Of a stretch of 64,000 nucleotides of DNA, positions 1 through 64,000 are shown in pieces. The notes beneath the pieces were generated by a model, which ran no database searches, was not told the DNA's origin, and worked only from the letters and a program-made list of their open reading frames with translations. The position numbers and the translations under genes were made by a program. This DNA is from Pseudaquabacterium pictum. Its GTDB lineage: Bacteria; Pseudomonadota; Gammaproteobacteria; Burkholderiales; Burkholderiaceae_C. The stretch's first letter is position 1. Every line of letters begins with the position of its first letter. Location: assembly GCF_005403045.1 (NCBI RefSeq), contig NZ_BJCL01000002.1:62001-126000 (forward strand). The letters run 5' to 3'.

Positions 1-1
1 C

Positions 2-1408
2 TGGATGAGCGGCCCGGCCGCCGGCGGCTGCATGACGCTGTGGCGCGCCGACACCGGCCAGGCCCAGGTGGTGGACTACGGCATGCGTGCGCCGCTGGCG
101 CTGAACCCGGCCGACTACCCGCTGGCCCAGGACGGCCGCAGCGCCGACCTGTTCCCCTGGCCCCGGGTGGTGAACGACCGCAACCAGCAGGGCGCCACCG
201 CCGTGGCCGTGCCCGGCGTGGTGGCCGGCATGGCACTGGCCCATGGCCGCCACGGCCGCCTGCCCTGGCGTGACCTGGTGCTGCCCGCCGCCGCGCTGGC
301 CGAGCAGGGCATGATCGCCGACTGGTACTCGGGCCTGCTCACGGCCTCCACCGCCAAGGCGCTGTCGCTGGACCCGGATGCCGCGCGCATGTTCCTGGAC
401 GACGGCCTGTTCGCCATCGTCGAAGGCTGGACGGCCACCACCCAGCGCCACCTCGACCAGAAGGCGATGGCGCGCACGCTGCAGCAGCTGGCCGCCGAGG
501 GCGCCGATGCCTTCTACCGCGGCGGCATCGCCGAGGCCCTGGTGCGGGATGTGCAGGCCAAGGGCGGTTGCCTGTCGCTGGACGACCTGGCCGGCTACCG
601 CGCCGAATGGGCCGAGCCCCTGGCCATCGCCTACCGCGGCGGCCGCATCCATGCCCCACCCGGCCTGACCGGCGGCCCCACGCTGGCCGCCGCGCTGGCC
701 TTGTTGAACGAAGGCCCGCCACCACCGCCCGGCGGCCCCGGCGCAGCCAGCAGCCTGGCCACCGCCCGCGCCCTGCATGCCGCGTTCGATGCCCGCCTGC
801 GCGGCATGGGCGACCACGACAGCCCGCGGGCACCGGGCTGCACCACCCATTTCAGCATCGTCGACCGCCACGGCAACATGGCCGCGGTCACGCAGACGCT
901 GCTGTCGATCTTCGGCTCGCGGGTGGTGTCGCCCAGCACCGGCCTGTTGCTGAACAACGGCATCCTGTGGTTCGACCCCGAGCCCGGCAAGCCCAATTCC
1001 CTGGCCCCGGGCAAGCGCTGCCTGGCCAACTACTGCCCGGTGGTGGGCGAGGCGGCCGATGGGCGGCGCTTTGCGCTGGGCGCCTCGGGCGGCCGCAAGA
1101 TCCTGGGGTCGGTGCTGCAGCTGGCCAGCTTCCTGGTCGACCACGGCATGGACCTGGAAGGCGCCTTCCACCAGCCGCGTTTCGACATCAGCAACAACCA
1201 GCGCCAGCTGCTGGCCGACCAGGCGCTGCCCGCCGCCGTGCAGGCCGCGCTGGCCGCCGAGTTCACCGTGACGCCGGTGCGCCGCCAGCCGCACCCCTAT
1301 GCCTTCGCCTGCCCGGCCGGCGTGCTGCGGCACAGCGGCTGGAACACCGGCTGCACCGAGATCGCCTCGCCCTGGGGCGATGCGGTGGCCGAGCGGCTGC
1401 CGGGTTGA
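2..1408 (+). CDS. Gamma-glutamyltransferase family protein (5' truncated by window edge)
   Basis: Gamma-glutamyltransferases cleave gamma-glutamyl bonds such as that of glutathione, and are usually secreted and self-processed. The reading frame is open to the window edge. The first visible residues (MSGPAAGGCMTLW) correspond to the family's internal MSGIGGGGF segment, so an estimated 60-80 N-terminal residues including any signal peptide lie outside. The autoprocessing site is visible as CTTHFSIVD, with the predicted nucleophile Thr at residue 280 counting from the first ATG (842-844). It is followed by a family-like DRHGNMAAVTQT segment. The small subunit after it contains LGASGGRKI, close to the usual glycine-rich oxyanion region. 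It converges with the membrane protein gene at 1446 with only 37 bases between them. Substrate is unknown; other Ntn hydrolases of this family include cephalosporin acylases. Confidence 0.85.
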   Translation, partial: WMSGPAAGGCMTLWRADTGQAQVVDYGMRAPLALNPADYPLAQDGRSADLFPWPRVVNDRNQQGATAVAVPGVVAGMALAHGRHGRLPWRDLVLPAAALAEQGMIADWYSGLLTASTAKALSLDPDAARMFLDDGLFAIVEGWTATTQRHLDQKAMARTLQQLAAEGADAFYRGGIAEALVRDVQAKGGCLSLDDLAGYRAEWAEPLAIAYRGGRIHAPPGLTGGPTLAAALALLNEGPPPPPGGPGAASSLATARALHAAFDARLRGMGDHDSPRAPGCTTHFSIVDRHGNMAAVTQTLLSIFGSRVVSPSTGLLLNNGILWFDPEPGKPNSLAPGKRCLANYCPVVGEAADGRRFALGASGGRKILGSVLQLASFLVDHGMDLEGAFHQPRFDISNNQRQLLADQALPAAVQAALAAEFTVTPVRRQPHPYAFACPAGVLRHSGWNTGCTEIASPWGDAVAERLPG

Positions 1409-1445
1409 ACGCCGGACAGTCCACCGCCCGCCCGGCCCCGCCGGA

Positions 1446-2054
1446 TCAGCGCCTGTGGCGGCGCAGCATGCCCTCCACCGACGCCACCACCGTGGCGTAG
1501 GCGTCGGCCGACGGGCCGGTGGTCAGCACGCGGGACGCGTTGGTCTGGCCACCCCGGTCGTCGCCAGGCGGCGCAGCGACGATGCGCAGTTGCAGCGCGT
1601 GCCAGGTGCCGGCAGCAGCAGCCAGCTGGTCGACCGACGCGCGCCCATGCGCCGCGACCAGCCAACCGTCATGGCGTTGCAACCAGTCGCCCACACCCGC
1701 CTGCTGCTGGTGCAGCCGGTCGATCGCCGCATCGCGTTCGGCGCCGCGCGGCAGCAGCACCAGCAGGGACTCGGTGCCGCGGCACTCCTCCACCAGGGAG
1801 ACCAAGGCGCGAAGCGCCTGCACCTCCGCCTGCACGGGCTGCGGTGGCGGACGCGACAGCCGTGACACTGCCTGCTGGGCACCCAGCACCAGCAACACCA
1901 GCGTCAGGCCGACCACCGCCGCCCGCCAGGGACGGAACAGCCAGGGAAAGTCGCTGCGCAGCCAGAGCGACAGCGCCGACGGAGGATGCTGGAACGCGCC
2001 ATCGACCGGTGCGCCGACCTGCTGGGGTGGGGGAGTGTGGGGATCGGCTGCCAT
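1446..2054 (-). CDS. Hypothetical single-pass membrane protein
   Basis: I do not recognise the family. The protein is about 202 residues. A basic and proline-rich N-terminus (residues 1-45) is followed by one strong hydrophobic helix with the core VVGLTLVLLVLGAQQAV, then a mostly helical, Ala/Leu/Gln-rich part likely to face the periplasm. It contains two or three tryptophans but no motif I know. The start at 2054 (MAADPH) was chosen because the sequence just upstream is AT-rich and promoter-like. An in-frame ATG at 2093 (MQVRIN) is the alternative, and neither has a good ribosome binding site. The gene stands alone, convergent with the gamma-glutamyltransferase and divergent from the PEP-mutase family gene. 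Confidence 0.6.
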   Translation of the reverse strand: MAADPHTPPPQQVGAPVDGAFQHPPSALSLWLRSDFPWLFRPWRAAVVGLTLVLLVLGAQQAVSRLSRPPPQPVQAEVQALRALVSLVEECRGTESLLVLLPRGAERDAAIDRLHQQQAGVGDWLQRHDGWLVAAHGRASVDQLAAAAGTWHALQLRIVAAPPGDDRGGQTNASRVLTTGPSADAYATVVASVEGMLRRHRR

Positions 2055-2234
2055 TCGTTGATTATCAATTTGTTCATTTATTCTGACTTGCATCGAACGT
2101 GCACAGGTGCACAGGGGCGGCGCCACCCCCGCGAACCGGTGGCGCGTGCCCGCATGCGCCTGGCCGCGCGCCCGGATGGGCCCGCGGCGCGTACCGGCGC
2201 AGAATCCGCCACGCCCATCCCTGCAGGAGCACCG
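2055..2234. promoter_or_regulatory. Divergent intergenic region with AT-rich core
   Basis: This space separates the minus-strand membrane protein from the plus-strand PEP-mutase family gene. Bases 2055-2093 are strikingly AT-rich for this genome (gattatcaatttgttcattt) and are the likely promoter core, though I could not place a convincing -35/-10 pair. Next to it GTGCAC occurs twice, at 2099-2104 and 2107-2112, two bases apart; each copy is itself palindromic, so it could be an operator. The plus-strand gene has an AGGAG-like ribosome binding site just before 2235. Confidence 0.4.
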
Positions 2235-3077
2235 ATGACCGCTGACCGACCCAGCATCGCCGCGAAGCGGCAGAACTTCCGCGCGCTGCACGCCAGCGGC
2301 TGCTTCGTGCTGCCCAACCCCTGGGACGTGGGCAGCGCCCGCTGGCTGCAGGGCCTGGGCTTCCAGGCGCTGGCCAGCACCAGCTCGGGCCTGGCCTGGT
2401 CGCTGGGCGCAGCCGACAACCGGCTCAGCCGCCAGCAGGTGCTAAACCACCTGCACACCCTGGTGGACGCCACCGACCTGCCGGTGAACGCGGATTTCGA
2501 GAACGGCTTCGGCGCCGATGCCACGGCGGTGGCCGACAGCGTGCGCCTGGCGGTGGCCACCGGCGTGGCCGGCCTGTCGATCGAGGATTCCACCGGCGAT
2601 GCCACGGCACCGCTGTTTGCGCTGGAGGTGGCGGTGCAGCGCCTGCGCGCCGCGCGCGCGGCCATCGATGCCGCCGGCGGCGAGGTGCTGCTTGTCGGCC
2701 GGGCCGAATGCTTCCTGGTCGGCCAACCCGACATCGACACCACCATCACCCGGCTGCAGGCCTATGCCGCTGCCGGGGCCGATGTGCTGTACGCCCCCGG
2801 CATCCAGCAGCCCGAGCACATCCGCGCCGTGGTGGCCGCGGTGGCGCCCAAGCCGGTCAACCTGCTGGTGGGCAGCCCCAGCCCGATGGCGGTGGCCGAC
2901 ATCGCCGCGCTGGGCGTGCGCCGCATCAGCGTGGGCGGCGCGCTGGCGCGCAGCGCCTGGGGCGGCTTCCAGCGCGCGGCCCAGGCGCTGGCCGAAGGCC
3001 GCTTCGACGGCTTTGCCGGCGCCGCCGCAGGCAGCGGCCTCAATGGCTTCTTCGGCCCCGACGCCACCCGGCGCTGA
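2235..3077 (+). CDS. Isocitrate lyase/PEP mutase family protein
   Basis: This 280-residue protein belongs to the isocitrate lyase/phosphoenolpyruvate mutase superfamily, TIM barrels that make or break C-C or C-P bonds next to a carboxylate. Visible family hallmarks are the N-terminal FVLPNPWDVGSAR strand, a TSSG loop, NADFENGFG (the metal-binding Asp/Glu segment), GLSIEDSTG, and VLLVGRAECF in the second half. The Cys-containing KKCGH loop of true isocitrate lyases is absent. That points to the small PEP mutase, oxaloacetate decarboxylase or 2-methylisocitrate lyase-like branch, whose members often have undetermined substrates. The ATG at 2235 has an AGGAG ribosome binding site. It is followed after 27 bases by the VOC gene and probably shares its transcript. 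Confidence 0.8.
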   Translation: MTADRPSIAAKRQNFRALHASGCFVLPNPWDVGSARWLQGLGFQALASTSSGLAWSLGAADNRLSRQQVLNHLHTLVDATDLPVNADFENGFGADATAVADSVRLAVATGVAGLSIEDSTGDATAPLFALEVAVQRLRAARAAIDAAGGEVLLVGRAECFLVGQPDIDTTITRLQAYAAAGADVLYAPGIQQPEHIRAVVAAVAPKPVNLLVGSPSPMAVADIAALGVRRISVGGALARSAWGGFQRAAQALAEGRFDGFAGAAAGSGLNGFFGPDATRR

Positions 3078-3104
3078 CCGTCCACCCTGACCGGAGACAC
3101 CACC

Positions 3105-3896
3105 ATGGCCCTGCCACTGGACCACCTCGTCATCCTGGTGCCCGACCTGGACACCGCCATCGCCGACTACCGCGCGCAGGGCTTCACCGTGCAGCCCGGC
3201 GGCACCCATGCCGACGGCGGCACCCACAACGCGCTGGTGGTGTTTGACGACGGCGCCTACCTGGAGCTGATCGCCTTCCTGCGGCCGCACCCCGGCCACC
3301 GCTGGGCCGGCCACGCGGCGCGGGGCCACAGCGGCTTCGTCGACTTTGCGCTGCTGCCGTCCAGCGTGGGCGCGGTGGTGGCCGAGGCCGCCGGCCGCGG
3401 CCTGGCCTACACCGGCCCGCATGACGGCGGCCGGCTGCGGCCCGATGGCGAGCGCCTGGTCTGGCAGATGGGCCTGCCGCCATCGGCCGAATTGCCGTTC
3501 CTCTGCGGGGATGTGACCCCGCGTCACCTGCGCGTGCCCGAAGGCGCCATACGCCAGCATGCCAATGGCGCCACCGGCGTGGCCTGCGTGACGGTGGCGG
3601 TGACCGACATGGAAGCCAGCCTGGCCCGCTACAGCGCCCTGCTGGGCCAGCCGGGCGAACGCCTGCCGCTCACCGGCCTGGGCCTGCAGCAGGCGCGGCT
3701 GCAACTGGGCCCGACGGCGTTGCTGCTGGTGGCACCGGGCGCCGGTGCCCATGGCCCGGCGGCACAGGCGCTGCACAGCGCGCTGGGCGGCCGCAGCGCC
3801 GGCGTGGTCGGCATCGCGCTGCGCGGGCCGGGGTCGGCCAGCCTGTCATTGACGCGCTGCCACGGCGCACCGATCGAGATCGTCACCGGCGGCTGA
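3105..3896 (+). CDS. VOC-fold (glyoxalase-like) protein
   Basis: This 263-residue protein opens with LDHLVILVPDLDTAIADY, the typical beta-alpha start of a vicinal-oxygen-chelate domain. The first half continues with a His-bearing strand (GGTHNALVVFDDGAYLELI), as in the glyoxalase-like subfamily. A second half-domain begins around residue 150 (GVACVTVAVTDMEASLARY) and ends with the strand GAPIEIV, so both paired modules are present. Such proteins are metal-dependent lyases, dioxygenases or isomerases; the substrate cannot be read from sequence. A GGAGA ribosome binding site lies just before the ATG. It probably forms a two-gene unit with the preceding PEP-mutase family gene and ends 9 bases from the convergent sulfonate-binding protein gene. 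Confidence 0.8.
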   Translation: MALPLDHLVILVPDLDTAIADYRAQGFTVQPGGTHADGGTHNALVVFDDGAYLELIAFLRPHPGHRWAGHAARGHSGFVDFALLPSSVGAVVAEAAGRGLAYTGPHDGGRLRPDGERLVWQMGLPPSAELPFLCGDVTPRHLRVPEGAIRQHANGATGVACVTVAVTDMEASLARYSALLGQPGERLPLTGLGLQQARLQLGPTALLLVAPGAGAHGPAAQALHSALGGRSAGVVGIALRGPGSASLSLTRCHGAPIEIVTGG

Positions 3897-3905
3897 GGCC
3901 GCGCC

Positions 3906-4901
3906 TCACACGCCGCGGGCCAGCAGCGGCGCGTAGCGCGCGTCCCAGAACGGCGCCACCTTCGTCGGCGCGTCCAGCACGCCGGCCTGCAGGAACACAT
4001 CGGCCACCTGCTGGTGGGCGGCCACCGTCTGCGGGCTGGGCGGCAGCACCGCATAGTCGGTGCTGCGCTGGTTCCACAGCTCGATCAGGTCGCCCACGGC
4101 CACCCGGGTCTCGGCGTTCTGGGCGCGCGCGAAATCCAGGTAGTGGCTGTTGGCCCACAGGTAGGCGCGGCGCAAGCGCAGCAGGAAGTCGCCGATCGCC
4201 GCCTCGCGTGCCGGATCGGCCAGCGCCTTCGGGTTGGCGAAGACCGGGAAGTTGCCCGAGGCAAAGCCATGGGCTGTCTTCACCACCCGGCCGCCATGCT
4301 GCAGCCGGGCCAGCTGGCCGTTGTAGCCCCAGATCGCCCAGGCGTCGATGTCGCCGCGGGCAAAGGCCTGCAGCGCATCGGCCGGCGCGAGGTGGGCGCT
4401 CTGGATGTCCGACAGCTGGAGGCCCGCCCCGGCCAGCTGGCGGCTGAGGAAGTAGTGCGCGATGGTGCCGCGGGCATAGCCCACCCGCCGGCCCTTCAGG
4501 TCGGCCACGCGGCGGATGGGCGTGGCGCCGCGCGCCACCGTCACCAGGTTGTTCAGGTCCTCCCGCACCACGGCGATGAAGCGCACAGGGGCCTGCTGGC
4601 GCGCGGCGAACAGCGCCGGCACCTCGCTGCCGAAGCCCAGGTCCAGCGCATCGGCCTGGATGGCCTCGACATGCAGGGTGCCGTTGTTCAGCTCGCGCCA
4701 GGCCACCTGGTAGGGCGGCGGCGGCAGCCCCGCCGCGGCCAGCAGCGCGCGCCAGTTGCCCTTGTAGGTGCCCACGCGCAAGGTCACGCCGGCCAGGTTG
4801 TCAGCCGCCCGGGCACCGCCCGCGCCGGCCCAGGCGGCCAGGCCGGCGCCCAGCACCGTGCGTCGCCGGGCGCCCCGGATCTCATCCTGCTGCATCGTCA
4901 A
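3906..4901 (-). CDS. Aliphatic sulfonate-type ABC transporter substrate-binding protein
   Basis: This 331-residue periplasmic binding protein is of the SsuA/TauA/NrtA type. Its N-terminus GARRRTVLGAGLAAW looks like a twin-arginine signal, with likely cleavage after ARA. The mature part has LRVGTYKGN, the segment AIQADALDLGFGSEVP and GRRVGYARGTIAHY, which match the sulfonate-binding subfamily. It would deliver alkanesulfonates, or related sulfur compounds, to an ABC permease. No permease follows it. The natural partners are the ssuC- and ssuB-like genes 5 kb away at 9667-11231, beyond the sulfate transporter operon, so the system appears split. It is divergent from the sulfate-binding protein at 5064, suggesting shared control by sulfur status. 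Confidence 0.8.
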   Translation of the reverse strand: MTMQQDEIRGARRRTVLGAGLAAWAGAGGARAADNLAGVTLRVGTYKGNWRALLAAAGLPPPPYQVAWRELNNGTLHVEAIQADALDLGFGSEVPALFAARQQAPVRFIAVVREDLNNLVTVARGATPIRRVADLKGRRVGYARGTIAHYFLSRQLAGAGLQLSDIQSAHLAPADALQAFARGDIDAWAIWGYNGQLARLQHGGRVVKTAHGFASGNFPVFANPKALADPAREAAIGDFLLRLRRAYLWANSHYLDFARAQNAETRVAVGDLIELWNQRSTDYAVLPPSPQTVAAHQQVADVFLQAGVLDAPTKVAPFWDARYAPLLARGV

Positions 4902-5063
4902 TCTGTGGTCCCTTCGTCAGGAAAAAGGCGCGCAGCATAGCCTGGGCCTGCGCGGCGACCGGCCGGTTTATCTGTTTTCCGAATATCGATGCGCTGATTC
5001 CGCGGTTGGGTGGCGATCACTGCCTGACCACAATCCGCCGCTTCGCCCTGACTGCCCCCTCCG
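4902..5063. promoter_or_regulatory. Divergent control region between sulfonate and sulfate binding proteins
   Basis: This 162-base space lies between two sulfur-uptake genes transcribed away from each other. Its middle (about 4967-4990, ggtttatctgttttccgaat) is clearly AT-richer than the surroundings and is the likely promoter/operator core. In betaproteobacteria such genes are usually activated by the LysR regulators CysB or Cbl, and this would be the place for their binding. I could not verify a CysB site by eye. Confidence 0.35.
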
Positions 5064-6083
5064 ATGACCGCTGCCTCCCTGCCCCGTCGCGCCCTGCTGG
5101 CCTCTGCCCTGCTGCTGCTGGCCGCCGCGCCAACCCAGGCCCAGACCAAGACCCTGCTGAACGTCAGCTACGACGTCAGCCGCGAGTTCTACAAGGACTA
5201 CAACGCCGTCTTCGCCGCGCACTGGAAGAAGACCACCGGCGAGACGCTGACGCTGAACCAGAGCCACGGCGGCAGCAGTCGCCAGGCCCGCAGCGTGGTC
5301 GAAGGCCTGGAGGCCGACGTGATCACGATGAACCAGGCCAACGACATCGACATCCTGGCCGACCAGGGCAAGCTGATCCCCGCGGACTGGGCCAAGCGCC
5401 TGCCCGACAACAGCGCGCCCACCACCAGCATCAGCGTGATCCTGGTGCGCAAGGGCAACCCGAAGAACATCCGCGACTGGTCGGACCTGGGCAAGCCCGG
5501 CGTCGGCGTGATCATTCCCAACCCCAAGGTCACCGGCAACGGCCGCTACACCTACCTGGCGGCCTGGGGCGCTGCGGTGCAGGCCGGCGTGCAGCCGGCG
5601 GCAGCGCAGGCGCTGGTGGAGCGCATCTTCGCCAACGTGCCGGTGCTCGACGGCGGTGGCCGCGCGGCCACCACCACCTTCGCGCAGCGGGGGCTGGGTG
5701 ATGCGCTGGTCACCTTCGAGAGCGAGGTGCCGCTGATCCAGCGCGAGTTCGGTGGCGGCTTCGAGGTCATCTACCCCAGCCGCACCATCCTGGCCGAAAA
5801 CCCGGTGTCGATCGTCGACAAGGTGGTCGACAAGCGGGGCATGCGCAAGGAAGCCGAGGCCTACCTGAAGTTCCTGTGGAGCGAGGAAGGCCAGGCCGTG
5901 GCCGCCAAGCACCACCTGCGGGTGCGCAACGCCAAGGTGATGGCCCAGTTCGCGAAGGACTTCCCCAAGGTGCAGACCTTCACCGTCGACCAGGTGTTCG
6001 GCGGCTGGAAGAAGGCCCAGGCCGACCACTTCAACGACGGCGGGCTGTACGACCAGGTGATCGCCAAGGCCAAGCGCCGCTGA
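5064..6083 (+). CDS. sbp: Sulfate ABC transporter substrate-binding protein
   Basis: This is a periplasmic sulfate/thiosulfate-binding protein of 339 residues, the family's usual length. A Sec signal peptide covers about residues 1-28 (PRRALLASALLLLAAAPTQAQ). The mature protein starts with [14 protein letters not shown], continues with LNQSHGGSSRQARSV and IPADWAKRLPDNSAP, and ends with VQTFTVDQVFGGW, all signatures of the Sbp/CysP family. It captures sulfate and hands it to CysT-CysW. It is the first gene of a tight operon: cysT starts 8 bases after its stop. A close paralogue lies at 11314-12324, so this strain has two such binding proteins for one visible permease. Sbp versus CysP (sulfate versus thiosulfate preference) cannot be separated here. 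Confidence 0.92.
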   Translation: MTAASLPRRALLASALLLLAAAPTQAQTKTLLNVSYDVSREFYKDYNAVFAAHWKKTTGETLTLNQSHGGSSRQARSVVEGLEADVITMNQANDIDILADQGKLIPADWAKRLPDNSAPTTSISVILVRKGNPKNIRDWSDLGKPGVGVIIPNPKVTGNGRYTYLAAWGAAVQAGVQPAAAQALVERIFANVPVLDGGGRAATTTFAQRGLGDALVTFESEVPLIQREFGGGFEVIYPSRTILAENPVSIVDKVVDKRGMRKEAEAYLKFLWSEEGQAVAAKHHLRVRNAKVMAQFAKDFPKVQTFTVDQVFGGWKKAQADHFNDGGLYDQVIAKAKRR

Positions 6084-6090
6084 GCCCCCC

Positions 6091-6924
6091 ATGCTGCTGC
6101 GCAAAGCGCTGCTCAAGCGCCACAGCGTGCTGCCCGGTTTCGATCTGGCGCTGGGCTTCACGCTGCTGTACCTGAGCTTCATCGTGCTGATTCCGCTGTC
6201 GGCGGCCTTCCTGAAGACGGCCACGATGACCTGGCCGGCCTTCTGGGAGACGGTGACCGCACCGCGGGTGCTGGCCAGCTACCGGCTGACCTTCGGCGCC
6301 AGCCTGGGCGGCGCATTGGTCAACGCGGTCTTCGGCCTGATCGTGGCCTGGGTGCTGGTGCGCTACGACTTTCCGGCCAAGCGCTTCATCGACGCGCTGG
6401 TCGACCTGCCGTTCGCCCTGCCCACCGCGGTGGCCGGCATCGCGCTGACCGCGCTGTACGCGCAGAACGGCTGGATCGGCCAGTTCCTGCCGTTCAAGGT
6501 GAGCTTCACGCCGCTGGGCGTGTTCGTGGCGCTCACCTTCATCGGCCTGCCCTTCGTGGTGCGCACGGTGCAGCCGGTGCTGGAAGACCTGCACAAGGAA
6601 TTCGAGGAAGCCGCCGCCACCCTGGGCGCCAACCGCTGGCAGACCTTCCGGCTGGTGATCTTCCCGATCCTGGCACCGGCCCTGCTCACCGGCTTTGCGC
6701 TGGCCTTCGCCCGCGCATTGGGCGAGTACGGCAGCGTGATCTTCATCGCCGGCAACATGCCGATGGTCAGCGAGATCACGCCGCTGTTGATCATCACCAA
6801 GCTCGAGCAGTACGACGTGCAGGGTGCCACCGCGATTGCCGTGGTGATGCTGGTGGCCGCCTTCATCCTGCTGCTGGGCATCAACGCGCTGCAGGGCTGG
6901 GCCCGCCGCCGCCAGGGCCGCTGA
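6091..6924 (+). CDS. cysT: Sulfate/thiosulfate ABC transporter permease CysT
   Basis: This 277-residue inner-membrane permease forms a heterodimer with CysW. It starts at the basic segment [21 protein letters not shown] and has about six hydrophobic helices. The binding-protein-dependent transport (EAA) loop reads [23 protein letters not shown] at residues 170-190, contacting the CysA ATPase. [16 protein letters not shown] is characteristic of the CysT/ModB-like permeases. It sits between the binding-protein gene and cysW with spacings of 7 and 4 bases, so the operon is almost certainly cotranscribed. Confidence 0.93.
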
Positions 6925-6928
6925 CACC

Positions 6929-7810
6929 ATGAACACCGACCCCCAACCGCTGGCCCCGCCGCGCCTGCGCAACGCCACCACCGAGCCCACCTGGCTGAAG
7001 TGGACGCTGATCGGCGTGGCGCTGGCCTTCCTGACCTTCTTCCTGTTCATCCCGCTGGCCATCGTCTTCGTCGAGGCGCTGAAGAAGGGCTGGGAGGTCT
7101 ACCTCGCAGCCGTCATCGAGCCCGACGCCGTCTCGGCGATCAAGCTGACGCTGATCGCCGCGGCCATCTCGGTGCCGCTGAACCTGGTCTTCGGCGTGGG
7201 CGCAGCCTGGGCGATTGCCAAGTTCGAGTTCAAGGGCAAGAGCCTGCTGCTGACGCTGATTGACCTGCCGTTCTCGGTGAGCCCGGTGATCTCGGGCCTG
7301 ATCTTCACCCTGGTGTTCGGCCTGCAGGGCTGGTTCGGCGAGTGGCTGCGCGACCATGACCTGAAGGTGATCTTCGCGGTGCCGGGCATCGTGCTGGCCA
7401 CCATCTTCATCACCTTCCCGTTCGTGGCGCGCGAGTTGATCCCGCTGATGCAGGCCCAGGGCACCGAGCAGGAAGAGGCCGCCCGCGTGCTGGGCGCCAA
7501 CGGCTGGCAGATCTTCTGGCGGGTGACCCTGCCCAACGTGAAGTGGGCGCTGCTGTACGGCGTGATCCTGTGCAATGCGCGGGCGATGGGCGAGTTCGGC
7601 GCGGTCAGCGTGGTCTCGGGCCACATCCGCGGCCAGACCAACACCATGCCGCTGCACATCGAGATCCTCTACAACGAGTACCAGTTCGCCGCGGCGTTTG
7701 CGGTGGCCAGCCTGCTGGCGCTGCTGGCCCTGGTGACGCTGGGACTGAAGTACGTGGTCGAGCAGCGGGTGAAGGCGCAGAAGCGCAGCACCGGCGACCG
7801 GAGCGAGTGA
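6929..7810 (+). CDS. cysW: Sulfate/thiosulfate ABC transporter permease CysW
   Basis: This is the second inner-membrane subunit of the sulfate channel, 293 residues. The cytosolic N-terminus of about 25 residues is followed by a strong first helix ([18 protein letters not shown]) and roughly five more. The EAA loop reads [21 protein letters not shown], and [19 protein letters not shown] is the hallmark CysW segment. It is translated just after cysT (4-base gap) and 3 bases before cysA. The C-terminal tail is basic ([10 protein letters not shown]). Confidence 0.93.
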
Positions 7811-7813
7811 ACC

Positions 7814-8893
7814 ATGTCCATTGAAGTCAGAAACCTCAACAAGCGCTTCGGCCCCACCGTCGTCTGCGACAACCTGAACCTCGACATCCCCGATGGCGAG
7901 CTGGTGGCGCTGCTGGGGCCGTCGGGCTCGGGCAAGACCAGCCTGCTGCGCATCATCGCCGGGCTGGAGGTGCCCGACAGCGGCACCGTGCTGTTCCACG
8001 GCCAGGACGCCACCCACACCGATGTGCGCGACCGGCAGGTGGGCTTCGTCTTCCAGCACTACGCGCTGTTCCCGCAGATGACCATCTTCGAGAACGTGGC
8101 CTTCGGCCTGCGGGTGCGGCCCAAGGCCACGCGGCCGTCTGAAGGTGAGATCAAGAGCAAGGTGACCGCGCTGCTGAAGCTGGTGCAGCTGGACTGGATC
8201 GCCGACCGCTATCCGCACCAGCTGAGCGGTGGCCAGCGCCAGCGCATCGCCCTGGCCCGCGCGCTGGCGGTCGAGCCCAAGGTGCTGCTGCTGGACGAGC
8301 CCTTCGGCGCGCTGGATGCCAAGGTGCGCAAGGAGCTGCGCCGCTGGCTGCGCCGCCTGCACGACGAGATGCATGTGACCAGCGTCTTCGTCACCCACGA
8401 CCAGGACGAGGCCATGGAAGTCGCCGACCGCATCGTGGTGATGAACCAGGGCCGCATCGAGCAGGTGGGCAGCCCGGACGCCGTCTACGACCACCCGGCC
8501 ACGCCCTTCGTGCTGCAGTTCCTGGGCGACGTGAACCTGTTCCACGGCCGCACCGGCCACCAGGGACATGGGCCCGGCGGCGCCACGGCCGCCGTGGACG
8601 ATGTGCACTATGTGCGCCCGCATGAACTGGACGTGGTGGCTGAAGCCGCTGACGGCACCTGGCCCGCCGAGCTGTCGCAGGCGCTGACCCTGGGCCCGGT
8701 GACGCGCCTGGAGTTCAAGCGCGAGGACGGCAGCTATGTCGACGTGGAACTGAGCCGCCAGCGCTGGCAGCAGCTGCGCGACAGCCTGAAGCTGGCCCCC
8801 GGCAGCCGCGCCCACCTGAAGCCGCGCCAGGTGACGCGCTTCATCAGCAGCGGCCCGCAGACGGTGGCGGACGATCCGGCGGCTGCCATCTGA
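7814..8893 (+). CDS. cysA: Sulfate/thiosulfate import ATP-binding protein CysA
   Basis: This 359-residue ABC ATPase energises sulfate uptake at the cytoplasmic face of CysT-CysW. The Walker A motif is GPSGSGKTS near residue 34. The Q-loop lies in VFQHYALFP, the signature is [15 protein letters not shown], Walker B is [11 protein letters not shown], and the switch His is in [11 protein letters not shown]. After about residue 235 comes the C-terminal TOBE-like regulatory domain ([11 protein letters not shown]), typical of CysA. It is the last gene of the operon; no cysB follows, unlike many relatives. It converges with the thiamine-binding protein gene with 19 bases between. Confidence 0.94.
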
Positions 8894-8912
8894 ACCGGGC
8901 GCAGTGCCCAGC

Positions 8913-9338
8913 TCAGGGGCGGAACTTGCGCACCAGATCGGCCACGCTGGGCCCACCGGCCTGGGCACCGCTGGACACCTTGATGATGCTCAGGGTTCGC
9001 TCGGCGCCAGCCTCCAGCGTGGCCTGGTGCACGGCCTGCAGCAGCAGCCAAACCTTGTCGGCCGGCCCCTCGACCACCGTGCCCAGCGCATGCACCTCGA
9101 AGCGCAGGCCCGATGCCTGGATGACCGCGATGGCGGCGTCCACATGCTTGTAGCGGTCGTCGGCGGTGCCCACCGGCCGCGGAACGACCTGGATCTCGGC
9201 CAGCATGTGCGGGCTGGCCGCTGTGCTGCCGGTAGCCGGCAACGGCTGCGCGGATGCCGCCGCGCCCGCCAGCAGCCACAGTGGAACCCAGGCATGCCGC
9301 AGACGGCGCCAGGAGGAAAGGAAAACGGAAGACGCCAT
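8913..9338 (-). CDS. Secreted MTH1187/YkoF-like thiamine-binding protein under TPP riboswitch control
   Basis: The C-terminal 95 residues match the MTH1187 (DUF77) thiamine-binding fold. The visible match runs through MLAEIQVVPRPVG, then YKHVDAAIAVIQASGLRFEVHALGT, then an EAGAERTLSIIKV segment. Family members are normally about 100-residue cytosolic proteins. Here an N-terminal extension reads WRRLRHAWVPLWLLAGAAASAQ, a good Sec signal peptide, implying periplasmic location. The start at 9338 (MASSVF) puts this signal peptide at the N-terminus; upstream in-frame codons would place the start inside the riboswitch. It sits alone on the minus strand between two sulfur transporter operons, with a TPP riboswitch directly upstream. 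It may be a periplasmic thiamine or precursor binder; the adjacent permease/ATPase pair could be its partner, which is only inference. Confidence 0.8.
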   Translation of the reverse strand: MASSVFLSSWRRLRHAWVPLWLLAGAAASAQPLPATGSTAASPHMLAEIQVVPRPVGTADDRYKHVDAAIAVIQASGLRFEVHALGTVVEGPADKVWLLLQAVHQATLEAGAERTLSIIKVSSGAQAGGPSVADLVRKFRP

Positions 9339-9359
9339 GTCCAGGCCTTGCAGATCGCA

Positions 9360-9416
9360 GGTCGGCGAGCGTCCGGGGCCTTCCGGCCGGCGTGAGAAAG
9401 CGGACACCGGCCGACC
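9360..9416 (-). promoter_or_regulatory. Strong hairpin between TPP aptamer and start codon (possible expression platform)
   Basis: Read on the minus strand, GGTCGGC at 9416-9410 pairs with GCCGACC at 9366-9360. An inner GTGTCCG can pair with CGGACGC with one G-U pair. No U tract follows, so it is not a classical intrinsic terminator. It lies between the riboswitch and the ribosome binding region of the thiamine-binding protein gene, where the expression platform should be. Confidence 0.5.
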
Positions 9417-9424
9417 CTGGAGCA

Positions 9425-9514
9425 TGCTTCCCTGCGCGAGGATTACCTCAATCAGGTTCAAAGGGACTCTCTCAGTCGGCACCGGCCTTGCGGCCCTGCC
9501 AACACCCCCAGCGA
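9425..9514 (-). promoter_or_regulatory. TPP (thi-box) riboswitch aptamer
   Basis: On the minus strand the conserved TPP aptamer elements appear in order: CTGGGGGTG; a P3 extension GGGCCGCAAGGCC; the invariant CTGAGA; CCCTTTGAACCTGAT; GGTAAT; and CGCGCAGGGAAG. These are the pyrimidine-sensing and pyrophosphate-sensing cores of the family. It is oriented toward the thiamine-binding protein gene at 8913-9338, with its end about 85 bases before that start codon. It would lower expression when thiamine pyrophosphate is plentiful. Confidence 0.95.
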
Positions 9515-9666
9515 TGCACCGCCCGCAGCACCCTGGCTGTCCCGGCGATTCATCCGAAGTCTAAGGCCGCCAACGGCGGATGGGCCGGCACGTTGTTCGG
9601 TCTGGAATACTGCCGCTCCCCGGCGTCCGGCAACGCGGCGCACCGGGCCGCACCTTCCCTGCTTCC
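9515..9666. promoter_or_regulatory. Divergent promoter space between TPP riboswitch and ssuC-like gene
   Basis: Together with 9339-9514 this makes the longest gene-free stretch of the window (328 bases). The minus-strand part holds the riboswitch and the hairpin. Bases 9515-9666 should contain the promoter of the riboswitch transcript (minus) and that of the ssuC-like gene (plus). The segment tctggaatactg near 9601 is a weak -10-like element for the plus strand. I saw no coding potential here. Confidence 0.35.
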
Positions 9667-10476
9667 ATGTCCGCCCCTGCCACCTCCTCCAACAGCCTGG
9701 CCACGCTGCGCCGCCGCATCACCCCCTGGCTGGTGCCGATCGGCATCCTGATCGTCTGGCAGATCGCCTCCACCGCAGGCTGGCTGTCCACCCAGGTGCT
9801 GCCCGCGCCCTGGTCGGTGGCCCAGGCCTGCTGGCGCCTGGCGGCCAGCGGTGAACTGGCCGCCCATGTGGCGGTCAGCAGCCAGCGTGCGGCCATCGGC
9901 TTTGCCATCGGCGGCGGCCTGGGGCTGCTGCTGGGCCTGCTGACGGGCAGCCTGCGGCTGGCCGAGACCCTGCTGGATTCCACGCTGCAGATGGTGCGCA
10001 ACATCCCGGCGCTGGCGCTGATCCCGCTGGTCATCCTGTGGTTCGGCATCGACGAGACGGCCAAGCTGTTCCTGGTGGCCTTCGGCGTGTTCTTCCCGGT
10101 CTACCTGAACACCTTCCACGGCATCCGCTCGGTCGACAAGGGCCTGATCGAGATGGCCCGCAGCTACGGCCTGTCGGGCTGGCAGCTGTACCGCCAGGTG
10201 ATCCTGCCCGGCGCGCTGCCGTCCATCCTGGTAGGCGTGCGCTTCAGCCTGGGCCTGGTGTGGGTGCTGCTGATCGTGGCCGAGACCATCTCGGCCGAAG
10301 CCGGCATCGGCTACCTGACGATGACGGCGCGCGAATTCCTCCAGACCGACGTGGTGCTGGTGGGCATCCTGCTGTATGCCGCGCTGGGCAAGCTGGCCGA
10401 TCTGGCCGCCAAGGCGCTGGAGCGCCGGTGGCTGCGCTGGCACCCCGCCCACCAGGGCGTGGGCCGCACCGCATGA
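9667..10476 (+). CDS. ssuC: SsuC-type ABC transporter permease (sulfonate/nitrate/taurine family)
   Basis: This 269-residue inner-membrane permease belongs to the SsuC/TauC/NrtB family. About six hydrophobic helices are visible, beginning [17 protein letters not shown]. It has the family loops [19 protein letters not shown] and [23 protein letters not shown], the EAA contact with the ATPase. The ATG at 9667 was chosen over upstream in-frame codons because the protein then begins like its relatives. The stop codon overlaps the ssuB-like start (ATGA). The matching binding protein is probably the sulfonate-type gene at 3906-4901. Because a TPP riboswitch and a thiamine-binding protein lie directly upstream on the other strand, a role in uptake of a thiamine precursor (ThiX-like) remains possible. 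Confidence 0.78.
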
Positions 10477-11231
10477 CCGGCCTGCACCTGCAGCTGCGCG
10501 GCATCGGCAAGCACTACGGCGCGCGCCAGGTGCTGCGCGGCATCGACCTGGACATCGCGCCGGGCACGTTCGTTGCCATCGTCGGCCGCAGCGGCTGCGG
10601 CAAGAGCACGCTGCTGCGCCTGCTGGCCCAGCTGGAGCCACCCGATGCCGGCCACTTGCAGGCCGCGGGGGGCCAGCCGTTGGCCGCGCTGCGCCAGGAC
10701 ATCCGCATGATGTTCCAGGACGCGCGGCTGCTGCCCTGGAAGACGGTGCTGCACAACACCGCCCTGGGCCTGACCGGCACCGACGCGCTGGACCGCGCCC
10801 GCGACGCCCTGGCCGCAGTGGGCCTGGCCGACCGCGCCGACGACTGGCCGGCCGTGCTGTCGGGCGGGCAGCGGCAACGTGTTGCCCTGGCCCGCGCCCT
10901 GGTGCATGCGCCGCGCCTGCTGCTGCTGGACGAGCCGCTGGGCGCGCTGGACGCGCTGACCCGCATCGACATGCACCGGCTGATCACAGCGCTGTGGCAG
11001 CGCCATGGCTTCACCGCGCTGCTGGTCACCCATGACGTGGCCGAAGCCGTGGCCGTGGCCGACCGGGTGCTGCTGATCGAGGACGGCGGCGTGGCGCTGG
11101 ACCGCACCATCGACCTGCCGCGGCCGCGGGTGCAGGGCTCGCCAGCCTTCGCCCAGCATGAGGCCGAGATCCTGGCCCGGGTGCTGCAGCGCCCGGACGG
11201 CAACGCACCGGCTTCCTCGGTTGCTGCATGA
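10473..11231 (+). CDS. ssuB: SsuB-type ABC transporter ATP-binding protein
   Basis: This 252-residue ATPase couples ATP hydrolysis to the SsuC-like permease. Walker A is GRSGCGKST near residue 37. The Q-loop segment [14 protein letters not shown], the signature [15 protein letters not shown], Walker [12 protein letters not shown], and switch [11 protein letters not shown] are all intact. The [10 protein letters not shown] and [21 protein letters not shown] segments are what I associate with SsuB rather than TauB. The start overlaps the permease stop by four bases, so translation is coupled. It is followed by a second sulfate-binding protein gene after 82 bases, possibly within the same transcript. 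Confidence 0.82.
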
Positions 11232-11257
11232 GCTTGCGCGCATTGCGTCGTTGGGCC

Positions 11258-11274
11258 AGGCAGGCGGCCTGCCT
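11258..11274. repeat. Short perfect inverted repeat downstream of ssuB
   Basis: AGGCAGG and CCTGCCT are perfect complements separated by CGG, giving a 7-base-pair hairpin with a 3-base loop. It lies in the 82-base gap between the ssuB-like gene and the second sulfate-binding protein. No U tract follows on either strand, so it may attenuate or protect the transcript rather than terminate it. Confidence 0.4.
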
Positions 11275-11313
11275 AGCATGGTGGCCATCCCTGCACTGCA
11301 ATGCCACCGCACC

Positions 11314-12324
11314 ATGCACCTTCCGCTCCTCCGCCGCAGCCTGCTCGCCCTGGGCCTGGCCGCCGCCAGCCTGGCCGCACAGGCCAAGGACATCACCCTG
11401 CTGAATGTCTCCTACGACCCCACGCGCGAGTTCTACGCCGACTTCAACAAGGCCTTCGCCAAGCACTGGCTGGCCAAGACCGGCGACAACGTCATCGTCA
11501 AGCAGAGCCACGGCGGCTCGGGCAAGCAGGCGCGCTCGGTGATCGACGGCCTGGACGCCGACGTGGTGACCCTGGCCCTGGCCTACGACATCGACGAGCT
11601 GGCCGCCAAGGCCCAGCTGATCCCGGCCGACTGGCAGAAGCGGCTCAAGCACAACAGCAGCCCGTACACCAGCACCATCGTGTTCCTGGTGCGCAAGGGC
11701 AACCCCAAGGGCATCAAGGACTGGGACGACCTGGCCAGGCCCGGCATCAGCGTCATCACGCCCAACCCCAAGACCAGCGGCGGTGCCCGCTGGAACTACC
11801 TGGCCGCCTGGGGTTATGCGCTGAAGAAGTTCGGCAACTCCGAGGCCAAGGCACAGGCGTTCGTCGGCAAGATCCTGGCCAACGTGCCGGTGCTCGATGC
11901 CGGCGCCCGCGGCAGCACCACCACCTTCGTCGAGCGCGGCATCGGCGACGTGCTGCTGGCCTGGGAGAACGAGGCCCTGCTGGCGCAGAAGGAGCTCGGC
12001 CCGGACAAGTTCGACATCGTCGCGCCCAGCCTGTCCATCCTGGCCGAACCGCCGGTGGCGGTGGTCGACAAGGTGGTCGACAAGAAGGGCACGCGCGCCG
12101 TGGCCCAGGCCTACCTGGAGTACCTGTACAGCCCCGAGGGCCAGGACCTGGCCGGCCAGAACTACTACCGGCCGATCGACCCGGCGGTGGCCGCCAGGTA
12201 CGCGAGGCAATACCCCAAGGTGAACCTGTTTACCATCGACGAGGTGTTCGGCGGCTGGGCCAAGGCGCAGAAGGCCCACTTCGCCGACGGCGGCAGCTTC
12301 GACAAGGTCTACACCCGGAAGTGA
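11314..12324 (+). CDS. Second sulfate ABC transporter substrate-binding protein
   Basis: This 336-residue protein is a paralogue of the one at 5064. Both share [43 protein letters not shown], and a C-terminal [15 protein letters not shown] segment. The signal peptide is [22 protein letters not shown]. The ATG at 11314 was chosen because it places the signal peptide at the N-terminus; no clear ribosome binding site is visible. It has no permease of its own and may feed the CysT-CysW-CysA system, broadening its substrate range (for example thiosulfate versus sulfate). Its position after the ssuCB pair is unusual, because that permease family normally uses a different type of binding protein. 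Confidence 0.88.
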
Positions 12325-12382
12325 CCGCCACGCGCCCAGGCCAGAATCCCCACCGGAGCGATCCGGCACGGGGAGGACGGCG

Positions 12383-12973
12383 ATGGGACGCGAAGCAAGC
12401 TGCGCGGCGCAGGTGGGTGCCGAGACGGCGACGGTGAAGGCGCTGCTGGAAGCGCAGGCGCTGATCCTGCGCGGCAGCCTGCGGCGGCGCTGGGCGCTGG
12501 CGGCCCTGCAGCACCTGCAGGTGGCCGGGGAGGCGCTGCAGTTCCAGGCCGATGGCGAAGCGGTGCGCCTGCAGCTGGGCGCCGCCGAAGCCGGCCGCTG
12601 GCTGCTGAAGATCCAGACACCGCCGCCCAGCCTGGCCGCCAAGCTGGGCGTGGCACCCGGTGCGCCGGTGTGGCTGCACGGCGCGGCCGACGACGCCGCG
12701 CTGGCCCAGGCCCTGGCTGGCGCCACCACCACCGACCCCGCCGCCGCCACGCAGATGCTGGTCGTGGTGATCCGCCCGGCCGATCTGGACGCCGCGCTGC
12801 AGGTGCATGCCGGCCTGGCCTGCCCCGGCCTGTGGCTGGTGCACCGCAAGGGCCGCGGCGTGGCGCTGGGCGACACCGCCATCCGCACCGTGTTGCGTGA
12901 CCGCGGCTACGCCGACCACAAGACCACCGCAGTGTCCGACACCCTCACCGCCACCCGCTGGCGCCGCGGCTGA
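12383..12973 (+). CDS. Conserved hypothetical protein
   Basis: The 196-residue product has no signal peptide or membrane helix. A first part (residues 15-65) is basic with LRGSLRRRWALAALQHLQV and a following DGEAVRLQLG strand. A Pro-rich IQTPPPSLAAKLGV linker leads to a second part with repeated alpha/beta character. It ends with LRDRGYADHKTTAVSDTLTATRW, somewhat reminiscent of the end of DUF3052 proteins, though I am not sure of that link. Its ATG lies 12 bases upstream of the AraC-type gene's region and the genes may be cotranscribed. I cannot assign a function. Confidence 0.6.
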   Translation: MGREASCAAQVGAETATVKALLEAQALILRGSLRRRWALAALQHLQVAGEALQFQADGEAVRLQLGAAEAGRWLLKIQTPPPSLAAKLGVAPGAPVWLHGAADDAALAQALAGATTTDPAAATQMLVVVIRPADLDAALQVHAGLACPGLWLVHRKGRGVALGDTAIRTVLRDRGYADHKTTAVSDTLTATRWRRG

Positions 12974-12984
12974 GCACCGCCCCG

Positions 12985-14169
12985 ATGCCGACCATCACCC
13001 TGCCGACCTGGGACCTGGTGCTGCGCGGCGCCGTGGCCGGCCTGCTGCTGCACCACCTGCTGCACCTGTTGCTGCCTGGGCCGCGGCCGGTGGTGCGCCG
13101 GGTTCTCGCCGGTTTCGTCGCCAGCGTGGCCGGCTACCTGGCCTGCCAGCAGCCGGTGCTGCTGCTGCACCTGCCAAGGCCGCTGGCGCATGGGCTGCTG
13201 ACGGTCTGCGTCGGCTCGGCCGCCTGGCTGTGGGCGGCCACGCGCGGGCTGTTCGACGACGGTTTCCGCTTCAGCGTGCCGGTGGCGGCGGTGATCGCCG
13301 GCACCACGGCGCTGGGGCTGGCGGCCAACCTGCCGTACTTTCCAGCCGGTGACGGGCCATTCCTGCAGCACCCGCCGGATGGGCTGGTGGCAGGCCTGGG
13401 CCGGGCCCATGGGCTGGCCATGCTGGCCTGCAGCGCCGCCGCGCTGTGGGAAGCGCTGCGCGGCTGGCGCGACGATCTGGTGGCCAGCCGCCGGGCGCTG
13501 CGGCGCTGGGCGGCAGTGGGCATCGTCGGCTACGCCGGCCTGGCCCTGGTGGTGGAACTGGCGCTGCGCGGCCAGCCGGTCGGCCCGCTGCTGCCGGCGC
13601 TGCATGTGGCGGTGATCGGCGCCATCGCGCTGTGGCTGTCGCTGGTGGTGGCGCGTGGCTCGCTGGCGGATGTGCTGGGCCCCGACATGGCCACCGCCCC
13701 GCCACCGCTGGCCGACGCCGCGCCCGCCGCCGCGCCCGACAGCGGTCCGGCGCCCAACCAGCCGCCTCCGCCCCCACCCCTGCCCGCCCGCAGCGCCCAG
13801 GCCCTGGCCCGGCTCGACACCCTGCTGCGCACCGAGCAGGTGCATCACACCGATGGCCTGTCGCTGGCCGACCTGGCCGGCCGCCTGGGCCTGGGCGAGG
13901 CCGCGCTGCGTGCGCTGATCCATCAGCACCTGGGCTTCCGCAACTTCAACGACTTCCTGCACCACCACCGGCTGGCCGATGCGGCACAACAGCTGGCCGC
14001 CGACGACCAGCCGGTGCTGACCGTGGCCCTGGCCTGCGGCTACGGCTCGATCGGGCCGTTCAACCGCGCCTTCAAGCAGCGCTTCCGCACCACGCCCACC
14101 GCCTACCGGGCCGCGCTGCGGCTGGGCCAGGCGCCACCAGACCCGCCGGAAACCCAGGTTTCGGCCTGA
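12985..14169 (+). CDS. AraC-type transcriptional regulator with membrane N-terminus
   Basis: The 394-residue protein combines an N-terminal membrane part and a C-terminal AraC DNA-binding domain. Residues 1-230 contain about six or seven hydrophobic helices (for example AVAGLLLHHLLHLLLP, AAVIAGTTALGLAANLPYF and LHVAVIGAIALWLSLVV). A Pro/Ala-rich linker follows (about 235-270). The last 110 residues carry two helix-turn-helix motifs: SLADLAGRLGLGEAALRALIHQHLG and, near the end, VLTVALACGYGSIGPFNRAFKQRF followed by TPTAYR, the AraC signature. It could sense an envelope or membrane signal. The next gene, a secreted serine hydrolase 95 bases downstream, is a plausible target. Confidence 0.82.
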   Translation: MPTITLPTWDLVLRGAVAGLLLHHLLHLLLPGPRPVVRRVLAGFVASVAGYLACQQPVLLLHLPRPLAHGLLTVCVGSAAWLWAATRGLFDDGFRFSVPVAAVIAGTTALGLAANLPYFPAGDGPFLQHPPDGLVAGLGRAHGLAMLACSAAALWEALRGWRDDLVASRRALRRWAAVGIVGYAGLALVVELALRGQPVGPLLPALHVAVIGAIALWLSLVVARGSLADVLGPDMATAPPPLADAAPAAAPDSGPAPNQPPPPPPLPARSAQALARLDTLLRTEQVHHTDGLSLADLAGRLGLGEAALRALIHQHLGFRNFNDFLHHHRLADAAQQLAADDQPVLTVALACGYGSIGPFNRAFKQRFRTTPTAYRAALRLGQAPPDPPETQVSA

Positions 14170-14264
14170 TTTCGCGAGGAATCGGCCAGCGCACGCGACA
14201 AATCGGCCAGACCGCGGACACGGCGGTGGCCAGCATCGGCGGCATCCCCACTCCGGAGCCGACG

Positions 14265-15689
14265 ATGCCCACCCCACCCCCCCACCAACTGCGGCACCTG
14301 GCCCGATGGCTGGCCCTGGCCACCGTGGCCGGCGCCACCACCGGCTGCGGCAGCTTTCGCATCGACCAGGCCGCCCGCACCGCCACCGGCTTTGCCAGCC
14401 ATGTGCTGTGCGATGAGGTCTACATCACCGGCACCACGCTGCAGCGCGCCCTGGACGACCGCATCCGGCCGATGCCGGCCATGCGCGCCGTGGGCTGGGC
14501 CCTGGCGGTGCAGGCCGATCCGGCGGCGCAGACACTGCAGGTCACGCTGGCCGGCGGCTTCACCAGCCTGGCCCGCTTCAGCGCGCGTGACGGCTGCCAG
14601 GTGCTGGCCGACGGCGATGGCAGCCAGCCCCCTCCGGAGTCCCCGCCAGACCGTCCCACGCCCGACCTGCCGCCCGACCCCGACGGCAGCACGCCGGTGC
14701 CCGCCACCAGCCCGCGGCTGCAGGCAGCGCTGGCGCGCGCCCTGCCTGAGCCGGCCGATGCCCACCGCACCCGTGCGGTGCTGGTGCTGCACAACGGCCG
14801 CATCGCCGGCGAGCGCTATGCCGCCGGGTTCGGGCCAGACACGCCGATGCTGGGCTTCTCGCTGAGCAAGTCGGTCACCAACGCGCTGGTCGGCATCCTG
14901 GTGCAGCAGGGGCGGCTCGATCCGGTGCGCCCGGGCGTGCTGCCGGCCTGGCAGAACCCGGCCGATCCGCGGCACGCCATCACGCTGGAACACCTGCTGC
15001 GCCAGACCAGCGGGCTGGACCTGTGGCAGAACAACAGCGGCTTCGACCCCAGCGCGCAGATCATGTACACCGTGCAGGACAAGGCCGCGGTGGCCGCCGC
15101 CGCGCCGCTGGCGGCGCCGCCAGGCCACCGCTGGGCCTATGCCGACACCCACTACAGCCTGCTGTCGCGCGCCGTGCGCGATGCCGTGGGCGGCGATGCC
15201 GCCGCGGTGCGCGGCTTCCTGCAGACCGCGCTGTTCGGCCCGCTGGGCATGCGCCACGCCCGCATGGACATCGACAGCACCGGCACCGGCATGGGCGCCG
15301 CGCATGTCACCGCCAGCGCCCGCGACTGGGCGCGCTTCGGCCAGCTGTTCCTGGACGACGGCGTGGTGGCCGGCCAGCGTCTGCTGCCACCCGGCTGGGT
15401 GGCCTGGAGCACCACGCCCACCAGCACCCCCACGCGGACCACCGGCTATGGCGCCGGCTGGTGGACCAACCGCCAGAGCGGCAACGTGCCCGAGTGGGGC
15501 GTGCCCTGGGGCCTGCCCTCGGCACCGGCCGATGCCTTCTTCGGCCGCGGCTTCATGGGCCAGTTCGTGGTGGTGGTGCCGTCGCGCCGGCTGGTGGTGG
15601 TGCGCCTGGCCAGCAGCCACGAGCGTGGCGACGACATCGCCGAGACCGACCGCATCGTGGCCGACATCCTGGCGGCCACGGCCGACTGA
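14265..15689 (+). CDS. Serine hydrolase lipoprotein (beta-lactamase class C/6-aminohexanoate hydrolase-like)
   Basis: The 474-residue protein has a short hydrophobic leader ending in ATTGC, a weak lipobox with Cys28, so it may be an exported lipoprotein. A lineage-specific domain of about 100 residues and a Pro-rich linker (residues 118-150) precede the catalytic domain. The SxxK motif is in GFSLSKSV (Ser199, Lys202). HLLRQTSGLD follows, and the YxN-like element is YAD at 292-294. FFGRGFMGQFVVVVPSR near the C-terminus corresponds to the third catalytic element. Such enzymes cleave amide or ester bonds, and many are esterases rather than beta-lactamases. The ATG at 14265 follows a CCGGAG ribosome binding site. 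It lies directly downstream of the membrane-bound AraC-type regulator. Confidence 0.8.
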   Translation: MPTPPPHQLRHLARWLALATVAGATTGCGSFRIDQAARTATGFASHVLCDEVYITGTTLQRALDDRIRPMPAMRAVGWALAVQADPAAQTLQVTLAGGFTSLARFSARDGCQVLADGDGSQPPPESPPDRPTPDLPPDPDGSTPVPATSPRLQAALARALPEPADAHRTRAVLVLHNGRIAGERYAAGFGPDTPMLGFSLSKSVTNALVGILVQQGRLDPVRPGVLPAWQNPADPRHAITLEHLLRQTSGLDLWQNNSGFDPSAQIMYTVQDKAAVAAAAPLAAPPGHRWAYADTHYSLLSRAVRDAVGGDAAAVRGFLQTALFGPLGMRHARMDIDSTGTGMGAAHVTASARDWARFGQLFLDDGVVAGQRLLPPGWVAWSTTPTSTPTRTTGYGAGWWTNRQSGNVPEWGVPWGLPSAPADAFFGRGFMGQFVVVVPSRRLVVVRLASSHERGDDIAETDRIVADILAATAD

Positions 15690-15739
15690 AGCGCAGCGCC
15701 TGCCCGCGCCCCGGACCCCAGATCCCGGCCCCGGAAACG

Positions 15740-15768
15740 GCAACGCCAGCGGCTGGCGCTGGCGTTGC
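15740..15768. terminator. Bidirectional hairpin between convergent genes
   Basis: GCAACGCCAGC and GCTGGCGTTGC are perfect 11-base complements around a 7-base loop. The element sits in the 135-base gap where the serine hydrolase (plus) and BON lipoprotein (minus) genes converge. There is no U tract on either side, so it is a likely but not classical terminator. Confidence 0.5.
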
Positions 15769-15824
15769 AGGGGACGCGGCGGCGGGGCGCGCCGCTCAGC
15801 GGCGCGGCGCCCGGGCGCCGGCGG

Positions 15825-16139
15825 TCACGGGCGCAGGGCGATCTCGTTCTTCACGGCCTTCACGCCGCTGACCTTCCAGGCCAGCGCCTCGGCGGTGCTG
15901 CGCTCGGTCGGGCCCTTGGCGAAGCCGGACAGCATCACCGTGCCCTTCATCGTCTCCACGCTGATGGCGGCGGCGTCGACCATCTGGTTCTCGACGAATC
16001 GGGCCTTCACCGCGGTGGTGATGGCCGAGTCGTCGACATAGGCGCCAACGCTCTCCTGGCCGCGGGTGACGGCACAGCCGGTGGCGGTGAGCAGGACGAT
16101 GGACGTGATGACGGCGGCGAGGATGTTGCGTTGTTGCAT
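15825..16139 (-). CDS. BON-domain lipoprotein
   Basis: The 104-residue protein has a signal ending in LLTATGC (Cys22, weak lipobox), then one BON domain: DDSAITTAVKARFVENQMV, followed by VETMKGTVMLSGF and VSGVKAVKNEI. BON domains occur in osmotic-shock proteins such as OsmY and in secretin-associated proteins; they are thought to bind phospholipid membranes. The length equals one BON module plus leader. It is the minus-strand partner of a divergent 275-base region whose plus-strand side starts the DUF4398/OmpA pair. The context suggests envelope stress. Confidence 0.85.
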   Translation of the reverse strand: MQQRNILAAVITSIVLLTATGCAVTRGQESVGAYVDDSAITTAVKARFVENQMVDAAAISVETMKGTVMLSGFAKGPTERSTAEALAWKVSGVKAVKNEIALRP

Positions 16140-16414
16140 GGAGGGCTCCTGGGGGTGGTGGGGATCTGGTCGGGCCGTTGCCTGGCCGCGTCCATCGGCT
16201 GCCAGGCACCGGGTCTGCGACCCTGCTGGTCACTGTAGGCAGCGGCGTGGCCAGGGCCCATCGGCGGGCAGCCGGCCCTGCTGTAGGACGGCAAGCCGTT
16301 GTGCCCGCCGGTGCGCCACCGCACCGACCGGCCCGGCGCGCCGGCCCACCCTGGCCCCAAGGTGGCCACGGTTGCGCCGCCCCCGCTTCTTCCATTGCCC
16401 TGAAAGGCTCCACG
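16140..16414. promoter_or_regulatory. Divergent regulatory region between BON lipoprotein and DUF4398 gene
   Basis: This 275-base stretch carries the promoters of two envelope-protein genes. It contains CTGTAGG twice, at 16233-16239 and 16281-16287; the second extends to TGTAGGACGGC (16282-16292). GTAGGACGGC recurs exactly at 30663-30672, in the upstream region of the DUF1328 gene. The motif could be a shared stress-promoter or operator element. I saw no gene in this stretch. Confidence 0.35.
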
Positions 16415-16795
16415 ATGCACCACCACCCTGCCCGCGGCACTGTTCGCCCCACACTCGCCGCCCTGGCGCTGCTGGCCCTGGGCGCCTGCGCCAGCGTGCC
16501 ACCACCCACCGCCCAGCTGGCCGTCAGCACCGCGGCCCTGGCCCATGCCAATGCCGCCACCGGCCAGGGCCAGCCGCAGCCCGAGCTGGCCCTGGCGCGC
16601 GACAAGCTGCAGCGCGCCAACCAGGCCCTGGCCGACAAGGACCACCTGGCCGCCGGCCGCCTGGCCCAGCAGGCCCAGGTGGATGCGCTGGTGGCCGAAT
16701 CCCGCGGCGAGACCGCCAAGGCCCGCCGCGCCGCCCAGGAGGTGCAGTCCGCCGGCCAGGCCCTGACCGACGAGCTGGCGCGCAAGAAGCCGTGA
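16415..16795 (+). CDS. DUF4398-type lipoprotein
   Basis: The 126-residue protein carries a lipoprotein signal with lipobox LGAC (Cys24). After it comes an all-helical Ala/Gln-rich part (LARDKLQRANQALADKDHLAAGRLAQQAQ), like a short coiled coil. It resembles the DUF4398 family, which is commonly encoded just before an OmpA-like protein having the same N-terminal module, exactly as here. It probably anchors in the outer membrane and helps its OmpA partner hold the envelope together; that is inference. The stop overlaps a possible ATG of the next frame (TGATG), so the two genes are likely cotranscribed. Confidence 0.75.
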   Translation: MHHHPARGTVRPTLAALALLALGACASVPPPTAQLAVSTAALAHANAATGQGQPQPELALARDKLQRANQALADKDHLAAGRLAQQAQVDALVAESRGETAKARRAAQEVQSAGQALTDELARKKP

Positions 16796-16842
16796 TGCCC
16801 GCCGCCCACCTCCTCGCCCGACCACACACCCAGGATCTGCCC

Positions 16843-17817
16843 ATGACCTCGCCCTTGCACCACCCCGCCCGCCCGTTCCTGCTGCCGCTGGCCGTGCTGG
16901 CCCTGGCCGCCCTCACCGCCTGCGCCAGCGCGCCGCCGGCCAATGCCCAGCTGGACGCCGCCCGCAGCCAGCTGCGCGCCGCCCGTGCCGACCCGCTGAA
17001 CCAGGGCCTGGCCGGCCCCGAACGGCAGAACGCCGATGCCGCGATGGACGCCGCCGAGAGCGCCCTGGCCAAGGGCGAGGACAGCGCCAGCGTCGACCAC
17101 CTGGCCTACCTGGCCAGCCAGCGCACCGTGCTGCTGCAGCAGGCCGGTCTGCGCCGCCAGGCCGAAGCCACCGTGGCGCAGGCCACCGGCCAGCGTGACC
17201 AGCAGCGCCTGGCCGCCCGCACCCAGGAGGCCGACAGCGCCCAGCGCAGTGCCCAGGCCTCGCAGCGGGATGCACAAGCCTCGCAGCGCGACGCCCAGAT
17301 GGCCCAGCGCCAGGCCGAGCTGGCCCAGCGTGATGCCCAGGCCGCCCAGCGCGAGGCCGGCGCTGCCCAGGTGCAGGCCGGCGATGCCGAGCGCCGCGCC
17401 GCCATGCTGGCGGAGCAGCTGAAGGCGATGGACGCCCGCCAGACCGACCGCGGCATGGTGGTGACCATCGGCGATGTGCTGTTCGACACCGACCGCGCCG
17501 AACTCAAGCCCGGCGGCCTGCGCAGCATGGACAAGCTGGTGGCCTTTCTGCAGGCCTACCCGCTGCGCCGCGCGGTGGTGGAAGGCTTCACCGACAGCAC
17601 CGGCGGTGCCGACCACAACCTGGCCCTGTCGGGCCGCCGTGCCGAGGCAGTGCGTGCCGCCCTGGTGGGCGCCGGCGTGGGCGCGGAGCGCATCCGCACC
17701 CAGGGCTTCGGCGAGCAGTTCCCGGTGGCCGGCAATGCCGATGCCGGTGGCCGGCAGGCGAACCGCCGGGTGGAGATCTTGCTGTCGGACGACAGCGGGC
17801 TGATCCCGGCGCGCTGA
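16843..17817 (+). CDS. OmpA-family lipoprotein with DUF4398 N-terminus
   Basis: The 324-residue protein has a lipoprotein signal (LTAC lipobox), a DUF4398-like helical module, then a long Ala/Gln/Arg coiled coil with the repeated units SQRDAQ and AQRDAQAAQREA (about residues 130-190). It ends in an OmpA peptidoglycan-binding domain: VTIGDVLFDTDRAELKPGG, VVEGFTDSTGG, LSGRRAEAVRAAL and IRTQGFGE, finishing with NRRVEI. It would link the outer membrane to the cell wall across the periplasm. The start at 16843 is chosen for its AGGA site; an in-frame ATG at 16795 overlapping the previous stop is possible but would spoil the signal peptide. Confidence 0.88.
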   Translation: MTSPLHHPARPFLLPLAVLALAALTACASAPPANAQLDAARSQLRAARADPLNQGLAGPERQNADAAMDAAESALAKGEDSASVDHLAYLASQRTVLLQQAGLRRQAEATVAQATGQRDQQRLAARTQEADSAQRSAQASQRDAQASQRDAQMAQRQAELAQRDAQAAQREAGAAQVQAGDAERRAAMLAEQLKAMDARQTDRGMVVTIGDVLFDTDRAELKPGGLRSMDKLVAFLQAYPLRRAVVEGFTDSTGGADHNLALSGRRAEAVRAALVGAGVGAERIRTQGFGEQFPVAGNADAGGRQANRRVEILLSDDSGLIPAR

Positions 17818-17839
17818 GCACCCTGCACAGGCCGCCGGC

Positions 17840-20800
17840 TCAGGCGGCCGGCAGCTGCAGCACGAAGCAGCTGTCGGCCGGCAGGGCCGTCCAGTCCAGC
17901 ACGGCGCCCACCGCCAATGCCACCGCATGGGGCGGCAGCGGCTGGGCACTGCCGGGCCGGCGCAGCAGGAACTGCATGCGGTGGCCGTCGCGGTCCAGCG
18001 CCAGGCTGGCCTGCGGCCAGTGCGCCGGCAGGCTGGGCCGCAGGCTGAGCGTGCCGGCCTGCAGGTCCAGGCCGAAGATCGATTCCACCGCCGCCCGGTG
18101 CAGCCAGGCCGCGGCGCCGGTGTACCAGCTCCAGCCACCACGGCCGGCATAAGGCGCCTGGGCATACACGTCACCGGCCACCGCATACGGCTCCAGGCCG
18201 TACAGCGGGCCTTGCACCGGGTGCGCGCTGCGGTGGGCCGGGCTGATCCAGGTGAACCAGTCGTAGGGCCGGTCGCTGGCCGGCGCCAGGCCACGGGCCT
18301 GCAGTTCGGCCTGGGCCATCAGGCCCCACACCGCCGCATGGTTGTACTGGCCGCCGTTCTCGCGCACGCCGGGCGGGTAGGCCTGGATGTAGCCGGCGCT
18401 GGGCGCCGCCAACTGCAGCGGCGGGTGCAAGAGCCGCAACACGCCGGCCTGGCCATCGGCCAGCCGCGCCTGCACCGCTGCCATGGCCTGCTGCTGGCGG
18501 CCGGCCGGCGCGGTGCCCGACAGCACCGCCCAGGCCTGGGCGATCAGGTCGATGCGGGCCTCGGCCTGGGTGTGTGATCCCAGCGGCGAGCCGTCGTCGA
18601 AGAAGGCGCGCACATACCAGTCGCCGTCCCAGGCCGGGCCGTCCAGCGCGGCGCGCCAGCCCAGCGCCGCCGTGGCCCAGGTCTGGGCGCGGGCATGCTC
18701 GCCACGGGCCTGGGCCAGCGGCACCATGCCGGCCACCAGCGGGCCCAGGAACCAGGCCAGCCACACGCTCTCGCCCAGGCCGCCGATGCCCACCCGGTTC
18801 ATGCCGTCGTTCCAGTCGCCGGCGCCCATCAGCGGCAGGCCGTGCACACCCACCCGCAGGCTGCGGTCCAGCGTGCGGGCGGCATGCTCGTACAGCGGCG
18901 CACGCTCGGCACTGGTGGCGGGCGTGTCGTAGCGGTCTTCGGCGCCGGGCGGCAGCGGCTCGCCATCGAGGAAGCCCACCACCTCGTCCAGCACCGCGGC
19001 ATCGCCGGTGTGGCGCAGGTAGTGCAGCAGCGCATGCGGCAGCCACAGCAGGTCGTCGCTGAAATGGGTGCGCACACCGGCGCCGCCGGGTGCATGCCAC
19101 CAGTGCTGCACATCCCCGGCGGTGAACTGGCGCGAGGCGCACAGCAGCAGCTGCGCACGCAGCAGGTGCGGCGCGGCCCAGGCCAGGGCCAGCGTGTCCT
19201 GCAGCTGGTCGCGGAAGCCGGTGGCGCCGCCGGCCTGGTAGTGGCCGGCCTTGGCCCACAGCCGGCAGCTCACCGCCTGGTAGAGCAGCCAGCGGTTGAC
19301 CAGGGCGTCGAACAGCGGATCGGGCGTGGCCACGGTGGTGGCGCCGAGCAGGTGGTCCCAATGGGCCTGCACCTCGGCATGGCGCTGTGACGGCGGCTGG
19401 CTGGCCGCCAGCGCGGCCTGGCTGCGGGCCGCCGCCGGGTTGTCGGCATGGCCCAGCAGGAACACCTTGCCCAGGCGCTGGCCGGGGGCCAGGGTCACGT
19501 CCTGCGACAGCGCGGCGCAAGGGTCCAGGCCGGCGCCCTGCTGGCGGCCCAGGTGGTCGGGCAGCACCGGCTGGCCGCGGGCGTCGAACAGCTCGCGGCG
19601 GTCGCAGGTCCAGTCGTCGTCGGGGGCGCTGGCGGCGTCGGGGCCGGCCACGGCCAGCCAGGCGGTGGCCTGGCCCAGGCCGCCGGCGGCCTCGCGCTGG
19701 GTGGCCAGCAGCGCCGTCAGCCGGCCCTGCGGCAGGCGCTGGGTGTGCCGCGCGGTGTGCAGGGTGTGGCGCTCGGCGCGGCGCTCGCCCATCTGCCATT
19801 CGGCCACCGCCACCAGGCGCAGGCGCAGCGGCCGCGGCCCCAGGTTGTGCAGCCGCACGCTGAGCTGGCGCACCGGCTGGTGCCGGTCCACGCACCACTG
19901 CAGCTCGCAGTGCAGATCGCCGCGCTGGTGGCTGATGCGGGTGGAACCCGGCGCATGCACCACGCGGTAGTCGACACCGGGCGCGCCCCAGGCCGAGGGC
20001 GTGGCGCTCCAGGTCTGCATGCTGCGGCGGTCCTGCAGCAGCAGCCATTCGCCGGGCGGATCTGCCACCGGGTCGTTCTGCCAGGGCGTGATCTGGTGCA
20101 GCCGGCTGTTGTGGGCCCAGCTGTTGCCGCCGCCCGCCTCGCTGACCAGGCTGCCGAAGCCGGGGTTGGCCAGCACGTTGACCCAGGGCCTGGGTGGCCG
20201 TTGACCATGGCCGGCGTTGAAGCTGACGCTGTTGCCGTCGTCGCTGAAGCGGCCGTTGCTGGGCGCGCCCGGGCCGTGCACTGCCGTCAGCGCCACCGCC
20301 GAGCCGGCCTGGCGCTGCTCACGCGACTGGGCGTGGCCGGCCAGCCAGTCGTGCACATGGTGAAGCAGGCTGCGGCCGTCGGCCGACAGGCGCACCCGGG
20401 CCAGCACCTGCAGCGTGGACAGTTCGTCGGCCGACAGCGCATCGGCGCGCAGCAGGTGGAAGCCCACCGTGCCGGCCGCGCCCTCGGCGGCATGGCGGTC
20501 GCGCAGCGCGCCGATCTCGCGCTGCAGCGGCATCAGGTAGCTCGCCGGCTCGGCATTGACCACCACCAGGTCCATCGCCAGGCCGCCCCACTGCCACAGC
20601 TGCAGCGCCTGCGCCAGGGTGCGCAGCAGGCCCATGCCGGCCACCGAGCCGGCCGACACCAGCAGCACCGGCCGCTCGCCCGAGATGCCCAGGCGCCACA
20701 GCAGGCGCCGGTCGCAGGCCGCATCGGCACCACCGGCCGGGCCGCTGCTGCGGTGCAGGCACTGCACCAGCGCGGTGGTCAGTGCCTGCACCGCGGCCAG

Positions 20801-23800
20801 GTTGTCGGCATTGAGCCGCTGGCTGCGCTGGCGGATGCCGGCCAGCGTGGCCGACATCAGGGAGGACCGCTGCACATGGCTGGCCTGCCGGTAGGTGTCG
20901 ACCAGCGCGCGCAACTTGCCGGCATCGGCGCTGGCTGCGGTGGCCAGGGTGAAGCGGGCCGCCGCCTGTGGCGCAATGCGCCAGCGCAGGGCCAGCACGC
21001 AGGCCGGGTCCAGCCCGGTGTCCAGCACCAGTGGCGCGCCCTGGGCAGGCAGCGGCTGCAGCGCGGCCAGCGGCTGGCTGGGCGCGCGGTTGCGGCCCAG
21101 CCAGCGGGCGCGGTCGGCCTGGCCGTGCACGCCCAGCAGCACCGCCTGGACGCTGGGCTCCACATCGGTGATGAAGTGGGCCAGGTGCAGCGCCGCCTCG
21201 TCGGCCAGGCGCGGCCGCCGCTGCAACACCAGGGCCTGCTGCGCCGGCTGCCACTGGGCCTGCACGAACAGCCCGCCGAAGGCCGGGTGGCCCTCGTCGG
21301 CACGTGGATCGGCCAGCACCGGCACGCAGGCCGAGACCAGCTCGATCTCGATCGCCGCATCGCTGGCATTGCGCAGTTCGATCTGGCGGAAGCCGATATC
21401 GTCTTCCGGGCTGACCCAGCAGGTCACATGGGCCTGCAACGCCGGCCATTCGGCGTCGAAGCACACCCGGTCGGCATGGAACACGCTGCGGTAGTGGGCA
21501 GCCGGATCGGGCGCGGGGTGCTGGGTGATCGACACCAGCGGGCCGCCGGGCGTGCGCCGCAGGTACAGGAAGTGGCCCTGGTCGTCGCGCAGGGCGTCGT
21601 CGCGCTCGCGCACCAGGGCCAGGGCGCCCAGGCGCAGCGTGCCGGCGCCGTTGGCCCGCAGGCTGACATGGAAGCGGCCATTGCTCAGCAGCTGGGTGGG
21701 TTCCACCGCCTGCTGGCCGGGCAGCACATGGCGCAGCAGGGCCGGCGCGCGGGCCAGCAACGGCGGCGTGCGCGGGCCGGCGGGCAGCGGCTGGCGCATC
21801 GGCACCTCGCGCGGGGCGCGTTCATGCAGCAGGGCCGACACCGCCTGCAGGTGCGGATCGGCCATGCCCCAGCGCTGCACCACGCCGTCCAGCAGCACAT
21901 TGGCCAGGGCCACCAGGCTCATGCCCTGGTGGTGGGCCATGAAGGTGTTGACCGGGATGCAGGCGCCGCCGGCCACCTGCAGCGCCGGCGTGTAGTCCAG
22001 TGCCTCGATGAAGCCCAGCGAGCCCCGGGCGCCCAGGGCCTGCAGGCGCACCAGGTTGGCGCTGGCCAGTGCCGGCGCCACCTGGGCCGCCAGCACGCTG
22101 GCATAGGGCGCGATCACCAGCTCGTCCGGCGGCGTGCGGCGCAGCGCCAGGGCCGGCACGCCCTGCGGCGCGTACTGGTAGGCCAGGGTGTGGTCGCAGC
22201 CGGCATAGGCCGATTCAGAGATGCCCCAGGGCAGGTGCTGGCGGGCCACATAGGCCATCTGCTCGCGCACCGCCGCCAGGCAGGCGCTGCTGAGCACGCT
22301 GCCGGGCGGCTCGTCCAGCACCAGGCTGGGCATCAGGTACTCGAACATCGAGCCCGACCAGCTGCGCAGCCCGGCCACCGCGCCCACCGGGAAGAACGGC
22401 CGGCCCAGGGCCGACCAGTGGCGCACCGGCACGTCGCCCTTGGCGATGGCCAGCAGGCTGGTCAGCCGGGATTCGCTGGCCAGCAGGTCGTAGAAACCGG
22501 CGTCCAGCTGCTGCTCGGCCACCCGGTAGCCGATGTGCAGCAGGTGCCGGCGCGGGTGGTACAGGAAGCCGAAGTCGGCCTGCCAGGCCAGCGCGGCGCA
22601 GCGTGCGGCCAGGGCCTGCAGGCGGGCGGCCTCGGCGGCGCCGTCGGGCTCGGCCGCCAGCGCCGTGCAGGCCTGGGCCACGGCCAGCAGGTGGCCGCTG
22701 AAGTTGCCGCTGTCCACCGTCGACACATAACGCGGCAGCAGCGCGGCGCCGGTCAGCGTGTCGTACCAGTTCAGCAGGTGGCCGCGGTGGCGCTCCAGCC
22801 GGTCGACCGTGGCCAGCGTGGCCTCCAGCCGGGTGCAGAACTCGGCCGCGCCGATCCAGCCGAAGCGTTGCGCACAGGCCGCGCTGAGCAGGTACAGGCC
22901 GATGTTGGTGGGTGAGGTGCGGTGCGCCAGCATGGTGTGCGGCGTGGTCTGCAGGTTGTCGGGCGGCAGGTGCTGGTCGGCGGCGGTGACGCAGCGCTCG
23001 AAGTAGCGCCAGGTGTCGCGTGCCACGACCAGCAGGTGGCGGCGGGCGGTGGCATCCAGCGGCGCGCCGTCGCAGGCCGGCAGCGGCCGGCTGGCCCACC
23101 AGGTCCACAGCGGCGCGCTGGCCCACAGGCCGCACAGCGCGGCGGCCAGCGGCAGCTGGTCGCGGCCGGCGCCGCTGCCCCACCAGGCATCGGCGGCCAG
23201 CGCGGCCAGCAGGCCCAGCGCCACCACCGGCGTGGTCCGGTGCTGGCGCAGCAGGCGGCGCATGCCGGACGCGGCGGCGGCCTCGGCGGCGGCGGCGGTG
23301 GTCCACTGCAGCAGGTGGCGGTGGCTGACGGCCTGGCGCCACAGCGCGCGGCCGATGGCATCCAGTGCCGCCAGCGCCTGCTGCAGCAGCAGCGCCAGGT
23401 GCCACAGGCCGCCCAGCGCGGCGCGCAGCACGTCGGCCAGCGCAGCGCGGTAGAAGTGGCGTTTGGCGATGTCGTCACGGCTGGGCGCCAGGCCGGCCAG
23501 CGCCCCCATCAGCGGGCCGGCGGCGAAGGCCGCCAGCACCAGGGCCAGCGCCGCCGCCGGCGCCAGGCCACGGCCAGCCAGCGACAGCAGCAGCAGGCCC
23601 AGCGACAGCGGCGCCACCAGGGCGCGGCGCAGGTTGTCCAGCATCTTCCAGCGGTGCACGCCGGCCAGCGGCAGGCGGCCGGGCCACAGCAGCGGCAGCA
23701 GCTGCCAGTCGCCACGCATCCAGCGGTGCACCCGCGAGGCGGCCACGTCGGGGTGGAAGGGCGCATCCTCGACCAGCGTGATGTCGCTGAGCACGGCGCA

Positions 23801-26056
23801 GCGCGCCAGGCTGCCCTCCAGCAGGTCGTGGCTGAGCACCAGGGCCTCAGGCAGGCGGTCGGCCAGCACCGCCTGCAGTGCGGCCACATGCAGCAGGCCC
23901 TTGCCGCTGAAGCTGCCCTCGCCGAACAGGTCCTGGTACAGCTCGGAGCTGGCGGCGCCGTACGGGTCCACCCCGCCCTGGCCGGCAAACAGCCAGTGGA
24001 AGCGGGTGGCCTGGCCGGCGGCCGGCAGCGGCGTGGCCAGCCGCGGCTGCAGGATGCCGGCACCGCCCACCACCCGGCGCTGCACCGGATCGATGACCGG
24101 ATGGTTGTGCGGATGGGCGGCCACGGCCACCAGCTCGCGCAGGCGGCCGGGTGGCAGCTGGGTGTCGGCATCCAGCGTCACGATGTAGGGCGTGCCCGCC
24201 ACCAGCTGTGCGGCCGGGCCCAGGTCGGCAAAGGCGCCGGCGTCGCCGGTGGCCAGGGCGTGCACCAGCTCGGCCAGCTTGCCGCGCTTGCGCTCCCAGC
24301 CGATCCAGCACTGCTCGCTGGGGCTGAAGCGGCGCGGCCGCAGCAGCAGGATGAAACGCGGCGCACCGGGCCGCGGGTGCAGCGCATTCAGCGCCGCCAG
24401 CTGGCGCTGGGCATCGGCCAGCAGCGCGGCATCGCCCGGCAGCGTGGCGGCGGGCGCATCGGGCCAGTCGGCCAGCAACGCGAACTGGGCCTGGTCCTCG
24501 GGGTTGGCCAGGTGGTGCAGGCGCAGGCGGTGCAGCAGCGCGGCCACGCCGGCGCTGCTGGACAGGAAGGCCGGCACCACCACCAGCACCCGGTGCGCGG
24601 CCGGAATGCCCTCGGCCAGGGCCAGGCGCGGCAGGTGGGCCGGCCGGCGTGATTCGCTGATCAGCCGGTTGACCAGGGCCACCACCGCCTCGCCGGCCGG
24701 GCCCAGCAGCAGCAGCCCGGCCAGCAGCGCCGGCAGCACGGCCAGCCCGCTGCCGGCCAGCAGCCAGGCCAGCAGCGCCGCCGTCAGCCCTGCCAGCGTG
24801 CCCAGGTAGACGGGCAGGGCCAGCGCCGGTGCCCAGCGCTGCCAGGCCGCGCGCCAGGGCGCCGGCGGCAGGCCCAGGGCCTGGCGCAGCGCCGGGCGGC
24901 CGTCACCGGCCAGCCAGTGGCCCGCCGTGGCAGCCAGCGGATGGCCGCCCGCCGGGGCCTGCATCAGCCCCAGCAGTGCACCGGCCACGGCCAGCTCGCC
25001 CAGGCCGCTGCGGCGGGCCAGCAGCTCGATGGCATGCAGGGTGCGGTCGCAGGTGGTGGTGTCTTCGGCGGCGAACAGCGGTGCGCCCAGCATGCGCTGC
25101 ATCAGCACGCTGCTGCGGCCGACGATGTCGGGCCAGTCGGCATCGCCGATGGCGCGCAGCGAGGTCACCGCGTTGCGCACGCTCAGGTTGTCGGCGGTCT
25201 GGTCGGCGCTCTGCTGGGCCAGCGCGGCGGCCGGCTCGGGCAGGGCCTGCTGCAGCCAGTCCAGCAAGTCGGGCGCCACCGGCATGCCGGAGCCGGCCAC
25301 GCGGTCCTGCAGGCGCAGCGACAGCTGGGCCAGCCAGACGCCGTCGACCCCGCGCGCGGCCAGCAGCGCCCGCAGCTGCACCAGCACCGGCAGGCGCAGG
25401 CCGTGGATGCGGTCGCTCACCAGGTTGGCCAGCGCATGGGCGGCCTTGTGGGTGGCCAGGCGCTCGGCCAGGCGGCGCAGGTTCTCCACCAGCACCACCC
25501 GCAGCGTGGTGGGCAGGGCCCACATCTCGGCCAGGCCCAGTTCGCGGCTGTCCTGGTAGGCACGCAGGAAGCGCACCAGCAGGTCGTCGTCGACATCGCT
25601 GTCGGTGTGGGCCACGAAGGCCCAGGCGATGCCGTAGACCCGCGGCAGGCCGGCCAGCGGCTCGTCCTGCAGCACCGGCAGGCTGCGGAAGTAGCTGCCC
25701 GGCAGGCCGTCGTGGATGGCCTGCAGCTGGGCTTCGATCAGGTGGAAGTTGTCCAGCAGCCATTCGGCCGCCGGGCTGATGTCGTCGCCGCCGGCCTCGC
25801 GGGCCCCCAGGTAGGCATGGGCGCTGCGCAGCACCGCGATGTTGCCGCGCAGCCGCGGGAAGAAGGTGGCCTCACGCGCGCGCGGGCGCACCGCCTGGTG
25901 CGCCAGGCCGAGGCTGCGGCCATGCTGGGCGAACCGCTCGGGCCCGAAGATCTCCGAGCGGATCGGCGGCAGCACCATGCCGCGTGCCGGCGCCAGCAGC
26001 GCACGCAGCGCGGGCGGCGCATCGGGCAACAGCCGCCGCAGGGTGTCCGGCCCCAT
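17840..26056 (-). CDS. ndvB: Cyclic beta-1,2-glucan synthase-like giant glycosyltransferase/phosphorylase (NdvB/Cgs family)
   Basis: The 2738-residue inner-membrane protein is typical of NdvB/Cgs in size. The N-terminal glucoamylase-associated region is followed by membrane helices at about residues 395-470. Next comes the GT84 glycosyltransferase region with VLVVVPAFLSSSAGV (about 495) and a DAD motif in IVTLDADTQLPPG (about 625). More helices lie near 810-860. A glucoamylase-like segment with GISESAYAGCD is near 1280. Carbohydrate-binding and GH94 phosphorylase-like domains make up the C-terminal half, with GDWNDGMNRVG near 2415. In Rhizobiales this enzyme builds, sizes and closes periplasmic cyclic glucans on a protein-bound chain, aiding osmotic adaptation. 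It is the last gene of a unit with an OmpA-type porin and a tail-anchored protein; only 4 bases separate it from the latter. Confidence 0.9.
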   Translation of the reverse strand: MGPDTLRRLLPDAPPALRALLAPARGMVLPPIRSEIFGPERFAQHGRSLGLAHQAVRPRAREATFFPRLRGNIAVLRSAHAYLGAREAGGDDISPAAEWLLDNFHLIEAQLQAIHDGLPGSYFRSLPVLQDEPLAGLPRVYGIAWAFVAHTDSDVDDDLLVRFLRAYQDSRELGLAEMWALPTTLRVVLVENLRRLAERLATHKAAHALANLVSDRIHGLRLPVLVQLRALLAARGVDGVWLAQLSLRLQDRVAGSGMPVAPDLLDWLQQALPEPAAALAQQSADQTADNLSVRNAVTSLRAIGDADWPDIVGRSSVLMQRMLGAPLFAAEDTTTCDRTLHAIELLARRSGLGELAVAGALLGLMQAPAGGHPLAATAGHWLAGDGRPALRQALGLPPAPWRAAWQRWAPALALPVYLGTLAGLTAALLAWLLAGSGLAVLPALLAGLLLLGPAGEAVVALVNRLISESRRPAHLPRLALAEGIPAAHRVLVVVPAFLSSSAGVAALLHRLRLHHLANPEDQAQFALLADWPDAPAATLPGDAALLADAQRQLAALNALHPRPGAPRFILLLRPRRFSPSEQCWIGWERKRGKLAELVHALATGDAGAFADLGPAAQLVAGTPYIVTLDADTQLPPGRLRELVAVAAHPHNHPVIDPVQRRVVGGAGILQPRLATPLPAAGQATRFHWLFAGQGGVDPYGAASSELYQDLFGEGSFSGKGLLHVAALQAVLADRLPEALVLSHDLLEGSLARCAVLSDITLVEDAPFHPDVAASRVHRWMRGDWQLLPLLWPGRLPLAGVHRWKMLDNLRRALVAPLSLGLLLLSLAGRGLAPAAALALVLAAFAAGPLMGALAGLAPSRDDIAKRHFYRAALADVLRAALGGLWHLALLLQQALAALDAIGRALWRQAVSHRHLLQWTTAAAAEAAAASGMRRLLRQHRTTPVVALGLLAALAADAWWGSGAGRDQLPLAAALCGLWASAPLWTWWASRPLPACDGAPLDATARRHLLVVARDTWRYFERCVTAADQHLPPDNLQTTPHTMLAHRTSPTNIGLYLLSAACAQRFGWIGAAEFCTRLEATLATVDRLERHRGHLLNWYDTLTGAALLPRYVSTVDSGNFSGHLLAVAQACTALAAEPDGAAEAARLQALAARCAALAWQADFGFLYHPRRHLLHIGYRVAEQQLDAGFYDLLASESRLTSLLAIAKGDVPVRHWSALGRPFFPVGAVAGLRSWSGSMFEYLMPSLVLDEPPGSVLSSACLAAVREQMAYVARQHLPWGISESAYAGCDHTLAYQYAPQGVPALALRRTPPDELVIAPYASVLAAQVAPALASANLVRLQALGARGSLGFIEALDYTPALQVAGGACIPVNTFMAHHQGMSLVALANVLLDGVVQRWGMADPHLQAVSALLHERAPREVPMRQPLPAGPRTPPLLARAPALLRHVLPGQQAVEPTQLLSNGRFHVSLRANGAGTLRLGALALVRERDDALRDDQGHFLYLRRTPGGPLVSITQHPAPDPAAHYRSVFHADRVCFDAEWPALQAHVTCWVSPEDDIGFRQIELRNASDAAIEIELVSACVPVLADPRADEGHPAFGGLFVQAQWQPAQQALVLQRRPRLADEAALHLAHFITDVEPSVQAVLLGVHGQADRARWLGRNRAPSQPLAALQPLPAQGAPLVLDTGLDPACVLALRWRIAPQAAARFTLATAASADAGKLRALVDTYRQASHVQRSSLMSATLAGIRQRSQRLNADNLAAVQALTTALVQCLHRSSGPAGGADAACDRRLLWRLGISGERPVLLVSAGSVAGMGLLRTLAQALQLWQWGGLAMDLVVVNAEPASYLMPLQREIGALRDRHAAEGAAGTVGFHLLRADALSADELSTLQVLARVRLSADGRSLLHHVHDWLAGHAQSREQRQAGSAVALTAVHGPGAPSNGRFSDDGNSVSFNAGHGQRPPRPWVNVLANPGFGSLVSEAGGGNSWAHNSRLHQITPWQNDPVADPPGEWLLLQDRRSMQTWSATPSAWGAPGVDYRVVHAPGSTRISHQRGDLHCELQWCVDRHQPVRQLSVRLHNLGPRPLRLRLVAVAEWQMGERRAERHTLHTARHTQRLPQGRLTALLATQREAAGGLGQATAWLAVAGPDAASAPDDDWTCDRRELFDARGQPVLPDHLGRQQGAGLDPCAALSQDVTLAPGQRLGKVFLLGHADNPAAARSQAALAASQPPSQRHAEVQAHWDHLLGATTVATPDPLFDALVNRWLLYQAVSCRLWAKAGHYQAGGATGFRDQLQDTLALAWAAPHLLRAQLLLCASRQFTAGDVQHWWHAPGGAGVRTHFSDDLLWLPHALLHYLRHTGDAAVLDEVVGFLDGEPLPPGAEDRYDTPATSAERAPLYEHAARTLDRSLRVGVHGLPLMGAGDWNDGMNRVGIGGLGESVWLAWFLGPLVAGMVPLAQARGEHARAQTWATAALGWRAALDGPAWDGDWYVRAFFDDGSPLGSHTQAEARIDLIAQAWAVLSGTAPAGRQQQAMAAVQARLADGQAGVLRLLHPPLQLAAPSAGYIQAYPPGVRENGGQYNHAAVWGLMAQAELQARGLAPASDRPYDWFTWISPAHRSAHPVQGPLYGLEPYAVAGDVYAQAPYAGRGGWSWYTGAAAWLHRAAVESIFGLDLQAGTLSLRPSLPAHWPQASLALDRDGHRMQFLLRRPGSAQPLPPHAVALAVGAVLDWTALPADSCFVLQLPAA

Positions 26057-26060
26057 CGGC

Positions 26061-26303
26061 CTAGAACAGCACCAGCACCAGCGCAGCGGCCGCGGCCAGC
26101 AGGGCCAGCGTGGTGATGAAGCGCGGCGCCACGAAGCCGTGCAGGCCCTCGGCGCCGCGGCCCAGGGCGCGCAGCCGGCGGTGGCCGGCCTGGCAATGCT
26201 GCAGGTGCTGGTCCAGGGCGCAGAGCTCGCCGGGCGCGGTGTCGGTGCTGTCGCCGAAGGCGGCGGTGCTCCAGTGCAGGCCGTTGTGCGGTGGGGTGGT
26301 CAT
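26061..26303 (-). CDS. Small tail-anchored membrane protein upstream of ndvB
   Basis: The 80-residue protein has a soluble His- and Cys-containing N-terminal part (ALDQHLQHCQAGHRRLRALG), then a C-terminal hydrophobic helix (ITTLALLAAAAALVLVLF) ending the protein. I do not recognise a family. The ATG at 26303 (MTTPPHN) is preferred; an in-frame upstream codon exists but lies nearly inside the previous gene. It is placed 14 bases after the OmpA-like gene and 4 bases before ndvB, so it probably works with, or helps anchor, the glucan synthase. Confidence 0.6.
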   Translation of the reverse strand: MTTPPHNGLHWSTAAFGDSTDTAPGELCALDQHLQHCQAGHRRLRALGRGAEGLHGFVAPRFITTLALLAAAAALVLVLF

Positions 26304-26317
26304 GGCGTGCCCCCGCG

Positions 26318-27523
26318 TCAACGGCTGCCGGCCACGTCGATCACCACGCGGCGGTCGGGCTGCAGGCAGGCGATCAGCGCGCTGCTCTGGCGCTGGCCGG
26401 GGCAGGTGGCGGCATCGGTGACCGGCATGGTCTCGCCCTTGCCCACCGCCTGCAGCTTGGCCGGATCGAGCTTGCCATGCGTCACCAGATAGGCCTTCAC
26501 CGCCTCGGCGCGCTGCAGCGACAAGGCCTGGTTGTAGGCGCTGCTGCCCAGCCGGTCGGTGTGGCCCTCGATCTGGATGCTGCTGTAGCTGGCGCCCGCC
26601 AGCTCGGCGCTGAAGCTGTCCAGCGCGGTCTGGCCGGCCGGCTGCACCTGCGCAGCGTCGAAGCCGAACAGCGACTCGGTGCTGAGGCTGATGCGCCGCG
26701 GCACGGCCGGCGGCGGCACCACCACCGCCACCACCGGCGCGGGCGCCGGCATGGCGGCGGGCATCGGCGCCGGCGGGGGCATGGGCGCAGCGGCCATCGG
26801 CATGGGCATCGGCATCGGTGCCGCGGTGCGGCGCATGGTGGCCGGGGCACCGCCGAACGGGAAGACCAGGCTGACCGAGAACAGGTTGACATGGCCATGC
26901 CCGCCCACCGCGTCGCTGTTGCGGTAGCGCTCGGCCTCGCCGCGCAGCAGCACCGACGGGCTGAAGGCGTACTGCAGGCCCACGCCCAGCTTCAGGTTGG
27001 CACTGCGATCGCTGGGGGTGGGGTTGGTCACCACCACCGCGCCGCTGCCGCTGAACTGGTCACGGGTGCGGGCATAGGCCACGCCGGCGCGCAGCAGGGC
27101 CGACAGGTTGCCGCTGACCGGCACCGTGCCCACCAGGTCCAGGTTCACGCCCTGCGAGCGCAGCTGGCCGTTGAGCTGGCCGGCCGGCACCGTGGTGGTG
27201 GTGAAGCGCTGCTTGCCCAGGTGGAAGTAGCCCAGTTCCATGCCCAGCCAGGGGGTCATCTGGTAGCCGCCGAACACCTTGTAGCCGACATCGCGGTTGT
27301 CGGTGGTGACGGTCTGGCTGCTGAAGCCGCCCGCCACCGGCGCGACCACGCCGTCGCCGATGCGCAGTGCGTCCAGCCCGCCGCGGGTCTGGCCGACGCC
27401 CAGGCCGACGTAGTAGGCGCCAGGGTCCTGCGCGCTGACCGGGCTGGCCAGCATGCCGCCCAGCAGGGCCAGCGGCAGCAGGCGGTGCAGCGGCGGGCGC
27501 TGGGGTGTGGAGGTGTGGCGCAT
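26318..27523 (-). CDS. OmpA-family outer membrane protein
   Basis: The 401-residue protein begins with a signal peptide (LLPLALLGGMLASPVSAQ), then an eight-strand OmpA-like beta barrel (YYVGLGVGQTRGG and AERYRNSDAVGGHGHVNLFSVS are typical strands). A Met/Pro/Ala-rich linker follows (repeats of PMPMPM and PAPMPAAM). The C-terminal peptidoglycan-binding OmpA domain has LFGFDAAQVQPAG, IEGHTDRLGS and LSLQRAEAVKAYL. It ties the outer membrane to the cell wall. It is the first gene of the unit with the 80-residue protein and ndvB; the shared theme is envelope and osmotic stability. The ATG at 27523 gives a proper signal peptide. Confidence 0.9.
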   Translation of the reverse strand: MRHTSTPQRPPLHRLLPLALLGGMLASPVSAQDPGAYYVGLGVGQTRGGLDALRIGDGVVAPVAGGFSSQTVTTDNRDVGYKVFGGYQMTPWLGMELGYFHLGKQRFTTTTVPAGQLNGQLRSQGVNLDLVGTVPVSGNLSALLRAGVAYARTRDQFSGSGAVVVTNPTPSDRSANLKLGVGLQYAFSPSVLLRGEAERYRNSDAVGGHGHVNLFSVSLVFPFGGAPATMRRTAAPMPMPMPMAAAPMPPPAPMPAAMPAPAPVVAVVVPPPAVPRRISLSTESLFGFDAAQVQPAGQTALDSFSAELAGASYSSIQIEGHTDRLGSSAYNQALSLQRAEAVKAYLVTHGKLDPAKLQAVGKGETMPVTDAATCPGQRQSSALIACLQPDRRVVIDVAGSR

Positions 27524-27561
27524 GGCGATCCTTCGGGTGCTCGGTGGGCAGGCGGCGGGGC

Positions 27562-28170
27562 TCAGGGCCCGGCCGCCGGCAAGGTGCCGGTTGTAGGGCG
27601 GCGGCATCCGGGTGTCGGTACGGTGGCGAACACGTGGTCCCACAGGCCGGTGCTGACGCCATAGCCGCCGGGCGCGGGCGCATGGTGGTGCAGCGCATGC
27701 CAGCGGCGCCGCGCCCGCATCCAGGCGCCACCACCGCCGTGGTGGGCGCCGTGGTGCACCACGCCATAGGCCAGGTAGCCCAGCACCAGCCCCAGGGTCA
27801 GCGCCTGGGCATGGGCCGCGCCCAGCAGCCACCAGGCCGGCACGAACACCAGCCCGCCGATCAGCGTGCTGCTCAGCAGCGTGGGACCGCAGATCAGCGC
27901 CCGCGGCCGCTGGTGGTGCAGCACATGCCAGGCCTTGAACGGTGGCAGGCCGTGCAGCACGAAACGGTGCAGCAGGTACTCCGCCAGGGTCCAGGCCGCG
28001 GCACCGGCGGCCGCCAGGGCCAGGGCGGGGCCCAGGCCGGTGGCCACCGGGGTGGCAGGCATCCCGGCCCCCACCGCCACCGCCAGCCCCAGGGCCAGCG
28101 CGGCATGCCAGGCGAAGTCGGCCCAGTAGACCGTGGGACTGTGTTCCAGCGAGAGCAGACCCATGCGCAT
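27562..28170 (-). CDS. Fatty acid hydroxylase/sterol desaturase family membrane protein
   Basis: The 202-residue protein has four or so hydrophobic helices and the His-rich diiron motifs of the superfamily: HRFVLH, HVLHH, HHGAHH and HALHHH. They match the order and spacing of short bacterial fatty acid hydroxylases that act on membrane lipids. The C-terminus GVSTGLWDHVFAT is also typical. The substrate is not known. It lies 38 bases upstream of, and in line with, the OmpA-like gene, so it may be the first gene of the same unit. A second in-frame ATG at 28164 is an alternative start. Confidence 0.82.
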   Translation of the reverse strand: MRMGLLSLEHSPTVYWADFAWHAALALGLAVAVGAGMPATPVATGLGPALALAAAGAAAWTLAEYLLHRFVLHGLPPFKAWHVLHHQRPRALICGPTLLSSTLIGGLVFVPAWWLLGAAHAQALTLGLVLGYLAYGVVHHGAHHGGGGAWMRARRRWHALHHHAPAPGGYGVSTGLWDHVFATVPTPGCRRPTTGTLPAAGP

Positions 28171-28396
28171 CCTGTCGGCCGGCGCATCCGGCCCGGGCCG
28201 GGCCGGCCCCGCAGGCCGTGGCCCAAGCTAACCGCCGCGCCCGGGTCGGTCGGTGCGGTGCCGCACAGTCGGCGCACCGTCGCATGCCTATGATCCGGCC
28301 ACCCTCCGGTGCTGGCACCGGTGAACGCCGCATGCGCGCCAGCACGCCGCGCCATGCCCCCGCGCTGCCCTGCAGCGCCCCACCGGAGGCCCGCCC

Positions 28397-29116
28397 ATGA
28401 CACCCAAGACCGAACCGAAGGACAACCAGCTGCTGGCCGCCCTGCCCCCCACCGAATGGGAGCGCTGGCTGCCGCAGCTGGAGCGGGTGACCATGCCGCT
28501 GGGCCAGGTGGTCTATGAGTCCGGCCGGTCACTTAGCCATGTGGTGTTTCCCACCACCGCCATCGTGTCGCTGCTGTACGTGATGGAAAACGGCGCCTCG
28601 GCCGAGATCGCGGTGGTGGGGCATGAGGGCGTGGTCGGCATCTCGCTGTTCATGGGCGGTGAATCCACCCCCAGCCGCGGCGTGGTGCAGAGCGCCGGCG
28701 AGGGCTTCCGCCTGCGCGCCGCCGCCATCAAGGACGAGTTCAACCGCTCCCATCCGGTGATGCACCTGCTGCTGCGCTACACCCAGGCGCTGATCACCCA
28801 GATGGCGCAGACGGCGGTGTGCAACCGCCACCACAGCCTGGACCAGCAGCTGTGCCGCTGGCTGCTGCTGAGCCTGGACCGCCTGCCCGGCAACGAGCTG
28901 GTGATGACGCAGGAGCTGATCGCCAACATGCTGGGCGTGCGCCGCGAGGGCGTGACCGAGGCGGCGCTGAAGCTGCAGAAGCTGGGCCTGATCCGCTATG
29001 CCCGTGGCCACATCACCGTGCTCGACCGGCCCGGCCTGGCCGAGCGCACCTGCGAGTGCTATGCCGTGGTCAAGAAGGAATACGAGCGGCTGCTGCCGGA
29101 GCGCCAGGCCATGTGA
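28397..29116 (+). CDS. Crp/Fnr-family transcriptional regulator (first of pair)
   Basis: The 239-residue protein has an N-terminal cyclic-nucleotide-binding-like domain (PLGQVVYESGRSLSHVVFP, then AEIAVVGHEGVVGI) and a C-terminal winged helix (MTQELIANMLGVRREGVTEAALKLQKLGLI). It lacks the N-terminal cysteine cluster of FNR. The domain resembles the stress-associated Crp/Fnr-like branch common in Burkholderiales, whose ligand is unknown. A perfect GGAGG ribosome binding site precedes the ATG by 7 bases. It is followed by a second, related regulator, so they are likely a tandem duplication that diverged. Confidence 0.88.
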   Translation: MTPKTEPKDNQLLAALPPTEWERWLPQLERVTMPLGQVVYESGRSLSHVVFPTTAIVSLLYVMENGASAEIAVVGHEGVVGISLFMGGESTPSRGVVQSAGEGFRLRAAAIKDEFNRSHPVMHLLLRYTQALITQMAQTAVCNRHHSLDQQLCRWLLLSLDRLPGNELVMTQELIANMLGVRREGVTEAALKLQKLGLIRYARGHITVLDRPGLAERTCECYAVVKKEYERLLPERQAM

Positions 29117-29232
29117 GCGACCGGGCGCCGCCTGTGTTCGACAGGGCACAGACCGGCGCCACCGTGCTGCCCAGACTGTCCGGCTTGCATGCCACGGGCC
29201 CCACCCGTGGCGGCCCACCTGCGGAGCACCCC

Positions 29233-29925
29233 TTGGCCCCTGACCAGAACCACCTGCTTGAACTGCTGCCGGCCGCCGACCTCGAGCGCCTGCTGGGGCG
29301 CTGCGAGAGCGTGCAGCTGCACCTGGGCGATGTGCTTTGCGAAGCCGGCGTGCCGCTGCCCTTTGCCTACTTCCCGGTCGATGGCTTCATCTCCCTGCTC
29401 ACCCGCATCGAGGACCACCCCAGCCTGGAGGTGGGCATGGTCGGGCGGGAGGGCCTGTTCGGCGCTGCGCTGGTGCTGGGGGTGGCGGTGTCGCCGCTGC
29501 AGGCCCTGGTGCAGGGCGCCGGCCAGGCCTGGCGCCTGCCCGCGGCTGCGCTGGTGCGCGAGTTGGCGCGCAGCGCCGCCCTGCGGCAGACGCTGCACCG
29601 CTATGTGTACGTGGTGATGGCGCAAATGGCCTCGTCGGCCGCCTGCCTGCGCTTCCACCTGATCGGCCCGCGCCTGGCGCGCTGGCTGCTGATGAGCGCC
29701 GACCGGGCGCATGCCAGCCAGTTCCAGGTGACGCATGAGTTCCTGGCCTGCATGCTGGGCGTGCGCCGGGTGGGCGTGACAGTCGCGGCAGGCGAACTGC
29801 AGCGCCTCGGCCTGATCGCCTACCACCGCGGCCGGGTCACGGTGCTCGACCGTGCCGGCCTGGAGCAGGCCGCCTGCCCCTGCTATGCCCGGCAGCACCT
29901 GGCTTACCAGGCGCTGCTGGCATGA
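29233..29925 (+). CDS. Crp/Fnr-family transcriptional regulator (second of pair)
   Basis: The 230-residue protein is related to the one before it: LLELLPAADLERLL aligns with the first gene's N-terminus, LEVGMVGREGLFGAAL with its effector domain, and THEFLACMLGVRRVGVTVAAGELQRLGLI with its helix-turn-helix. The start was set at a TTG (29233) with a GGAG site 7 bases before it, because the product then lines up with the first regulator. A GTG at 29113 overlapping the first gene's stop is the alternative and would add 40 residues of unusual sequence. The last coding bases form the first unit of a 32-base tandem repeat. Confidence 0.82.
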   Translation: MAPDQNHLLELLPAADLERLLGRCESVQLHLGDVLCEAGVPLPFAYFPVDGFISLLTRIEDHPSLEVGMVGREGLFGAALVLGVAVSPLQALVQGAGQAWRLPAAALVRELARSAALRQTLHRYVYVVMAQMASSAACLRFHLIGPRLARWLLMSADRAHASQFQVTHEFLACMLGVRRVGVTVAAGELQRLGLIAYHRGRVTVLDRAGLEQAACPCYARQHLAYQALLA

Positions 29926-29990
29926 AGCACCTGGCGGACCAGGCGCTGCGGGCATGAAGCACCTGGCGGACCAGGCGCTGCGGGCCTGAG
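29895..29990. repeat. Three tandem copies of a 32-bp unit across the end of the second Crp/Fnr gene
   Basis: Units at 29895-29926, 29927-29958 and 29959-29990 begin with GCACCTGGC. The second and third units differ at only two positions, and the first has three changes relative to the second. The first unit contains the gene's last codons and stop; the others are noncoding. The period is not a multiple of three, so copies are in different frames. This looks like replication slippage. Confidence 0.9.
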
Positions 29991-30015
29991 GCAGGTCAGC
30001 GGTCCTGCGCCGCGC

Positions 30016-30357
30016 TCAGCGGTGCGAGCGGCCGGCCAGGCTCAACAGCGCCATCACCGCGGCACCGGCCGCCGCTGCGAACAGCATCGACTTGACCGGC
30101 TCGTCGTGGATGTAGCCCACGGTGCGCTCGCCGGCGCGGCGGGCGCTGATGCGCAGGTCGCGGGTGCCGTCGCGCAGGGCGTCCAGGCCGCGCTGGCTCA
30201 GGTGGCCGGCATCGGCCTGCAGTTGACGGGCCGACTGCGACAGACCCTCCAGCGCCTGGTGGGCGGCTTCGGTGCCGGCCTGGATGGCGGCGTCGCTGCG
30301 CTGGGTGGCGCGGTCGATCATGTTGGCGGCGGACGCGGGCGTGTTCAGTTCGGTCAT
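30016..30357 (-). CDS. DUF883 (ElaB/YqjD)-family membrane-anchored protein
   Basis: The 113-residue protein has a long helical N-terminal part (ALEGLSQSARQLQADAGHLSQRGLDAL) and a C-terminal helix (MLFAAAAGAAVMALLSLAG) preceded by GYIHDEPVKS, the signature of the ElaB/YqjD/YgaM family. Enterobacterial members are inner-membrane proteins that bind ribosomes in stationary phase. It starts with ATG at 30357. It precedes no partner directly; the DUF1328 gene lies upstream on the same strand, so they may share a transcript. Confidence 0.85.
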   Translation of the reverse strand: MTELNTPASAANMIDRATQRSDAAIQAGTEAAHQALEGLSQSARQLQADAGHLSQRGLDALRDGTRDLRISARRAGERTVGYIHDEPVKSMLFAAAAGAAVMALLSLAGRSHR

Positions 30358-30401
30358 GGTGTTGCCTTTCAGGGTGTGGAGGATGGAAGCGAGGGGCTGG
30401 T

Positions 30402-30566
30402 TCATGGCCGGCGCACCAGGCCGAACAGGAAGCTCAGCACGGCCAGGACCACGAACACGAAGAACAGGATCTTGGCGATGCCCACCGCGCTGGTGGCAAT
30501 GCCACCGAAGCCGAAGACGGCGGCGATCAGGGCGATGACGAGAAAGACGACGGCGTAGTGCAGCAT
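30402..30566 (-). CDS. DUF1328/UPF0391 (YtjA-like) small membrane protein
   Basis: The 54-residue protein is nearly all membrane: two hydrophobic helices ([19 protein letters not shown] and [18 protein letters not shown]) separated by [10 protein letters not shown], the exact layout of the UPF0391 family. Such proteins are often stress-induced, with no known biochemical role. A GGAGACC site precedes the ATG at 30566. Upstream (30567-30705) the region contains GTAGGACGGC, the motif also found before the DUF4398 gene. Confidence 0.9.
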
Positions 30567-30705
30567 GGTGGGTCTCCAGGGTGGGCAGCCGGTGGCTGCA
30601 TCGGTGCCTCCAGTGTGGGCGGACCCGGGTCCGCGCTGTAGCGGCAGCCTGCCCGCGCAGGCGTAGGACGGCGCCGACACCGCGCCCGCCCAATCGGCCA
30701 TGGCC

Positions 30706-31503
30706 CTAGCAAGATAGCTGCGCGGCCGGCAGACGCACCTCGATGCGCGTGCCCCGCCCGGGCGCGCTGGCCAGGTGCAGGCTGCCATGCTCGGCCTGCA
30801 CCCGGTAGCGCATGCCCACCAGGCCGCAGGCGCTGCGCGGCAGCAGGCCGGGGTCGAAGCCCACACCGTCGTCGCGCACCTCCAGCCGCACCTGGCCGCC
30901 GGCCTGGTGCAGGGCCAGCCACACCTGGCTGGCATGGGCGTACTTGCTGATGTTGGTGATCGACTCCTGCACCAGGCGGAACACCATCAGCTCGGCCGTG
31001 GGCGGCAGCTGCACCGGCTGCAGGCTGCAGTGCACCGGGATGTCGGCGGCCTGCGAAAACTCGGCCGCCAGGTTCTCCAGCGTCGGCACCAGGCCCAGTT
31101 GGTGCAGCGATGAGGGATGCAGGTTCTCGCTGATGCTGCGCTTGAGCGCGATCACGCTGTCGAGCGAGGCCACCAGGTGGGCCAGGCGCTCCAGCGCCTC
31201 CGGCGCCTGGCCGGCCAGGCGGCTGCGGATGCGGGCGGCGTCCAGCTTGGCGGCGGTGAGCAGTGCGCCCAGCTCGTCGTGCAGGTCGCGCGCCAGGCGG
31301 GCGCGCTCGTCCTCGCGGGCGGTCTGCAGGTGCTGGGTCAGGGCCACCAGTTCGCCGGTGCGCAGCGCCACCTCGGCCTCCAGCGTCCGCTGCTCGGCCT
31401 GCGAGCGGCGCTGCCGGGCCACCAGGACCAGCGACACCACCGCCAGCACCGCAGCCGTTGCCAGCACCAGCGGGCGTGGCGCCCGGGCCGAGCGGCGGGT
31501 CAC
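30706..31503 (-). CDS. Sensor histidine kinase (NarX/DegS-type, HisKA_3)
   Basis: The 265-residue protein has one membrane helix at about residues 11-29 ([18 protein letters not shown]), then a coiled coil and the dimerisation/phosphoacceptor helix [19 protein letters not shown] with the predicted phospho-His at 75. The HATPase domain includes [16 protein letters not shown] (N box), RDDGVGFDP (G1) and [13 protein letters not shown]. The short extracytoplasmic part gives little room for ligand sensing. The start is a GTG at 31503 overlapping the stop of the upstream BON gene (GTGA). No response regulator gene is near it, so its partner is elsewhere. Confidence 0.85.
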
Positions 31504-31898
31504 GATGGCTTCAGCACCAGCCCGTCCTTGACGCTGCGCACGCCGGCGGTGGCACGGGTGAGGGCCAGGGCATGGTCGATCTGCACCTGGGTGTCCAGGG
31601 TGCCGTTCAGGCTGACCTCGCCGGCGCTGGTGGACACGGTGATCGCGAAGGCCTTGGTCTGGGCATCGCCGTCCAGCAGGCTGCGCACCGCGGCGGTGAC
31701 TTCGCCGTCGCTGACCGTCGACGGCTGCACAGCGGCCACCGGCTCGGGTGCCGACTTGCTGCAGGCGCCCAGCAACGCGGCGAACGCCAGCACCACCAGC
31801 GCCGTGGCAACGCCGGCCCGCGGCGCGGAATGGAAGGCGGGGCGGGCGATCAGGGCAGGCGGCACGGCAGTCCTCGTTGGGTGGCGCGCCGGCGTCAC
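31500..31898 (-). CDS. BON-domain lipoprotein coupled to histidine kinase
   Basis: The 132-residue protein has a lipoprotein signal with lipobox LGAC (Cys46) after an unusually long 40-residue leader, then one BON domain (EVTAAVRSLLDGDAQT, then STSAGEVSLNGTL and ATAGVRSVKDGLVL). A later start may be the real one, for example the GTG within the hydrophobic leader. Its stop codon overlaps the kinase start. That coupling suggests the lipoprotein could feed an envelope signal to the kinase, an inference not supported by any known pair. Confidence 0.8.
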   Translation of the reverse strand: MTPARHPTRTAVPPALIARPAFHSAPRAGVATALVVLAFAALLGACSKSAPEPVAAVQPSTVSDGEVTAAVRSLLDGDAQTKAFAITVSTSAGEVSLNGTLDTQVQIDHALALTRATAGVRSVKDGLVLKPS

Positions 31899-31976
31899 GG
31901 CGCAATGCCCCCACGATGCGCGACCAGCGTGCCGGTGTCGGTGCGCCAGCGCACCGCGACCGCGCCCTGCCTGCGG

Positions 31977-32588
31977 CTACAAGTCGGCCGCGTAGCGGCG
32001 CACCATCTGCTCCTGCGATTCGGGAGCCACCTGCAGGCCGGTCTGGTCGGCGATCATCTGGCCGATGGTGGGCAGCACGCTGCGCTCGACCCGGGCCGCC
32101 GGGTCCCACAGCCGGCTGCGCATGAAGGCCTTGGCACAGTGCAGGTAGGCGGCCTGCACGGTCACCCGCAGCACCAGCTTGGGCGCGCGCCTGCCGTCGT
32201 CGCAGGCGGCGATGTCGGCGGGGTCGGTGGACAGCACGGCGCGGCCGTTGACGCGCAGCGTCTCGTCAACGCCGGGCACCATGAACAGCAGCCCCACCTG
32301 CCCGGTGGCCAGGATGTTCTGCAGCGAGTCCAGCCGGTTGTTGCCCGGTGCGTCGGGCAGCAGCAAGGTGTGGTCATCGGGCACCTGGACGAAGCCGGGG
32401 GCGCCGCCGCGCGGCGAGGCATCGAGCTGGTGGTCGGCGCTGCCGGTGGACAGCACCAGGAACGGCGACAACGCGATGAAGCGCCGGCAATGCACGTCCA
32501 GCGCCGGAATCTCCTTGCGCACGGCGCGCTCCATCGGCTGGGCATAAAGCTGGCGCAGTTCGGCGTCGGTGTGCAGCAGGTGGGGCAT
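31977..32588 (-). CDS. FMN-binding pyridoxamine 5'-phosphate oxidase-like protein (MSMEG_1061 type)
   Basis: The 203-residue protein has the split-barrel flavin-binding fold. The conserved segments SPRGGAPGFVQVPDDHTLLLPD and GNNRLDSLQNI, then VGLLFMVPGVDETLRVNG, match the MSMEG_1061-type family. It probably binds FMN or F420-like cofactors and reduces an unknown substrate. It lies alone on the minus strand, 74 bases from the VIT gene and 78 bases from the BON gene. Confidence 0.85.
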   Translation of the reverse strand: MPHLLHTDAELRQLYAQPMERAVRKEIPALDVHCRRFIALSPFLVLSTGSADHQLDASPRGGAPGFVQVPDDHTLLLPDAPGNNRLDSLQNILATGQVGLLFMVPGVDETLRVNGRAVLSTDPADIAACDDGRRAPKLVLRVTVQAAYLHCAKAFMRSRLWDPAARVERSVLPTIGQMIADQTGLQVAPESQEQMVRRYAADL

Positions 32589-32662
32589 GGCGGGCGCCGG
32601 CGCGGCCGGCCTGTGGTGGCGACGGCCCCGATGCTGCCACGCCGCGCCGTCATGCGGCGTGG

Positions 32663-33385
32663 TCAACCAGCGCCGAACTGCCGGCCCACCACGGTGGTCA
32701 ACGCCATCGCCAGCGCACCCCAGAAGCTGACCCGCCACACGCCCGGCCACAGCGCTGCGCCGCCGGCCCAGGCCGACAGGGCACCCAGCCCGGCCAGCGC
32801 CAGCAGCGCGGTGGCGGCCAGCCAGACCATCAGGCTGGTGCGGTTGCCCGCGGCCAAGGTCACCAGCAGCGGCAGCGCCGCGCCCACCGAGAAGGCCGCC
32901 GCCGAGGCCCAGGCCGCCTGCAGCGGCTGCGCCGCCTGCGTGCTGCTGATGCCCAGCTCGTCACGGGCATGGGCGGCCAGCGCATCGGTGGCCGTCAGCT
33001 GCCCGGCCACCTGCAGCGCGAGTGCCGGCTGCAGGCCGCGGGCCTGGTAGAGCGCCGCCAGTTCCTGCAGCTCGCTGGCAGGGCTGCGCTGCAGCTCGGC
33101 ACGCTCGCGGCCCAGGTCGGCCTGCTCGGTGTCGGCCTGGGCATGCACCGACACGTATTCACCGGCGGCCATCGACATGGCGCCCGCCACCAGGCCAGCC
33201 ACGCCGGTCAGCAGCACGCTGTGGCTGTCGGCGTTGGCGGCGGCCACGCCCAGCACCAGGCTGGCGGTGGACACGATGCCGTCATTGGCGCCCAGCACCG
33301 CCGCCCGCAGCCAGCCCACGCGCTGGGTGTGGTGGTGCTCGGGGGCCTGCGCGTCGGCCGCGGGCGCGGCAGGCAGGCGGGCCAT
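32663..33385 (-). CDS. VIT1/CCC1-family transporter
   Basis: The 240-residue protein has a His-rich cytosolic N-terminus (EHHHTQRVGWLRAAVLG). It is followed by the family signature GANDGIVSTASLVLGVAAA and VAGAMSMAAGEYVSVHAQ, a cytosolic helical segment (ELQELAALYQARGLQ) and three more helices. Relatives transport Fe(II) or Mn(II) out of the cytosol. Five bases separate it from the BON gene upstream, so the two are probably cotranscribed. The ATG at 33385 places the His-rich tail at the N-terminus. Confidence 0.88.
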   Translation of the reverse strand: MARLPAAPAADAQAPEHHHTQRVGWLRAAVLGANDGIVSTASLVLGVAAANADSHSVLLTGVAGLVAGAMSMAAGEYVSVHAQADTEQADLGRERAELQRSPASELQELAALYQARGLQPALALQVAGQLTATDALAAHARDELGISSTQAAQPLQAAWASAAAFSVGAALPLLVTLAAGNRTSLMVWLAATALLALAGLGALSAWAGGAALWPGVWRVSFWGALAMALTTVVGRQFGAG

Positions 33386-33390
33386 GCGGC

Positions 33391-34050
33391 TCAGCCGATC
33401 AGCTGCAGGCGGTCGTGCACCGCGCGCACACCGGGCGTGCCCCAGGCCGCATGGTGGGCCAGGGCCCGCTCGGCCGGCGTGCGGATCTGGCCGCAGAGGG
33501 TGACGCCGCTGCCCTCCACCAGCACCCGCAGCGGGCCGCTGGCGATGCGGCGACGCAGCGCCGCCTCGATCGGCCGGCTGTCCGGCGGCGGCGGTGCCGA
33601 CAGCGGCGGGCCGGGCAACACCCGCATCGCATCGGTCAGGCCCTGCACGCCGGGCAGCAGGCGCATCGCATCCAGGATCACCGGCTTCTGCCAGGGCCAG
33701 GCCACCTGGCCGCCCAGCGTGATGCAGCCGCGCAACACCGCCACCTGCACCGTGGGCACCGGCGGCCCCACCAGCCAGGCCAGCACGTTGCGGGCATCGT
33801 GGGCGATGTCGCTGTCGGCACGCGGGCCGCTGGCCGGCGGGCGCACCGTCAGCGCCAGCGCCAGCTGCTGCACGCCGGCCACGCGGCGGGCGGCGCGCTC
33901 GGCGATCCAGCGCTCGGCCGGATTCGGCAACTCGCCGCTGAGGGTGACCACGCCGGCGCGGGCCTGCACCCGGATCGGCCCGGCCTGCAAGGCCGGCTCC
34001 CACTCCAGCTCGTCGGTGACGTCCTGGGCCAGCTGCGCATCGGTCTTCAT
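33391..34050 (-). CDS. Protein with three BON domains
   Basis: The 219-residue protein starts MKTDAQLAQDVTDELEWEP. The first BON module is followed by a second (DSDIAHDARNVLAWLVG, then VQVAVLRGCITLGGQVAW) and a third (RPIEAALRRRIASGPLRVLVEGSGVTLCGQI). No signal peptide is visible, so it may be cytosolic, unlike OsmY. Multi-BON proteins of this kind commonly accompany heat-shock and stress genes in Burkholderiales. It is the first gene of a pair with the VIT transporter and is divergent from the P-type ATPase 128 bases away. Confidence 0.85.
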   Translation of the reverse strand: MKTDAQLAQDVTDELEWEPALQAGPIRVQARAGVVTLSGELPNPAERWIAERAARRVAGVQQLALALTVRPPASGPRADSDIAHDARNVLAWLVGPPVPTVQVAVLRGCITLGGQVAWPWQKPVILDAMRLLPGVQGLTDAMRVLPGPPLSAPPPPDSRPIEAALRRRIASGPLRVLVEGSGVTLCGQIRTPAERALAHHAAWGTPGVRAVHDRLQLIG

Positions 34051-34178
34051 GGCGGGGTCTCGGTGCAGAAAGGTGGAGGTGCGCACAGGCTGCCGGCCCG
34101 CCGCGCGGCCGTCTGTGCGCTGGAGAACACCGCCCCCACCGCACAGACCAGGCGCCGCGGCCGGGCTACAAGCCCAGC

Positions 34179-36998
34179 GTGCCCGTCCAGCCCGCCACCT
34201 TCCCCGCCGACGACCACAGCCTGCAGGAGGCCGCCGATGTCGCCCGCCGGCAGGGCTGTGACACCAGCCAGGGCCTGGGCACCACCGAGGCGGCCCGCCG
34301 CTTGGCTGCCGACGGCCCCAACCAGCTCCACCGGGCGGCGCCGCCCGCACCCTGGCGCAGGCTGCTGGCGCCGCTGGCGGAGCCGCTGTCGCTGCTGCTG
34401 GCCGGTGCGGCGGCGCTGTCGCTGGGCGTGTGGTGGCTGCAAGGCGCGGCGGGGGCGCCGATCGACAGCGTGGTGATCACTGCCGTGCTGCTGCTGAACA
34501 CCGGCATCGGGGCCTGGCAGCAGGCGCGCGCCGACCAGGCGGTGACTGCCCTGGCCCGGCTGAGTGCGGCCCAGGCGAGCGTGCGCCGCGGTGGCCAGCT
34601 GCTGCGGGTGCCGGCGGCCAGCCTGGTGCGCGGCGACCTGCTGGTGCTGGCCGAAGGCGATGCCGTGGCCGCCGATGCCCGCCTGCTGCGCGCCAGCAGC
34701 CTGGGCCTGCTGGAGGCTGCGCTCACCGGCGAGAGCACGGTGGTGGCCAAGCGCAGCGCCACGCTGCCCGCCGCCCAGGCCCTGGCCGACCGCAGCAACA
34801 TGGTGTGGCAGGGCACGGCGGTGGTCCAGGGCCATGGCCTGGCGGTGGTCACCGCCACCGGCATGGGCACCGCGATGGGCGCCATCGCCCGGCTGCTGGC
34901 CGAGACCACGCCGCCGCCCACACCGCTGCAGGTGGAAGTGGCGCGGCTGGGCCGCTGGCTGGGCTGGGCGGCCTTGGCGGTGGCCGCGGTGGTGGTGGCC
35001 GCCGTGGCGGCGGTGGCGCCACCGGCCGGTCTGGCCGACGCGCTGCCGCTGCTGCTGCTGGGCGTGTCGCTGGCGGTGGCGGCGGTGCCCGAGGGGCTGG
35101 CCGCCATCGTCACCGTGCTGCTGGCGCTGGGCGTGCAGCGCATGGCCGGCCACCGGGCGGTGGTCAGGCAGCTGGCGGCGGTGGAGACGCTGGGCTGCGC
35201 CTCGGTCATCGCCACCGACAAGACCGGCACCCTGACCCGCGGCGAGATGACCCTGCTGCGCCTGGCCACCGCCAGCGGCGCGGCCCGCTGCAGCGGCACC
35301 GGCTATGGCCCCGGCGGCCAGGTGCTGCTGCCCGACGCGCACGACCAGCCGCTGCCCACCGGCGTGCTGACCGACGAGGTGACGGCCCTGCTGGGCTGCG
35401 CGGTGCTGGCCTGCAATGCCAGCGTGCACCGCAGCGCCGCCGGCACCTGGCTGGCCCAGGGCGACCCCACCGAGGCCGCCCTGGTGGTGGCCGATGCCAA
35501 GCTGGGCGCGCGCCGCTGGCCGGCGCAGCGCCACAGCCGCTTCGGCGAGCTGGCCTTCAGCGCCGAGCGCCAGCGCATGGCCACCCTGGTGCACGACCAC
35601 CAGCGCGCCGATGCCGCCATGCTGGTGTGCAAGGGTGCGCCGGCGGTGGTGCTGGCGCGCTGCAGCCACCGCTGGGTGGGCGCCGCGCTGCAGCCGCTGG
35701 ACGACGCCATCCGCGACCAGCTGCTGGCCGAGGCGGCCACGCTGTCGGGCCAGGCCCTGCGCACCCTGGCGGTGGCCACGCGCGACCTGACGGCCGCCGA
35801 AGCCGCCGCCCCGCCCACCGACGCGCTGGAGCAGGGCCTGGCCTGGCGCGGCCTGCTGGGCCTGATGGACCCGCCGCGGCCCGAGGCCGCCGCCGCCATC
35901 GCCCAGGCGCAGCAGGCCGGCATCCGGGTGGTGATGATCACCGGCGACCACCCGGCCACGGCGCTGCGCATCGCCACCGACCTGGGCCTGGTGCCGCCGG
36001 GCGCGGCCGCCCTCACCGGCCCGCAGATCGGCGCGATGGACGATGCCGCGCTGGCCGCCGCCAGCGCCGGCACCGGCGTCTATGCCCGCGTGGCGCCGGC
36101 GCAGAAGCTGCGCCTGGTGCAGGCCCTGCAGGCCGGCGGCGCGGTGGTGGCGATGACCGGCGATGGCGTCAACGACGCGCCGGCCCTGCGCGCGGCCGAC
36201 ATCGGCGTGGCCATGGGCCTGGCCGGCACCGAAGTCAGCCGCCAGGCGGCGCGCATGGTGCTGGCCGACGACAACCTGGCCACCCTGGTGCACGCGGTGC
36301 GCGAGGGCCGCGGCGTGTTCGACAACCTGCGCAAGACGCTGCACTACCTGCTGTCGTCGAACCTGGGCGAGGTGCTGGTGGTGCTGGGCGGCGTGCTGGG
36401 GGCCGGCCTGCTGGGCCTGGGCGCACCCGGTGGCGCCCTGGTGCTGCCGCTGCTGGCCACGCAGGTGCTGTGGATCAACCTGATCACCGACAGCGGCCCG
36501 GCCCTGGCCCTGGGCGTGGAGCCGGTGGACCCGGCCGTGATGCAGCGCCCGCCGCGCCCGCGCCAGGCCCGGTTGCTGGATGCGCCGCTGGCCTGGGCGG
36601 TGCTGCGCGGTGGCGGGCTGATGGCCGCACTGACCCTGCTGGCGCTGGACGCCTGCCTGCCCGGCGGGCTGATCGCCGGCAGCGGCAGCATCGACCTGGC
36701 CCGCACCGCCGCCTTCACCACCCTGGTGCTGAGCCAGCTGTTCAACGCCCTGGCCTGCCGCAGCGCCACGGCCAGCGCGCTGCAGGCCGGCTTCAGCCAC
36801 AACCGCTGGCTGTGGGCGTCACTGGCGCTGGGGGTGCTGCTGCAGGTGGCGGTGGTGCACCTGCCCTGGCTGAACCAGGCCTTCGGCACGGTGCCGATGG
36901 CGCCGGCGCAGTGGGCGCTGTGCGGGGCCTTGGCCAGCGGCACGCTGTGGGGGAGCGAGCTGCGGAAGTGGTGGGGCCGGCGCCGACCCCAGGGCTAG
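34179..36998 (+). CDS. Cation-transporting P-type ATPase (P2, Ca2+/Mn2+-type)
   Basis: The 939-residue enzyme couples ATP hydrolysis to cation export. Its cation ATPase N-terminal segment is TSQGLGTTEAARRLAADGPNQL. The A-domain motif LTGES is near residue 183. Membrane helix 4 carries AVPEGLAAIV near 303, the P2-type ion site. The phosphorylated Asp is residue 347 in ATDKTGTLT. MITGDHP is near 588 and TGDGVNDAPAL near 661, and the C-terminal cation ATPase helices follow. It is closest to the PMR1/SERCA-like bacterial Ca2+ pumps. The start is a GTG at 34179. Its stop shares the palindrome CTAG with the stop of the convergent hydrolase gene. Confidence 0.9.
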   Translation: MPVQPATFPADDHSLQEAADVARRQGCDTSQGLGTTEAARRLAADGPNQLHRAAPPAPWRRLLAPLAEPLSLLLAGAAALSLGVWWLQGAAGAPIDSVVITAVLLLNTGIGAWQQARADQAVTALARLSAAQASVRRGGQLLRVPAASLVRGDLLVLAEGDAVAADARLLRASSLGLLEAALTGESTVVAKRSATLPAAQALADRSNMVWQGTAVVQGHGLAVVTATGMGTAMGAIARLLAETTPPPTPLQVEVARLGRWLGWAALAVAAVVVAAVAAVAPPAGLADALPLLLLGVSLAVAAVPEGLAAIVTVLLALGVQRMAGHRAVVRQLAAVETLGCASVIATDKTGTLTRGEMTLLRLATASGAARCSGTGYGPGGQVLLPDAHDQPLPTGVLTDEVTALLGCAVLACNASVHRSAAGTWLAQGDPTEAALVVADAKLGARRWPAQRHSRFGELAFSAERQRMATLVHDHQRADAAMLVCKGAPAVVLARCSHRWVGAALQPLDDAIRDQLLAEAATLSGQALRTLAVATRDLTAAEAAAPPTDALEQGLAWRGLLGLMDPPRPEAAAAIAQAQQAGIRVVMITGDHPATALRIATDLGLVPPGAAALTGPQIGAMDDAALAAASAGTGVYARVAPAQKLRLVQALQAGGAVVAMTGDGVNDAPALRAADIGVAMGLAGTEVSRQAARMVLADDNLATLVHAVREGRGVFDNLRKTLHYLLSSNLGEVLVVLGGVLGAGLLGLGAPGGALVLPLLATQVLWINLITDSGPALALGVEPVDPAVMQRPPRPRQARLLDAPLAWAVLRGGGLMAALTLLALDACLPGGLIAGSGSIDLARTAAFTTLVLSQLFNALACRSATASALQAGFSHNRWLWASLALGVLLQVAVVHLPWLNQAFGTVPMAPAQWALCGALASGTLWGSELRKWWGRRRPQG

Positions 36999-37876
36999 GC
37001 GCGCCCGGCGGCGGTGGCAATGCCGTCGGCGATGCGCGGCAGCAGCGGCAGCGGCAGGTCGTGGCCCATGCCGGGCACCAGGTCCAGCGTGGCGCCGGGG
37101 ATCAGGCTGGCCAGGTGCTGGCCGGCGGCCGGTGGCACCAGCGGGTCGTCGGCGCCATGGATCACCCGGGTCGGGTGGCGGATCTGCCGCAGCAGCGGCG
37201 TGCGGTCGCCATCGGCCACGATGGCCAGCAGCTGGCGCGCCGTGCCGGCAGGCCGGTAGGCGCGGCGCACAGAGGCTTCCAGCCGCTCGCGCAGGCGGGC
37301 CGGCTCGGGCCGGTAGCCGGGGCTGCCGATGGTGTGCACCAGGCCTTCCATGTGGGCCACCACATCGGCCACCGCGGTGCTGCGCGGCCGGGCCAGCAGC
37401 GCCTGGCGCACCCGCAGGCTGGGCTGGGGCAGATGGCGGGCGCCGCTGGTGGTCATGATCAGCGTCAGGCTCTTCACCTGCTGCGGGTGGCGCAGGGCCA
37501 TCTGCTGGGCGATCATGCCGCCCATCGACGCGCCGCAGACATGCGCGGCGGGGATGCCCAGCGCGGTCAGCACGCCGGCGGCATCGTCGGCCATGTCGCG
37601 CAGGGTGTAGGGCGAGGGCACCGGCAGGCGCAGGGTGTAGCGCAGCATCGCGCCCACCATGCGCGGCATGCCCAGGTGGTCGTGCCCCTGGCTGAGGCCG
37701 ATGTCGCGGTTGTCGAAGCGGATGACGCGGAAGCCGCGCGCCACCAGCTCGGCCACCAGTTCTTCCGGCCAGGCCACCAGCTGCATGCCCAGGCCCATGA
37801 TCAGCAGCACCGGCTCGCCGCCGGCGGGGCCCTGCACATCCACCTCGATCTGCAGGCCGTTCGCTTGGAGTTTCAT
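36995..37876 (-). CDS. Alpha/beta hydrolase coupled to wax ester synthase gene
   Basis: The 293-residue protein is an alpha/beta hydrolase. The oxyanion region is LLIMGLGMQLVAWP, then IRFDNRDIGLSQ. The nucleophile elbow is CGASMGGMIAQQM (the Ser near residue 117), with the acid in IHGADDPLVP and the catalytic His in GMGHDLPL. These are features of esterases and lipases acting on hydrophobic esters. Its ATG overlaps the stop of the wax ester synthase/DGAT gene (ATGA), implying translational coupling. A role in hydrolysing stored wax esters or triacylglycerol would balance the synthase, but that is inference. Confidence 0.85.
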   Translation of the reverse strand: MKLQANGLQIEVDVQGPAGGEPVLLIMGLGMQLVAWPEELVAELVARGFRVIRFDNRDIGLSQGHDHLGMPRMVGAMLRYTLRLPVPSPYTLRDMADDAAGVLTALGIPAAHVCGASMGGMIAQQMALRHPQQVKSLTLIMTTSGARHLPQPSLRVRQALLARPRSTAVADVVAHMEGLVHTIGSPGYRPEPARLRERLEASVRRAYRPAGTARQLLAIVADGDRTPLLRQIRHPTRVIHGADDPLVPPAAGQHLASLIPGATLDLVPGMGHDLPLPLLPRIADGIATAAGRA

Positions 37877-39576
37877 GCCTTGATGGTACGGGGGCGCTTT
37901 CCTGCGGCCTTGGCCAGGGCCTTGCGGGCAGCCGGCGCGGGCTTGGCAGCCGGCTTCACCGCGCCACTGACGGCGCCCTGCACCGCCCGCTTGACCACGC
38001 TGCCCACCATCCCACCGACCAGGCTGCCCACCTTGCCGCCCATGCTGCTGAGGCCGCCCTGCACCCGCTTGCCGGCCTGGGCCGCCACCGCCAGGCCGGT
38101 GTCGGCCAGCGTGGGCGGGGCGTTCAGCTCGTCATCGAGCAGGCACAGGTCGTCGAAGGCCACGCGCAGCGCATCGGCCAGGGTGCGCACATCGGGCATG
38201 GCGGCGGCGTCGGCCATCAGGCCGAAATCCATCTGCTGGTCGTAGCTCTGCACCGTGATGTTCAGGGCCATGCCGTGCACCACGATGCTGGTGGGGAAGT
38301 TGGCCGTCATCCGCGCGCCCGCCATGAACAGCGGCACCGGTGGCCCGGGCACGTTGCTGATCACCAGGTTGGCCACCTGGGGGATGCGGTCGGCCACCTT
38401 CGCCTTGCCGTACAGCGCGGTCAGCGCCTCCATCAGCCAGGGCACGCCGATCGACGGGAAGTCGGTCGGCAGCACGCTCTTCAGGCCGCCCACCGTGGCC
38501 TTCATCGCGCTGGTGGCCTGCTTGATGTGGGCCAGGCGCTTGCGCAGGTCGGCCACCTGGGTGCCCAGGCTGACCAGGCTCATCGAGGCCTGGTTGTCCG
38601 AGCTGGTGTCGCCCTTGGCGCGCAGCGAGATCGGCACCGCCGCCACCAGGCTCTTGCGCGGCACGCCGCCGTGCTGACCCAGCCAGCGCCGCAGTGCGGT
38701 GCTGCACAGCAGCAGCACGATGTCGTTGAGCGTGGCCTCGTGGGTGCGGGCGCTGGCCTTCAGCCGGTCCAGCGGCAGGCTGATGGCGGCGAAGGCGCGG
38801 CCCGGGCCGACGCTCTGGTTCAGCACGGTGCGCGGCGCCAGCGTCAGGTTCGACGGCGTGGCCTGGTCACCGGCCAGCAGCTGGGTGCGCTGCAGCGCCG
38901 CGCCGGCCGCCCCGGCCAGCGCCTTGGCGGTACCGGGCAGCTGCTTGACGATCTGCGCCACCTGGCTCGCCTCGTTGGCAATCGCGCCGCGCAGCATTTC
39001 CTGCCAGCCGAGCTGGAACACCTTGCTGCGGCTGCTCGGCCGGATCGCGAGATCCCGCCCGGCGGCCTGCAGATCGAGGATGACCTGGGCCAGCGCCACC
39101 GCCGCCTGGCCATCCACCGCCGCATGGTGGAACTGGGTGTACAGGCCGACGCGGCGGCTGCCGTCAGGCGCATTGGCCAGGCCTTCGAGCACATGCATCT
39201 TCCACAGCGGCCGTTTGCGGTCGAGCAGCACCGGATGCAGCTGCGAGACGGCCTCTTCCAGCGCCGCCTGACCGTCGCCCAGCTTCGCCGACGGCGGCAG
39301 CTTGATCTCGACGATGTGCTGCTTCAGGTCGGGCTCGGCATCCACCCAGGCCGGGTTGGCCAGGTTCAGCGGCATCCACCACAGCCGGCGGCGCAGCACC
39401 GGCGCGGCCGGCAGCCGGCTGGCGATGTGGGCACGCAGCCGGGTGACGAACTTGCCGGTCTGGCCGGGCGGGATCTCGAAGACATGCAGGGCGCCGACAT
39501 GCATCGGCATCTCGGGCGTCTCGAGGTGGAGGAAGGTGGCGTCCAGGCCGGAGAGCTGCTTCATGGTGCGGGCCAT
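37873..39576 (-). CDS. Wax ester synthase/diacylglycerol acyltransferase (WS/DGAT) with basic C-terminal tail
   Basis: The 567-residue enzyme would esterify fatty alcohols or diacylglycerol with acyl-CoA for neutral-lipid storage. The catalytic HHxxxDG motif is HHAAVDG at residues 150-156. Other family segments are LSGLDATFLHLETPEMPMHVGAL at the start, LNDIVLLLCSTALRRWL, and ISNVPGPPVPLFMAGARM. The last 80 residues or so are unusual: Ala/Gly/Lys-rich with GGKVGSLVGGMVGSVVKRAV and a PAAKPAPAARKALAKAAGKR tail. It is coupled to the downstream hydrolase by an ATGA overlap. An in-frame ATG at 39564 is an alternative start. Confidence 0.9.
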   Translation of the reverse strand: MARTMKQLSGLDATFLHLETPEMPMHVGALHVFEIPPGQTGKFVTRLRAHIASRLPAAPVLRRRLWWMPLNLANPAWVDAEPDLKQHIVEIKLPPSAKLGDGQAALEEAVSQLHPVLLDRKRPLWKMHVLEGLANAPDGSRRVGLYTQFHHAAVDGQAAVALAQVILDLQAAGRDLAIRPSSRSKVFQLGWQEMLRGAIANEASQVAQIVKQLPGTAKALAGAAGAALQRTQLLAGDQATPSNLTLAPRTVLNQSVGPGRAFAAISLPLDRLKASARTHEATLNDIVLLLCSTALRRWLGQHGGVPRKSLVAAVPISLRAKGDTSSDNQASMSLVSLGTQVADLRKRLAHIKQATSAMKATVGGLKSVLPTDFPSIGVPWLMEALTALYGKAKVADRIPQVANLVISNVPGPPVPLFMAGARMTANFPTSIVVHGMALNITVQSYDQQMDFGLMADAAAMPDVRTLADALRVAFDDLCLLDDELNAPPTLADTGLAVAAQAGKRVQGGLSSMGGKVGSLVGGMVGSVVKRAVQGAVSGAVKPAAKPAPAARKALAKAAGKRPRTIKA

Positions 39577-39634
39577 GCTAGCCCTGCGGCCGGGCGGCCG
39601 CGCCCCGGGGTTTCACCCGGCGGCGGGCGCTGGC

Positions 39635-39955
39635 TCAGCCGGTCAGCCGCACCAGCGTGCGCTGCCACAGCGGCATGCTGTGCCAGACCGCGAGCGCCTG
39701 GCGGGCGAACCAGCGGCCGCTGTCGGTGATGCGGTAATAGTCGACGCCCTGGAAGCCCGACGGGTTGTCGTAGCGGGCGATCAAACCGAAATGCAGCAGC
39801 GTGTGGAACGACCAGCGCAGCGGCGCGCCGTTGAGCTGGCAACCCCAGGAGGCATCGCTCACCCGCACCAGCACATGGCCGCGCAGCAGCTGGCCCAGGG
39901 CATCGACGAATTCGGCACGGTCGGCGATCAGCGGGCTGGTGTCGGGTCGGCGCAT
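39635..39955 (-). CDS. Small hypothetical protein
   Basis: The 106-residue protein has no signal peptide or membrane helix. It starts MRRPDTSPLIADRAEFVDALGQLLRG and contains RWSFHTLLHFGLIARYDN and YYRITDSGRWFARQAL, which reads like a winged-helix fold, where a wing strand (YYRITDSGR) follows a recognition helix. I do not recognise the family. The gene is 59 bases upstream of the WS/DGAT and overlaps the end of the VOC gene by 28 bases. Confidence 0.6.
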   Translation of the reverse strand: MRRPDTSPLIADRAEFVDALGQLLRGHVLVRVSDASWGCQLNGAPLRWSFHTLLHFGLIARYDNPSGFQGVDYYRITDSGRWFARQALAVWHSMPLWQRTLVRLTG

Positions 39956-40461
39956 GGCGGGCGGCTCGGCGGGCTGGGATGGCCCCAGTATCCCGAGCGC
40001 GCCGGGCGCCAAACCCCGCAGGAGTGCCGGCAACGGGCGGCAATTCCGCCCGCGTGGCGTAAACCCGCCAGCCGGCGCTGGATCAGGTCCCAGCGGTTGC
40101 CGCAGAGGTCTTCGAACACCGCCACCGTGCCGTAGGCCTCGTGGCGTGGTGCCTCGGCAAAGCGCACGCCGTGGGCCAGCATGTGGGCATGCTGGGCGGC
40201 GAAGTCGTCGGTCTCGAGAAACAGCCCGACGCGGCCGCCGAACTGCTCACCCACCTGGGCGCGCTGGCGTTCAGTGACTGCCCGTGCCAGCAGCAGCGCG
40301 CCGCCCTGCCCGCCCGGCGGCGCCACCACCACCCAGCGCTTGCCGCCACCCTGGTCGGTGTCCTCCACCAGCCGGAAGCGCAGCGCGCGGGTGAAGAAAT
40401 CGATGGCGTCGTCGTGGTCGGCCACCAGCAGCGCGAACAGCGCGAGGCGGCTGCTGGTCAC
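39928..40461 (-). CDS. VOC-fold protein with unusual C-terminal tail
   Basis: The first 125 residues form a compact vicinal-oxygen-chelate domain: LALFALLVADHDDAIDFFTRAL at the start, then a GGKRWVVVAPPGG strand and AVFEDLCGNRWDLIQ at its end, as in glyoxalase-like and bleomycin-resistance families. The next 45 residues are Arg/Pro/Cys-rich, unlike any domain, and overlap the following gene. The stop codon may have been lost or the reading frame shifted near 40060. The start is a GTG at 40461 overlapping the stop of the EamA transporter (GTGA). The substrate is unknown. Confidence 0.75.
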   Translation of the reverse strand: MTSSRLALFALLVADHDDAIDFFTRALRFRLVEDTDQGGGKRWVVVAPPGGQGGALLLARAVTERQRAQVGEQFGGRVGLFLETDDFAAQHAHMLAHGVRFAEAPRHEAYGTVAVFEDLCGNRWDLIQRRLAGLRHAGGIAARCRHSCGVWRPARSGYWGHPSPPSRPPCADPTPAR

Positions 40462-41375
40462 GCCGGTTGCCCCAGCGCGGTGCTGCCGCGCCGTTCGCGC
40501 AGCGCCAGCCACTCGTTGAAGAGCAGCGCCCCCACCACCAGCGCGCCGCCGGCCAGCGCATTGGCGCCTGGCGCCTCGCCCGCGCCCACCCAGGCCAGCA
40601 GCACGCCGAACACCACCTCCAGCAGGGCCAGCAGCGAGATCTCGGGCGCCGGCAGCACGCGGGTGAGCGCCACCGCCAGCAGGCACGGGATGGCCAGCTG
40701 GAACACGCCCAGGCCGGCCAGCAGCGCCAGGTCATGCCCGGTGGCGGCGAACGGCAGCGCCATCGGCAGCGTGACCGCCGCCGACAGCGTGGCGCCGATC
40801 AGCACCGCGGGCAGCATGTCGGGCGCTTTCACCGACGGGTCGGCGGCATGCCGCTGGTGAAGATGCTGCAGCAGCACCCAGTTGGTGGCACCGGCGATCG
40901 GCACGCCCAGCGCCACCAGGGCGCCTGTCATCGACGCGCCCGGCGCCAGGGCCTGCTGGCCGAACATCCAGGCGATGCCCGCACCGGCCACGCCGATGGC
41001 CGCCCAGGTGCGCACCGGCAGCGCATGGCGCAGGAAGACGCGGGCGAACAGCGCGGTCAGCAGCGGCGCGATCGACATCGTGATCAGCACCGTGGCCACG
41101 GTGGTCAGGGTGATGGCCAGCATGAAGTTGGTGTACATCACCATCCAGCACAGGCCCGACACCCACAGCGCCGCACCGCCGTGGCGGATGTCGGCCCACA
41201 GCCGCGGCCCGCGCAGCCACAGCAGCGCCACCACCAGCGCCAGGGCGTTGAAGCCGCTGCGCCAGAAGGTCACCTCCCAGCTCTGCGCACTTTCCAGGTG
41301 CCGCGTGACCACCCCCGCCGTGCTCCACATCAGGGTGACGAGGAGCATCAGCGACACGGCCCTGCCGTGGGTCAT
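40458..41375 (-). CDS. EamA/DMT-family transporter
   Basis: The 305-residue inner-membrane protein has about ten hydrophobic helices in two EamA repeats, starting SLMLLVTLMWSTAGVVTRHL and, in the second half, GATLSAAVTLPMALPFAA. The signature arrangement WMFGQQALAPGASMTGALVALGVPIAGATNW is typical of drug/metabolite exporters. Substrate unknown. Its ATG overlaps the stop of typA (ATGA), which is odd company for an exporter but is likely just cotranscription. Confidence 0.88.
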   Translation of the reverse strand: MTHGRAVSLMLLVTLMWSTAGVVTRHLESAQSWEVTFWRSGFNALALVVALLWLRGPRLWADIRHGGAALWVSGLCWMVMYTNFMLAITLTTVATVLITMSIAPLLTALFARVFLRHALPVRTWAAIGVAGAGIAWMFGQQALAPGASMTGALVALGVPIAGATNWVLLQHLHQRHAADPSVKAPDMLPAVLIGATLSAAVTLPMALPFAATGHDLALLAGLGVFQLAIPCLLAVALTRVLPAPEISLLALLEVVFGVLLAWVGAGEAPGANALAGGALVVGALLFNEWLALRERRGSTALGQPA

Positions 41376-43201
41376 GCTGCTTCGCGCGAGGCCCGCTTGC
41401 GCTCGTGCTCGGACAGGTGGCGCTTGCGCACCCGCACCGACTTGGGCGTGATCTCGACCAGCTCGTCGTCCTCGATGAACTCGACGCCGTACTCCAGCGT
41501 CAGCTCGATCGGCGGCGTGATCTTGATCGCGTCTTCCTTGCCGCTGACGCGGAAGTTGGTCAGCTGCTTCGTGCGGGTGGCGTTGACCACCAGGTCGTTC
41601 TCGCGGTTGTGGATGCCGACGATCATGCCCTCGTAGACCGGATCATTGGCCTTGACGAACATGCGGCCGCGGTCATCCAGCTTGCCCAGCGCATAGGTGA
41701 AGATCTCGCCGGCGTCCATGCTGATCAGCACGCCGTTCTTGCGGCCGGCGATCTCGCCCTTGTGCGGCTCGTAGCCGTCGAAGATGTTGCTGATCAGGCC
41801 CGAGCCACGCGTGAGGTTCAGGAACTCGTTGGTGAAGCCGATCAGGCCCCGTGCCGGGATGCGGTACTCCAGGCGCACGCGGCCGCGGCCGTCCGGCTCC
41901 ATGTTCACCAGCTCGCCCTTGCGCTCGCCCAGGGCCTGCATCACGCCGCCCTGGTGGGTTTCCTCCACGTCGGCGGTCACCAGCTCGATGGGTTCATGCT
42001 TCTCGCCGTCGATGGTGCGGAACACCACGCGCGGCTTGCTCACCGCCAGCTCGTAGCCCTCGCGGCGCATGTTCTCCAGCAGGATGGTCAGGTGCAGTTC
42101 ACCGCGGCCCATCACCTCGAAGATACCGTCTTCATCGGTCTCCGACACCCGCAGCGCCACGTTGCTCTGCAGTTCCTTCTGCAGCCGGTCCCAGATCTGG
42201 CGGCTGGTGACGTACTTGCCTTCGCGGCCGGCCAGCGGGCTGGTGTTGACGCAGAAGTTCATCGTCAGCGTCGGCTCGTCGACCTTCAGCATCGGCAGCG
42301 GCGCCGGGTTGGCCGGGTCGGTCACCGTCACGCCGATGCCGATGTCCTCGATGCCGTTGATCAGCACGATCTCGCCGGGGCCGGCTTCGGTCACCTGCAC
42401 GCGGTCCAGGCCCTGGAAGGTCAGCACCTGGTTGATGCGCCCGCTGATGGTCTTGCCGTCCGGGCCTTCCATCACGGCCACGTTCATGCCGGGCTTGATG
42501 GTGCCGTTGCTGATGCGGCCCACGCCGATGCGGCCGACGAAGGTGGAGTAGTCCAGCGCCGAGATCTGCAGCTGCAGCGGCGCGGCCGGGTCGCCCTTCT
42601 GGGCCGGCACATGCTTGAGGATGGTGTTGAACAGGGCCGACATGTCGGGGCCCCACTGCTCACCGGGCGCACCCTCTTCCAGGCTGGACCAGCCGTTGAT
42701 GCCCGAGGCATAGACCACCGGGAAGTCCAGCTGCTCGTCGTTGGCGCCGAGCTTGTCGAACAGATCGAAGGCGGCGTTGATCACCGCATCGGGCTTGGCG
42801 CCGGGCTTGTCGACCTTGTTCACCACCACGATCGGCTTCAGGCCCAGGGCCAGCGCCTTCTTGGTGACGAAGCGGGTCTGCGGCATCGGGCCTTCCTGGG
42901 CGTCGATCAGCAGCAGCACGCCGTCGACCATCGACAGCGCCCGCTCCACCTCGCCACCGAAGTCGGCGTGGCCGGGGGTGTCGACGATGTTGATGTGGGT
43001 GCCTTCCCAGCTGACGGCGCAGTTCTTGGCCAGGATGGTGATGCCGCGCTCGCGCTCGATGGCATTGCTGTCCATCACGGTGTCGACCACCTTCTCGTGT
43101 TCGGCGAAGGTGCCGCTCTGGCGCAGCAGCTGGTCGACCATCGTGGTCTTGCCGTGGTCGACGTGCGCAATGATGGCGATGTTGCGGATTTGCAGGGTCA
43201 T
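41372..43201 (-). CDS. typA: Translational GTPase TypA/BipA
   Basis: The 609-residue GTPase acts on ribosomes, in stress adaptation and ribosome assembly. The G1 motif is [11 protein letters not shown]3 is [12 protein letters not shown], and G4 is [10 protein letters not shown]. The C-terminal half has the EF-G-like domain [20 protein letters not shown] and the TypA-specific end [21 protein letters not shown]. The length matches the family. It lies 18 bases downstream of truB at the end of the nusA-infB superoperon. Its stop overlaps the EamA gene start. Confidence 0.97.
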
Positions 43202-43219
43202 GGTGGTTCTCTGGAAGAT

Positions 43220-44194
43220 TCAGGCGGCTGCTTGCAGCGGCTCGGGTGCAGGGTGTTGGAGGGGGCTCAACAGCGACTGCACCTCGGCGGGGCTGAGCAG
43301 GCGGTCGGGGATCAGTTCCCCGGCCGTGATGTGGGCGCTTCCGAGGAAGGCGCGGGGCTGCGGCCCGTAGACACGCAGCGCGGGGGCATCGGGCTGCAGC
43401 AGGCGCCGCCGCAGGCCGGTGAGGAAGCGGCCGGCCTCGTCGGCATCCAGCACGACCTGGGGCCAGTCGGCCAGCAAGGCATCCACCGGCTGCAGCAGGG
43501 CCAGGCGGGCGGCTTCGTCCATGGCTTCCAGGTCGGCCAGCGTCACCGTGCCGGCCAGCGTCAGCGGGCCGCTGGCGGTGCGGCGCAGGGCGCTCAAGTG
43601 GGCGCCGCAGCCCAGCGCCTCGCCGATGTCCTCGGCCAGGGTGCGGATGTAGGTGCCCTTGCTGCAACGCACGTCGATCACCAGCTCGGCATCCTGCCAG
43701 CCGACGATGTCGATGGCGTGAATCTGCACCTGGCGCGGCGTGCGCTCCACCACGGTGCCGGCGCGGGCGTATTCATACAGCGCCTTGCCGTCCTTCTTCA
43801 GTGCCGAATGCATCGGCGGCAGCTGGGCGATGGCGCCGGTGAAGCGGGCCACCGCGGCCTGCAGCTGGGCCGCATCGACGGCCACCGGCCGCTCCTCGGT
43901 CACCGTGCCTTCGCGGTCGCCGGTGGTGGTGCGCTGGCCCAGGCGCAGCGTGGCGCGGTAGGCCTTGTCGGCATCCAGGCTGATCTGGCTGAACTTCGTG
44001 GCCGCACCAAAGCACAGCGGCAGCAGGCCGGTGGCCAGCGGATCGAGCGTGCCGGTGTGGCCGGCCTTCTCGGCGCGCAGCAGCCATTTCGCCTTCTGCA
44101 GCGCGTCGTTGCTCGACCAGCCCAGCGGCTTGTCGAGCAACAACACGCCGTGCACCGGGCGACGGCTGATCTTCTGGCGCGCAGGCTGGGCCAC
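43220..44194 (-). CDS. truB: tRNA pseudouridine(55) synthase TruB
   Basis: The 324-residue enzyme converts U55 of the tRNA T-loop to pseudouridine. The catalytic Asp is in [15 protein letters not shown]. Other family segments include [17 protein letters not shown] and [20 protein letters not shown]-terminal PUA-like extension is recognisable as [20 protein letters not shown]. It begins 4 bases after rbfA and is followed by typA after 18 bases. Confidence 0.96.
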
Positions 44195-44198
44195 GGTG

Positions 44199-44564
44199 TC
44201 AGTCGTCCTTGGCGCGCGTGGCGTTGGCGGTGCGGATCAGCGCGCTCAGCTCGGCCGCACGCTCGGTGGTGCGGTCGAACTGGAAGTGCAGCGTCGGCAC
44301 GGTGTGGATCTGCAGGCGCTTGAACAGGCCGTTGCGCAGGAAGCCGGCGGCCTCGTTGAGCCCGGCCTCGCACTCGGCGGTGTCGCCCAGCAGCAGCGAG
44401 AAGTACACCTTGGCATGGGCGTAGTCGGGCGTCACCTCCACGCTGTTGATGGTGACCATGCCGATGCGCGGGTCCTTCAGGTCGCGGATGAGCTCGGCCA
44501 GATCCCGCTGGATCTGGTCGCTCACCCGCAGACTGCGGTTGGGGATGGCACGTTTGTGGCGCAT
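44199..44564 (-). CDS. rbfA: Ribosome-binding factor A
   Basis: The 121-residue KH-fold protein helps late 30S maturation at helix 1 of 16S rRNA. The segments [22 protein letters not shown] and [15 protein letters not shown], then [14 protein letters not shown], are the family core. Start set at 44564 ([11 protein letters not shown]), matching homologues. It lies between infB (82 bases upstream, with a hairpin) and truB. Confidence 0.95.
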
Positions 44565-44592
44565 GGTGGGTTCCTGGGGGTGTCCATCAGCA

Positions 44593-44626
44593 CAAACCCC
44601 GCCGACTTTGCAGTGGGCGGGGTTTG
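44593..44626 (-). repeat. Perfect inverted repeat between infB and rbfA
   Basis: CAAACCCCGCC (44593-44603) and GGCGGGGTTTG (44616-44626) are perfect 11-base complements around a 12-base loop. It lies 20 bases after the infB stop on the minus strand. Only a short TTTG follows the stem, so it would be at most a partial terminator. It may be an RNA processing or stability element in the superoperon. Confidence 0.6.
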
Positions 44627-44646
44627 CAGGTGAGGGCAAATCCGCC

Positions 44647-47568
44647 TTACAGCGTTCGTGCGACTTCCTTGACCTCGAAGAACTCCAGCTGGTCGCCCTC
44701 GGCGATGTCGTTGTAGTTCTTCAGCTTGATGCCGCACTCGAAGCCTTCGTTCACCTCGCGCACATCGTCCTTCATGCGCTTGAGCGAATCGAGGTCGCCG
44801 GTGTAGATCACCACGTTCTGGCGCAGCAGGCGGAACTTGGCGTTGCGCCGCACCACACCCGAGGTGACCATGCAACCGGCCACCGTGCCGATCTTGCTGG
44901 CGACGAACACCGTGCGGATCTCGGCCGAGCCGATGACCTCTTCGCGCTGCTCCGGTGCCAGCATGCCGGTCATGGCCGCCTTCACATCGTCGACCGCGTC
45001 GTAAATGATGTTGTAGTAACGCAGGTCGATGCCGTTGCCTTCGGCCAGCTTGCGGGCGTTGGAATCGGCCCGCACGTTGAAGCCGATGATCACTGCCTTG
45101 CTGGCGATGGCCAGGTTGATGTCGCTCTCGCTGATGCCGCCCACGGCCGCATGCACGATCTGCACCTTGACCTCGGGCGTGCTGAGCTTGAGCAGCGACT
45201 GCGCCAGTGCTTCCTGCGAGCCCTGCACGTCGGCCTTGATGATCAGCGGCAGGGTCTGCGCCGCGCCTTCGCCCACGTTCTCGAAGATGTTCTCGAGCTT
45301 GGCGGCCTGGCGGCGGTTCAGCGTCACTTCGCGGTACTTGCCCTGGCGGAAGGTGGCGATTTCACGGGCACGGCGCTCGTCGGTCAGCACCATGAACTCG
45401 TCGCCGGCCTGCGGCACCTCGGTCAGGCCCTGGATCTCGACCGGGATCGACGGGCCGGCTTCCTGGCAGGACTTGCCGTCTTCATCGAGCATGGCGCGCA
45501 CGCGGCCATAACTGCTGCCGGCCAGCACCACATCGCCACGCTTGAGCGTGCCGCTCTGCACCAGCACCGTGGCCACCGGGCCGCGGCCCTTGTCGAGCTT
45601 GGCTTCGATCACCAGGCCCTTGGCCAGTGCGTCCTTCGGTGCCTTCAGTTCCAGGATCTCGGCCTGAAGCAGCACCTGCTCCAGCAGGTTGTCGATGCCT
45701 TCGCCGGTCTTGGCCGACACCGGCACGAACGGCACATCGCCGCCGAAGTCTTCCGGCACCACCGATTCGGACACCAGCTCGCCCTTCAGGCGTTCCAGGT
45801 TGGCGCCCGGCTTGTCGATCTTGTTCATCGCCACCACCATCGGCACGTTGGCGGCCTTGGCGTGGGAGATGGCTTCCTTGGTCTGCGGCATCACGCCGTC
45901 GTCGGCCGCCACCACCAGGATCACCAGATCGGTGGCGGTGGCGCCGCGGGCACGCATCGCCGTGAAGGCGGCGTGACCCGGGGTGTCCAGGAAGGTGATC
46001 ATGCCGCGCGGGGTTTCCACGTGGTACGCACCGATGTGCTGGGTGATGCCGCCGGCTTCGCCCGCGGCCACGCGGGTGGTGCGGATGTAGTCCAGCAGCG
46101 AGGTCTTGCCGTGGTCGACGTGGCCCATGATGGTGACCACCGGCGCACGCGGCAGGTCCTCGCCCTCGGTGGCGCTGTGCTCTTCTTCGAGGAAGGCGTC
46201 CGGATCGTCCAGCTTGGCGGCGAAGGCCTTGTGGCCCATCTCCTCGACCACGATCATCGCGGTCTCCTGGTCCAGCTGCTGGTTGATGGTGACCATCTGG
46301 CCCAGTTTCATCAGCTGCTTGATCACCTCGGCCGCCTTCACCGACATCTTGTGCGCCAGGTCGGCCACGCTGATGGTCTCGGGCACGTGCACTTCCTGGA
46401 TCACCATCTCGGTGGGGGCCTGGAAAGTGCTGGGACCGGAATCCCGCTCGCCGCGGCGGCCGCCGCGCGGTGCGCGCCAGCCCGGCCGGTTGGACGCGCC
46501 CGAATCGCTGCGGCCCTTGCCGGCGGCGGCGCGCTTCTTGGCGGCGTCGTCGGCCCAGCTGGACGACAGCTTCTCGCTCTTGACCGATTTCTTGTCGCCC
46601 GGCTTGGCCGCGGTGGTGGTGGTCGCGCCCGGGGCGCCCGGGGCCGCCTTGGGCTTGTGGATGGTGCCGGAGATGGCTTCCTTGCCCGGGGCCGGCGGAG
46701 GCGGCTCGGGCTTCTTGGCCGTCTGAACGCCCTTGGGCTTGTTCATCATCTCGCGGATGGCCGCGGCCTCGGCCTCGGCGGCCTTGCGGCGGCGGGCCAC
46801 GGCGTCCAGGGCGGCCTTCTCGGCGGCCTCGGCGTCGACCGCCTTGACGATGCGGATCCCGGGCTTGGCCGGCTCGGCCGCGGCCGGCGCGGCAGGCGCA
46901 GCAGCCGGCGCCGCGGGGGCGGCCTTGGCCTGAGCTGGCGCTGAAGCGGGTGCCGCTGCCGGCGCGGGTGCCGGGCTGGATGCCTTCTCGATGGCCGCAG
47001 CCGCCGCCGCCTTGGCAGCGGCCTGCGCGGCTTCACGCGCCGCCTCGGCTTCCGCCGCGGCGCGCGCCTCGGCCGCGGCCTTGGCGGCGGCTTCGGCAGC
47101 TTCACGCTCCTGGCGCTCACGCTCGGCGCGCTGGCGCGCCTGCTCGGCCAGGGCTTCCTCCTGCTGGCGCAGCAGCTCGGCCTGGGCGTTGGCCTCGTCC
47201 TCGCGGCGCTGCAGCTCGGCCTCCTCGGCCTGCTGGGTGCTGGCTTCGTCGGCGCCGGCCGGCGCATCGTCGCGCTTGACGAACACCCGCTTCTTGCGCA
47301 CTTCCACCTGGATGGTGCGGGCCTTGCCGGAGGCATCGGCCTGCTTGATCTCGCTGGTGCTCTTGCGCACGATCGAGATCTTCTTGCGCTCACCGCTGTC
47401 GGTGCCGTGCGCGCGGCGCAGGTGCTCCAGCAGGCGCTCCTTGTCGGAGTCGGTGAGCGCGTCGTCGGGCGACTTCTTCGCGACACCGGCAGACTGCAGC
47501 TGCTCGAGCAGCGTCCCGGCAGGACGGTTGAGCTCGGCTGCGAACTGGGCGACGGTCGTCACGGCCAT
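44647..47568 (-). CDS. infB: Translation initiation factor IF-2
   Basis: The 973-residue factor brings fMet-tRNA to the 30S subunit and promotes subunit joining. An N-terminal IF2 domain ([20 protein letters not shown]) is followed by a long Ala/Glu/Arg/Pro-rich linker (roughly residues 90-380). The G domain has [23 protein letters not shown] and [10 protein letters not shown]. The C-terminal domains II-IV follow and the protein ends [16 protein letters not shown]. It is cotranscribed with nusA (88 bases upstream). Confidence 0.97.
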
Positions 47569-47656
47569 GGGTGAATTTCCTTGCGAATCTTGCGAATCTA
47601 GCGAGCGGTGGTGCGGTGGCGTGGGTGGAGGCTGGTGCCGGCGACGGAATGGGCCG

Positions 47657-49135
47657 TCAGGCCGTGAACCAGTGCTCCCGCGCCTTCATGATCAGAGCCT
47701 TGGCCGCCTCGTCGTCGATGCCGGTCATCTCGACCAGTTCATCGACAGCCAGGTCGGCCAGGTCGTCGCGGCTGTTCACGCCGCCGTCGGCCAGCTTGGC
47801 GATCAGGTCGGGCGTCAGGCCGTCCAGATCACGCAGGTCTTGCGACACCGCCTCGACATTCTCTTCCCGGGCGATTTCCATCGTCAGCAGCGCGTCCTTG
47901 GCCCGGGTGCGCAGCTCATGGACGGTGTCCTCGTCGAAGGCGTCCATCTCCAGCATTTCCTGCAGCGGCACGTAGGCCACTTCTTCCAGGCTGGAGAAAC
48001 CCTCGGCGATCAGGATGTCGGCCACTTCCTCATCGACGTCGAGCTTCTCGACGAACAGCTTGCGGATCGAATCACTCTCGACCGCCTGCTTGGCCTGCGA
48101 TTCCTCGGCCGTCATGATGTTGATGCGCCAGCCGGTCAGCTCGGATGCGAGCCGCACATTCTGGCCGCCGCGGCCGATGGCGATGGCGAGGTTCTCCTCG
48201 TCAACCACCACGTCCATGGCGTGCTTCTCTTCGTCGACGACGATGGACTGCACATTGGCCGGCGCCAGCGCGCCGATGACGAACTGCGCCGGGTCTTCCG
48301 ACCAGAGCACGATGTCCACGCGCTCGCCCGCCAGCTCGTTCGTCACCGCGTTGACGCGCGAACCACGCACGCCCACGCAGGTGCCGATCGGGTCGACGCG
48401 CTTGTCGTGCGAGACCACGGCGATCTTGGCGCGGCTGCCGCTGTCGCGGGCGCAGCTCTTGATCTCGAGCAGGCCCTGCTCCATCTCGGGCACTTCCTGC
48501 GCGAACAGCTCCATCATGAAGCCCGGCGCCGAACGCGACAGCATGATCTGCGGGCCGCGGGCGGCAGTGTCGATGCCGGCGATGAAGGCCCGCACCCGGT
48601 CGCCCGTGCGCAGGTTTTCCTTCGGGATCATCTCGCTGCGCTTCAGGCGCCCTTCCACCCGGCCGCTCTCGACGATGATGTCGCCCTTGTCCAGCCGCTT
48701 GACGGTGCCCACGAAGATCTTGTCGCCGCGCGACAGGAAGTCGTTGAGCAGCGTTTCGCGCTCGGCGTCGCGGATCTTCTGCAGGATCACCTGCTTGGCA
48801 GCCATGGCACCGATGCGGCCGATCGGCACCGACGCCACCGGCTCCTCGATGTAATCGCCCACCTCGATCTCGGCAATGCGGTCGAGCGCGTCGGACAGCA
48901 TTTCCTCGGCATCCGGGTTCTGCAGGCCGGCTTCATCCGGCACCACCAGCCAGCGGCGGAAGGTCTCGTAATCGCCGGTGTCGCGGTCGACGGCCACGCG
49001 CATGTCGACCTCGCCGCCATGCAGCTTCTTGGTGGCCTGTGCCAGCGCCGCCTCGACCGCGCCGAACACCACATCCCGGTCCACGCTCTTCTCGCGCGAG
49101 ATCGCGTCGACCAGCATCAACATTTCGCGGTTCAT
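47657..49135 (-). CDS. nusA: Transcription termination/antitermination factor NusA
   Basis: The 492-residue protein binds RNA polymerase and nascent RNA. It has an N-terminal polymerase-binding domain ([24 protein letters not shown]), an S1 domain ([20 protein letters not shown], then [16 protein letters not shown]), two KH domains ([22 protein letters not shown] and [19 protein letters not shown]) and two acidic repeats at the C-terminus, as in E. coli. It starts in an ATGA overlap with rimP and is followed by infB. NusA may control its own operon through the terminator in the rimP leader (inference). Confidence 0.97.
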
Positions 49136-49767
49136 CAGTCCTGACCTCCGTCTACCTTGTCCGCCATACGGCTTGCGTGCCCGTCCGCCCCGGCCTCGTC
49201 GTCCTGCAGGCCGCGCCGGCCCTTGAAGTCGACCACCGGCACCAGGCGGGCCTCACGCACTTCATCCACATTGAAATCCAGCGTCTGCTGCGCGTCCACC
49301 ACCGGCTCGGCCGCGGCGGCAGCCGCCTTGGCGCGCTTCTTGGCGGCGGTGCGCGACAGCGGCTTGTCATCGGGCAGCACCAGCCGCCAGGCGTTGTCGC
49401 CATCACCTGCCGCCAACACGCCACGCCACTTCTTGCGGTTCTGGAACGCCTCGCGCAGCGTCACCTCGACCTCTTCGCCGACGAAGCGCGCCCAGTCGGC
49501 CGGCTTCTTCAGCGGCCGGTCCAGGCCCGGCGACGACACCTCGAGGCGGGCATAGTCCACGGCCTCCACTTCCAGCACATACTGCAACTGGCGGGTGACG
49601 ATCTCGCAGTCTTCCACCAGCACGAACTCACCCGGCCCAGTGGCGTAGACCTGCCCCGGCAGCCGGTCGATGGTCACGCGCAGCAATCCCCCCGCCGATC
49701 GCTCGACGTCCACGAGGTCGTAGCGCAACCCGGTGACGGTGCGCTCCAGCGCTTCGCTCCAACTCAT
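49135..49767 (-). CDS. rimP: Ribosome maturation factor RimP
   Basis: The 210-residue protein is needed for 30S assembly. Typical segments are [22 protein letters not shown] and [14 protein letters not shown]-like (here [17 protein letters not shown]), then [20 protein letters not shown]. An alanine/lysine-rich insert and an extended C-terminus make it longer than E. coli RimP. It is the first gene of the superoperon, with a promoter 150-175 bases upstream and a terminator hairpin in the leader. The start at 49767 matches homologues; no strong ribosome binding site is visible. Confidence 0.9.
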
Positions 49768-49802
49768 CGTGCCCAGTGCGGTTCCTGCCGTTGTTCTGCC
49801 AT
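49764..49802 (-). CDS. Possible 12-codon upstream ORF overlapping the rimP start
   Basis: On the minus strand ATG at 49802 opens [12 protein letters not shown] and stops with TGA, whose bases overlap the rimP ATG (ATGA). If translated it would couple to rimP. No clear ribosome binding site precedes it, so it may be coincidence. Confidence 0.2.
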   Translation of the reverse strand: MAEQRQEPHWAR

Positions 49803-49861
49803 GACCGGGCGCCGCGTTGCGTGCGGCACCCTTGAAAATCTCGGTGGTTTTCGTTTCAAGC

Positions 49862-49890
49862 AAAAAAAATGGGCTGGAAAGTCCGCCCAC
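49862..49890 (-). terminator. Intrinsic terminator in the rimP leader
   Basis: On the minus strand GTGGGC pairs with GCCCAT (one G-U pair) around the loop GGACTTTCCA and is followed by eight T. It lies about 25 bases after the predicted transcription start and 95 bases before the rimP start codon, so it would stop transcription of the whole rimP-nusA-infB operon unless relieved. It matches the concept of a rimP leader attenuator known in gammaproteobacteria. Confidence 0.75.
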
Positions 49891-49912
49891 TTTGCTCTTC
49901 AGCGAAAAGCGG

Positions 49913-49941
49913 ATTATAGCCAGCGGGCGCCCTCCCGGCAA
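49913..49941 (-). promoter_or_regulatory. Sigma-70 promoter of the rimP-nusA-infB operon
   Basis: On the minus strand a TTGCCG (-35, 49941-49936) and a perfect TATAAT (-10, 49918-49913) are separated by exactly 17 bases. This is the best consensus promoter in the window. Confidence 0.85.
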
Positions 49942-50042
49942 GACCCGAAGGTCTGAACAAGCCCTGGCATGCGAGAATCCAAGGCTCGATTCGGTGCCCG
50001 CCCGCCCCGCAGGCCGGGCCCACAACCACAGGATCTGCACCC

Positions 50043-50828
50043 ATGGGTTTCCTCGCCGGCAAGCGTCTGCTGATCACGGGCGTGCTCAACAACCGCTCCA
50101 TCGCCTACGGCATCGCCCGCGCCTGCCACCGGGAAGGCGCCGAACTGGCCTTCAGCTACCAGGGTGAGCGCTTCAAGGACCGCATCACCGAATTTGCCGC
50201 CGAGTTCGGCTCCAAGCTGGTGTTCGACTGCGATGTGTCCGACGATGCGCAGATCGACAAGCTCTTTGCCGACCTGGGCCAGCACTGGGACCAGTTCGAC
50301 GGCTTCGTGCACGCCATCGCCTTCGCGCCGCGTGAGGCCATCGCCGGTGATTTTCTCGACGGCATGACCCGCGAGAACTTCCGCATCGCCCACGACATCT
50401 CCAGCTACAGCTTCCCGGCCATGGCCAAGGCCGCCCTGCCCCGGCTGCGCGCCGGCGGCGCGCTGCTGACGCTGAGCTACCTGGGCGCGATGCGCTACGT
50501 GCCCAACTACAACACCATGGGCCTGGCCAAGGCCAGCCTGGAAGCCGGCGTGCGCTTCCTGGCGCAAAGCCTGGGCGCCAAGGGCATCCGGGTCAACGGC
50601 ATCTCGGCCGGCCCGATCAAGACGCTGGCCGCCTCGGGCATCAAGGATTTCGGCAAGCTGCTGTCCGAATTCGCCGCCACCACGCCGATCCGCCGCACCA
50701 TCACCATCGACGACGTCGGCAACACCGCCGCCTTCCTGCTGAGCGACCTGGCCGGCGGCATCAGTGCCGAGATCGTCTACGTCGACGGCGGCTTCAGCCA
50801 CGTCGCCATCGGCAACCCCGACGCCTGA
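50043..50828 (+). CDS. fabI: Enoyl-[acyl-carrier-protein] reductase (NADH) FabI
   Basis: The 261-residue short-chain dehydrogenase-like enzyme reduces enoyl-ACP in fatty acid synthesis. It starts [25 protein letters not shown] with the FabI-type cofactor loop. The catalytic Tyr/Lys region is [26 protein letters not shown], and the C-terminus [15 protein letters not shown] is typical. It is the target of triclosan-like inhibitors in this family. An AGGA ribosome binding site precedes it. It is divergent from rimP and convergent with the GST gene. Confidence 0.96.
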
Positions 50829-50844
50829 GGCCGGCGACGGCCGC

Positions 50845-51504
50845 TCAGGTCGGCGCGCCGACCTGACGCTGGGGCTGGGCCCGCTGGAAGGCGTCGAGTT
50901 CTTCGCAGGCCGCCACGATGCGGTCCACCGTCGGCGTGCCGCTGGTCGGGATCTTGAACACCCGCATCACCGCAATGATGCTGGCCAGGCAGATGTCGGC
51001 CATGCCCGGCACCTCGCCATGGCAGAAACGGCCCGTGCCGGCCTCGCTGGCCAGGCGCTGCTCGACCGCTGCCAGGCCGGTGCCGAACCATTGCATCTGC
51101 CAGGCGCGCCAGGCGGCATCGTCGAAGCCGGCGCTGCCCGTCAGGTAGCGCCGCACGCGCGGCGTCACCAGCGGATGGGTGTCGGACGCCAGCATGCCGG
51201 CGATCGACCGCACCCTGGCGCGGCCGTACAGATCGGCAGGCAGCAGCGGCGGCGTCGGCTGCAGTTCCTCCAGGAACTCCAGGATCGCCATGGACTGCGT
51301 CAGCGGCGGCTGGTCGGGCGTCACCAGCGCCGGGATGGCGGCCAGCGGATTGATCTTCAGGAACGCCTCGCCGCGCTGCTCGCCGGCATCCAGGTTGACC
51401 TGGTGCTCGGTGGCGGCGATGCCCTTCATGTGCAGCGCCACCCGCACCCGGAAGGTGGCCGAGGTGCGCCAGAAGGCATAGAGATCGAACGGCGGATGCG
51501 ACAT
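50845..51504 (-). CDS. maiA: Glutathione S-transferase, zeta-class (maleylacetoacetate isomerase-like)
   Basis: The 219-residue protein starts FDLYAFWRTSATFRVRVAL, where the zeta-class motif SxxxRVRVAL marks the glutathione-activating Ser region. It continues with KINPLAAIPALV, LTQSMAILEFLEELQPTPPLLP and a helical C-terminal domain. Zeta-class enzymes isomerise maleylacetoacetate in tyrosine breakdown, but no other tyrosine-catabolism gene is here. Start set at 51504 (MSHPPF). It converges with fabI and lies downstream of the tRNA-Pro terminator. Confidence 0.75.
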   Translation of the reverse strand: MSHPPFDLYAFWRTSATFRVRVALHMKGIAATEHQVNLDAGEQRGEAFLKINPLAAIPALVTPDQPPLTQSMAILEFLEELQPTPPLLPADLYGRARVRSIAGMLASDTHPLVTPRVRRYLTGSAGFDDAAWRAWQMQWFGTGLAAVEQRLASEAGTGRFCHGEVPGMADICLASIIAVMRVFKIPTSGTPTVDRIVAACEELDAFQRAQPQRQVGAPT

Positions 51505-51558
51505 CACGGCTCCTTGGACAGGTTCAGGATCAACAGCGTGGGCAGGCCAGAAAACCGA

Positions 51559-51589
51559 AAGGGTCAGTTCCTTGTGAGAACTGACCCTT
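51559..51589 (-). terminator. Terminator of tRNA-Pro
   Basis: On the minus strand AAGGGTCAGTTC and GAACTGACCCTT are perfect 12-base complements around a 7-base loop, followed by TTCGGTTTTC. It lies 11 bases after the tRNA 3' end. Confidence 0.85.
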
Positions 51590-51599
51590 GGAATCTCAG

Positions 51600-51677
<78 letters not shown>

Positions 51678-51712
51678 CTGAGCCTCGCAGTATAGCCCGA
51701 AAAGCGGGCCAT

Positions 51713-52153
51713 TCAGGCCACCAGCAGGTCACGGATCGACAAAAGCTCGGCCCGCAGCTGGCCGGGGGCCAGCTCCACCACGTCGGGCACCGGCAGGCTG
51801 GCAGGCGCGGAGGCGGCATCGGCGGGGTCCGGGTCGGCGCCCAGGTTCGGCGCATCGTCGTCGGGCAGCGCTTCCGGCTCCGGCCCGGGCCCGCGCAGCA
51901 GCAGGTCACCCAGCTGGTTGCGGGCGCCACTGATGGTGAAGCCCTGGTCGTACAGCAAGTCGCGGATGCGGCGGATCAGCAGCACCTCGTGGTGCTGGTA
52001 GTAGCGGCGGTTGCCGCGCCGCTTCATCGGCTTGAGCTGGGTGAACTCCTGCTCCCAGTAGCGCAGCACGTACGGCTTGACGCCGCACAGCTCGCTCACT
52101 TCACCGATCGTGAAGTAACGCTTGGCCGGAATGGCGGGCAGCAGTTTCTCCAT
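51713..52153 (-). CDS. MerR-family regulator downstream of ihfA
   Basis: The 146-residue protein begins with the MerR DNA-binding domain: AKRYFTIGEVSELCGVKPYVLRYWEQEF, then RRGNRRYYQHHEVLLIRRIRDLL, and a short acidic, Pro/Gly-rich tail of about 50 residues without a metal-binding Cys motif. It is the MerR protein typically found after ihfA in beta- and gammaproteobacteria. The ATG at 52153 is preferred to a TTG at 52162; neither has a good ribosome binding site. Target unknown. Confidence 0.85.
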   Translation of the reverse strand: MEKLLPAIPAKRYFTIGEVSELCGVKPYVLRYWEQEFTQLKPMKRRGNRRYYQHHEVLLIRRIRDLLYDQGFTISGARNQLGDLLLRGPGPEPEALPDDDAPNLGADPDPADAASAPASLPVPDVVELAPGQLRAELLSIRDLLVA

Positions 52154-52187
52154 GCAAATCAATGAGGTGGGGAGGGGAACTCAGACT

Positions 52188-52550
52188 CTACTCGAAGTCT
52201 TCGTCCAGCGGGGTGTCGCCCTGCACGACAGCCTTGAGCTTGTGGCTGGCGTGGAAGGTGACGACATTGCGCGCCTTGATCGGGATCGACTCGCCGGTGC
52301 GCGGGTTGCGCCCGGGCCGCGGCGCCTTGCGGCGGATGTTGAAGTTGCCGAAGCCCGAGAGCTTCACGTCCTCGCCGTTGACCAGGTTGCCGTGCACCAG
52401 CTCGAAAAAGGCTTCGACCATGTCCTTGGATTCGCGCTTGTTCAGGCCCAGACGCTCGAACAGCAGTTCGGACAGTTCGGCCTTGGTCAGCGTCGGTGTT
52501 TCCAGCGACGGCAGGATCACGCGGTCGACGGGGGTGTCATCGGTGGGCAT
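52188..52550 (-). CDS. ihfA: Integration host factor subunit alpha
   Basis: The 120-residue DNA-bending protein has the HU/IHF fold: [30 protein letters not shown], then the DNA-inserting arm [21 protein letters not shown] and the family ending of strands VTFHASHKL. The N-terminal extension of about 20 residues is longer than in E. coli. It follows pheT by 26 bases. Confidence 0.95.
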
Positions 52551-52576
52551 GGAGGTCCTTGGATCGGATTGGGGGG

Positions 52577-55009
52577 TCAGCCGCGCAGGCGGGCACCCTG
52601 GGCCGCGGCGCGGGCCACGGCGGCGGCCACGGCGGCGTCGATGCGGTCTTCGGTCAGCGTGGCCTCGGCGTCCAGCAGTTCCAGGCGCACGGCCAGGCTG
52701 CGCTCGCCGGCGGCCATGTCGGCGGTGGGCTGCGCGGGTTTGTAGACGTCGAACAGCATGGCGGCGCGCACCAGGCCGGACGGGTCGGCACGCAGCGCGC
52801 CGACCAGGGCGTCGTGCGTCGTCGTCTCGGGCACCACCAGCGCCAGGTCGCGCAGTGCGGCCTGGTGGCGGGCGATCGGCGCAAACGCCGGCACCGGCTG
52901 GACCTGCACCGCAGCCAGGTCCAGCTCGAACAGCATCGGCGCATGCGGCAGCTCGTAGGCCTGGCGCCAGCGCGGGTGCAGTTCACCCAGCACCCCGATG
53001 GCCACGCCATCGACCAGCACCCGGGCGCTGCGGCCCGGGTGGAAGGCGGGATGCTCGGCAGCTTCGAACACCGGCCGGCGTGGCGCCAACAGGGCCTCGA
53101 CGTCGCCCTTGATGTCGAAGAAATCGACGGCGCGCTCGGCGCTGCCCCACTGGGTGGCATCGGCCGGCCCGTAGGCCAGACCGGCCAGACGCATCGGCTG
53201 GCAGATGCCGGCGACCGTCAAGTCACCCGACGCCACCGACCCATCGCGCCAGGCCACCCGGCCCAGCTCGAACACCCGCACCCGCGGCGCCTTGCGCGCC
53301 AGGTTGTGGCGCAGCACCTGCACCAGGCTGCCGATCAGGCTGCTGCGCATCACCGACAGCGGCGCGGCGATCGGGTTCAGCACCCGGATCGGATCGGCGT
53401 TGCCGTGCAGCTCCTGCTCCCACCGGGCCTCGACGAAGCTGAAGTTGATGGTTTCCTGGTAGTCCAGCGCGGCCACCGCACGGCGCACCGCAAAGCTGCC
53501 GCGGCTGGCTTCGCTGCGCATGCGCGGCGTCACCGGCGCCAGCGGCGCGGTGGTGGGCAGGTTCTGGTAGCCGATGACCCGGGCCACTTCCTCGATCAGG
53601 TCTTCCTCGATCACCAGGTCGAAGCGCCAGCTCGGCGGCGTCACCGTCAGCGTGCCATCACCCTCAGTGAAGGCCAGGCCCAGGCGCTGGAAGACCGCCG
53701 CGCATTGCGCCTGCGTCACCGGCATGCCGATCACCTTGGCCGCCCGCGCCACCCGCAGCGTGACCGGGGCATGCTGCGGCATGGCCGGCTGCTGGTCGTC
53801 GATGGGGCCGCAGGCGGTCTCGGGCGTGCCGCAGATGTCGAGGATCAGGCGGGTGATGTGCTCGATGTGCTCCACCGTGCCGGCCGGGTCGACGCCCCGC
53901 TCGAAGCGGTGGCCGGCATCGGTGCTGAAGTTGTAGCGGCGGCCACGGCCGGCCACGGCCTCGGGCCACCAGAAGGCGGCTTCGACATAGACATGCCGGG
54001 TGCCGTCGGACACTGCGGTGGCATCGCCACCCATGATGCCGGCCAGCGATTCCACCGCCTGGTCATCGGCGATCACGCCGACCTGGGCGTCCAGTTCGAC
54101 GGTGTTGCCGTTCAGCAGCTTCAGTGTCTCGCCGGGGCGGCCCCAGCGCACCTGCAGGCCGCCGTGGATCTTGTCCAGATCGAAGATGTGCGTGGGCCGG
54201 CCGTACTCGAACATCACGTAATTCGAGATGTCGACCAGCGCGGTGACCGAGCGCTGGCCGCAGCGCGCCAGGCGGTCGACCATCCAGGCCGGCGTCCTGG
54301 CCTGGGTGTTGACATTGCGGATGATGCGGCCGGAAAAGCGCCCGCACAGGTCCGGTGCCTGCACTGCCACCGGCAGAACATCGGGCAGCTGCGCTGCCAC
54401 CGGCGGGAAGCTGGGCGCCAGCAGCGGCGCGCCGGTCAGTGCGGCCACCTCGCGGGCAATCCCGTGGACGCTGAGCGCACGGCCCAGGTTGGGCGTGAGC
54501 TTCAGGGTGAACAGGGTGTCATCGAGCTGCAGCAGGCCACGCACGTCGGCGCCCACCGGCGCAGCGGTGTCCAGCTCCAGCAAGCCGCCATGGTCGTCGC
54601 TGAGCTTCAGCTCACGCGCCGAGCACAGCATGCCCTGGCTCTCCACGCCGCGCAGCTTGCCCAGCTGGATGGTGAACGGGCCGGCGCCGGGCTCGGTGGG
54701 CGGCAGCTCGGCGCCGACCAGGGCCAGCGGCACCTTGATGCCGACACGCGCGTTGGGCGCGCCGCAGACGATCTGCAGCAATCCATCCCGGCTGTGCGGG
54801 CCGGCATCGACGCGGCACACCCGCAGGCGGTCGGCATTCGGATGCTGCTCGGCCTCGACGATCTCGCCCACCACCACACGGCTGAAAGGCGGCGCTGCGG
54901 GGCGCAGGTCTTCCACCTCCAGGCCGGCCATGGTCAGCAGGTCGGCCAGCTCGGCGGTGGTGATGGACGGGTTGCAGAAGCTGCGCAACCAGGATTCAGG
55001 GAATTGCAT
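52577..55009 (-). CDS. pheT: Phenylalanine-tRNA ligase beta subunit
   Basis: The 810-residue subunit forms the alpha2-beta2 enzyme with PheS. The N-terminal tRNA-binding-like domain starts [21 protein letters not shown]. The central editing (B3/B4) part includes [29 protein letters not shown]. The B5 domain has [11 protein letters not shown], and the C-terminal anticodon-binding domain ends the protein. The length is usual. It lies 43 bases after pheS. Confidence 0.96.
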
Positions 55010-55052
55010 GGCGGGGAACTCGGTGGGACTTCGGGCAGGCTGTGACAGGCAG

Positions 55053-56096
55053 TCAGTTGAACTGGCGCAGGAAGCGCAGGTCGTTCTCGAAAAACAGCCG
55101 CAAGTCGTTGACGCCGTAGCGCAGCATGGCCAGGCGGTCCATGCCCATGCCGAAGGCAAAGCCGATGTGGCGCTCGGGGTCGAGCCCGTAGTTGCGCACC
55201 ACGTTCGGGTGCACCTGGCCCGAGCCGCCCACTTCCAGCCACTTGCCCTTCAGCGGGCCGCTGGCGAAGGCGATGTCGATCTCGGCCGAGGGCTCGGTGA
55301 ACGGGAAGAAGCTGGGCCGGAAGCGCAGCTGCAGGTCATCGCTCTCGAAGAACTGGCGGCAGAAGGCGGTGAACACCACCTTCAGGTCCTTGAAGCTGAC
55401 GTTCTCGCCCATCCACAGGCCTTCGCACTGGTGGAACATCGGCGAGTGGGTGGCGTCGCTGTCGACGCGGTAGGTGCGGCCCGGCGCGATGACGCGGATC
55501 TCGGGCATCGGGCTCTGCCCCGCGTACTTCGCCGCATGGGCGCGCGCATAGCGCACCTGCATCGGGCTGGTGTGCGGGCGCAGGTTGTACCAGCGGCCGC
55601 CCTCGTCCTGCATGTCGACGTAGAAGGTGTCCTGCATCGACCGCGCCGGATGGTTCTCCGGGTTGTTCAAGGCGGTGAAGCTCATCCAGTCGGTCTCGAT
55701 CTCGGGGCCTTCGGCCACGTCGAAGCCCATGGAGCCAAAGATGGCCTCGATGCGCTCCTGCGCGCGCGAGACCGGGTGCAGACCGCCGGTGCCGCGCTGG
55801 CGGCCGGGCAGCGTCACATCCAGCGCCTCGGCCTTCAGCTGCGCCGCCAGCTCGGCATCGGCCAGGGCCTGGCGGCGGGCCGTCAGCGCGGCCTCGATGC
55901 GCTGCTTGGTCTGGTTGATCTCGGCACCGCGGGTCTTCTTCTCCTCGGGCGTGGCGCTGGCGAGGCCCTTGAGCAGTTCGGTCACGCGGCCGGCCTTGCC
56001 CAGGAAGCGGGACTTGGCGTTCTCCAGCTCGGCCGGCGTGGGCGCCGCCGCGAAATCGGCCACTGCGGCCGCCACCAGGGTGTCGAGATCGTTCAT
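55053..56096 (-). CDS. pheS: Phenylalanine-tRNA ligase alpha subunit
   Basis: The 347-residue catalytic subunit of class II PheRS. Its N-terminal coiled coil ([24 protein letters not shown]-like) is followed by the motif region [24 protein letters not shown], motif 2 [21 protein letters not shown], and motif 3 in [21 protein letters not shown]. It lies 100 bases after rplT, with a terminator hairpin in between. Confidence 0.96.
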
Positions 56097-56111
56097 CGGA
56101 GATTCGGAAAC

Positions 56112-56140
56112 AAAAAAGGCCGCCCACAGGTGACGACCTT
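56112..56140 (-). terminator. Terminator hairpin between rplT and pheS
   Basis: On the minus strand AAGGTCGTC pairs with GGGCGGCCTT (two G-U pairs), followed by six T. Upstream CCTTCGA can pair with TCGAAGG across the left arm of this hairpin, which would prevent it forming, a terminator/antiterminator arrangement. It may end the infC operon or attenuate pheST. Confidence 0.65.
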
Positions 56141-56196
56141 CGAATGCTTGGAGCCGCCGCCGACGCCGCTCGAAGGCAGCGTGGCGACAGCCGGGT

Positions 56197-56553
56197 TCAA
56201 GCGAGCTGGGCCTTCACCTTGGCAACGATGCTGCCAAAGGCAGCCGGGTCGTTGACGGCCAGTTCAGCCAGCATCTTGCGATCGATGTCGATCGATGCCT
56301 TCTTCATGCCGGCCATGAACTTGCTGTAGGTGATGCCCAGACCACGCGCGGCGGCGTTGATCCGGGCAATCCACAGCGCGCGGAACACGCGCTTGCGCGT
56401 GCGGCGGTCACGGTAGGCATATTGGCCCGCCTTCATCACCGCCTGCTTGGCGATGCGGAAGACGTTCTTGCGGCGGCCGCGGTAGCCCTTGGCGAGCTTC
56501 AGGATCTTCTTGTGGCGGGCGCGGGCGGTGACACCACGTTTGACGCGAGGCAT
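56197..56553 (-). CDS. rplT: 50S ribosomal protein L20
   Basis: The 118-residue protein binds 23S rRNA early in assembly: [30 protein letters not shown], then the typical [18 protein letters not shown]. Length and basic character match the family. Located 25 bases after rpmI. Confidence 0.98.
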
Positions 56554-56578
56554 GTGTTCTCCTTGTGTCGGTCAGTGG

Positions 56579-56782
56579 TTACAGGCCGGCGAACGGCAGC
56601 ATCTGCGCCATGTGACCCATGTTGGTCTCATGCACAGCCACCGTGCCACGCAGCTGGCGCTTGCGGGTCGTCGACTTCTTGGTGAGGATGTGGCGCTTGA
56701 ACGCCTGTCCCCGCTTGACGGTGCCACCCGGGCGCACGCGGAAGCGCTTCTTCGCGCTGCTCTTGGTCTTCATCTTGGGCAT
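56579..56782 (-). CDS. rpmI: 50S ribosomal protein L35
   Basis: The 67-residue protein begins [16 protein letters not shown] and ends with [22 protein letters not shown]. It is typical L35 in size and basicity. It lies 154 bases after infC, a longer gap than elsewhere in the operon and the place where L20-type autoregulation acts in other bacteria. Confidence 0.97.
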
Positions 56783-56936
56783 GACTGCTCCTTCTAAGTT
56801 GCCTGTGCAGGCGGCCCCGCGGCAGCGGAGGCGCTTTGACAGCCTGCATGGGCTGTTCCCCAGGTTGCCGCGGTGACCAAACCCCGGCGGGGAATCCATC
56901 CGGCCCTGGCGTTGCCGCCACGGCCACAAAAAACGG

Positions 56937-57488
56937 TTACTGCTTCTTCTTCGGCGCCAGCACCATGATCATCTGGCGGCCTTCCAGCTTGGGAAACTGC
57001 TCGACCAGCGCCACATCGGCCAGCTCGTCGCGGATGCGCTCCAGCATGCGCATGCCGATGTCCTGGTGGGTGATTTCACGGCCGCGGAAGCGCAGCGTGA
57101 CCTTGCCCTTGTCACCGTCCTCGGCGATGAACCGCCGCAGATTGCGCATCTTGATGTTGTAGTCGCCGTCATCGGTGCCGGGGCGGAACTTGACTTCCTT
57201 GACCTCGATGATCTTCTGCTTGCTCTTGGCTTCGGCGGCCTTCTTCTGCTCCTGGTACTTGAACTTGCCGTAGTCCATCAGCCGGCAGACCGGGGGGTCG
57301 GCCGTGGGCGCGATCTCGACCAGATCGACATCGGCTTCACCGGACAGCCGCAGGGCTTCCATGATGCTGACGATGCCCAGGGGCTCATTGTCGACCCCGT
57401 TCAAGCGCACGGTGGGCGCCATGATCTCGCGGTTCAGCCGATGCTTGCGCTCCACATTGGGCGTACGGCGGTCCATGAAAGTAGCGAT
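56937..57488 (-). CDS. infC: Translation initiation factor IF-3 (probable ATC start)
   Basis: IF-3 discriminates against wrong start codons on the 30S subunit. The protein carries [17 protein letters not shown] and [21 protein letters not shown] and ends with [10 protein letters not shown]-like (here [11 protein letters not shown]). An ATG at 57476 (MDRRTP) is available, but it lies 20 bases from the AAGGGG ribosome binding site. The in-frame ATC at 57488 (I-A-T-F-M) lies 8 bases from that site, which is the usual distance. infC is classically initiated at a rare codon so that IF-3 represses its own synthesis; ATC would do this. The product from 57488 is 183 residues. Confidence 0.92.
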
Positions 57489-57589
57489 GGTTCAAACCCC
57501 TTCAGACCCAGCGGTGCGGCGCCCCAAGGCAAGCAATGGGCGCCCACCAACGGGCAGCAGAAACGAAACGGCGCGCCGAAGAAGCGTGC

Positions 57590-59497
57590 TCAGGCCTTGC
57601 GGGCGATGTCGTCGGTGAGCTTCGCGATGAAGTCGCCCAGCGGCATCACGCCAAGGTCGAGATTGCCCCGGGCGCGCACGGCAACCGACCCGCTTGCCTT
57701 CTCCTTGTCGCCTGCGACGAGGATGTACGGGACCTTTTGCAATGAATGCTCACGGATTTTATACGTGATTTTTTCATTGCGCAAATCGGCCTGTACTCTA
57801 ACTCCTTGTTTTTGCAGCGATTTCACCACTTCGGCCACGTAATCATGCTGCGCGTCGGTGATGGTGGCCACCACCACCTGCACCGGCGCCAGCCAGGCCG
57901 GCAGTGCGCCGGCGTGCTGCTCGATCAGGATGCCGAGGAAACGCTCCAGGCTGCCGACGATGGCGCGGTGCAGCATCAGCGGCCGGTGGCGGCTGCCGTC
58001 CTCGCCCACGAACTCGGCATCCAGCCGCTCGGGCAGGTTGGGGTCGATCTGGATCGTGCCGCACTGCCAGGGCCGGCCCAGTGCGTCCTTCAGCGTGTAC
58101 TCGATCTTGGGCCCGTAGAAGGCGCCCTCGCCCGGCAGGATCTCGAAATCGCAGCCCGAGGCGCGCAGGCCTTGCGCCAGCGCGGCTTCGGCGCGGTCCC
58201 AGCTTTCCTCGGTGCCGATGCGCTGCGCCGGCCGCGTGGACAGCTTGTAGATGATCTCGCTGAAGCCGAAGTCCTTGTAGACCTGCTGCAGCAGCGTGGT
58301 GAAGGCCTGCACCTCGGCCTGCACCTGGTCTTCGGTGCAGAAGATGTGGCCGTCGTCCTGGGTGAAGGCGCGCACCCGCATGATGCCGTGCAGGCCGCCA
58401 GTGGGCTCGTTGCGGTGGCACTGGCCGAATTCACCGTAGCGCAGCGGCAGATCGCGGTAGCTCTTGATGCCCTGCTTGAAGATCAGGATGTGGCCCGGGC
58501 AGTTCATCGGCTTGAGGGCGTAGTCGCGCTTCTCGCTCTCGGTGACGAACATGTTGTCGCGGTACTTGTCCCAGTGGCCGGTCTTCTCCCACAGGCCGCG
58601 GTCGAGGATCTGCGGGCCCTTGACCTCCTGGTAGCCGTTGTCGCGGTAGACCTGGCGCATGTACTGCTCGACCTGCTGCCACACCACCCAGCCCTTGGGA
58701 TGCCAGAACACCGTGCCGGGGCTGTGCTCGTCCATGTGGAACAGGTCGAGTTCCTTGCCGAGCTTGCGGTGGTCGCGCTTCTCGGCCTCTTCCAGCATCG
58801 TCAGGTACTTCTGCAGATCGTCCTTGCTGGCCCAGGCCGTGCCGTAGACGCGCTGCAGCTGCTCGTTCTTCTGGTCGCCGCGCCAGTAGGCGCCGGCCAC
58901 CTTCATCAGCTTGAAGTGCTTGAGCTTGCCGGTGCTGGGCACGTGCGGGCCACGGCACAGGTCTTCGAACGTGCCTTCGCGGTAGAGCGACACATCCTGG
59001 TCGGCCGGAATGCTTTCGATGATCTCGGCCTTGTACAGCTCGCCCTGGGCCTTGAAGTGGGCCACGGCCTCGTCGCGCGGCAGCACGCGGCGCACCACCG
59101 GCTCGTCCTTCTTGGCCAGCTCGCCCATGCGCTTCTCGATGGCGGCCAGGTCGTCGGGCGTGAACGGGCGCTTGTAGGCAAAGTCGTAATAGAAGCCGTG
59201 CTCGACCACCGGGCCGATCGTCACCTGCGCGTCGGGGAACAGCTGCTTGACCGCATAGGCCAGCAGGTGGGCGGTGGAGTGGCGGATCATCTCCAGGCCG
59301 TCGGCATCCTTGTCGGTGACGATGGCCAGCTGGGCGTCCTGCCCGATCAGGAAGCTGGTGTCGACCAGCTTGCCATCCACCTTGCCGCCCAGCGCGGCCT
59401 TGGCCAGGCCGGTGCCGATGGACGCGGCCACGCCCGCCACGGTAACAGGCTCGGGGAACTGGCGTTGGGAACCATCGGGCAGGGTGATCGTGATCAT
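57590..59497 (-). CDS. thrS: Threonine-tRNA ligase
   Basis: The 635-residue enzyme has an N-terminal TGS domain ([19 protein letters not shown]), an editing domain with the metal-binding [15 protein letters not shown], and a class II catalytic core ([20 protein letters not shown], then the [10 protein letters not shown] helix). The anticodon-binding C-terminus follows. Residues about 561-589 are encoded by a stretch of only about 40% GC. A GGAG ribosome binding site precedes the ATG at 59497. Upstream lies an attenuator-like leader with a Thr-rich peptide. Confidence 0.96.
57756..57784 (-). promoter_or_regulatory. Promoter-like element inside thrS, likely for infC
   Basis: On the minus strand TTGCGC (57784-57779) and TAAAAT (57761-57756) are 17 bases apart, inside the low-GC island of thrS. 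It points at infC, whose start lies about 270 bases downstream. An internal infC promoter within thrS is known from E. coli. Confidence 0.55.
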
Positions 59498-59531
59498 CGG
59501 GATCTCCGGGAGTGCAAAGCGAGCGGGCAAC

Positions 59532-59555
59532 AAAAAAGCGCGGGGGACCGCGCTT
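59532..59555 (-). terminator. Intrinsic terminator in the thrS leader (attenuator)
   Basis: On the minus strand AAGCGCGG (59555-59548) pairs perfectly with CCGCGCTT (59543-59536) around a 4-base loop and runs into a six-T tract. It lies 35 bases before the thrS ATG. A second CCGCGCT copy at 59598-59592, just after the leader-peptide stop, can pair with the left arm AGCGCGG (59554-59548) and would prevent terminator formation. Confidence 0.85.
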
Positions 59556-59602
59556 GTTTGTTCGAGGGGGCAGGAAGCGAACAGGCGTGGCAGCGCGGCC
59601 GG

Positions 59603-59641
59603 TCAGGCGACGGTGGTGGCCGGGGTAGTTCGCGGTGTCAT
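59603..59641 (-). CDS. Threonine-rich leader peptide of thrS
   Basis: On the minus strand a 12-codon ORF reads M-T-P-R-T-T-P-A-T-T-V-A and stops with TGA. Five of its residues are Thr, encoded by ACA, ACT, ACC, ACC and ACC, including two adjacent pairs. An AGAAGGG ribosome-binding-like sequence lies about 10 bases before the ATG. The peptide sits between the predicted transcription start (near 59677) and the terminator, exactly where a ribosome stalled on uncharged Thr-tRNA would control thrS. Confidence 0.75.
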   Translation of the reverse strand: MTPRTTPATTVA

Positions 59642-59683
59642 AACCAGGGTGCCCTTCTCGCTCTTGTGGATCGTAAAACCACG

Positions 59684-59689
59684 ATTGTA
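59684..59689 (-). promoter_or_regulatory. Putative -10 element of the thrS promoter
   Basis: TACAAT on the minus strand lies about 7 bases before the expected transcription start of the attenuator leader. A clear -35 at the right distance is not visible; TTGCCA is 14 bases away, which is too close. The assignment rests on position. Confidence 0.5.
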
Positions 59690-59740
59690 GCGGCGGCCAC
59701 CCATGGCAACGCATGGATCAAGGCGCCCGTGGCGGCGTTT

Positions 59741-60853
59741 CTACAGCGGCAACGCATCCTGCGTCGGCTTGGCCAGCCAGTCGGCGGCCTCGTCGGCCAG
59801 CTGCTGGGCGGCGGACACGGCCGCGCGCCAGCGGCGGATGCGCTCGGCCGGGTCATGCCAGAAGGCCTTGAAGTCGATGCGGTCGGGCAACTTGCCGCCG
59901 GGCAGCGTGGCCACCCAGTCGGGCCGGGGCGACAGCACCACCAGGTTGTCCAGCTTCGCGCTGGCCCGGTGGCGGTGCTTCAGCGGCTTGTCCAGCCAGC
60001 CCGGCACCACCCGGTGCTGGAAGTGGGGGTACAGCACCAGGCCCTCGGGCATGCCGGCGTAGTCGAGGTGCAGGTGGTAGTCGGTGATGCCGCCGTCCCA
60101 GTAGGCGCCGGGCGGCGCGCCGGGAATGTCGTGCACGGCCTGCAGCACGAAGGGGATGGAGCCGCTGGCCTGCATCGCCGGGTGGAAGTTGTCGGGCGTC
60201 AGCGTGACCTGGCGGCTGCTGAAATCGGTCAGCGGCACCGGCAGCGCCAGGCGCGCATCGGAGAACACGACCCGCTGCATCCAGCCGCCCAGCGCCCGGC
60301 GGTGCAGCAGGTTGGCCGCTGCCGCGCCGGCCAGGCCCAGCGGCGTGCGCAGCCGTCCTTCGCGCCGCAGCAGCGGGCCGCGGCCCCGGCTGGTGAAGAC
60401 ATGCAGGTGCCAGTGCGGGTGTTGCAGCAGCGCGGCCTCGCGGCCGCCGAACTGCAGCTGCAGGTTGGCGGCGAACACGCGGCTGACCTCGGCCGCGGTG
60501 GGCAGCTGGCCCGGGGCGGTGTCGAAGCGCTGGTCGATGTAGCCCTCGGCCATGCGGGTGAATTCGGCCACCGGGTCGGGCAGCAGTGCGCAAGCCATGC
60601 GCCAGGCACCGACCGAAGCGCCGAGCAAGTGCACCGGCGCAGCCCCTGCGGCCTGCGGCAGCCAGTGGCCGAACAGCCAGCGGTCCAGCGGGTTGAGCAC
60701 CAGGCCCTTGGCGCCGCCGGCGGCCGCGGGCACGGCGCGCACATCGGCCGGCTGCAGGCCGCGCTCGCGCAGCCAGGCCAGGGCGCGCGGGCCGGCATGC
60801 ACGGCCAGCGCGCGGGGGCGGGAGGGGATCACAGCCGCTGTCACAACCGCCAT
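59741..60853 (-). CDS. Patatin-like phospholipase family protein
   Basis: The 370-residue protein has the patatin layout. An oxyanion-like AAAGGAKGLVL segment is at about residues 43-53, the nucleophile elbow is GASVGAWRM (Ser80), and the catalytic Asp is in YWDGGITDYHLH near residue 250. The family hydrolyses acyl lipids, but this length and lineage are uncharacterised. The ATG at 60853 overlaps the end of the receptor gene; a GTG at 60844 (GTGA overlap with its stop) is the alternative. It is probably cotranscribed with the receptor. Confidence 0.85.
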   Translation of the reverse strand: MAVVTAAVIPSRPRALAVHAGPRALAWLRERGLQPADVRAVPAAAGGAKGLVLNPLDRWLFGHWLPQAAGAAPVHLLGASVGAWRMACALLPDPVAEFTRMAEGYIDQRFDTAPGQLPTAAEVSRVFAANLQLQFGGREAALLQHPHWHLHVFTSRGRGPLLRREGRLRTPLGLAGAAAANLLHRRALGGWMQRVVFSDARLALPVPLTDFSSRQVTLTPDNFHPAMQASGSIPFVLQAVHDIPGAPPGAYWDGGITDYHLHLDYAGMPEGLVLYPHFQHRVVPGWLDKPLKHRHRASAKLDNLVVLSPRPDWVATLPGGKLPDRIDFKAFWHDPAERIRRWRAAVSAAQQLADEAADWLAKPTQDALPL

Positions 60854-63075
60854 TGCAGGCCCGCCGTGAACTGCGGCACCGTGCCGCGCCGGGTGCTGGA
60901 CGCGGCCAGGCTGCCATCGCTGCCGGTGATGGCATTGCTGGACAGGCTGTCGGGCGCCAGCGCGTTGTTGACGGCCAGGCGCAGACTGCGCTGGCGGTCG
61001 ATGCGCCACTGCAGGTGGGCATCCAGGCGGCTGCTGCTGCCACGCCAGACCCGCTGGTTGTCGGTCTGGCGGGTGCGGAAGCCTGGCGTGTAAGTCCAGG
61101 TGGCACCGGCGCTGAAGCCCGGCACCGGGCCCTGCCAGTCGGCGCCCAGCGTGGTCTGCCAGGGCGGCTGGCCATCGAGCCGGGCGTCGGGGTCGTCGAT
61201 CTGCTCGACGCTGGAGCGGAACCAGGAGACCGCGGCGCGCAGTTGCAGCGCCTTGGGCGCCTGCGCCCACAGCGCCCCGAGCAGTTGCGGTGCCGAGCCC
61301 TTGAGCTCGAGGTCCAACGCGCTGGACCGCGCCGACGACAGGTTGACCGGCCGCGACACCCAGCGCGGCGCGCTGGCCTCGGCCACCGTCTCCAGCGTGA
61401 TGCGGCGGCGGATCAGGTCCTGCACCCGCCGGTGTGACAGGCCGGCCGACAGCACGCCGCCGCCGTCGAGCGTGCGTTCCAGCCGCAGATCGGCCGTCAG
61501 CAGCCGCTCGGGCTGCAGCTGGGGATTGCCGGCCGTGTCGACGGCGATCGGCGTGTTGGTCTCGGTGGCCTCGTAGCTGCCGTTGAGGTTGTAGCGCGGC
61601 AGCAGCAGGCCGACATCGGGCGTGCGCTGGCTGCGCGCCAGGCTCAGGCGCAGCACATCGCGGCCGCGGCCATCCAGCGCCTGGCGAAACTGCAGGTTCG
61701 GTGACAGCAGCTGCCATTGGTTGCGCACCGCCGCCCCGGCGCCCTGCAGCCACAGCCGGTGCTGCTCGGCCCGCAGGCCGGCCAGCAGCGTGGCGCGGTC
61801 GCTGACCGCCCATTCATCCTGCACGAAGGCCACCGCATGGTCGATGTCCACCGCCAGCGGCACGCCGGTGGCGCTGGTGATCTGCTCGCTGCCGTCGATG
61901 AAGCGGCGGTTCAGCTCACGGCGGGCGCGCTGCTGCACATCCACGCCGCTGTTCAGGGTGTGGGCCTCGCCCAGCGGCAGGCGCCAGCGGGCACCCAGCA
62001 GGGCCTTGCGGTCGCGGTGCAGGGCGCTGGTCTCGCGCAGGCTGCCGGGGCTGCCTTGCGGGGTGAGGCCCTGGGCGCTGCCGGCGTTGGTCCAGCGGGC
62101 GGCTTCGGCCGTGGCCTTCAGCTCCAGGCGGCTGCCGTCGGGCTGCTTGCGCAGCCACTGCAGCTGGCTGCGCAGCAGCTGCCAGCTGCCGTCGCTGCGG
62201 CTGGCATCGCTGGCCAGCGTGGGCGCCGGGCCGTCCAGCGCCTCGGTGCTGCGCCAGCCGCGGTTGTGGTGGTGGTTGCGCTGCAGGAACAGCTGGGCCT
62301 GCCAGGTGTCAGTGTCGCTGGCCTTCCACTCGAGACGCGGGGCCAGGTTGAGGCCGCCGCCCAGCCACTGGTCACGGCCGGTCACACGCTGCCGTGACAG
62401 CGTGCCGCCAGCCGGCGTGCTGCTGCGCTGCACCTCCAGATCGGCGCCATTGGCCCAGCTGTAGAGGCTGACCGGCAGGAACAGGCCCACATCGCCAAAG
62501 CGGTCGCCCCAGTGGCCCGCCAGCGTGCCCTGCGGCCGCACCGTGCGCCAGCCGACGGCGCCACGCAGCTCGCGCTGGCGCAGCTTGGGCGGGCTGCGCA
62601 GGATCACGTTGATCGTGCCGGCAGCGCCGCCGAACTCGGCCGTGGGGCCCTTGACGATCTCGATGCGCTCGATGTCGCCCGGCGCCAGCTGCTCCAGCGA
62701 GAAGCCCGGCGGCGCCGGCTCGCCATTGAGCAGGATCTGGGTGTAGCCGGCGCCCATGCCCAGCAGGCGCGGCGCGTCGCCGTCGATGCCGATGCCGGGC
62801 ACACGCTGCAGCACGTCGAGCAGCGATTGGTCCCCGGCCTCGTCCAGCGCCTCGCGGCCGATCACGGTGGTGGCGCCGATGGCCTGCTGGCGGCGGCTGG
62901 CGGCATCGTCGCCGCGGCCCTCGATCACCACGGTCTGGCCAGCGGGGGTGGCTGGCATGGTCTGGGCGTGGACGGCCGGCAAGGTGACCGGCAAGGCCGC
63001 CACGCACAGCAGCCCGGCCCACCGGGGCGGCCAGGCCCCGGGCTGCAGCGGGCGGGGCCGGCCGGCGTGGCTCAC
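60841..63075 (-). CDS. TonB-dependent outer membrane receptor
   Basis: The 744-residue protein starts at a GTG with a signal peptide (WAGLLCVAALPVTLPAVHAQ). The plug domain has LLDVLQRVPGIGIDG, then GYTQILLNGEPAPPG and IERIEIVKGPTAEFGGAAGTINVIL. Beta-barrel strands follow to the end (VPQFTAGLQWRL). TonB-dependent receptors import siderophores, cobalamin or other large substrates; the ligand cannot be read here. The start at 63075 is 4 bases after the tex stop, which would allow coupling; upstream in-frame codons lie within tex. Confidence 0.88.
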   Translation of the reverse strand: MSHAGRPRPLQPGAWPPRWAGLLCVAALPVTLPAVHAQTMPATPAGQTVVIEGRGDDAASRRQQAIGATTVIGREALDEAGDQSLLDVLQRVPGIGIDGDAPRLLGMGAGYTQILLNGEPAPPGFSLEQLAPGDIERIEIVKGPTAEFGGAAGTINVILRSPPKLRQRELRGAVGWRTVRPQGTLAGHWGDRFGDVGLFLPVSLYSWANGADLEVQRSSTPAGGTLSRQRVTGRDQWLGGGLNLAPRLEWKASDTDTWQAQLFLQRNHHHNRGWRSTEALDGPAPTLASDASRSDGSWQLLRSQLQWLRKQPDGSRLELKATAEAARWTNAGSAQGLTPQGSPGSLRETSALHRDRKALLGARWRLPLGEAHTLNSGVDVQQRARRELNRRFIDGSEQITSATGVPLAVDIDHAVAFVQDEWAVSDRATLLAGLRAEQHRLWLQGAGAAVRNQWQLLSPNLQFRQALDGRGRDVLRLSLARSQRTPDVGLLLPRYNLNGSYEATETNTPIAVDTAGNPQLQPERLLTADLRLERTLDGGGVLSAGLSHRRVQDLIRRRITLETVAEASAPRWVSRPVNLSSARSSALDLELKGSAPQLLGALWAQAPKALQLRAAVSWFRSSVEQIDDPDARLDGQPPWQTTLGADWQGPVPGFSAGATWTYTPGFRTRQTDNQRVWRGSSSRLDAHLQWRIDRQRSLRLAVNNALAPDSLSSNAITGSDGSLAASSTRRGTVPQFTAGLQWRL

Positions 63076-63079
63076 GGCC

Positions 63080-64000
63080 TCAACCGCGGCCCTGCAGCTT
63101 GGCAAAGGCCGCGGCCATGGCGCCTGCAGCGGCGGGCTGCTGTTGCGCCGGCCGGGTGCTGCCGCGGCCGGCACGTTCATCGCGCCCCGCCGGGCGGAAA
63201 CCGTTGTCGCCCCGCGCCGCGCCCTTGCCGGCGGTTGCGTCCAGCTTCATCGTCAGCGAGATGCGGCCGCGGGCCAGGTCGACCTCCAGCACCTTCACCT
63301 TGACGATGTCGCCGGTCTTGACCACCTCGCGCGCATCGTTGACGAACTTGTGGGCCAGCTGGCTGACATGCACCAGGCCGTCCTGGTGCACGCCCAGGTC
63401 GACGAAGGCGCCGAACTGGGCCACGTTGCTGACCGTGCCCTCCAGCGTCATGCCTTCCTTCAGGTCCTGGATGCGCTCGATGCCGTCGGCCAGCTTCGCC
63501 ACCTTGAAGTCGGGGCGCGGGTCGCGGCCGGGCTTCTCCAGCTCGGCGAAGATGTCCCTCACCGTGATGGCGCCGAACTTCTCGTCGGCAAAGGCTTCGG
63601 GCTTCAGGGTGCGGAGGACATCGGCCTTGCCCATGACCTCGGTGATCGGGCGCTGCAATTTCTCCAGCAGACGCTGCACCACCGGGTAGGTCTCGGGGTG
63701 CACGCCGGTCTGGTCGAGCGGGTTGTCGCCGTCGCGGATGCGCAGGAATCCTGCGGCCTGCTCGAAGGTCTTGGGCCCCAGGCCGGCCACGTCCAGCAGC
63801 TGCTGGCGGTGGCGGAAGGCACCGTGCGCATCGCGCCAGCGCACGATGGACGCGGCCACCGCCGGGCTCAGCCCCGCCACCTGCGCCAGCAGCGGAGCCG
63901 AGGCGGTGTTCAGGTCCACGCCCACCTTGTTGACGCAGTCCTCGACCACGGTGTCCAGCATGCGCGCCAGCTCGCCCTGATTCACATCGTGCTGGTACTG
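63080..64000 (-). CDS. tex: RNA-binding protein Tex (5' part beyond window)
   Basis: The last 307 residues of Tex, a transcription accessory protein that binds RNA and DNA, are present and the frame is open at the window edge. The helix-hairpin-helix region reads [28 protein letters not shown]. The S1 domain reads [34 protein letters not shown] and ends [13 protein letters not shown] Gly/Arg/Ala-rich tail follows. The stop codon lies 4 bases from the downstream receptor start. Confidence 0.93.

What the first reader, a model, noticed from the sequence alone, without database searches (positions are those of the whole stretch)
59532..59689. Complete-looking ribosome-mediated attenuator upstream of thrS with a Thr-rich leader peptide
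Directly seen on the minus strand: a 12-codon ORF (59641-59603) with five Thr codons, two of them in adjacent pairs; a terminator hairpin with a six-T tract (59555-59532); and a segment CCGCGCT at 59598-59592 just after the leader stop that repeats the 3' arm of the terminator and so can pair with its 5' arm. A ribosome stalled at Thr codons would leave this segment free to form an antiterminator, and a ribosome reaching the stop would cover it. This is the classical logic of amino-acid attenuators, here applied to threonyl-tRNA synthetase, which E. coli controls by a translational operator and Bacillus by a T-box. I do not know whether it has been described for this lineage.
Basis: partly seen in the sequence, partly recalled or inferred. 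Interest (0 to 1): 0.85.

Follow-up and report, generated by a model that had tools for sequence, protein, structure and literature searches.

The report
Predicted threonine attenuator upstream of thrS
In front of the gene for threonyl-tRNA synthetase lies a tiny threonine-rich reading frame and an RNA on/off switch that probably turns the gene up when threonine runs short; the same device is found in many related bacteria and nearly always puts one slow arginine codon in front of the key threonine codon.

Summary
Of 78 thrS loci fetched by protein, 48 carry the same leader start and 5 a displaced one; leaders occur in 16 other families. In 130 leaders, Thr is 21.9% of codons 6 to stop in frame, 1.2% and 3.1% in the other frames; the segment at the stop pairs better with its own terminator arm than with permuted ones. 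I found no report for this lineage; a weaker thrS leader was proposed in Streptomyces. Unexpected: the Arg codon before the first control Thr is CGA in 46 of 49 leaders (3.9% of Arg codons in thrS). CGA slows ribosomes in the Salmonella his leader. Against: 25 of 78 thrS loci lack a leader, 13 of 47 representatives have only two Thr codons and the 1:2 hairpin hardly beats shuffles, and no transcript data were seen.

The parts
59684..59689 (-). -10-like hexamer TACAAT of the presumed leader promoter (no good -35 seen)
   Evidence: Sequence. The consensus scan found no promoter. A TANNAT-like hexamer lies 22-60 nt upstream of the leader ATG in 70 of 130 leaders.
59652..59659 (-). Shine-Dalgarno-like GAGAAGGG of the leader ORF
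   Evidence: Sequence. An SD-like triplet at -17 to -5 in 123 of 130 leaders.
59603..59641 (-). leader ORF, MTPRTTPATTVA + TGA; Thr codons 2, 5, 6, 9, 10
   Evidence: in-frame Thr enrichment and start/synonymous variants in relatives.
59627..59632 (-). conserved CGA-ACT (Arg4-Thr5) dicodon, proposed slow codon plus first control codon; lies in segment 1
   Evidence: CGA 46 of 49 and ACT 43 of 49 in leaders fetched by thrS protein; CGA before Thr in 17 of 18 Arg-Thr leaders without the MTPRT block (16 of 17, and L216 by eye).
59591..59600 (-). segment 2 (GGCCGCGCTG), 5' arm of the antiterminator, 2 nt after the stop codon
   Evidence: Pairs 59599-59592 with 59554-59547 (fold, -17.6 kcal/mol for the stop-to-arm stretch); own-arm preference in relatives.
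59578..59583 (-). TGTTCG, 5' arm of the inner antiterminator helix; the overlapping GTTCGC can also pair with GCGAAC of the ORF
   Evidence: Folds.
59559..59564 (-). CGAACA, 3' arm of the inner antiterminator helix
   Evidence: Fold.
59548..59555 (-). segment 3: 5' arm of the terminator, shared with the antiterminator
59532..59543 (-). segment 4: 3' arm of the terminator (59543-59536) and six-T tract (59537-59532)
   Evidence: a terminator core recognised in 130 of 134 leaders.
57590..59497 (-). thrS, threonyl-tRNA synthetase, the presumed regulated gene; infC, rpmI, rplT, pheS and pheT follow on the same strand
   Evidence: NCBIfam equivalogs; ORFs.

Best explanation
This is a ribosome-mediated transcription attenuator of thrS that reads the supply of charged tRNA-Thr. 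Transcription starts a little downstream of 59684, and a ribosome starts on MTPRTTPATTVA. When Thr-tRNA is short it stops with Thr codon 5 or 6 in the A site (59629-59624). Segment 2, which begins 22-25 nt beyond those codons, stays free and pairs with the 5' arm of the terminator; the antiterminator forms and thrS is transcribed, with whatever genes read through behind it. When Thr-tRNA is plentiful the ribosome reaches the stop codon (59605-59603) and covers segment 2; the terminator 59555-59532 forms and transcription ends. With no ribosome on the leader, codons 4-6 may pair with segment 2 or the bases behind it and give termination by default. Shown: the parts, their conservation, the in-frame Thr codons, the own-arm preference of segment 2 and the spacing. 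Inferred: transcription start, translation, termination, the response to threonine, and the default state.
For: Leader start conserved in 48 of 78 thrS loci fetched by thrS protein. 197 of 250 genomes of the family hold the 18-mer at up to 2 mismatches; the reversed-pattern control hits about 30 of the 250 (my hand count of the table), so most but not all of the 197 are real. Of 99 pattern loci examined (a few places twice, the window among them), all 78 with 0-1 mismatch lie 113-280 nt before thrS; of 21 with 2 mismatches, 11 lie before thrS. Changes in the core are largely of coding type: GTG start in the three other genomes of the own genus, CGA to CGG (7 of 130), ACA to ACG (1); replacements are CGA to CTG (5), ACA to GCA (2), ACT to ATT (1). 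Thr codons, codons 6 to stop: 249 of 1136 in frame, 12 of 1006 and 31 of 1006 in the other frames; 47 representatives: 73 of 445, 8 of 398, 12 of 398. Segment 2/arm pairing beats shuffles at p<0.05 in 43 of 130 leaders (14 of 47 representatives) and at p<0.5 in 115 of 130, and beats permuted arms. Compensating examples: L013 (TGCGCGG with CCGCGCA) and L056 (ACGCGGA with TCCGCGT). Segment 2 starts at least 21 nt after codon 5 in 42 of 47 representatives (22-26 nt in 25 of them) and between -9 and +12 nt of the end of the stop codon in 35 of 47. Loci without the MTPRT block carry other Thr leaders at the same place, such as MFRTSTTTQS, MFKRTTTTRISR, MAVRTTTTHP, MIQAPRTTTASERQ.
Against: 25 of 78 thrS loci have no leader ORF; 17 of those 25 still have a terminator-like hairpin before thrS. 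In the wider sample only 17 of 80 loci outside the family show a leader. Of 47 representatives, 13 have only two Thr codons, for example MTPRTFLLKR and MTPRTCKVSEPRR. The 1:2 pairing beats shuffles at p<0.05 in only 4 of 47 representatives and 3 of 47 in a run-length test. In 12 of 47 representatives the best segment 2 starts more than 12 nt before the end of the stop codon, and in 5 of 47 less than 21 nt from codon 5. Terminator arms are alike between species, so the gain of own over permuted arms is small (0.6-0.8 kcal/mol). The promoter scan found none. No RNA or protein data.
Confidence: 0.86

Rival explanations
1. The leader is a stalling uORF whose signal is not Thr-tRNA: the fixed start (ATG ACA CCG CGA ACT) halts or slows the ribosome through the CGA codon or the first residues, and the hairpins respond to general translation speed.
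For: Codons 1-5 are near-invariant, synonymous sites included, while the rest of the peptide varies; some families keep MTPRT with no further Thr; CGA slows ribosomes in the Salmonella his leader (PMC4046918, passages).
Against: Thr codons are strongly enriched in frame behind the core, and several families without MTPRT have Thr-rich leaders instead. The gene behind it is thrS. Two of the five core codons are themselves Thr.
Confidence: 0.08
2. thrS is controlled by its own enzyme or by uncharged tRNA binding the 5' RNA (E. coli operator type or T-box type), and the small ORF is incidental.
For: ThrRS represses its own mRNA in E. coli by binding 5' hairpins (PMC3858243, passages).
Against: No Rfam family matches the leader at the gathering threshold; at E up to 5 only sub-threshold sRNA and lncRNA hits appear, no T-box. 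Neither model explains an in-frame Thr excess or coding-type substitutions. Binding of ThrRS itself was not testable.
Confidence: 0.03
3. The hairpin is the terminator of the upstream gene and the ORF is a chance frame.
For: It lies between two genes on one strand; 17 of 25 leaderless thrS loci have a hairpin there and no ORF.
Against: ORF and hairpin stay with thrS over many families although upstream neighbours differ (58 of 80 order-level loci have a tRNA-Val string there; the window has another ORF); in-frame Thr enrichment.
Confidence: 0.02

Closest known systems
Ribosome-mediated amino-acid attenuators of enterobacteria (trp, his, thr operons; pheST as the synthetase case)
   Same: Short leader ORF with codons of the cognate amino acid, terminator with T tract, alternative antiterminator whose 5' segment sits at the leader stop. 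PMC1262725 (passages) names pheST as a classical attenuator of a synthetase gene; the rest is recalled.
   Different: Other gene, other order, a near-invariant start, and a nearly fixed CGA before the first control codon; many members have few control codons.
thrL-thrS leader of Streptomyces lividans (PMC8079986, passages)
   Same: A leader peptide with Thr codons upstream of thrS, listed as an attenuator from RNA-seq.
   Different: MKRVRPFLETTPGFVPAR, leaderless, two Thr, one hairpin and no U-rich stretch, so termination was left unclear; no likeness to MTPRT. The passages show no functional test.
E. coli thrS translational operator
   Same: Control of thrS in its 5' RNA.
   Different: Works by ThrRS binding hairpins and blocking the 30S (PMC3858243, passages); the passages describe no leader peptide and no terminator choice.
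T-box leaders of thrS in Firmicutes
   Same: Terminator/antiterminator choice that reads tRNA-Thr charging (recalled; PMC2494555 seen in a search listing only).
   Different: Uncharged tRNA binds the RNA directly (recalled); no T-box match here.

Membership tests
Ribosome-mediated amino-acid attenuator | Short translatable ORF between promoter and regulated gene, conserved as coding sequence | tested here: met
   Start codon ATG 126, GTG 3, ATA 1 of 130; CGA 118, CGG 7, CTG 5; ORF of 10-18 codons in 42 of 47 representatives. Translation itself not shown.
Ribosome-mediated amino-acid attenuator | Excess of codons for the cognate amino acid in the ORF's frame | tested here: met
   21.9% in frame against 1.2% and 3.1%; 13 of 47 representatives have only two Thr codons.
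Ribosome-mediated amino-acid attenuator | Intrinsic terminator between the ORF and the gene | tested here: met
   Window. A recognised core in 130 of 134 leaders.
Ribosome-mediated amino-acid attenuator | Mutually exclusive antiterminator with covarying partner | tested here: met
   Own arm better than permuted arms: 0 of 5000 (130 leaders), 46 of 5000 (47 representatives); the gain is small.
Ribosome-mediated amino-acid attenuator | Geometry: segment 2 free when stalled at the control codons, covered at the stop codon | tested here: met
   Codon 5 to segment 2 at least 21 nt in 42 of 47 representatives; segment 2 at the stop codon in 35 of 47. Footprint size is recalled.
Ribosome-mediated amino-acid attenuator | 1:2 protector/pause hairpin | tested here: inconclusive
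   Permutation 0 of 5000, but only 4 of 47 and 3 of 47 representatives beat shuffles.
Ribosome-mediated amino-acid attenuator | Readthrough rises on starvation for the amino acid | not testable with these tools
   Needs an experiment.
T-box | Match to the T-box covariance model | tested here: not met
   No T-box among hits at the gathering threshold or at E up to 5.
E. coli thrS translational operator | ThrRS-binding anticodon-like stem-loops at the thrS ribosome-binding site | not tested
   No model of the operator was searched.

The most novel reading that the evidence does not exclude
The conserved core is a two-part sensor. A built-in slow codon (CGA, read by an inosine anticodon: recalled) just before the first control Thr codon holds the ribosome at a fixed place while RNA polymerase makes segment 2, so that one Thr codon is enough to sense charging. 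This pacemaker would replace the polymerase pause hairpin and the long runs of control codons of enterobacterial attenuators. It would explain why CGA-Thr is kept across families when residues around it change, and why leaders with only two Thr codons persist.
Probability: 0.35. Interest if true: 0.78.

Novelty: new variant of a known kind. Interest (0 to 1): 0.62.

Why it matters
It offers an answer to how thrS, which heads a thrS-infC-rpmI-rplT-pheS-pheT gene row here, is regulated in a large order; in the window I found no T-box, and I did not look for the E. coli operator. It suggests that synthetase control by leader peptides is wider than the textbook cases. The conserved CGA-Thr dicodon offers a clean natural test of whether codon speed, not only codon identity, is a selected part of attenuators.

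Tried and rejected
Rfam ncS54 (Burkholderia sRNA) gave a full-length but sub-threshold match (15.9 bits, cut-off 43). The paper on it lists ncS54 among its candidate regulatory sRNAs, apart from its group of short 5'UTRs, and its main text does not contain thrS or threonyl (PMC5688073, passages). I take the match as chance likeness of a terminator; I did not locate ncS54 relative to thrS.

The idea that 1:2 pairing explains the invariance of CCGCGAAC was tested and not borne out: most representatives keep the segment without a partner better than chance. The idea that the core is needed only for initiation is weakened by Ralstonia, where the ATG lies further upstream (MIQAPRTTT) and CACCGCGAACTAC is kept in frame.

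Class-wide search for the 17-mer core: among 226 genomes outside the own family, one hit with 1 mismatch (G645, locus L187). The 200 nt printed show no such leader to my eye; I did not test that locus for thrS.

Literature: nine searches in a library without most subscription journals. No paper on a thrS leader peptide in Betaproteobacteria turned up among the rows listed; one search listed 15 of 1,251. A search for the letters MTPRT gave five papers, unrelated by title and abstract. The surveys of Vitreschak et al. 2004 and of Merino and Yanofsky (recalled) could not be read, so absence from print is not established. Passages were searched in PMC5688073, PMC4603805 (none of the terms found), PMC2965389, PMC7011215, PMC8079986, PMC1262725, PMC4046918, PMC11805395 and PMC3858243; none was read whole.

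Rows dropped: of 134 unique leaders, 4 (L021, L025, L053, L182) were left out of the pairing and Thr counts because the script called no known terminator core. L053 and L182 visibly have one, L021 has another hairpin, L025 a broken one. The set of 134 is partly chosen by the core pattern; the less biased subset is the 49 (48 loci and the window) fetched by thrS protein, themselves taken at up to 3 mismatches to the core. Identical leaders were collapsed. In one search the script also calls ORFs that I think doubtful and do not count (L196, L207, L237, L253, L259, L261); L237 is kept as the exception in the CGA count. In L078, L080, L190, L194, L240 and L247 the script took a start other than the one I quote; the true start is unknown. 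In the 25 leaderless loci the small frames with three or more Thr lie in the tail or overlapping frames of the upstream gene (my reading).

Full report
What is there. The minus strand between 59689 and 59497 holds a -10-like TACAAT, a Shine-Dalgarno-like GAGAAGGG, the ORF ATG-ACA-CCG-CGA-ACT-ACC-CCG-GCC-ACC-ACC-GTC-GCC-TGA (59641-59603), the segment GGCCGCGCTG (59600-59591) and the terminator AAGCGCGG-TCCC-CCGCGCTT with six T (59555-59532), then thrS from 59497. thrS and the following infC, rpmI, rplT, pheS and pheT match their NCBIfam equivalogs above cut-off. Segment 59599-59592 pairs with 59554-59547 in the fold of the stop-to-arm stretch, with an inner helix TGTTCG/CGAACA, -17.6 kcal/mol; the bare terminator stem is -12.8. 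The combination occurs once in the window and in none of 25 shuffles of it. No Rfam family reaches its threshold here.

Relatives fetched by thrS protein. A scan of genome contigs gave 80 loci (the best 80 kept of 587), 78 with upstream DNA. 48 of the 78 have GGTTATGACACCGCG-type leaders; one of these (L045) has lost its start codon. Five more (Ralstonia L042, L050, L052; Pandoraea L078; Achromobacter L080) have displaced leaders with CGA-ACT in frame: MIQAPRTTTASERQ (twice), MIRAPRTTTASERQ, MFMIARTFTVVKVRR, MFFPPARTTTRNFRPMSR. The other 25 have no leader ORF by motif, by eye or by ORF listing; 17 of these 25 still have a terminator-like hairpin before thrS.

Relatives fetched by the motif. 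197 of 250 genomes of the family hold the 18-mer with at most 2 mismatches, while the reversed pattern hits about 30 of 250 (hand count for the control); in the order 87 of 399 do, chance hits included. Of 99 loci examined (a few places twice, the window among them), all 58 exact and all 20 one-mismatch hits lie upstream of thrS, as do 11 of 21 two-mismatch hits. Changes inside the block are largely of coding type: GTG start in the three other genomes of the own genus, CGA to CGG, ACA to ACG; the replacements are CTG for CGA, GCA for ACA and one ATT for ACT.

Wider sample. In 110 genomes of the order, 107 gave thrS, 104 of them outside the own family; I took the upstream DNA of 80 of these (L231 only 299 bases). 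By reading I count 17 of 80 with a leader ORF with Thr codons before a terminator, in 11 families (f3, f4, f5, f6, f14, f23, f24, f28, f39, f49, f51); L216 of f24 has a single Thr, in CGA-ACT. With the pattern hits found upstream of thrS (own family f1, and f8, f10, f32, f35, f47) that is 17 of 51 family labels. Of the rest of the 80, 24 (hand count) show a tRNA gene and a terminator with no such ORF.

Threonine codons. Behind the fixed first five codons, Thr makes up 249 of 1136 codons in frame and 12 of 1006 and 31 of 1006 in the two other frames; for 47 cluster representatives 73 of 445, 8 of 398 and 12 of 398. That is hard to explain without selection for Thr codons. Yet 13 of the 47 have only two Thr codons in all, and families such as f35, f39 and f47 have leaders like MTPRTCFYAKSNKVASIP, MTPRTFLLKR and MTPRTCKVSEPRR. 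Thr richness beyond the core is therefore common, not universal.

Alternative pairing. The stretch from 9 nt before the end of the stop codon to the terminator pairs better with its own terminator arm than with permuted arms (0 of 5000 for 130 leaders, 46 of 5000 for 47 representatives; gain 0.8 and 0.6 kcal/mol). Against shuffles the segment 2/arm pairing reaches p<0.05 in 43 of 130 leaders (14 of 47 representatives). Compensating examples are L013 and L056. Pairing of the ORF start with segment 2 passes the permutation test (0 of 5000) but hardly beats shuffles (15 of 130, 4 of 47; run-length test 3 of 47). It looks real in single cases (CGCGAACGAC with GTTGTTCGCG in L001) and is unproven in general.

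Geometry. In the representatives the best segment 2 begins at least 21 nt after codon 5 in 42 of 47 (22-26 nt in 25), and between 9 nt before and 12 nt after the end of the stop codon in 35 of 47; in the other 12 it begins further upstream. A ribosome at Thr5 or Thr6 leaves a segment at the stop free and one at the stop codon covers it, given the usual footprint (recalled).

The CGA codon. In the 49 leaders fetched by thrS protein, codon 4 is CGA in 46 and CGG in 3, codon 5 is ACT in 43, ACG in 5 and ATT in 1. Arg codons further on in the same leaders are CGA in 2 of 36; over all 134 leaders they are CGA in 16 of 123. In thrS itself CGA is 122 of 3145 Arg codons (3.9%) and ACT 6.2% of Thr codons. 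In leaders without the MTPRT block that have an Arg-Thr pair, the Arg codon is CGA in 16 of 17 called by script (the exception L237, CGT, is a doubtful ORF), and in L216 read by eye. Lineages with MTPLTT replace Arg by Leu (CTG), and some leaders have neither (MLKTDTTTLMISG, MRPPTTSFTRLPG). In the Salmonella his leader CGA slows translation and de-attenuates (PMC4046918, passages; a CGA-CGA pair also in PMC11805395, passages). I read the conserved CGA as a likely built-in slow step before the control codon; that is inference. An RNA-level reason for CGAAC is not excluded.

Known or new. A thrS leader peptide has been proposed in Streptomyces lividans (MKRVRPFLETTPGFVPAR, two Thr, no U-rich stretch; PMC8079986, passages), and attenuators of pheST, trpS and leuS are in print (PMC1262725, passages). 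For Betaproteobacteria my nine searches found nothing among the rows listed, in a library that lacks most subscription journals. I file this as a new variant of a known kind.

Limits. Everything here is sequence comparison. Translation of the ORF, termination at the hairpin and the response to threonine are predicted, not seen.

Noticed in passing
L188-L267 (80 thrS upstream regions of other families): A tRNA-Val(GAC) anticodon-arm string (CTTGACATGG) lies within 450 nt upstream of thrS in 58 of 80 order-level regions. The thrS leader may there be part of the tRNA transcript. The window lacks this neighbour (its only Rfam tRNA is at 51603-51676).
   Followed up: partly
L002, L003, L004, L008, L010, L014, L027, L060 (last 120 nt before thrS): These thrS genes (three titled Limnohabitans, the others unclassified relatives) have no leader ORF but keep a -10-like TAAAAT and, about 30 nt on, a strong GC hairpin with a T run; several have AGCGTTT near the presumed 5' end, complementary to the hairpin's 5' arm. 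What a terminator so near the start does is unclear.
   Followed up: partly
L045 and L025, upstream of thrS: Decaying copies: L045 has ATA for the start and Ile for Thr5 with an intact terminator; L025 has the leader start but a broken terminator.
   Followed up: no
L144, L146, L160, L161, L183, L189, L200: A lineage variant reads MTPLTT/MTPLTC/MTPLTY (CTG for CGA); five of the seven have an in-frame ATG two codons upstream (ATGGTTATG), so the start is uncertain.
   Followed up: no
window 59744-60799, minus strand: The ORF upstream of the leader gave no NCBIfam match in the part tested (E up to 1e-10).
   Followed up: no
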